Of a DNA stretch of 13,622 bases, positions 1 to 13,622 are shown piece by piece. This stretch comes from a bacterium (GTDB lineage Bacteria > Electryoneota > RPQS01): NCBI GenBank assembly GCA_023382385.1, contig JAHDVH010000007.1, forward strand, positions 1 through 13,622, in the 5' to 3' direction. How positions within the stretch are numbered: position 1 is the stretch's first letter; the number at the start of each line of letters is the position of its first letter. The notes beneath the pieces are model-generated. The model was given only the letters and a program-made list of their open reading frames with translations. It made no database searches and was not told where the DNA came from. The translations under genes were made by a program, and so were the position numbers.

Positions 1-18
1 CACCTGCGAAAACGAAAA

Positions 19-50
19 CTGCGCAGACCAACAAATGTCCGCGCAGTCTT
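19..50. terminator. Hairpin at left edge, terminator-like
   Basis: Arms at 19-27 (CTGCGCAGA) and 38-46 (TCCGCGCAG) pair with one A/C mismatch around a 10-nt loop. On the + strand the hairpin is followed by a moderately T-rich stretch. On the - strand it is followed by a better T tract, the complement of the A-runs at 5-18. The simplest reading is the terminator of a gene lying to the left of the window. The better - strand U-tract would also fit an unannotated leftward transcript. Confidence 0.4.
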
Positions 51-206
51 GCTATTCTAAAGCCCCTTGATACGAGGCAGTCAACCCAATTTCGATATTT
101 CATTATATAGAACTATCCTGACACAGCCGGACTCGTTCATCCGGACTTCAAAAAAAGCTGAAGCAATACTTGCGTCAATTTACGACAACGTGTTCAGTCT
201 GTCAAT

Positions 207-224
207 AGAGTAATCGAGAGTAAT
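207..224. repeat. Direct repeat AGAGTAAT, 10-bp period
   Basis: Two copies of AGAGTAAT lie at 207-214 and 217-224, separated by 2 nt. The 3' part (GTAATGA, 220-226) recurs inverted as TCATTAC at 259-265. A smaller inverted repeat (TTCAC 233-237, GTGAA 245-249) lies between them. One-turn spacing is typical of sites for tandemly bound regulators. That function is inferred, not shown. Confidence 0.45.
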
Positions 225-298
225 GAAGAATTTTCACGATGTGCGTGAATTTGCTAACTCATTACATTCACACCCTTAGAATATGACCAAAAAAATCT

Positions 299-316
299 GG
301 ATAAGTTAGGATAAGT
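299..316. repeat. Direct repeat GGATAAGT, 10-bp period
   Basis: Two copies of GGATAAGT lie at 299-306 and 309-316 with a 2-nt spacer, the same geometry as the repeat at 207-224. The right copy continues as ATAAGTCA (311-318). An exact inverted copy, TGACTTAT, follows at 338-345 and overlaps a TTGACT hexamer (337-342). This could be an operator array over a promoter; no regulator can be assigned. Confidence 0.45.
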
Positions 317-436
317 CAGCAAAGTTGGACTGCCTCTTGACTTATTCATAAAGCTGGGTCGCTTATACTCCAACCCCCAAAAGAGCACAAAAATCGAAAC
401 CCCACTCGCGCTGCGACGAAAATTTCACAGGAGAAA

Positions 437-464
437 TTGACAAAAAAGGCGAGAACTCTAACAA
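437..464 (+). promoter_or_regulatory. Possible sigma-70-like promoter
   Basis: A perfect TTGACA (437-442) is followed after 16 nt by TAACAA (459-464), a weak -10 match. If used, it would give a leader of roughly 195 nt ahead of the histidine kinase, which would contain the palindrome at 546-561 and the inverted repeat at 584-634. The AT-rich context produces chance matches, so this is only a candidate. Confidence 0.22.
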
Positions 465-545
465 ATTTCTTTAGCCGAACAAACACAAGAGATTAGTCTC
501 ACCACCGGCTACGCAGTCAGAAAAGCCCGCTTTTTCAGGAGAATC

Positions 546-561
546 GTCCGGCGCGCTGGAC
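546..561. repeat. 16-bp near-palindrome (operator candidate)
   Basis: GTCCGGCGCGCTGGAC is palindromic except for one base pair (G550 against T557). It is flanked on both sides by the direct repeat AGAATCG (540-546 and 562-568). It sits 105-120 nt upstream of the kinase start, within the putative leader or promoter. A dimeric DNA-binding protein is a natural guess; nothing identifies which. Confidence 0.35.
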
Positions 562-583
562 AGAATCGCTCAGAAAAACTATC

Positions 584-634
584 TTAGACTTGCCCACACA
601 TGACCCGCTGCGCCGCTCGTTCCCTTAAGTCTAA
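584..634 (+). repeat. 8-bp inverted repeat in kinase leader
   Basis: TTAGACTT (584-591) and AAGTCTAA (627-634) are perfect inverted copies enclosing 35 nt. The right arm ends 31 nt before the kinase ATG. In RNA this would close a long stem-loop just ahead of the translation start; in DNA it could be a split operator. No known riboswitch family is recognised. Confidence 0.35.
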
Positions 635-665
635 TCGAAAATCCGGCTGATCACCCACCGACACT

Positions 666-2831
666 ATGCACCGATCGACCGCACCCCGCACTCTCTTTCT
701 TCTGCTGCTTTTGACGGCATTGAACGTCGCGTCTCCTCAGATTGCGCGTGCAGCTTGGTGGCCCTATCCCTTCAGGATTAGTGAACTCCATACGGAAGCC
801 GCAGTGCACCTTGGCCGCGTTTCGCATTACACGATTGAGGTCGGCAAGGGCAAGGTTCCGCTGACTGCGCGAATAACTCTCGAGATGGGACCGATGAGTC
901 CTTATCGAAGCGGGATATATATGGACGATCGGCAGGGTAACGTGATGCTTCAGCGCAATTTTGCCTGGCATGTCTATGTTCCCGCAAGCCGGGATCTCGA
1001 CGGGGACAACGAGCTTGAATTTGTCGTCAGCTACTCGGGGGATACGCTGGCTGGAGTGCGCGCGTACTCCAGCGTACTCAGTTCGGATACGTTATGGGAA
1101 TATGTCCTTTTGGAGTCTAACTGCCGCTGGCGGCAACGCCTGGACAAGTGGGACGTCTATTTTGAAATCGGGCCGGTTGTGAAACTAAGCGGCGACAGAA
1201 ACGGTTTGCTCCTGTTGTGCCAGAGCGGCTTCTGCCAATTGCCGCGAGGGCTGATCATGCTGGACGCCGCGACGGGTGAAGAGATTTGGCGAGAGTGGTG
1301 CGGGGGAAATAACGAGTACGTTCACGAGGTTACTACGCAGGACGGTCAGCGACTCATCGTAGTCAGCACGTCGTCGAGCGGTAACGGCGCAGTGTGGGAG
1401 GGGACGGATGACATGACCTGTTATCTGTATGCGTTACGTCCGGAGACGGGTGAACTCGTATGGCGTCGGTCCTTTCCGGGTATGTTCAGCCATGTGATGT
1501 TCCAGCCGATCACGGATTCCCTCGGCACAACGCGCGAGCTTGTCGCAGTATATATCTCTTCACCCTCCAAAGAAACTCCGGCTGCCTTGATGCGGGTGGA
1601 CCCGCGCGACGGAAGCTCCACGCAAGAGAAGATCTTTCCAGAAAGACAATTCACACCGGCGTTCCAGTTTTGGAAGTCACCGAGCGACGACTCATGGAGA
1701 GTGTATCTTACGTCGCTACCTTCCGAGCTGCAAGTCTTTGACAACAACTTTGAGTTGATTGGCGAGAAGTCCGATGTAACCGAGGTTCTCTGTTGTGGCG
1801 ATTGGGAGCTTCCTGTCGGGCCGGAGCTGCTTGTGACCTCTGTATCCGGCAAGACGCTGTATCTGAACGAGTCGCTGCACGAGAAAGCTCTTCTGGATTT
1901 CAAGTCATACAGGATAACGGAGCAGTACTTCCCCGATCAAGTCTGGCCGGAGCTGATCACAACTGACGGCACTACAATCAAGAGATTGCGCGTAGAGCCG
2001 AATCCGTTTTACTGGCGCGAAGTCGGTGTCCGGATTGTCACACCGCTCGTGCTTAGCGTGACCATGGCGTGGCTGATCGTGTGGGGAGTACGCACGCGGC
2101 GTGCGTATGTGCGCGCCCGTAACGAGAAGCTGGTCTTGGAAGGCTGGGCGCAGACGGCGTCGTTTCAGGCCCATGACACGAAGAAGCCAATTGCCGTGGT
2201 GCAGCGGGCCATCGAGAACCTCGAACTGCGATTGCGAAAGGAACATCCGGAATTCAATGTCGAGCCATTTGTCCGCCGCATGAAAGGCGAGATCTCCCGC
2301 ATGCTTCAAACCTCACGGCAGATTCAGGTGATCAGTCGCGTGACGAAGCCCAACTTGCAGCAAACGAATCTGAGTGAGCTTATCGCGACCACTGTGGACC
2401 GCATGAACACGCTTGAACAAGTCCCCGTCGTGCACGTCAATCCAGACCGGCGTGTAGACGCACAGATCGACTATCGTCTGGTAGAATCGCTGTTAGAGAA
2501 TCTTATCGGCAATGCGATGGACGCTACGCTGCAAGAGGGGGGAAGCGTGCGAGTCATGGCAGACTACGCAAGCGGGAATGGCGGAGGAGTCGAAGTCACC
2601 GTGCTGGACAACGGCAAGGGCATGACGGCTCAGGAGATTGAGGATATTCTGAATTGGAAAGGCAGCCGGAAAGCGGGCGGTCAGGGCTTGGGGCTGCTCA
2701 GCGCGAAGTGGATCGCCGAGACGCACCACGGCAGTCTGCATATAGAAAGTCAGCCGGGAATGGGAACGAAAATTACTGTGCACTTACCCGGAAATGGAGG
2801 TCCGTTATCTCCCGCAAAGACATCATCCTGA
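666..2831 (+). CDS. Sensor histidine kinase with exported beta-propeller-like sensor domain
   Basis: A 721-residue membrane histidine kinase, partner of the overlapping response regulator. Residues 1-29 form a signal peptide (hydrophobic LFLLLLLTAL core, then ARA). Residues of about 30-450 are predicted outside the cytoplasm. They contain blade-like repeats: an FG-GAP/VCBS-like DLDGDNELE at 110-118 and PQQ-propeller-like LDAATGEEIW near 199-208 and LRPETGELVW near 257-266. One transmembrane helix spans about 457-475. The cytoplasmic part has the phospho-acceptor H503 in an HDTKKP H-box, an N-box with N612 and N616, a G1 box DNGKGM at 648-653 and a G2 box GGQGLGL at 671-677, so the ATPase domain looks intact. 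There is no HAMP, PAS or receiver domain. The ATG at 666 is chosen because it gives the signal peptide, although no clear ribosome site precedes it. The ligand is unknown; a beta-propeller could bind a glycan, peptide or metal-cofactor ligand (inference). Confidence 0.93.
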   Translation: MHRSTAPRTLFLLLLLTALNVASPQIARAAWWPYPFRISELHTEAAVHLGRVSHYTIEVGKGKVPLTARITLEMGPMSPYRSGIYMDDRQGNVMLQRNFAWHVYVPASRDLDGDNELEFVVSYSGDTLAGVRAYSSVLSSDTLWEYVLLESNCRWRQRLDKWDVYFEIGPVVKLSGDRNGLLLLCQSGFCQLPRGLIMLDAATGEEIWREWCGGNNEYVHEVTTQDGQRLIVVSTSSSGNGAVWEGTDDMTCYLYALRPETGELVWRRSFPGMFSHVMFQPITDSLGTTRELVAVYISSPSKETPAALMRVDPRDGSSTQEKIFPERQFTPAFQFWKSPSDDSWRVYLTSLPSELQVFDNNFELIGEKSDVTEVLCCGDWELPVGPELLVTSVSGKTLYLNESLHEKALLDFKSYRITEQYFPDQVWPELITTDGTTIKRLRVEPNPFYWREVGVRIVTPLVLSVTMAWLIVWGVRTRRAYVRARNEKLVLEGWAQTASFQAHDTKKPIAVVQRAIENLELRLRKEHPEFNVEPFVRRMKGEISRMLQTSRQIQVISRVTKPNLQQTNLSELIATTVDRMNTLEQVPVVHVNPDRRVDAQIDYRLVESLLENLIGNAMDATLQEGGSVRVMADYASGNGGGVEVTVLDNGKGMTAQEIEDILNWKGSRKAGGQGLGLLSAKWIAETHHGSLHIESQPGMGTKITVHLPGNGGPLSPAKTSS
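2796..2809 (+). promoter_or_regulatory. Ribosome site and probable AUC start of response regulator
   Basis: A perfect GGAGG at 2796-2800, inside the kinase gene, is followed after 6 nt by ATC at 2807. That is where the receiver domain's first strand should begin. No ATG, GTG or TTG exists in frame between 2709 and the conserved acidic pocket. The upstream in-frame TTG (2654) and GTG (2708) lack a well-placed ribosome site. Confidence 0.55.
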
Positions 2832-4156
2832 TTGTAGAAGACGATCGCGCCTTGCGCGAAGAGTTGAGCGAAACGTTCGACATCGAGGGCTATACCGTAT
2901 GGGTTGCGCCGGACTGTGCGACCGCTCGCAGCAAGCTTGCGCAAAATCATCCGGACGCGATATTGCTCGACCTGCAATTGCCGGACGGCGATGGCATGGA
3001 GATGCTGCCGTGGATATTGCAGGAGCATCCGGGGATACCGGTGGTCATCGGCACGTCGCACGCGACGTATGAAAAAGCGGTAAAGGCGATAAGACTGGGC
3101 GCTTATGACTTCATCGAGAAGACAGGCGACCGTGAACAGTTGACTACTCCGATCCGCAATGCGGTTGAAAAGCGCAGACTCGAGCGGGTGCAAGCCGCCC
3201 TTCGGCGCGAACTGCGCGGCGACGTGTATCTTGTTGCGGAGAGCAAGGCAATGCGCGATCTGCTGACTCAGATTGACAAAGTTGCGCCTACTGACGAGAA
3301 GATTCTGTTAATGGGAGAGAGCGGCACCGGCAAGGGGATAATCGCGGATTACATTCAGTCGCAAAGCAAACGTGCGGGCGCACCGTACATCAAGTTGAAT
3401 TGCGCGGGAATTCCGCCGACGCTGATAGAAAGTGAGCTGTTCGGCTACGAACAGGGCGCGCATGCGACTGCTTTTCAGCGCAAGGACGGGCTCTTTCACG
3501 CCGCAGACGGCGGAACTCTGCTGCTGGACGAAATTGGAGATATGTCGTTAGGGACGCAGAGCAACTTGCTGCAGGTATTGCAGGAGGGAACAGTTCGGAG
3601 ACTGGGCCAGAATACAGCTGCAAAAGTTGATGTGCGGGTACTTGCGGCGACCAACCAGAATCTAAGTATGATGGTCAAGGAAAAGCAGTTCCGCGCGGAC
3701 CTGCTGGAGCGGCTCCAAGTCTTCGCCTTTACTATCCCTCCGCTGCGCGAGCGTCCCGAAGACCTGTTGCACATACTGGAGCTGGAACTTCAGTCGGCAG
3801 CAAAACTCTTCGGGAAGCAGCCGCTCAAACTTGCTCCCGATGCCAAAGCACTACTTCTGACATTGGAATGGCGCGGCAATGCACGCTCGGTTCAGTCTTT
3901 TGCCAAGCGATTGACGGCTTATGCAGATGGACAGACGATTGCGGCGTCTGATATCAAGCGGTTTCTGGAGCAGCCCGAGGCGGAGCCAGTAACTTACAAA
4001 TTAGCGAAGGGCGCGTGGGAGCGCGAGTGGTTAATCAGACTCTTGCTTGCGACCGGAGGAAACCGCAGCAAGGCTGCGCAAGTAGCGGACATCGATCCCA
4101 AGACGCTTTACACCAAACTCCGCGATCACGGGCTTGAGGAGTTCTCACCCGATTAG
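2807..4156 (+). CDS. NtrC-family response regulator (REC - AAA+ - Fis HTH) with altered GAFTGA loop
   Basis: A cytoplasmic DNA-binding response regulator, cognate partner of the kinase whose 3' end it overlaps by 25 nt. Numbering from the ATC at 2807 gives 449 residues, normal for the NtrC class. The receiver domain has acidic residues E11, D12 and D13, phospho-acceptor D55, T83 and K105. The AAA+ domain has Walker A GESGTGKG (170-177), Walker B LLLDEIGD with D241 and E242, sensor I (AATNQN) and candidate arginine fingers R296 and R302. A Fis-type helix-turn-helix occupies about 404-443 (TGGNRSKAAQVADIDPKTLY). The sigma-54 contact loop, normally GAFTGA, reads GAHATA (217-222), so sigma-54 activation is doubtful. 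It may be a repressor or a non-sigma-54 regulator, as TyrR-type relatives with degenerate loops are. An upstream start at TTG 2654 or GTG 2708 would add 51 or 33 non-conserved residues. Confidence 0.92.
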   Translation: MSRKDIILIVEDDRALREELSETFDIEGYTVWVAPDCATARSKLAQNHPDAILLDLQLPDGDGMEMLPWILQEHPGIPVVIGTSHATYEKAVKAIRLGAYDFIEKTGDREQLTTPIRNAVEKRRLERVQAALRRELRGDVYLVAESKAMRDLLTQIDKVAPTDEKILLMGESGTGKGIIADYIQSQSKRAGAPYIKLNCAGIPPTLIESELFGYEQGAHATAFQRKDGLFHAADGGTLLLDEIGDMSLGTQSNLLQVLQEGTVRRLGQNTAAKVDVRVLAATNQNLSMMVKEKQFRADLLERLQVFAFTIPPLRERPEDLLHILELELQSAAKLFGKQPLKLAPDAKALLLTLEWRGNARSVQSFAKRLTAYADGQTIAASDIKRFLEQPEAEPVTYKLAKGAWEREWLIRLLLATGGNRSKAAQVADIDPKTLYTKLRDHGLEEFSPD

Positions 4157-4186
4157 CTCCTGAATCTTCGCGGATTTCCCCGATTG

Positions 4187-4227
4187 TGCCAGCGTAAGTC
4201 TTTGTATTTGCGCTGGCATTTTCTTTG
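4187..4227 (+). terminator. Rho-independent terminator of the two-component operon
   Basis: Arms 4187-4199 and 4206-4218 pair over 13 bp (eight consecutive Watson-Crick pairs from TGCCAGCG/CGCTGGCA, then A-T pairs with two G-T wobbles) around a 6-nt loop. A T-rich run, TTTTCTTTG, follows. It lies 31 nt after the regulator's stop codon and separates that operon from the three small genes. Confidence 0.85.
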
Positions 4228-4277
4228 TCCTAAACTCAACTATTCGGACCTGCCTCATCCGCTTTAGACGTCGCCAC

Positions 4278-4490
4278 ATGTCCACGATTCAACACTCCCT
4301 CGACACTCTATTAACGCTGCGGGAAGCCGCGGAGTTGCTGGGAGTTTCCCGCAGCACTCTGCGCCGCTGGGCCAAGCAAGGCGATCTTCCCTACGTCAGA
4401 ATAAGCACGCGCGGAGACATCCGGATACCGCGTGCAGCTTTGCAGCAATTTATTTCGGACCGGTTAAGCCAACCTGAAGAACATTTATGA
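4278..4490 (+). CDS. Stand-alone HTH_17 / excisionase-family DNA-binding protein (first copy)
   Basis: A 70-residue protein consisting almost entirely of a MerR-like winged helix-turn-helix of the excisionase/HTH_17 family. The diagnostic run is LTLREAAELLGVSRSTLRRW (12-31), followed by a wing with ISTRGDIRIP. There is no effector, recombinase or dimerisation domain. Members usually bind DNA as excisionases (Xis) or small transcription factors. No integrase is nearby, so a regulatory role is more likely here. It is 24/49 identical, by hand alignment, to the third gene of the cluster (4723-4935). Its TGA overlaps the ATG of the next gene (ATGA), implying translational coupling. No convincing ribosome site precedes the ATG. 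Confidence 0.85.
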   Translation: MSTIQHSLDTLLTLREAAELLGVSRSTLRRWAKQGDLPYVRISTRGDIRIPRAALQQFISDRLSQPEEHL

Positions 4491-4717
4491 AGAAACTATC
4501 CCAAGCGCCCGAGACAACTAAGTCATCGAAAGAGGCTTCCCAAATCGTCCTGCCGGAGATGGTTGTGCCAGTGGATTGGCGCGGCGCGACAAACAAGTTT
4601 CAAAGGCGGTTTCTCCGCGCCGTGCTGGCACTGCACAAGGGCAATAAGACCCATGCTGCCGAAGCATTAGGCATCGCACGCCGGACGATTCAATTACAAC
4701 TTCATCCACAGGACTAA
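4487..4717 (+). CDS. Stand-alone Fis-type HTH protein
   Basis: A 76-residue protein. About 35 residues of polar, lysine- and serine-rich N-terminus precede a Fis/HTH_8 helix-turn-helix (about 37-72), with the signature GNKTHAAEALGIARRTIQLQ. This is the domain normally found at the C-terminus of NtrC-type activators, here without receiver or AAA+ domains. By hand alignment it shares about 10/35 positions with the HTH of the regulator at 2807-4156 (GN, AA, I, T and L among them). It could be a nucleoid-like factor, or a competitor or partner of that regulator at its sites (inference). It overlaps the preceding gene by 4 nt and ends 5 nt before the next, so the three genes form one transcript. 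Confidence 0.8.
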   Translation: MKKLSQAPETTKSSKEASQIVLPEMVVPVDWRGATNKFQRRFLRAVLALHKGNKTHAAEALGIARRTIQLQLHPQD

Positions 4718-4722
4718 CAGAG

Positions 4723-4935
4723 ATGAACGATGAGCAGTCCTTACTAACCATTCGTCAGGCCGCGAAACTCATGGGAGTCTCCGTCTCAACACTACGTCGT
4801 TGGTGCCGCGCTGGGCACATCGAATCCCTTCGCATAAACTCGCGCGGCGACCGGCGCTTTCAGCATCATCACCTTGAAGCGGTTCAGCGCCCAAGGTCGT
4901 CAGGCCGTCCGAGAAAGGATTCAGCGGTGCGCTGA
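4723..4935 (+). CDS. Stand-alone HTH_17 / excisionase-family DNA-binding protein (second copy)
   Basis: A 70-residue paralogue of the protein at 4278-4490. The core LLTIRQAAKLMGVSVSTLRRW and the wing INSRGDRRF align with it without gaps, whereas the surface positions just after the recognition helix differ (CRAGHIES against AKQGDLPY). The C-terminal tail is basic (RPRSSGRPRKDSAVR) and could add non-specific DNA contacts. It is the last gene of a three-gene unit that ends before the hairpin at 5015-5047. The divergence between copies suggests an old duplication with separate DNA targets. No nuclease, integrase or toxin partner is encoded beside it. Confidence 0.85.
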   Translation: MNDEQSLLTIRQAAKLMGVSVSTLRRWCRAGHIESLRINSRGDRRFQHHHLEAVQRPRSSGRPRKDSAVR

Positions 4936-5014
4936 CGGGGAAAACCTGCTTCCATAACTGCACTATTCGAAGCCAGAGAATCCAGCCGCACAGACGCGCA
5001 GAGACCTAAAGAAA

Positions 5015-5052
5015 ACAGAGGGTTACGAGACATTCGTAACCCTCTGTCTTTA
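5015..5052. terminator. 14-bp perfect hairpin, terminator
   Basis: Arms 5015-5028 and 5034-5047 are perfect inverted copies (ACAGAGGGTTACGA) with a 5-nt loop, GACAT. They are preceded by an A-rich run and followed by CTTTA. It lies 79 nt after the last small HTH gene and most likely ends that operon. It could work in both directions. The remaining 5053-5163 shows a TATATT (5102-5107) that might be a -10 element for the deaminase, without a convincing -35. Confidence 0.7.
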
Positions 5053-5163
5053 AAGAGTAGCGACGAAACATCGGCACTTCGCATGATTCTCAGAAGAATT
5101 GTATATTGATTAGAAACCACAAACTTGCACAGTTGCTGATCCAATCTGATCATCAGAAGAGCT

Positions 5164-6507
5164 ATGTTAATTCGTAATCTCCACGCCGCCTATACTGAAG
5201 AGTTTGAGAACGGCCCGATTTGTATCAGGACGGACGGCCCGCAAATCGTCGAAATCGCTCGCAGTCTGAATGCACATTCCGGTGAGGCGGTGATTGACGG
5301 ATCGCATTTTGTCGCGATTCCCGGGTTGGTGAACACGCATCACCACTTCTTTCAGGCCTTGACGAGATGTTTGCCGGGGGCGCAGGACTCCGGCTTGTTT
5401 GACTGGCTGGTGTTTCACTATCCAGTCTGGAAGCACTTCGACGAAGAGATGTTCAGAGCGAGCTTCCGGCTGGCAATTGCGGAACTATTGCTTTCGGGAT
5501 GCACATTCACCTGTGATCATCACTACCTTTTCCCCGGCAGGGTGCAGAATGATAGTCTTGCAATGGAGCTTGAGTGTGCAAGCGAGCTTGGAATTCGTTT
5601 TGCTGCATTGCGCGGTTCGATGACACTTGGGCAGTCAAACGGCGGACTGCCGCCGGATGAGATTGTGGAGCGGGACGACGAGGTGCTCACACATTGCGAA
5701 CGATTTGCGAAGGAGCACCACGACTCCGGCCGCTTCTCCATGCGGCAGGTGCATCTGGCGCCTTGCAGTCCGTTCAATGTCACTGCAGAACTGATGAAAG
5801 ACACCGCAATACTGGCGCGAAAGCTCGGCGTTCGCCTGCACACTCACTTGGCGGAAACGACGGATGAGAACGAGTTCTGTTTGGCCAGATACGGTAAGCG
5901 GCCGTTAGCGCTGATGCAGGAGTGGAACTGGTTGGGACCCGACGTGTGGTTTGCGCACGGGATATACCTGAATGACGATGAGATTGGCCTGCTGGCGAGC
6001 ACTGGAACAGGCATCGCACACTGTCCGTCGTCCAACGCGCGGCTCGGTTCAGGCCGAATGCGTCTGAAAAACATGTTGGAGGCAGGAGTGCCGATCGGCA
6101 TCGCGGTTGATGGATGTGCGTCCAATGACAGTTCTCATATGCTCGCCGAGTTGCGTCAAGTGCTGCTGCAACATCGCTCGAATGACGGCGCGCAAGTATT
6201 GACGGCACGACAGGTGCTGGAGCTGGCAACAGCGGGGTCGGCGAAGCTGCTCGGACGCGACGATGTCGGAAAACTGCGTGTCGGAATGTCGGCGGACATT
6301 GTCTTGTTCGACTGGCATGAACTCGGCTACGCGGGCGCAGCCGACCCGATTGCAGCGCTGTTGTTCTGTGCACCGACCAGACCGCACACGGTAATCGTGA
6401 ACGGGCAGTTGGTCGTTCGAGACAGGACATTACTGAACGCAGACGAAGCTGAGATTGCAGCTCACGGGCGAGCACAGGCTCAAAGGCTGTTAGACTCGTC
6501 GCGATAG
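5164..6507 (+). CDS. Amidohydrolase, probable 8-oxoguanine deaminase
   Basis: A 447-residue cytoplasmic metal-dependent hydrolase of the amidohydrolase superfamily (TIM barrel flanked by a composite beta-sandwich), normal in length. Metal and catalytic residues are in place: H59 and H61 in NTHHHFFQ, H228 and E231 in HTHLAET, H265 in WFAHGIY, D316 in VDGCASND. The subfamily is indicated by stretches I recognise from 8-oxoguanine deaminases: AQDSGLFDWL, LAELLLSGCT, LRGSMTLGQSNGGLPPDEIV and LAPCSPFNVT. That enzyme converts 8-oxoguanine to urate and ammonia, salvaging or clearing oxidised purine. Related guanine deaminases and chlorohydrolases such as AtzB/TrzN-type enzymes are the alternatives. 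One oddity is C318 where relatives I recall have serine (DGSASND). It stands alone between two terminators, and no purine-catabolism neighbour is visible. Confidence 0.88.
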   Translation: MLIRNLHAAYTEEFENGPICIRTDGPQIVEIARSLNAHSGEAVIDGSHFVAIPGLVNTHHHFFQALTRCLPGAQDSGLFDWLVFHYPVWKHFDEEMFRASFRLAIAELLLSGCTFTCDHHYLFPGRVQNDSLAMELECASELGIRFAALRGSMTLGQSNGGLPPDEIVERDDEVLTHCERFAKEHHDSGRFSMRQVHLAPCSPFNVTAELMKDTAILARKLGVRLHTHLAETTDENEFCLARYGKRPLALMQEWNWLGPDVWFAHGIYLNDDEIGLLASTGTGIAHCPSSNARLGSGRMRLKNMLEAGVPIGIAVDGCASNDSSHMLAELRQVLLQHRSNDGAQVLTARQVLELATAGSAKLLGRDDVGKLRVGMSADIVLFDWHELGYAGAADPIAALLFCAPTRPHTVIVNGQLVVRDRTLLNADEAEIAAHGRAQAQRLLDSSR

Positions 6508-6528
6508 AGATTCCTTGCAAGAACAAGA

Positions 6529-6560
6529 AGAAGCCCTTAGGAGCGGTCCTAAGGGCTTCT
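6529..6560. terminator. Bidirectional terminator between convergent genes
   Basis: Perfect 14-bp arms 6529-6542 (AGAAGCCCTTAGGA) and 6547-6560 enclose the tetraloop GCGG. It lies 21 nt after the deaminase stop and 28 nt from the stop of the convergent - strand gene. On the - strand the stem is followed by a pyrimidine-rich, T-rich run; on the + strand by GAATTTCTGG. It probably serves both genes. Confidence 0.85.
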
Positions 6561-6588
6561 GAATTTCTGGGAAGTGCAGTGAGCTGTT

Positions 6589-7326
6589 CTACTCGACGAT
6601 GGCTTTCACGTAGTAGATGTGCTCGATGCCCAAGCCGGTGCTGTCGAGATATTCTGTGACATCAACCGTGTCAATCGGCGCGAAGGGGACATTGGCGGGC
6701 ATTTCTTCGGCCCGATAGATCACGTATCTCGGCGGATCCGGCAAAGGCACTCCAAACGTTCCAAGGATCACCTCTTTCCAACGCAAATGCGCGGCTGTGC
6801 CATTCCAGAAGATGGTCAGGCTGTCCGGCGCCAACGGCAGTTGTGTGCAGACGAACAAGGCGGGCGGAGAAAACGTTCCGGGCATAAAGGATCCGTCCGG
6901 CCTGCGGTTGCTGAAACTGCCGGAAATGGGTACTTGTCCGCATTCCCGCATCACTAAGCCGAATGTGAACAACTCACCTGGCCCAGCCCAATAGGCGGTG
7001 CTGAACAACGTGGCACCGACTTCCAACCAGTTCGGGGCGGCGGGAATGTGATCATTATACCGAAAATCCAGACCCGGCCGCCCGGCAATCAATGACCCGG
7101 GAGCGGGCGCCACGACAAGATCGATGTCATTCGTGTCATAGACCATGTAGACGTTGAATGAACGGACCGTGTCCGAGGCGGTCATGTAGGCGGAAAACAG
7201 GATCGTATCGCCGATCTGCGCAAAGGAGGTGTCCGGTTCAAAGTACATTCCAGCCGCGCAAGCGGGATTCCGTAGCGGAATCGCAACGCACCAAACGGCT
7301 ACCAGCATAGCCACAACAGGTCTCAT
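6589..7326 (-). CDS. Secreted protein with cohesin-like domain and Fn3-like tail
   Basis: A 245-residue exported protein. The start is ATG at 7326, preceded by AGAGG five nt upstream; an in-frame GTG six nt further up (7332) is less likely. The first 25 or so residues are a signal peptide (VVAMLVAVWCVAI, ending near CAAG). The next 120 or so resemble a cohesin-like beta-sandwich: MYFEPDTSFAQIGDTILF, then FNVYMVYDTNDIDLV, the usual strand-turn-strand opening of that fold. The last 70 or so (WNGTAAHLRW to IYYVKAIVE, with YVIYRAEE) look like a fibronectin type III module. There is no T9SS sorting domain or lipobox, so it may stay periplasmic or be held by a partner. It lies downstream of the giant protein in the same direction, separated by a terminator. 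The cohesin call is by pattern only. Confidence 0.72.
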   Translation of the reverse strand: MRPVVAMLVAVWCVAIPLRNPACAAGMYFEPDTSFAQIGDTILFSAYMTASDTVRSFNVYMVYDTNDIDLVVAPAPGSLIAGRPGLDFRYNDHIPAAPNWLEVGATLFSTAYWAGPGELFTFGLVMRECGQVPISGSFSNRRPDGSFMPGTFSPPALFVCTQLPLAPDSLTIFWNGTAAHLRWKEVILGTFGVPLPDPPRYVIYRAEEMPANVPFAPIDTVDVTEYLDSTGLGIEHIYYVKAIVE

Positions 7327-7347
7327 ACACACCTCTTTGAAAGATTC

Positions 7348-7374
7348 CCCCCGCCGTCACAGCGACGGCGGGGG
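7348..7374 (-). terminator. GC-rich terminator after the giant surface protein gene
   Basis: Arms 7348-7358 (CCCCCGCCGTC) and 7364-7374 pair over 11 bp around a 5-nt loop. On the - strand the stem is followed by AATCTTTC, a weak U-tract. It lies 29 nt after the giant gene's stop and 21 nt before the ATG of the next - strand gene. It should therefore end or reduce read-through, or stabilise the giant mRNA's 3' end. Confidence 0.7.
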
Positions 7375-7403
7375 AGCCACAATTGCAATATAGGCGTTCT
7401 GGA

Positions 7404-7673
7404 TTACCGAATCAAGAGCATCTTCTTGACATCGGTAAATCCGTTCACACTGATGGTATACATATACACACCGGTCGAGAGGCTGCTGGCGTCAAACGTC
7501 ACCGTATGACGGCCGGCTTCCAGCTCGCGGTCAACGGCCGTCGCGACGACCTGACCCAGCGTGTTGTAGACCATGATCTTCACGTGACCCGCATCGCGCA
7601 AGTCGAACCTGAGGTTCGTCGTCGGATTGAACGGGTTCGGATAGTTCTGATACAGAGCATAGTTGTCCGGCAG
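7404..7673 (-). other. T9SS C-terminal sorting domain
   Basis: The last 89 residues (1984-2072) begin LPDNYALYQNYPNPFNPTT, contain VKIMVYNTLGQVV and LSTGVYMYTISVNG, and end KKMLLIR. These are the hallmarks of the Por-type C-terminal domain that directs proteins through type IX secretion, usually with later cleavage and surface anchoring. Confidence 0.93.
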
Positions 7674-10600
7674 CGACGGCGTGCTGAACAGCGGAACGGT
7701 TCCGCCTTCAACTTCGATGATTTCGCCGGTATTGTCGAACATGCTCACGGACGTCAGGGCCAACTCGCTGTTGGCCGTCAGAGCACGCGTCACGCGGAAC
7801 GTCACGGTGCCCAGGATCGCGTTGCCTTCCAGAGTGGACCAACCGCCGCAGGAAGCCGCTACGAAGCCGACAACACCGCTGAGACCCGTAACAGGAGAAG
7901 TCTTAGCAAACAACATTCCGTCAGGCGACAAAGCCGTGCCGGTCGTCGAGGTGACGATTTCGAGGGTCGTTTCGTCGTAACTAAGAATCGCTTCCACAGC
8001 CTTCACCGTATTGGCTTCGTTCCCGTACAGGGCGACAGTCACGGTGAACTCGCTGCCGACTTCCATCGCCGCGTCCGCCGGAATTTCCAGCGCAACCACT
8101 GGAGCTTCGTCAAGACGGTTGAACGGACGATACTGCAGCGGGTCAGGCTGAATCATGAATTCCTTCGCTTCACCCACCGGCGTCACTTCCGCATAGTTGA
8201 AGCTGAACGGCACAAGGTCCTGGAAATTGATCAGACCACCATCATCAGGATTGGGAATACCCTTACCGATATTTCCATTCTCAACGGGAGTATTGACCGG
8301 ACCGATGTTGCGGAATCCTCCGGCATTCGTAAAGTAGACTGCAGACAGCGAAGCCAAGTCGTCGTTATCCACGCGGCCGCGCGAGTACGGGTCGCCAACG
8401 TCGTCCGCCGTGCTGAAATCACCCAACCAGTAATTGGTCGAACGATCGGCATTCTGCAGCATCGCAACCGGTGCATTCAATGACCAGTTTCCGCCTGCGT
8501 CCTTGACGAACGTCACGTAGCGGTAAATGTCGCGATAAGCCGCCGCATTACCGTTGCCGTCCACCCACGTGCCCTGTGCATCCAGCCAATAGGTTGTCGG
8601 GCCGTCAACATGCGTGTAGAAATCACCGCGATTGTTGTTGGCACCGTAAGTCGCGGAAGTCACCGTTCCAGTCGGCGCGGTCTGCGTGGCCACCAAGGTC
8701 CAGCCTGACGGCGGAACGCTGGTCACATCGTAGTTGGAGAGGGTATTCCATAGATCATTGGCGTATGCGGGATACTCACCCGACAGCGGACTGCGGTAGA
8801 TACGCATTTCCTGAGCATCCGACCCGGCAGTCCACGACCACGCGAGCCACACACCGAGGTGCGTCGGGCGCGCATCGAAGAACGTCACTGTATTGCCGGG
8901 AGCCGTCAGGTCGATGCACATCGTGAAGGAACCGGAGGCGTCACAATTTCCAGCGCAATCGCAAACGCGCACACCAAACGAGTAGTATTCACCGTTCGCA
9001 GAATTCGGCACGCCGCTGGAGCCGACAATCCAATTCCACAGCGTCGTCGCATCTGCATCGTCAAACGGCCAATTCGCATTGTCAAACGGATCGGCGACAT
9101 TTAACGTGTCTGTTCCGCCAACGAGCCAGATACTCATGACCGAAGGAACAACGGCGCCGCATGGCGTTGCGTTGCCAAGGTAGCTGATGTCGAGTTCGTT
9201 GTCGAGATCCAGATAAGTATTGGCACCGTAACAACCGGTGGTGTCGGGAGCAACGACGGGCGAGGGCGCCGTGTTGTCGCGGCCGACATTTTCCAGATCA
9301 ACCGTCGTGGCTACGTTACATTCGGTGTCCATTAGATGCAGCGTCAGCGTGTTGCAGCCTTCGACCAGCAGGCCGTAGAAAGTCGCGGCGTCAGCAGCCG
9401 ACGGGAACGTCGGAGCGTAGCCAGAGCTTTGCGTCGGACCAAACAAGCCGAACGAGCCGCCGCCCGGCGCGAAAGTCACCCACGCCGAATCGAGATCAAC
9501 CGCGTTGTCCGTAAACGTCGCACTGAAGGCATTAATTAGCTGCGAAGCGTCGCCGAACGCGCAGGTCGCGCTGTTCGCAAAGTTGCTGATGACCGGAGGC
9601 GTGCAGTCCACCTCAATTGCCACCACGCCAAGTTCCAGCTCGTTGACATGATTGCCGCCCATAATGTCGATCCACAACGAGCTCACACCGGTAATGGGAT
9701 AAACACCAGTGGGGGCCGTTACCGTCAAGGGGATACAGGCGACATACTTGGTGTAATCACCCGAGCTGTAGGGAGTTTCGAAGCCCATGTCGACGATGAC
9801 GCAGTCGCCTGTGGCCATTGCGTACGCGCTGATCAGATTTGGATCTTCATTGGCGCCGGGTGTGACAATCCCCAATGGTCCTGCAGTGAATCCCGCAGGA
9901 AGCTGGAGAATGACCTGCAGGTTCGGCAATCCGGCAGTTCCGAGAGTCAAGTAGAGATTGGTTGTGTTGCAATCCGTATTGCAGCCCACGAGATCATCAC
10001 TCAGCACAAAGTTGACGTCCGCGCAGCCGTTCGGGTTCGGATTGCTGTCCACGTTTACAGGTGCGGCGCCCGTGATGACGTAGGTTCCCGGATAGCCCGC
10101 ATTGCTGGTGTAATCTGAATAGCAGTTGCTGTCCCATGTATGGGCCGCCGTGTTGTCGAAAGCGTTGTTGGTGTTGGCAAAAGAGTTGTCCGTCACCGTC
10201 GCGTTGTCAATCGTTCCTCCGGAGGTCTGCAAAAAGACTCCGTAATTCCAGTCTTCTACGACGCTGTTGGTCAATGAAACATCCAGATTGTCACCGGTTA
10301 CATTGGCGCGCACGCCATAACCTGTGGAACCATTTCCGATGATCGTCGCACCGCTAATCGAAATAGACTCATCAACGTCAAGGCTACGTGCACGGTCGTA
10401 TGAGTCTGCATCGACTTCATCTTCGTAGAGCTGTGGCAGAGCAAAGTCACTCCCCAACAGCGCGCCGCCCGTGGACCACGCCAGCACACCGTGTTTCGCT
10501 TCCACAGTAACTGCATTCGTGGCCGTCAAGGTTCCGCCGTTCATGGTGAAACCTGCATCATCGGCGAACACACAGACATGACCGTTCAGCACATTCGAAT

Positions 10601-13600
10601 TCGTCAGGGTCACACCGTCCGTGAACAAGAAGATTCCGGCGGCAGAACTACCTGCGGCTGTAAACACAACTCCATCCACTGTGCAATTAAGAAGCGTACC
10701 GCTCGTCCCGGTCGCATACTGAAATCCCGTCTGTGCAATGATTCCCGTCGGCCCTACTCCTGTCACGTCGACGTTCGTGCAATTCACATGCGTCCCCAAC
10801 CCGGAGACAGACACACCGAGCCGCTGGAAATCCGAAATAGTGACGTCTGTCAAGGTGACGGTATCGGGAGTGGAACTGTGGTTCACCGACACGCCAACGC
10901 CGCGCGCAGAATTGATCAACGGATTGTCGCGGACGCCAATAATATTCACGTTGGTCATGGTGCCGCCGGAGTTCCAGAACGCGACGCCGATAAGGCGATG
11001 ATTGCCGCCGCCTCTGCCGTCGCCGTCGACCGTGAGATTGGAAACATGCACCGTCGAATTATCGAGGAAAAGCACTGGCCGATTCGGATTGCCTGAGGTC
11101 AGATAAGTATCGGGCATCGTTCCTGCAGGTGCCTTGATAATCGAACTTCCGACTCCCGAGCCGATGATGTTCAGATTCGTGTAGCCGATGGCGTGTACCT
11201 GCCCAATATAGGTTCCGGGTGCCAGATTGATCGTGCTTCCCGATACAAGAGCCAATGCTTCCATGATGTAGTTGCTGGCGCCGGATATCGGGCTGTCATC
11301 ATCCACCCAAAGATTTGAGAAGTTGCCGGTATAACCCGGATTGTCGTGAGTGCCGACCAAACCCATCCACGGAGAATAATCCACGGATCCAGTAAATATT
11401 GAACCGAATGCAGGAGCATCGGAACCCCACCAGTTACCTGACGCATTGAGGATTCCGGGACCATCCCAACGAACTGCCTTTACCCCACAATTCGTAATCG
11501 AGTTCCCGTAGATCTTGGTATTCACCGGAAATACTCCGGGCGTGTAGAACTGCCAGACACGAATGCCTTCGGCGACACCGGTAATGTAGTTATTCTCGAT
11601 GCGGGCATTCGTCACATAGCCCAGCAGCTGAATGCCGCGGAAATTCGTGCCGCCGCCGCTGCCGATGATTGTGTTGTGCAGAATACGCGGGGTGACAATT
11701 TCACCATCTGCGGGCGTTACGTCTGCATCATTGCCCATTCCGATTGCGCGCGCGCCGTCTTCAACATTGGTGAAGACATTGTCGGAAATCTCGAAATTCG
11801 TATACTTGCCCGACCGGATGGCGGGGCCGTAGTTCGTTGCGCTGTTGACATAGATTTCACAGCGGTCGAACGTATTGTGGTGAACTTTCTGCAGTGTCGT
11901 GACGTGGTTTGCACTGTACGTCATGTAGAAGGCCAGCCACGAAGACGTGAAGGTGTTGTACTTGACTTCCGTTTCACCCAACTGCCGTTCAAAGAGCAGT
12001 ACGTTGCTGTAGAAGTCGTGTGCGTCGTTGTTGCTGAATTCGACTTTGGCCTGCATCCCGTAGCCTGCAATCAAACCGAAGTTGCTGGCCGGAGTGGGAT
12101 CCGTGTAGTAGCTGAATCCTTCAAGTTCATTATTCGAGATCTTGATCAACGAGGCGGGATTGGAATTGCCCGAGGCCCACATCCCGTTCATTCTGCCGGT
12201 CTTGATCTTGAAACCGTCCACGGTGACATTGCCTGAGGGCAGGTTGATCGTCACCACCGCATGGGAATCGTCAATCGGCACATAGCCCGATGCGTCAATC
12301 ACCGAAGTGACCCCTGCACCTTGCAAAGTCAGCGCCTTGGTGATGGACAAATCCCATTCACTATACGTTCCCGCGCCGCACAACACCACGTCGCCGGCCG
12401 CAGCCCAGTCGATTTCGCGCTGGATGTTCGCACCGATTTCCTTGACGTTATTATACGTGTAGGGCCCACTCATGTAGGAATACGATCCCTGAGCGGTCGG
12501 CGGGTTGGTTCCAAACATGACCTTCTTGTCAAAGGTGTTGTTGTTCCAATAACCCACCCAGTCGAAATCGCCGTAGTTTGCAAAATTACCGCGATGGCGA
12601 ATGTATAACGCCTCGGAATTCGAGAACGTATTTCCGGAGATCACTGCGGCACCCACGCTGTAGACGTACCACGGCACTCCGGATCCGGAGCCGTTGAAGC
12701 TGATCGCCGCCCAGTAGTTCCCGGGCCAATCCATGTCGAACACGTTGTTGATGACTTGGCGACTCGCCACGGCACCCGTATATCCCGCACCGTTCGCGAT
12801 ATCGAGGCTGGTCCCATAGTCGAAGAGGTTGCCTTCAATGTGGTAACTCTGGACGTAAGAGATATCATTCCCCGAATCAAAACGGAAGTCGTTAATGTAG
12901 CACGACATTCCATCCGTGATTTGGCAGTACTTTAGGGTGAAGTCGTCGCCGATGACTTCGACGGTCTTGTTATAGTCCGGACCTGTCTGGAACAACTCCA
13001 AACCGGTAACAGTGATTCCGTTTGCTTCTACGAACATGCCGCTCGGTCCGAACCCGTTGGTGGCGTTCAGTCCGACACTTGCGGCCACCGCGCCGTAGGA
13101 CGTGATCGGCGAACCTACTGCATCGACTCCCTGCAGCGTGACATCGTCTTTCCCTGCGGGGATGAACAAGCCAAACTGGTATGGACCCGACGCATCGAAA
13201 AGGAAACATCCGGGTGTCGCTTCCGTGTAGGAGCCGGGCAGCACATTCACCGTCCCATTCGCGGCGACGGCTGCGATACCTTCCCGAATCGTTGCGAAGG
13301 CGTCCACGCCCCATGTCAGCGTGTTGTCAAACAGGTCGACGCTGGTTTGATCTGTCCAGCTGTCATCAACCCAGACAATCGCCTCCAAGTCAAGGCTGCT
13401 GTTGTCAACGCGAGGAGCCAGCCACGGACCGTTCTGACCATGAATTGCGCTCAGAACAGGATCCATATGGCCCGTCATTCGCGTATCAGTCGTTGGCGCT
13501 GCCTTCTGAACCGGCGCCGCCAACTGTGGCAACGCACCATTGCGCAAGCCGCGCGGAAGATCGTCCACCGCCCAGCTGTTGCCGGCAATCACGAAGAGTG

Positions 13601-13622
13601 CCAGCAAGGTGAATACAAATAA
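7404..13622 (-). CDS. Giant T9SS-exported multidomain surface protein, 5' end outside window
   Basis: At least 2072 residues, numbered from the first codon in the window. The frame is open to the edge, and its start reads LFVFTLLALFVIAGNSWA, part of a signal peptide whose ATG lies beyond 13622. Residues of about 83-1200 are repetitive, Asn- and Gly-rich right-handed parallel beta-helix in three blocks. About 1205-1339 is a beta-sandwich, possibly cohesin-like. From C1340 come two Ig-like segments opening with TPPVISN and NTAPSP, containing paired cysteines (CDCAGNC). About 1574-1720 is Fn3-like (WLAWSW, MRIYRSP). Then follow dockerin-like loops (1744-1755, 1791-1802), a cohesin-like domain (about 1840-1976) and a T9SS sorting domain (1984-2072). 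This implies export across the inner membrane by Sec and the outer membrane by T9SS. The beta-helix could bind or cleave polysaccharide, but no catalytic motif can be assigned. The in-frame TTG at 13607 is not a credible start. Confidence 0.9.
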   Translation of the reverse strand, partial: LFVFTLLALFVIAGNSWAVDDLPRGLRNGALPQLAAPVQKAAPTTDTRMTGHMDPVLSAIHGQNGPWLAPRVDNSSLDLEAIVWVDDSWTDQTSVDLFDNTLTWGVDAFATIREGIAAVAANGTVNVLPGSYTEATPGCFLFDASGPYQFGLFIPAGKDDVTLQGVDAVGSPITSYGAVAASVGLNATNGFGPSGMFVEANGITVTGLELFQTGPDYNKTVEVIGDDFTLKYCQITDGMSCYINDFRFDSGNDISYVQSYHIEGNLFDYGTSLDIANGAGYTGAVASRQVINNVFDMDWPGNYWAAISFNGSGSGVPWYVYSVGAAVISGNTFSNSEALYIRHRGNFANYGDFDWVGYWNNNTFDKKVMFGTNPPTAQGSYSYMSGPYTYNNVKEIGANIQREIDWAAAGDVVLCGAGTYSEWDLSITKALTLQGAGVTSVIDASGYVPIDDSHAVVTINLPSGNVTVDGFKIKTGRMNGMWASGNSNPASLIKISNNELEGFSYYTDPTPASNFGLIAGYGMQAKVEFSNNDAHDFYSNVLLFERQLGETEVKYNTFTSSWLAFYMTYSANHVTTLQKVHHNTFDRCEIYVNSATNYGPAIRSGKYTNFEISDNVFTNVEDGARAIGMGNDADVTPADGEIVTPRILHNTIIGSGGGTNFRGIQLLGYVTNARIENNYITGVAEGIRVWQFYTPGVFPVNTKIYGNSITNCGVKAVRWDGPGILNASGNWWGSDAPAFGSIFTGSVDYSPWMGLVGTHDNPGYTGNFSNLWVDDDSPISGASNYIMEALALVSGSTINLAPGTYIGQVHAIGYTNLNIIGSGVGSSIIKAPAGTMPDTYLTSGNPNRPVLFLDNSTVHVSNLTVDGDGRGGGNHRLIGVAFWNSGGTMTNVNIIGVRDNPLINSARGVGVSVNHSSTPDTVTLTDVTISDFQRLGVSVSGLGTHVNCTNVDVTGVGPTGIIAQTGFQYATGTSGTLLNCTVDGVVFTAAGSSAAGIFLFTDGVTLTNSNVLNGHVCVFADDAGFTMNGGTLTATNAVTVEAKHGVLAWSTGGALLGSDFALPQLYEDEVDADSYDRARSLDVDESISISGATIIGNGSTGYGVRANVTGDNLDVSLTNSVVEDWNYGVFLQTSGGTIDNATVTDNSFANTNNAFDNTAAHTWDSNCYSDYTSNAGYPGTYVITGAAPVNVDSNPNPNGCADVNFVLSDDLVGCNTDCNTTNLYLTLGTAGLPNLQVILQLPAGFTAGPLGIVTPGANEDPNLISAYAMATGDCVIVDMGFETPYSSGDYTKYVACIPLTVTAPTGVYPITGVSSLWIDIMGGNHVNELELGVVAIEVDCTPPVISNFANSATCAFGDASQLINAFSATFTDNAVDLDSAWVTFAPGGGSFGLFGPTQSSGYAPTFPSAADAATFYGLLVEGCNTLTLHLMDTECNVATTVDLENVGRDNTAPSPVVAPDTTGCYGANTYLDLDNELDISYLGNATPCGAVVPSVMSIWLVGGTDTLNVADPFDNANWPFDDADATTLWNWIVGSSGVPNSANGEYYSFGVRVCDCAGNCDASGSFTMCIDLTAPGNTVTFFDARPTHLGVWLAWSWTAGSDAQEMRIYRSPLSGEYPAYANDLWNTLSNYDVTSVPPSGWTLVATQTAPTGTVTSATYGANNNRGDFYTHVDGPTTYWLDAQGTWVDGNGNAAAYRDIYRYVTFVKDAGGNWSLNAPVAMLQNADRSTNYWLGDFSTADDVGDPYSRGRVDNDDLASLSAVYFTNAGGFRNIGPVNTPVENGNIGKGIPNPDDGGLINFQDLVPFSFNYAEVTPVGEAKEFMIQPDPLQYRPFNRLDEAPVVALEIPADAAMEVGSEFTVTVALYGNEANTVKAVEAILSYDETTLEIVTSTTGTALSPDGMLFAKTSPVTGLSGVVGFVAASCGGWSTLEGNAILGTVTFRVTRALTANSELALTSVSMFDNTGEIIEVEGGTVPLFSTPSLPDNYALYQNYPNPFNPTTNLRFDLRDAGHVKIMVYNTLGQVVATAVDRELEAGRHTVTFDASSLSTGVYMYTISVNGFTDVKKMLLIR
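7690..8105 (-). other. Cohesin-like domain in the giant protein
   Basis: The segment opens with APVVALEIPADAAMEVGSEF, continues with VKAVEAILSYDETTLEIV and closes with GNAILGTVTFRVTR. This is the usual order of motifs in cohesin-like beta-sandwiches. It sits directly between the dockerin-like loops and the sorting domain. Confidence 0.6.
8179..8426 (-). other. Dockerin-like double loop in the giant protein
   Basis: Two EF-hand-like loops fit the dockerin type I spacing. DPYSRGRVDNDD (8358-8393) keeps D1, G6, V8, D9 and D12 but has Y and R at ligand positions 3 and 5. NPDDGGLINFQD (8217-8252) keeps N1, D3, G6, I8, N9 and D12 with G at position 5. Each is followed by a helix-like stretch (LASLSAVYF, LVPFSFNY). 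The gap between loops is longer than in classical dockerins, so calcium binding by loop 1 is doubtful. Confidence 0.5.
10030..13380 (-). other. Three-block parallel beta-helix region of the giant protein
   Basis: Three blocks begin with a similar cap. Block 1 starts at about 13376 (VWVDDSW, then FATIREGIAAVAANGTVNVLPGSYTE), block 2 at about 12449 (IGANIQREIDWAAAGDVVLCGAGTY) and block 3 at about 11312 (LWVDDDSP, then INLAPGTY). Each then runs into short turns such as ITVTGLELF, ISNNELEGF, IENNYITG and VHVSNLTVDG. The pattern 'cap - amphipathic helix - G-x-V-x-PG-x-Y - helix rungs' is familiar from pectate-lyase-like or NosD-like secreted proteins of environmental bacteria. Block lengths are about 0.9, 1.1 and 1.3 kb. 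Confidence 0.7.

Follow-up and report, generated by a model that had tools for sequence, protein, structure and literature searches.

What does an NtrC-type regulator do when the loop by which its class is recognised has been rewritten? The GAFTGA motif of the L1 loop serves as the annotation signature for calling AAA+ regulators sigma-54 activators, and its third and fourth residues, Phe and Thr, are regarded as nearly irreplaceable. In PspF, Phe-85 touches conserved Leu residues of sigma-54 region I (PMC9770992), and F85Y is the only active variant at this position (PMC2941729); the same Tyr-only rule is given in a survey of about 5,000 enhancer-binding proteins (PMC3162934). The neighbouring T86A variant retains ATPase activity but does not engage the closed complex, and mixed PspF rings with T86A subunits do not support transcription efficiently (PMC4132715). 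The survey treats as inactive those proteins in which F3 is replaced by anything but Tyr, or T4 by anything but Ser, Glu or Asp, and lists as tolerated Y for F3; S, E and putatively D for T4 (Ser-4 being tolerated in BkdR); and D and putatively E, A, H, N or S for G5 (PMC3162934). The 13,622-nucleotide stretch of contig JAHDVH010000007.1 analysed here (henceforth the window) encodes a regulator that violates these rules.

Pfam analysis identified the three-domain architecture of NtrC-type response regulators, with Response_reg (PF00072), Sigma54_activat (PF00158), the AAA lid (PF25601) and HTH_8 (PF02954) all above the cut-off (Table 1); the Sigma54_activat match (204.8 bits, residues 145–309) places the sequence GAHATA at the L1 position. 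The receiver residues D57 (the phospho-acceptor), T85 and K107 (P0001 numbering) are present, K107 being invariant and D57 nearly so in alignment A1. The original prediction held that Walker A, Walker B, the arginine-finger candidates and the HTH are intact, and this was borne out: K178, the switch Asn N200, D243/E244, R298/R304, the sensor-II R362 and the Fis-type HTH are all retained. In the alignment of 44 sequences five of the seven Walker A positions are invariant and T176 is nearly so, and the alignment shows R298 as invariant and R304 as nearly invariant. Judged by these residues, both the ATPase and the receiver look functional. The protein also deviates at E179, E363 and L364. The AlphaFold2 model of the full protein (mean pLDDT 89.8) has NtrC1, NtrX and NtrC4, and also LuxO, as its closest solved folds, and the best sequence matches are Aquifex NtrC1 (4l4u, E 1.1e-89) and NtrC4, in both of which GAHATA aligns column for column with GAFTGA. 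The Aquifex NtrC1 and NtrC4 proteins (4l4u, 1ny5, 3dzd), which are group I sigma-54 activators, share with the window protein the REC-AAA+-Fis HTH order, Walker A and B and the arginine fingers, but have GAFTGA, whereas the window protein has GAHATA and the sensor II changes E363S and L364V.

Table 1. Features of the window, with the grounds for each assignment
Feature	Position	Strand	Grounds
Sensor histidine kinase, partner of the regulator	666..2831	+	ORF, Pfam, orthologue in L068
NtrC-type response regulator (REC - AAA+ - Fis HTH)	2804..4156	+	Pfam, AlphaFold2 model, orthologue L032:1504-2853
Walker A, GESGTGK	3314..3334	+	P0001 residues 172-178, including K178
L1 hairpin region, residues 210-240	3428..3520	+	Most conserved stretch among those tested
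L1 loop GAHATA replacing GAFTGA, residues 219-224	3455..3472	+	Translation, alignment, orthologues
Walker B Asp-Glu, D243-E244	3527..3532	+	Motif inspection and alignment
Arginine-finger segment FRADLLERL (candidates R298, R304)	3689..3715	+	Motif inspection and alignment
Terminator-like hairpin, 14 pairs, then TTTCTTTG	4186..4219	+	Just 3' of the regulator, before the small HTH genes
Small HTH_17 (excisionase/MerR-like) protein, 70 aa	4278..4490	+	Pfam HTH_17, 61.4 bits; L068 has a homologue at the corresponding position
Small stand-alone Fis-type (HTH_8) protein, 76 aa	4487..4717	+	Pfam HTH_8, 32.6 bits; L068 has a homologue at the corresponding position
Second small HTH_17 protein, 70 aa	4723..4935	+	Pfam HTH_17, 43.3 bits
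Amidohydrolase resembling 8-oxoguanine or related deaminases	5164-6507	+	Pfam Amidohydro_1, 192 bits
ORF beside the 2067-aa protein	6589-7332	-	No Pfam match
2067-aa repeat-rich secreted protein	7404-13607	-	Cohesin domain, Por_Secre_tail (type IX secretion) C-terminus

The loop is encoded by GGC GCG CAT GCG ACT GCT (G-A-H-A-T-A), within ...ESELFGYEQGAHATAFQRKDGLFHAADGGTLLLDEIGDM..., and its context in the regulator is ELFGYEQGAHATAFQRKDG. The replacement of GAFTGA by GAHATA was described correctly in the original prediction, which however counted changes at positions 3 and 5 only; there are three substitutions, F3H, T4A and G5T, one of which removes the key contact Thr-4, while the length of the loop is unchanged and the reading frame unbroken. 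F3H and T4A fall outside the tolerated sets of the survey, and G5T is not listed there (PMC3162934). The anticipated impairment of the sigma-54 contact agrees with the published mutational rules, which predict no normal sigma-54 coupling by GAHATA.

Could the loop be an artefact, or the regulator a relic? A second species from this genus (G001) has, in the same operon, an orthologue (L032) that is identical at 67% of its amino acids and carries the loop GSHATA, and another genome of the same family (G004, L033) has GSHAKA, so the loop is shared by the orthologues and does not scatter among them. All four H-A-T-A codons differ between the window and L032, each of them synonymously (CAT/CAC, GCG/GCC, ACT/ACG, GCT/GCC). 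Because GSHATA is written in different codons in the second species, whose assembly is independent, and the frame is uninterrupted, a sequencing or assembly error, or a frameshift, is ruled out with next to no residual doubt. Between the same two species synonymous sites are saturated (pS 0.83). Identity in the hairpin (residues 210–240) reaches 87%, with a pN of 0.086; the AAA+ domain as a whole has 67% and 0.206. Since the hairpin is so conserved and the H-A-T-A codons have changed only synonymously despite this saturation, the loop must be under selection. Drift in a decaying regulator that no longer contacts sigma-54 would fit the deviations at E179, E363 and L364 and the long branch of the whole protein; going by tree branch lengths, its evolution outpaces that of the canonical orthologues in the two genomes. 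Neutral decay is nevertheless ruled out by the hairpin with its four synonymous codon changes, and other lineages have the H[AS] pair as well, all of which makes this explanation very improbable. We regard the reality of the loop, its conservation and the selection on it as almost certain.

How widespread are such loops? When 84,980 species genomes were searched with the pattern ELFG[HY][EK]xG-x-H-A, five true regulators and one chance match came back. Three of the regulators, with GAHAEA, belong to three species of Gemmatimonadaceae; one, with GSHAMA, is an FHA-type regulator of Troglogloeales; and one, with GSHAKA, comes from a metagenome-assembled genome deposited as Calditrichaeota and is the gene already met in G004, which belongs to the window's family. 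An open survey, in which positions 3–5 were left free and the position-3 codon was required only not to begin with T, yielded only three H-A loops and one chance match in the 39 genomes of the window's phylum, where the histidine loop is thus a rarity: position 3 is Phe or Tyr at 409 sites and His at three. The open survey of 395 Gemmatimonadota and 295 Nitrospirota genomes, together with H-only surveys of two narrower groups, added GSHSTA and GAHSTA from two Nitrospirota. Position 4 is Ala or Ser in all nine true histidine loops, giving the consensus G[AS]H[AS]xA, although the open survey did not impose this residue; in the AAA+ core the histidine group is clearly set apart from the canonical proteins by loop positions 3 and 4 only. 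No H[AS] loop was found in the viral contigs searched, and the plasmid search returned 2,367 records with relatives (whatever their loop), all of them less than 60% identical. None of the candidates L062 (Ruminococcaceae), L071 and L085 is a regulator; their match to the loop pattern is fortuitous.

Other non-canonical loops were met in the course of these searches. GATNEA, GAIPGA and GAIEGA were confirmed in one regulator-like ORF each, the latter two in AAA+ regulators of Nitrospirota (L093 and L098), while GALTDA and GSLAGA are pattern matches only. The GATNEA loop belongs to an NtrC-type regulator of Gemmatimonadota (L086 in G167) whose Walker B reads LDGIGD, with Gly in place of Glu; judging from this motif, the protein is possibly ATPase-dead as well as loop-altered. 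The Gemmatimonadaceae GAHAEA regulator (L061, L064, L065) lies in a conserved gene order of kinase, NtrC-type regulator, OmpR-type regulator and kinase.

In a tree of 62 rows calculated with the loop masked, the Nitrospirota pair falls inside canonical relatives (starred branch, support 95/80). The histidine label requires three changes on this tree, several branches of which are long, and the topology with a single histidine clade appeared in none of 200 bootstraps. The AU test did not reject such a clade (p 0.177). On these phylogenetic grounds a repeated origin of the histidine loops is likely, though a single origin is compatible with the AU result.

The original prediction asked whether the genome encodes RpoN, and it does: there is one rpoN (C3:175160-175633, E 1.3e-60), beside nine canonical F/Y-loop regulators. 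RpoN is also present in G001 and in G041–G044; it was not found in G004/G045, a genome only 56% complete. The idea that the regulator is matched to an unusual sigma-54 fares poorly, because a single rpoN serves a genome with nine canonical-loop regulators; a private sigma-54 is, from gene content, unlikely. A dedicated second sigma-54 was likewise rejected, the window genome having a single rpoN and the additional rpoN-like match in G001 being weak and below the family cut-off. Searches for -24/-12 elements on both sides of the operon in the two species, and in intergenic DNA next to the Nitrospirota members, were indecisive. Upstream of the operon neither species has a good element (the best scores 0.76 of 1 in the window), though target genes may lie elsewhere.

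The reading that we place first, at a little less than an even chance, is that of an NtrC-type AAA+ regulator, intact and controlled by phosphorylation, whose recoded loop is in use and which acts independently of sigma-54, most likely at promoters of another holoenzyme. From the identity of the domains, the kinase would sense an extracytoplasmic signal via its propeller domain and phosphorylate D57, and the AAA+ ATP-binding ring would assemble on DNA through the Fis-type HTH. The ring would act without the standard Phe/Thr contact to region I and, like NtrC of Rhodobacter and Caulobacter, might activate or repress promoters that another holoenzyme uses, the retained L1 being redirected to a different contact, be it DNA, polymerase or another ring. 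Such independence is supported by the three loop positions that break the tolerance rule of the survey (PMC3162934), by the ATPase-active yet unproductive T86A variant of PspF, by the NtrC proteins of Rhodobacter and Caulobacter, which lack GAFTGA and regulate sigma-70 promoters (PMC10274813), and by the conservation of the loop at synonymous saturation alongside intact catalytic residues. The missing -24/-12 element points the same way but says little, because the genes controlled by the regulator may lie elsewhere. The comparison with R. capsulatus and Caulobacter NtrC cuts both ways: these are also NtrC-type two-component regulators with intact ATPase motifs and no usable GAFTGA, but their L1 is deleted (PMC10274813), as it is in most known relatives of this kind, and this hallmark is absent from the window protein, in which a full-length loop and its hairpin are kept and three residues substituted. 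That the length, the framing Gly and Ala and the flanks are kept and selected suggests a partner still reading the loop. Also against independence, RpoN occurs in every histidine-loop genome tested that is not visibly incomplete, and Desulfovibrio vulgaris DVUA0100, with the loop GVATGV, has been inferred to activate sigma-54 promoters without the Phe (PMC4641369).

Or does the regulator still activate through sigma-54? The loop is under strong selection, which may mean just that. G[AS]H[AS]xA would then be an alternative L1 in which His and the small position-4 residue engage region I, perhaps with weaker or differently regulated coupling; we consider this a real possibility, although it falls clearly short of an even chance. 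It would account for the purifying selection and for the retention of loop length, Gly-1, Ala-6 and the hairpin flanks, and agrees with positions 3 and 4 alone distinguishing the histidine group, with the fully conserved ATPase and with the RpoN of G000, G001 and G041–G044. Ser-4, found in two members, is the residue tolerated in BkdR, according to the survey (PMC3162934), and GVATGV of DVUA0100 seems compatible with sigma-54; that loop resembles the window loop in its normal length and in lacking Phe at position 3, but unlike it has other residues, keeps Thr-4 and belongs to a single-component protein proposed to use sigma-54 still (PMC4641369). Against coupling stand the PspF results (only F85Y active, T86A inactive), the window loop itself, with non-tolerated residues at two positions and an unlisted one at the third, and the lack of a credible -24/-12 site near the operon. 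Taken together, sigma-54-independent action is only moderately favoured, being slightly more likely than sigma-54-coupled action.

An unlikely alternative is that the protein acts on other regulators, forming mixed rings with canonical enhancer-binding proteins or competing for their sites and so damping sigma-54 genes. The nine canonical paralogues, the retained AAA+ interface residues and the inefficient PspF rings containing T86A subunits (PMC4132715) are compatible with such a role, which is however purely inferential; the regulator has its own kinase and operon, and, of the paralogues in its genome, those aligned share only 34–37% identity with it.

The recoded loop is a variant within an already known class of regulators with non-GAFTGA loops. 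VpsR, YplP, TyrR, DhaR and HupR, sigma-54-activator-type AAA+ proteins with a defective GAFTGA, are classed as not or probably not sigma-54 dependent in the survey (PMC3162934); their loops carry substitutions or deletions of other kinds, with a clear deletion in VpsR and YplP, and the text consulted makes no mention of G[AS]H[AS]xA. We tentatively propose, with considerable reserve, that G[AS]H[AS]xA is a second working form of L1 that has appeared repeatedly and independently. It would define a subclass of NtrC-type proteins in which ATP hydrolysis is coupled either to some partner different from canonical sigma-54 region I or to region I itself by different chemistry. A selected loop that replaces both Phe-3 and Thr-4, with the same His and Ala/Ser in several phyla, means either an alternative way of remodelling sigma-54 or a motor re-used for another partner, and either outcome would alter the annotation of such genes.

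The conserved start of the regulator has no ATG, GTG or TTG in the window, whereas the orthologue L032 has GTG there. GGAGG at 2796–2800 is followed by GTT (2804) and ATC (2807, a candidate start), and the sole standard start upstream is TTG at 2654; either an unusual start codon or a wrong base within 2796–2809 may explain this, and the start codon is uncertain. The partner kinase has a signal-peptide-like start, a PQQ/beta-propeller-like extracytoplasmic domain (PQQ_2 match weak), a transmembrane segment, an HDTKKP H-box and HATPase_c (73 bits); its orthologue adjoins the orthologous regulator of G001 in L068 and is 37% identical over its length, the kinase half being the most similar. The hairpin behind the regulator is only suggestive of a terminator by its sequence, the number of terminator-like sites in the region being at chance level. 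Three tiny HTH genes then follow in a row behind the two-component pair (4278–4935), the second overlapping the first by 4 nt, and the first two are kept in G001 (L068:7396-8063). No nitrate-respiration genes were seen in the window. The operon of G001 adjoins a nitrate-respiration cluster (L068:8155-17986, named by reading translations), which contains nitrate/nitrite MFS transporters, cytochrome b/Rieske proteins, Nar-like subunits and a RIC-type iron-sulfur repair protein.

Follow-up and report, generated by a model that had tools for sequence, protein, structure and literature searches.

Closest described systems

Most bacterial regulators have a sensor or an oligomerization part, whereas the locus described here encodes two bare DNA-binding domains of unrelated fold families that are conserved as a pair. 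Several described systems resemble parts of this arrangement. BldC of Streptomyces, a 68-residue protein with no effector domain, forms head-to-tail oligomers on direct repeats and is a regulator on its own (PMC5859096). In the crystal structures of lambda Xis with host Fis at attR (6p0s, 6p0t, and 6p0u), an Xis-like winged helix and a Fis-type dimer occupy adjacent DNA and cooperate via DNA shape while barely touching each other, Fis recruiting Xis (PMC7145599). TorI figures in the literature as a recombination directionality factor and also as an inhibitor of response regulators (PMC3509656). Finally, NtrC relatives of the HupR/TyrR type, which lack the GAFTGA loop, are not sigma-54 activators by published criteria (PMC3162934).

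The small proteins at our locus, denoted HTH17-A, mini-Fis, and HTH17-C, were compared with these systems by sequence and by structure. The AlphaFold models of HTH17-A and mini-Fis have a core pLDDT of about 90. The best fold-search matches of the HTH17-A model are the BldC-DNA structures 6ama and 6amk, followed by HiNmlR, RacA, and Xis; the best E-value (2e-3) is unsurprising because these domains comprise only about 50 residues. Profile search concurs, retrieving Pukovnik Xis and BldC, and HTH17-A is 33% identical to the BldC structure over 51–52 columns. Like BldC, HTH17-A is a single winged HTH_17/MerR-like domain without a coiled coil or an effector domain; unlike BldC, it is partnered with a Fis protein and belongs to a different lineage, and both HTH17-A and HTH17-C fall below the cut-off of the BldC subfamily model NF033787 (26.9 and 30.0 bits, respectively, against 77).

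By sequence, mini-Fis is nearest to the DNA-binding domains of NtrX and NtrC4, with Fis more distant; the fold search returned NtrC-type domains mixed with Fis, 6p0s/t/u among them, none of the matches reaching an E-value of 0.001. The model shows one long helix followed by the helix-turn-helix (HTH), as in the NtrC-family domains (NtrC4, 3e7l and 4fth; NtrX) and Escherichia coli Fis, without Fis helix A and with a C-terminus shorter than those of its relatives. The score against NF001659, the model of the Fis nucleoid protein (helices A–D and an N-terminal beta-hairpin), is 19.0 bits against a cut-off of 99. Unlike the NtrC-family domains, mini-Fis is encoded by a gene of its own instead of forming the end of an AAA+ activator; a literature search for stand-alone small proteins of the Fis family found none. 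In comparison with the lambda Xis-Fis system, both kinds of protein come from one operon here, without a recombinase, and the Fis-type partner is an NtrC-type domain devoid of helix A; cooperation between the two is presumed by analogy.

We also considered MAD1, the HTH_17 regulator of the methylation-associated defense system MADS. HTH17-A and HTH17-C score 50–51 bits with the PADLOC mad1 model, but HTH17-A reaches only 24.8 of the 80 bits set for the NCBIfam MAD1 model, HTH17-C is not listed by it, and other defense genes were not seen in the analyzed sequence; this identity was rejected on score and context.

Three small genes next to a two-component system

The analyzed sequence (hereafter, the window) is an entire contig of 13,622 bases from a 2.9-Mb genome in seven contigs (G000). 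On the plus strand, it encodes a sensor histidine kinase (666–2831) with a HATPase_c domain and a probable PQQ-like sensor region (a weak match), followed by an NtrC-type response regulator of the REC-AAA+-Fis architecture (2810–4156, the start being approximate). The unit of small genes on the same strand is led by HTH17-A (4278–4490), a 70-aa HTH_17 protein of the BldC/Xis-like winged-helix kind, and continues with the 76-aa mini-Fis (4487–4717), a stand-alone NtrC/Fis-type DNA-binding domain, and with HTH17-C (4723–4935), the second HTH_17 protein of the unit, also of 70 aa. The first-pass annotation of this DNA, made from the sequence alone, had described three coupled genes, and the open reading frames are indeed found at these positions: the start codon of mini-Fis overlaps the stop codon of HTH17-A by 4 nt (ATGA), and 5 nt separate mini-Fis from HTH17-C.

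The proposed domain composition, HTH_17–Fis HTH–HTH_17, is borne out by Pfam scores over the cut-off for all three proteins: 61.4 bits for HTH17-A and 43.3 bits for HTH17-C with HTH_17 (PF12728; curated cut-off 27), and 32.6 bits for mini-Fis with HTH_8/Fis (PF02954; cut-off 22). Counting by eye over the 49-residue domain reproduced the 24 identical residues reported previously between HTH17-A and HTH17-C; over a longer computed alignment, the identity is 29/66. The C-terminal tail of HTH17-C is basic, with a GRP(R/K) motif that, by eye, resembles an AT-hook.

Past a strong hairpin located 3' of the unit lies a gene for 8-oxoguanine deaminase (5164–6507; NF006055, 582 bits with the cut-off at 532). 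The minus strand of the window encodes, at 7404–13607, a 2067-aa protein with a cohesin domain and a Por_Secre_tail, the type IX secretion sorting signal. As noted in the first pass, there is no integrase, recombinase, toxin, or nuclease nearby, and no transposase was seen either in the 13.6 kb that make up the whole contig.

Conservation of the HTH17-Fis pair

In the sister species (genome G001, locus L039), the one further species of the genus that the comparison covered, the order histidine kinase–response regulator–HTH17–Fis is the same as in the window, with the orthologs of HTH17-A at 9591–9806 and of mini-Fis at 9821–10063, or from 9803. The identity between the two species is 67% for the response regulator, 66% for HTH17-A, and 47–49% for the Fis proteins, and the trees group the two Fis proteins with support of 96/89 and the HTH17-A pair with 86/83. 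The codon-position differences, with dS near saturation, amount to pS 0.71 and pN 0.26 for HTH17-A and to pS 0.69 and pN 0.38 for mini-Fis; because such differences between species show purifying selection, these two are genuine genes.

A second HTH17-Fis pair is present in the genome of the window itself, on contig 3 (G000:C3, locus L035), its HTH17 and Fis halves having each been recovered by an independent search of the whole 2.9-Mb genome. A gene placed at random would fall within 750 nt of any of the four mini-Fis genes with a probability of about 0.2%. The genes of this second pair are separated by a gap of 207 nt. The closest relative of HTH17-C is the HTH17 protein of this pair (56% identical, support 81/90), and the two share the basic GRP(K/R) tail. 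At the locus in the sister species, the third gene is absent, and a C-type HTH17 was not found elsewhere in that genome. The parsimonious reading of these sequences is that the HTH17-Fis pair is old and that HTH17-C, a relative of the HTH17 on contig 3, joined it as a third gene.

The claim of a three-gene unit therefore stands in part: the HTH17-Fis pair recurs, in the sister species and on contig 3, but HTH17-C was found once, so that the three-gene set was rejected as a conserved entity. Since the pair recurs with synteny, the observations that had been named in advance as speaking against the unit, that is, genes that never co-occur elsewhere or an integrase by related copies, were not made. 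The HTH17-Fis composition is no one-off, the pair being conserved at the genus level, and because it recurs both in the sister species and within the same genome, it looks like a small inherited gene-control unit and not like phage debris.

With confidence slightly short of even, we favor the explanation that HTH17-A and mini-Fis, each an autonomous mini-regulator, form a module specific to this lineage and probably bind DNA side by side as architectural co-regulators, in the manner of lambda Xis and host Fis. This two-gene module would have been inherited beside the two-component system in the genus, with HTH17-C added in the species of the window.

The wider family of mini-Fis and HTH17 genes

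The family was compared across eleven genomes, several of which encode stand-alone Fis proteins of the mini-Fis type. A search of 386 genomes delineated a tight HTH17 clade (97–111 bits, the next best match scoring 65 bits) with seven copies in five of the family genomes. Mini-Fis touches four of the seven copies, one comes after another two-component system (genome G008), and two occupy a position where a relative has mini-Fis. One of these apparent exchanges is found beside a conserved trio of genes, CP76-p2-p3, which is accompanied by Fis in G010 and by HTH17 in G003 (the trio proteins are 44–61% identical); the other is found beside an aldo-keto reductase (AKR)-hydrolase pair, with Fis on contig 2 of the window genome and HTH17 in G002 (61–67% identical). 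Although these cases suggest, if held loosely, that mini-Fis and HTH17 share a role or that pairs have lost one partner, a Fis or HTH17 gene occupies the shared position in only three of the seven trio loci (the third case being a REC-Fis gene) and in two of the ten AKR-hydrolase loci, so that the exchange may amount to coincidence or differential loss.

Against the module speaks that mini-Fis occurs elsewhere in the family without HTH17, and HTH17 without mini-Fis, so that each can act alone; the 207-nt gap of the contig 3 pair and the missing helix A and short C-terminus of the window mini-Fis count against it too. Nearly as likely as the module, in our judgment, is that the proteins are independent small transcription factors, a BldC-like HTH17 and an NtrC-DBD-like Fis, each with its own sites, and that the pair is kept by operon inheritance. 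Indeed, most mini-Fis genes and some of the mini-HTH17 genes of the family stand alone, the neighbors of stand-alone mini-Fis being a WYL regulator, RmuC, hybrid kinases, and REC proteins, and BldC acts alone as well (PMC5859096). That the pairing recurs on contig 3 and in the sister species, however, exceeds the expectation for unrelated factors.

HTH_17 is also the family of excisionases, and both HTH17-A and HTH17-C pass the excisionase-type model TIGR01764 (55.3 and 37.4 bits, respectively, with a cut-off of 28.8), so that the genes could be remnants of a lost integrative element, either excisionases or other recombination directionality factors. The contrasting case within the family is an Xis-like HTH17 directly 5' of a probable tyrosine recombinase (L202, 4817–6210, in G010:C108), which is likely a genuine excisionase; this protein, however, is distant from the clade of the window, at 44 bits against 97–111. 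No integrase, transposase, or recombinase was found at the window unit, at the contig 3 pair, or at the locus of the sister species, and searches of viral contigs and of phage records gave no relative of mini-Fis; for HTH17, the viral contigs yielded weak relatives only, and there is one 46% match in a plasmid. A phage or mobile-element origin was rejected on these grounds, in line with the early assessment that an excisionase reading is weak, and given also the purifying selection on HTH17-A and mini-Fis, the remnant explanation is largely refuted and has very little left to recommend it. The annotation 'excisionase family' can thus cover resident genes that are tied to signaling loci, not phage remnants.

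Several further associations were noted in the family. The trio (L040, 4266–5882; L194, 2509–4115; L303–L307) is kept in several genera and consists of a CP76/CII-like regulator and two proteins with no Pfam match, one of 130 aa and one of 215 aa, the larger being a probable membrane protein. A WYL-domain regulator, another conserved partner of mini-Fis, adjoins a mini-Fis gene in both species of the genus (L039, 4241–5606; L036, 6396–7803), and in the sister species, the WYL-mini-Fis genes are directly 5' of the kinase locus. The mini-Fis-type domain is also the tail of short REC-like proteins: L198, L199, L200, and L303 encode proteins of about 210–260 aa with a REC-like N-terminal part and a C-terminal Fis domain of this type. 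Proteins of this kind are conserved across several genera, and in three cases the neighboring gene encodes a probable ABC permease; in L199, which was checked, the N-terminal part has no Pfam REC match.

A putative promoter of the unit and the altered response regulator

The sequence TGGCA-N6-TTG, a sigma-54-type -24/-12 element, is located at 4214–4229 on the plus strand, 64 nt 5' of the HTH17-A start, and at an identical distance in the sister species, taking a TTG start there; because the element was found after looking and the start in the sister species is inferred, this conservation is less significant than the raw product of frequencies would imply. Genome-wide, there are 143 and 210 matches to the pattern, which gives an expectation of about 0.003–0.004 per 120 nt and is some 1.7- to 2-fold over the reversed control; it is not found upstream of the contig 3 pair, which also counts against the module. 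By the GG-N10-GC consensus, the -12 GC is imperfect, with GT in the window and GA in the sister species. A loose sigma-54 scoring matrix gives 1.3 background hits per 265 nt, too many to be of use, and therefore only the strict pattern is informative. The genome encodes rpoN, and, judging by the conserved element, the unit is probably transcribed from a sigma-54-type promoter of its own, immediately 3' of the response-regulator gene.

The first-pass annotation considered the unit to be isolated by hairpins at 4187–4227 and 5015–5052, both of which are real. The downstream one, a near-perfect inverted repeat of 17 bp at 5012–5050 (folding z-score -6.3 against shuffles), is a likely terminator after the unit. 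The upstream hairpin at 4187–4218 on the plus strand (-23.1 kcal/mol, z -7.2 against shuffles), which is followed by a T-rich tract, is a candidate terminator of the response-regulator gene, but because it is absent in the sister species and its 3' arm overlaps the conserved sigma-54-type element, an isolating terminator is only part of the story; the first pass mentioned neither this element nor the altered GAFTGA loop of the neighboring regulator. Direct-repeat operators upstream of the unit were sought as well, without a convincing case, and a shared direct-repeat array was not found.

Under the favored module explanation, the unit would be transcribed from this putative promoter. Mini-Fis would act as a dimer, its two NtrC-type domains together bending DNA, and the HTH17 proteins would bind next to it as winged helices of the BldC/Xis kind, possibly in a row; between them, the products would mold the DNA of promoters and adjust the expression of genes connected with the neighboring two-component system. 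Gene content, synteny, fold families, the conserved promoter-like element, and the altered GAFTGA loop are observations, whereas promoter use, dimerization, side-by-side binding, and the target genes are all inferred here. A combinatorial DNA-binding complex, as envisaged in the first pass, is possible, with Fis and lambda Xis as a close structural precedent (PMC7145599). The HTH17-Fis pair is a small, clean system in which to ask whether proteins can co-regulate solely through the shape of DNA, as has been suggested for Fis and Xis.

In the AAA+ domain of the adjacent regulator, the GAFTGA loop is not intact, reading GAHATA in the window and GSHATA in the sister species. Nine of the ten strong AAA+ activators in the window genome keep a GAFTGA-like loop, the window regulator being the sole exception, and the relatives that neighbor this type of kinase in G004 and G002 have an altered GAFTGA too. 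Judging by its sequence, the window regulator has lost the loop needed for sigma-54 contact; it is likely to act together with sigma-70 or to be a repressor, in which case another activator would drive the sigma-54-type element. In its AAA+ domain with a broken GAFTGA, it resembles the HupR/TyrR-type NtrC relatives (PMC3162934), but it comes from a distinct lineage, and its own sigma-70 dependence is a prediction. A more specific scenario, which we regard as rather unlikely, is a chromosomal Fis-plus-Xis-like pair in one sigma-54-driven operon next to a sigma-54-blind NtrC-type regulator, forming a DNA-shape promoter switch for transcription, not recombination.

The location of the unit also raises the question of direct interaction with the response regulator. 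Contact of TorI with a response regulator is the basis for an alternative in which mini-Fis, through a mixed dimer with the Fis domain of the regulator, and/or HTH17, by blocking the effector domain, would act as modulators. Linkage to two-component systems in the window, the sister species, and G008, and loosely in G002 and G004, is compatible with such a role. However, the C-terminal domain of the adjacent regulator shows only a weak relationship to mini-Fis (E-value about 7e-4), and the two do not group in the tree, by which an origin of mini-Fis as a recent copy of that C-terminus was likewise rejected; moreover, many relatives have no two-component partner. We consider this alternative improbable, and the side-by-side module remains the reading that we prefer.

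A scan of GTDB contigs for relatives of the response regulator by way of common receiver motifs returned distant regulators only. On contig 5 of the window genome, a second kinase of the window type (41% identical) is followed by an apparently decayed response-regulator gene (L204, 6190–6690), represented by short fragments in different frames in which the resemblance to a receiver domain is still visible.
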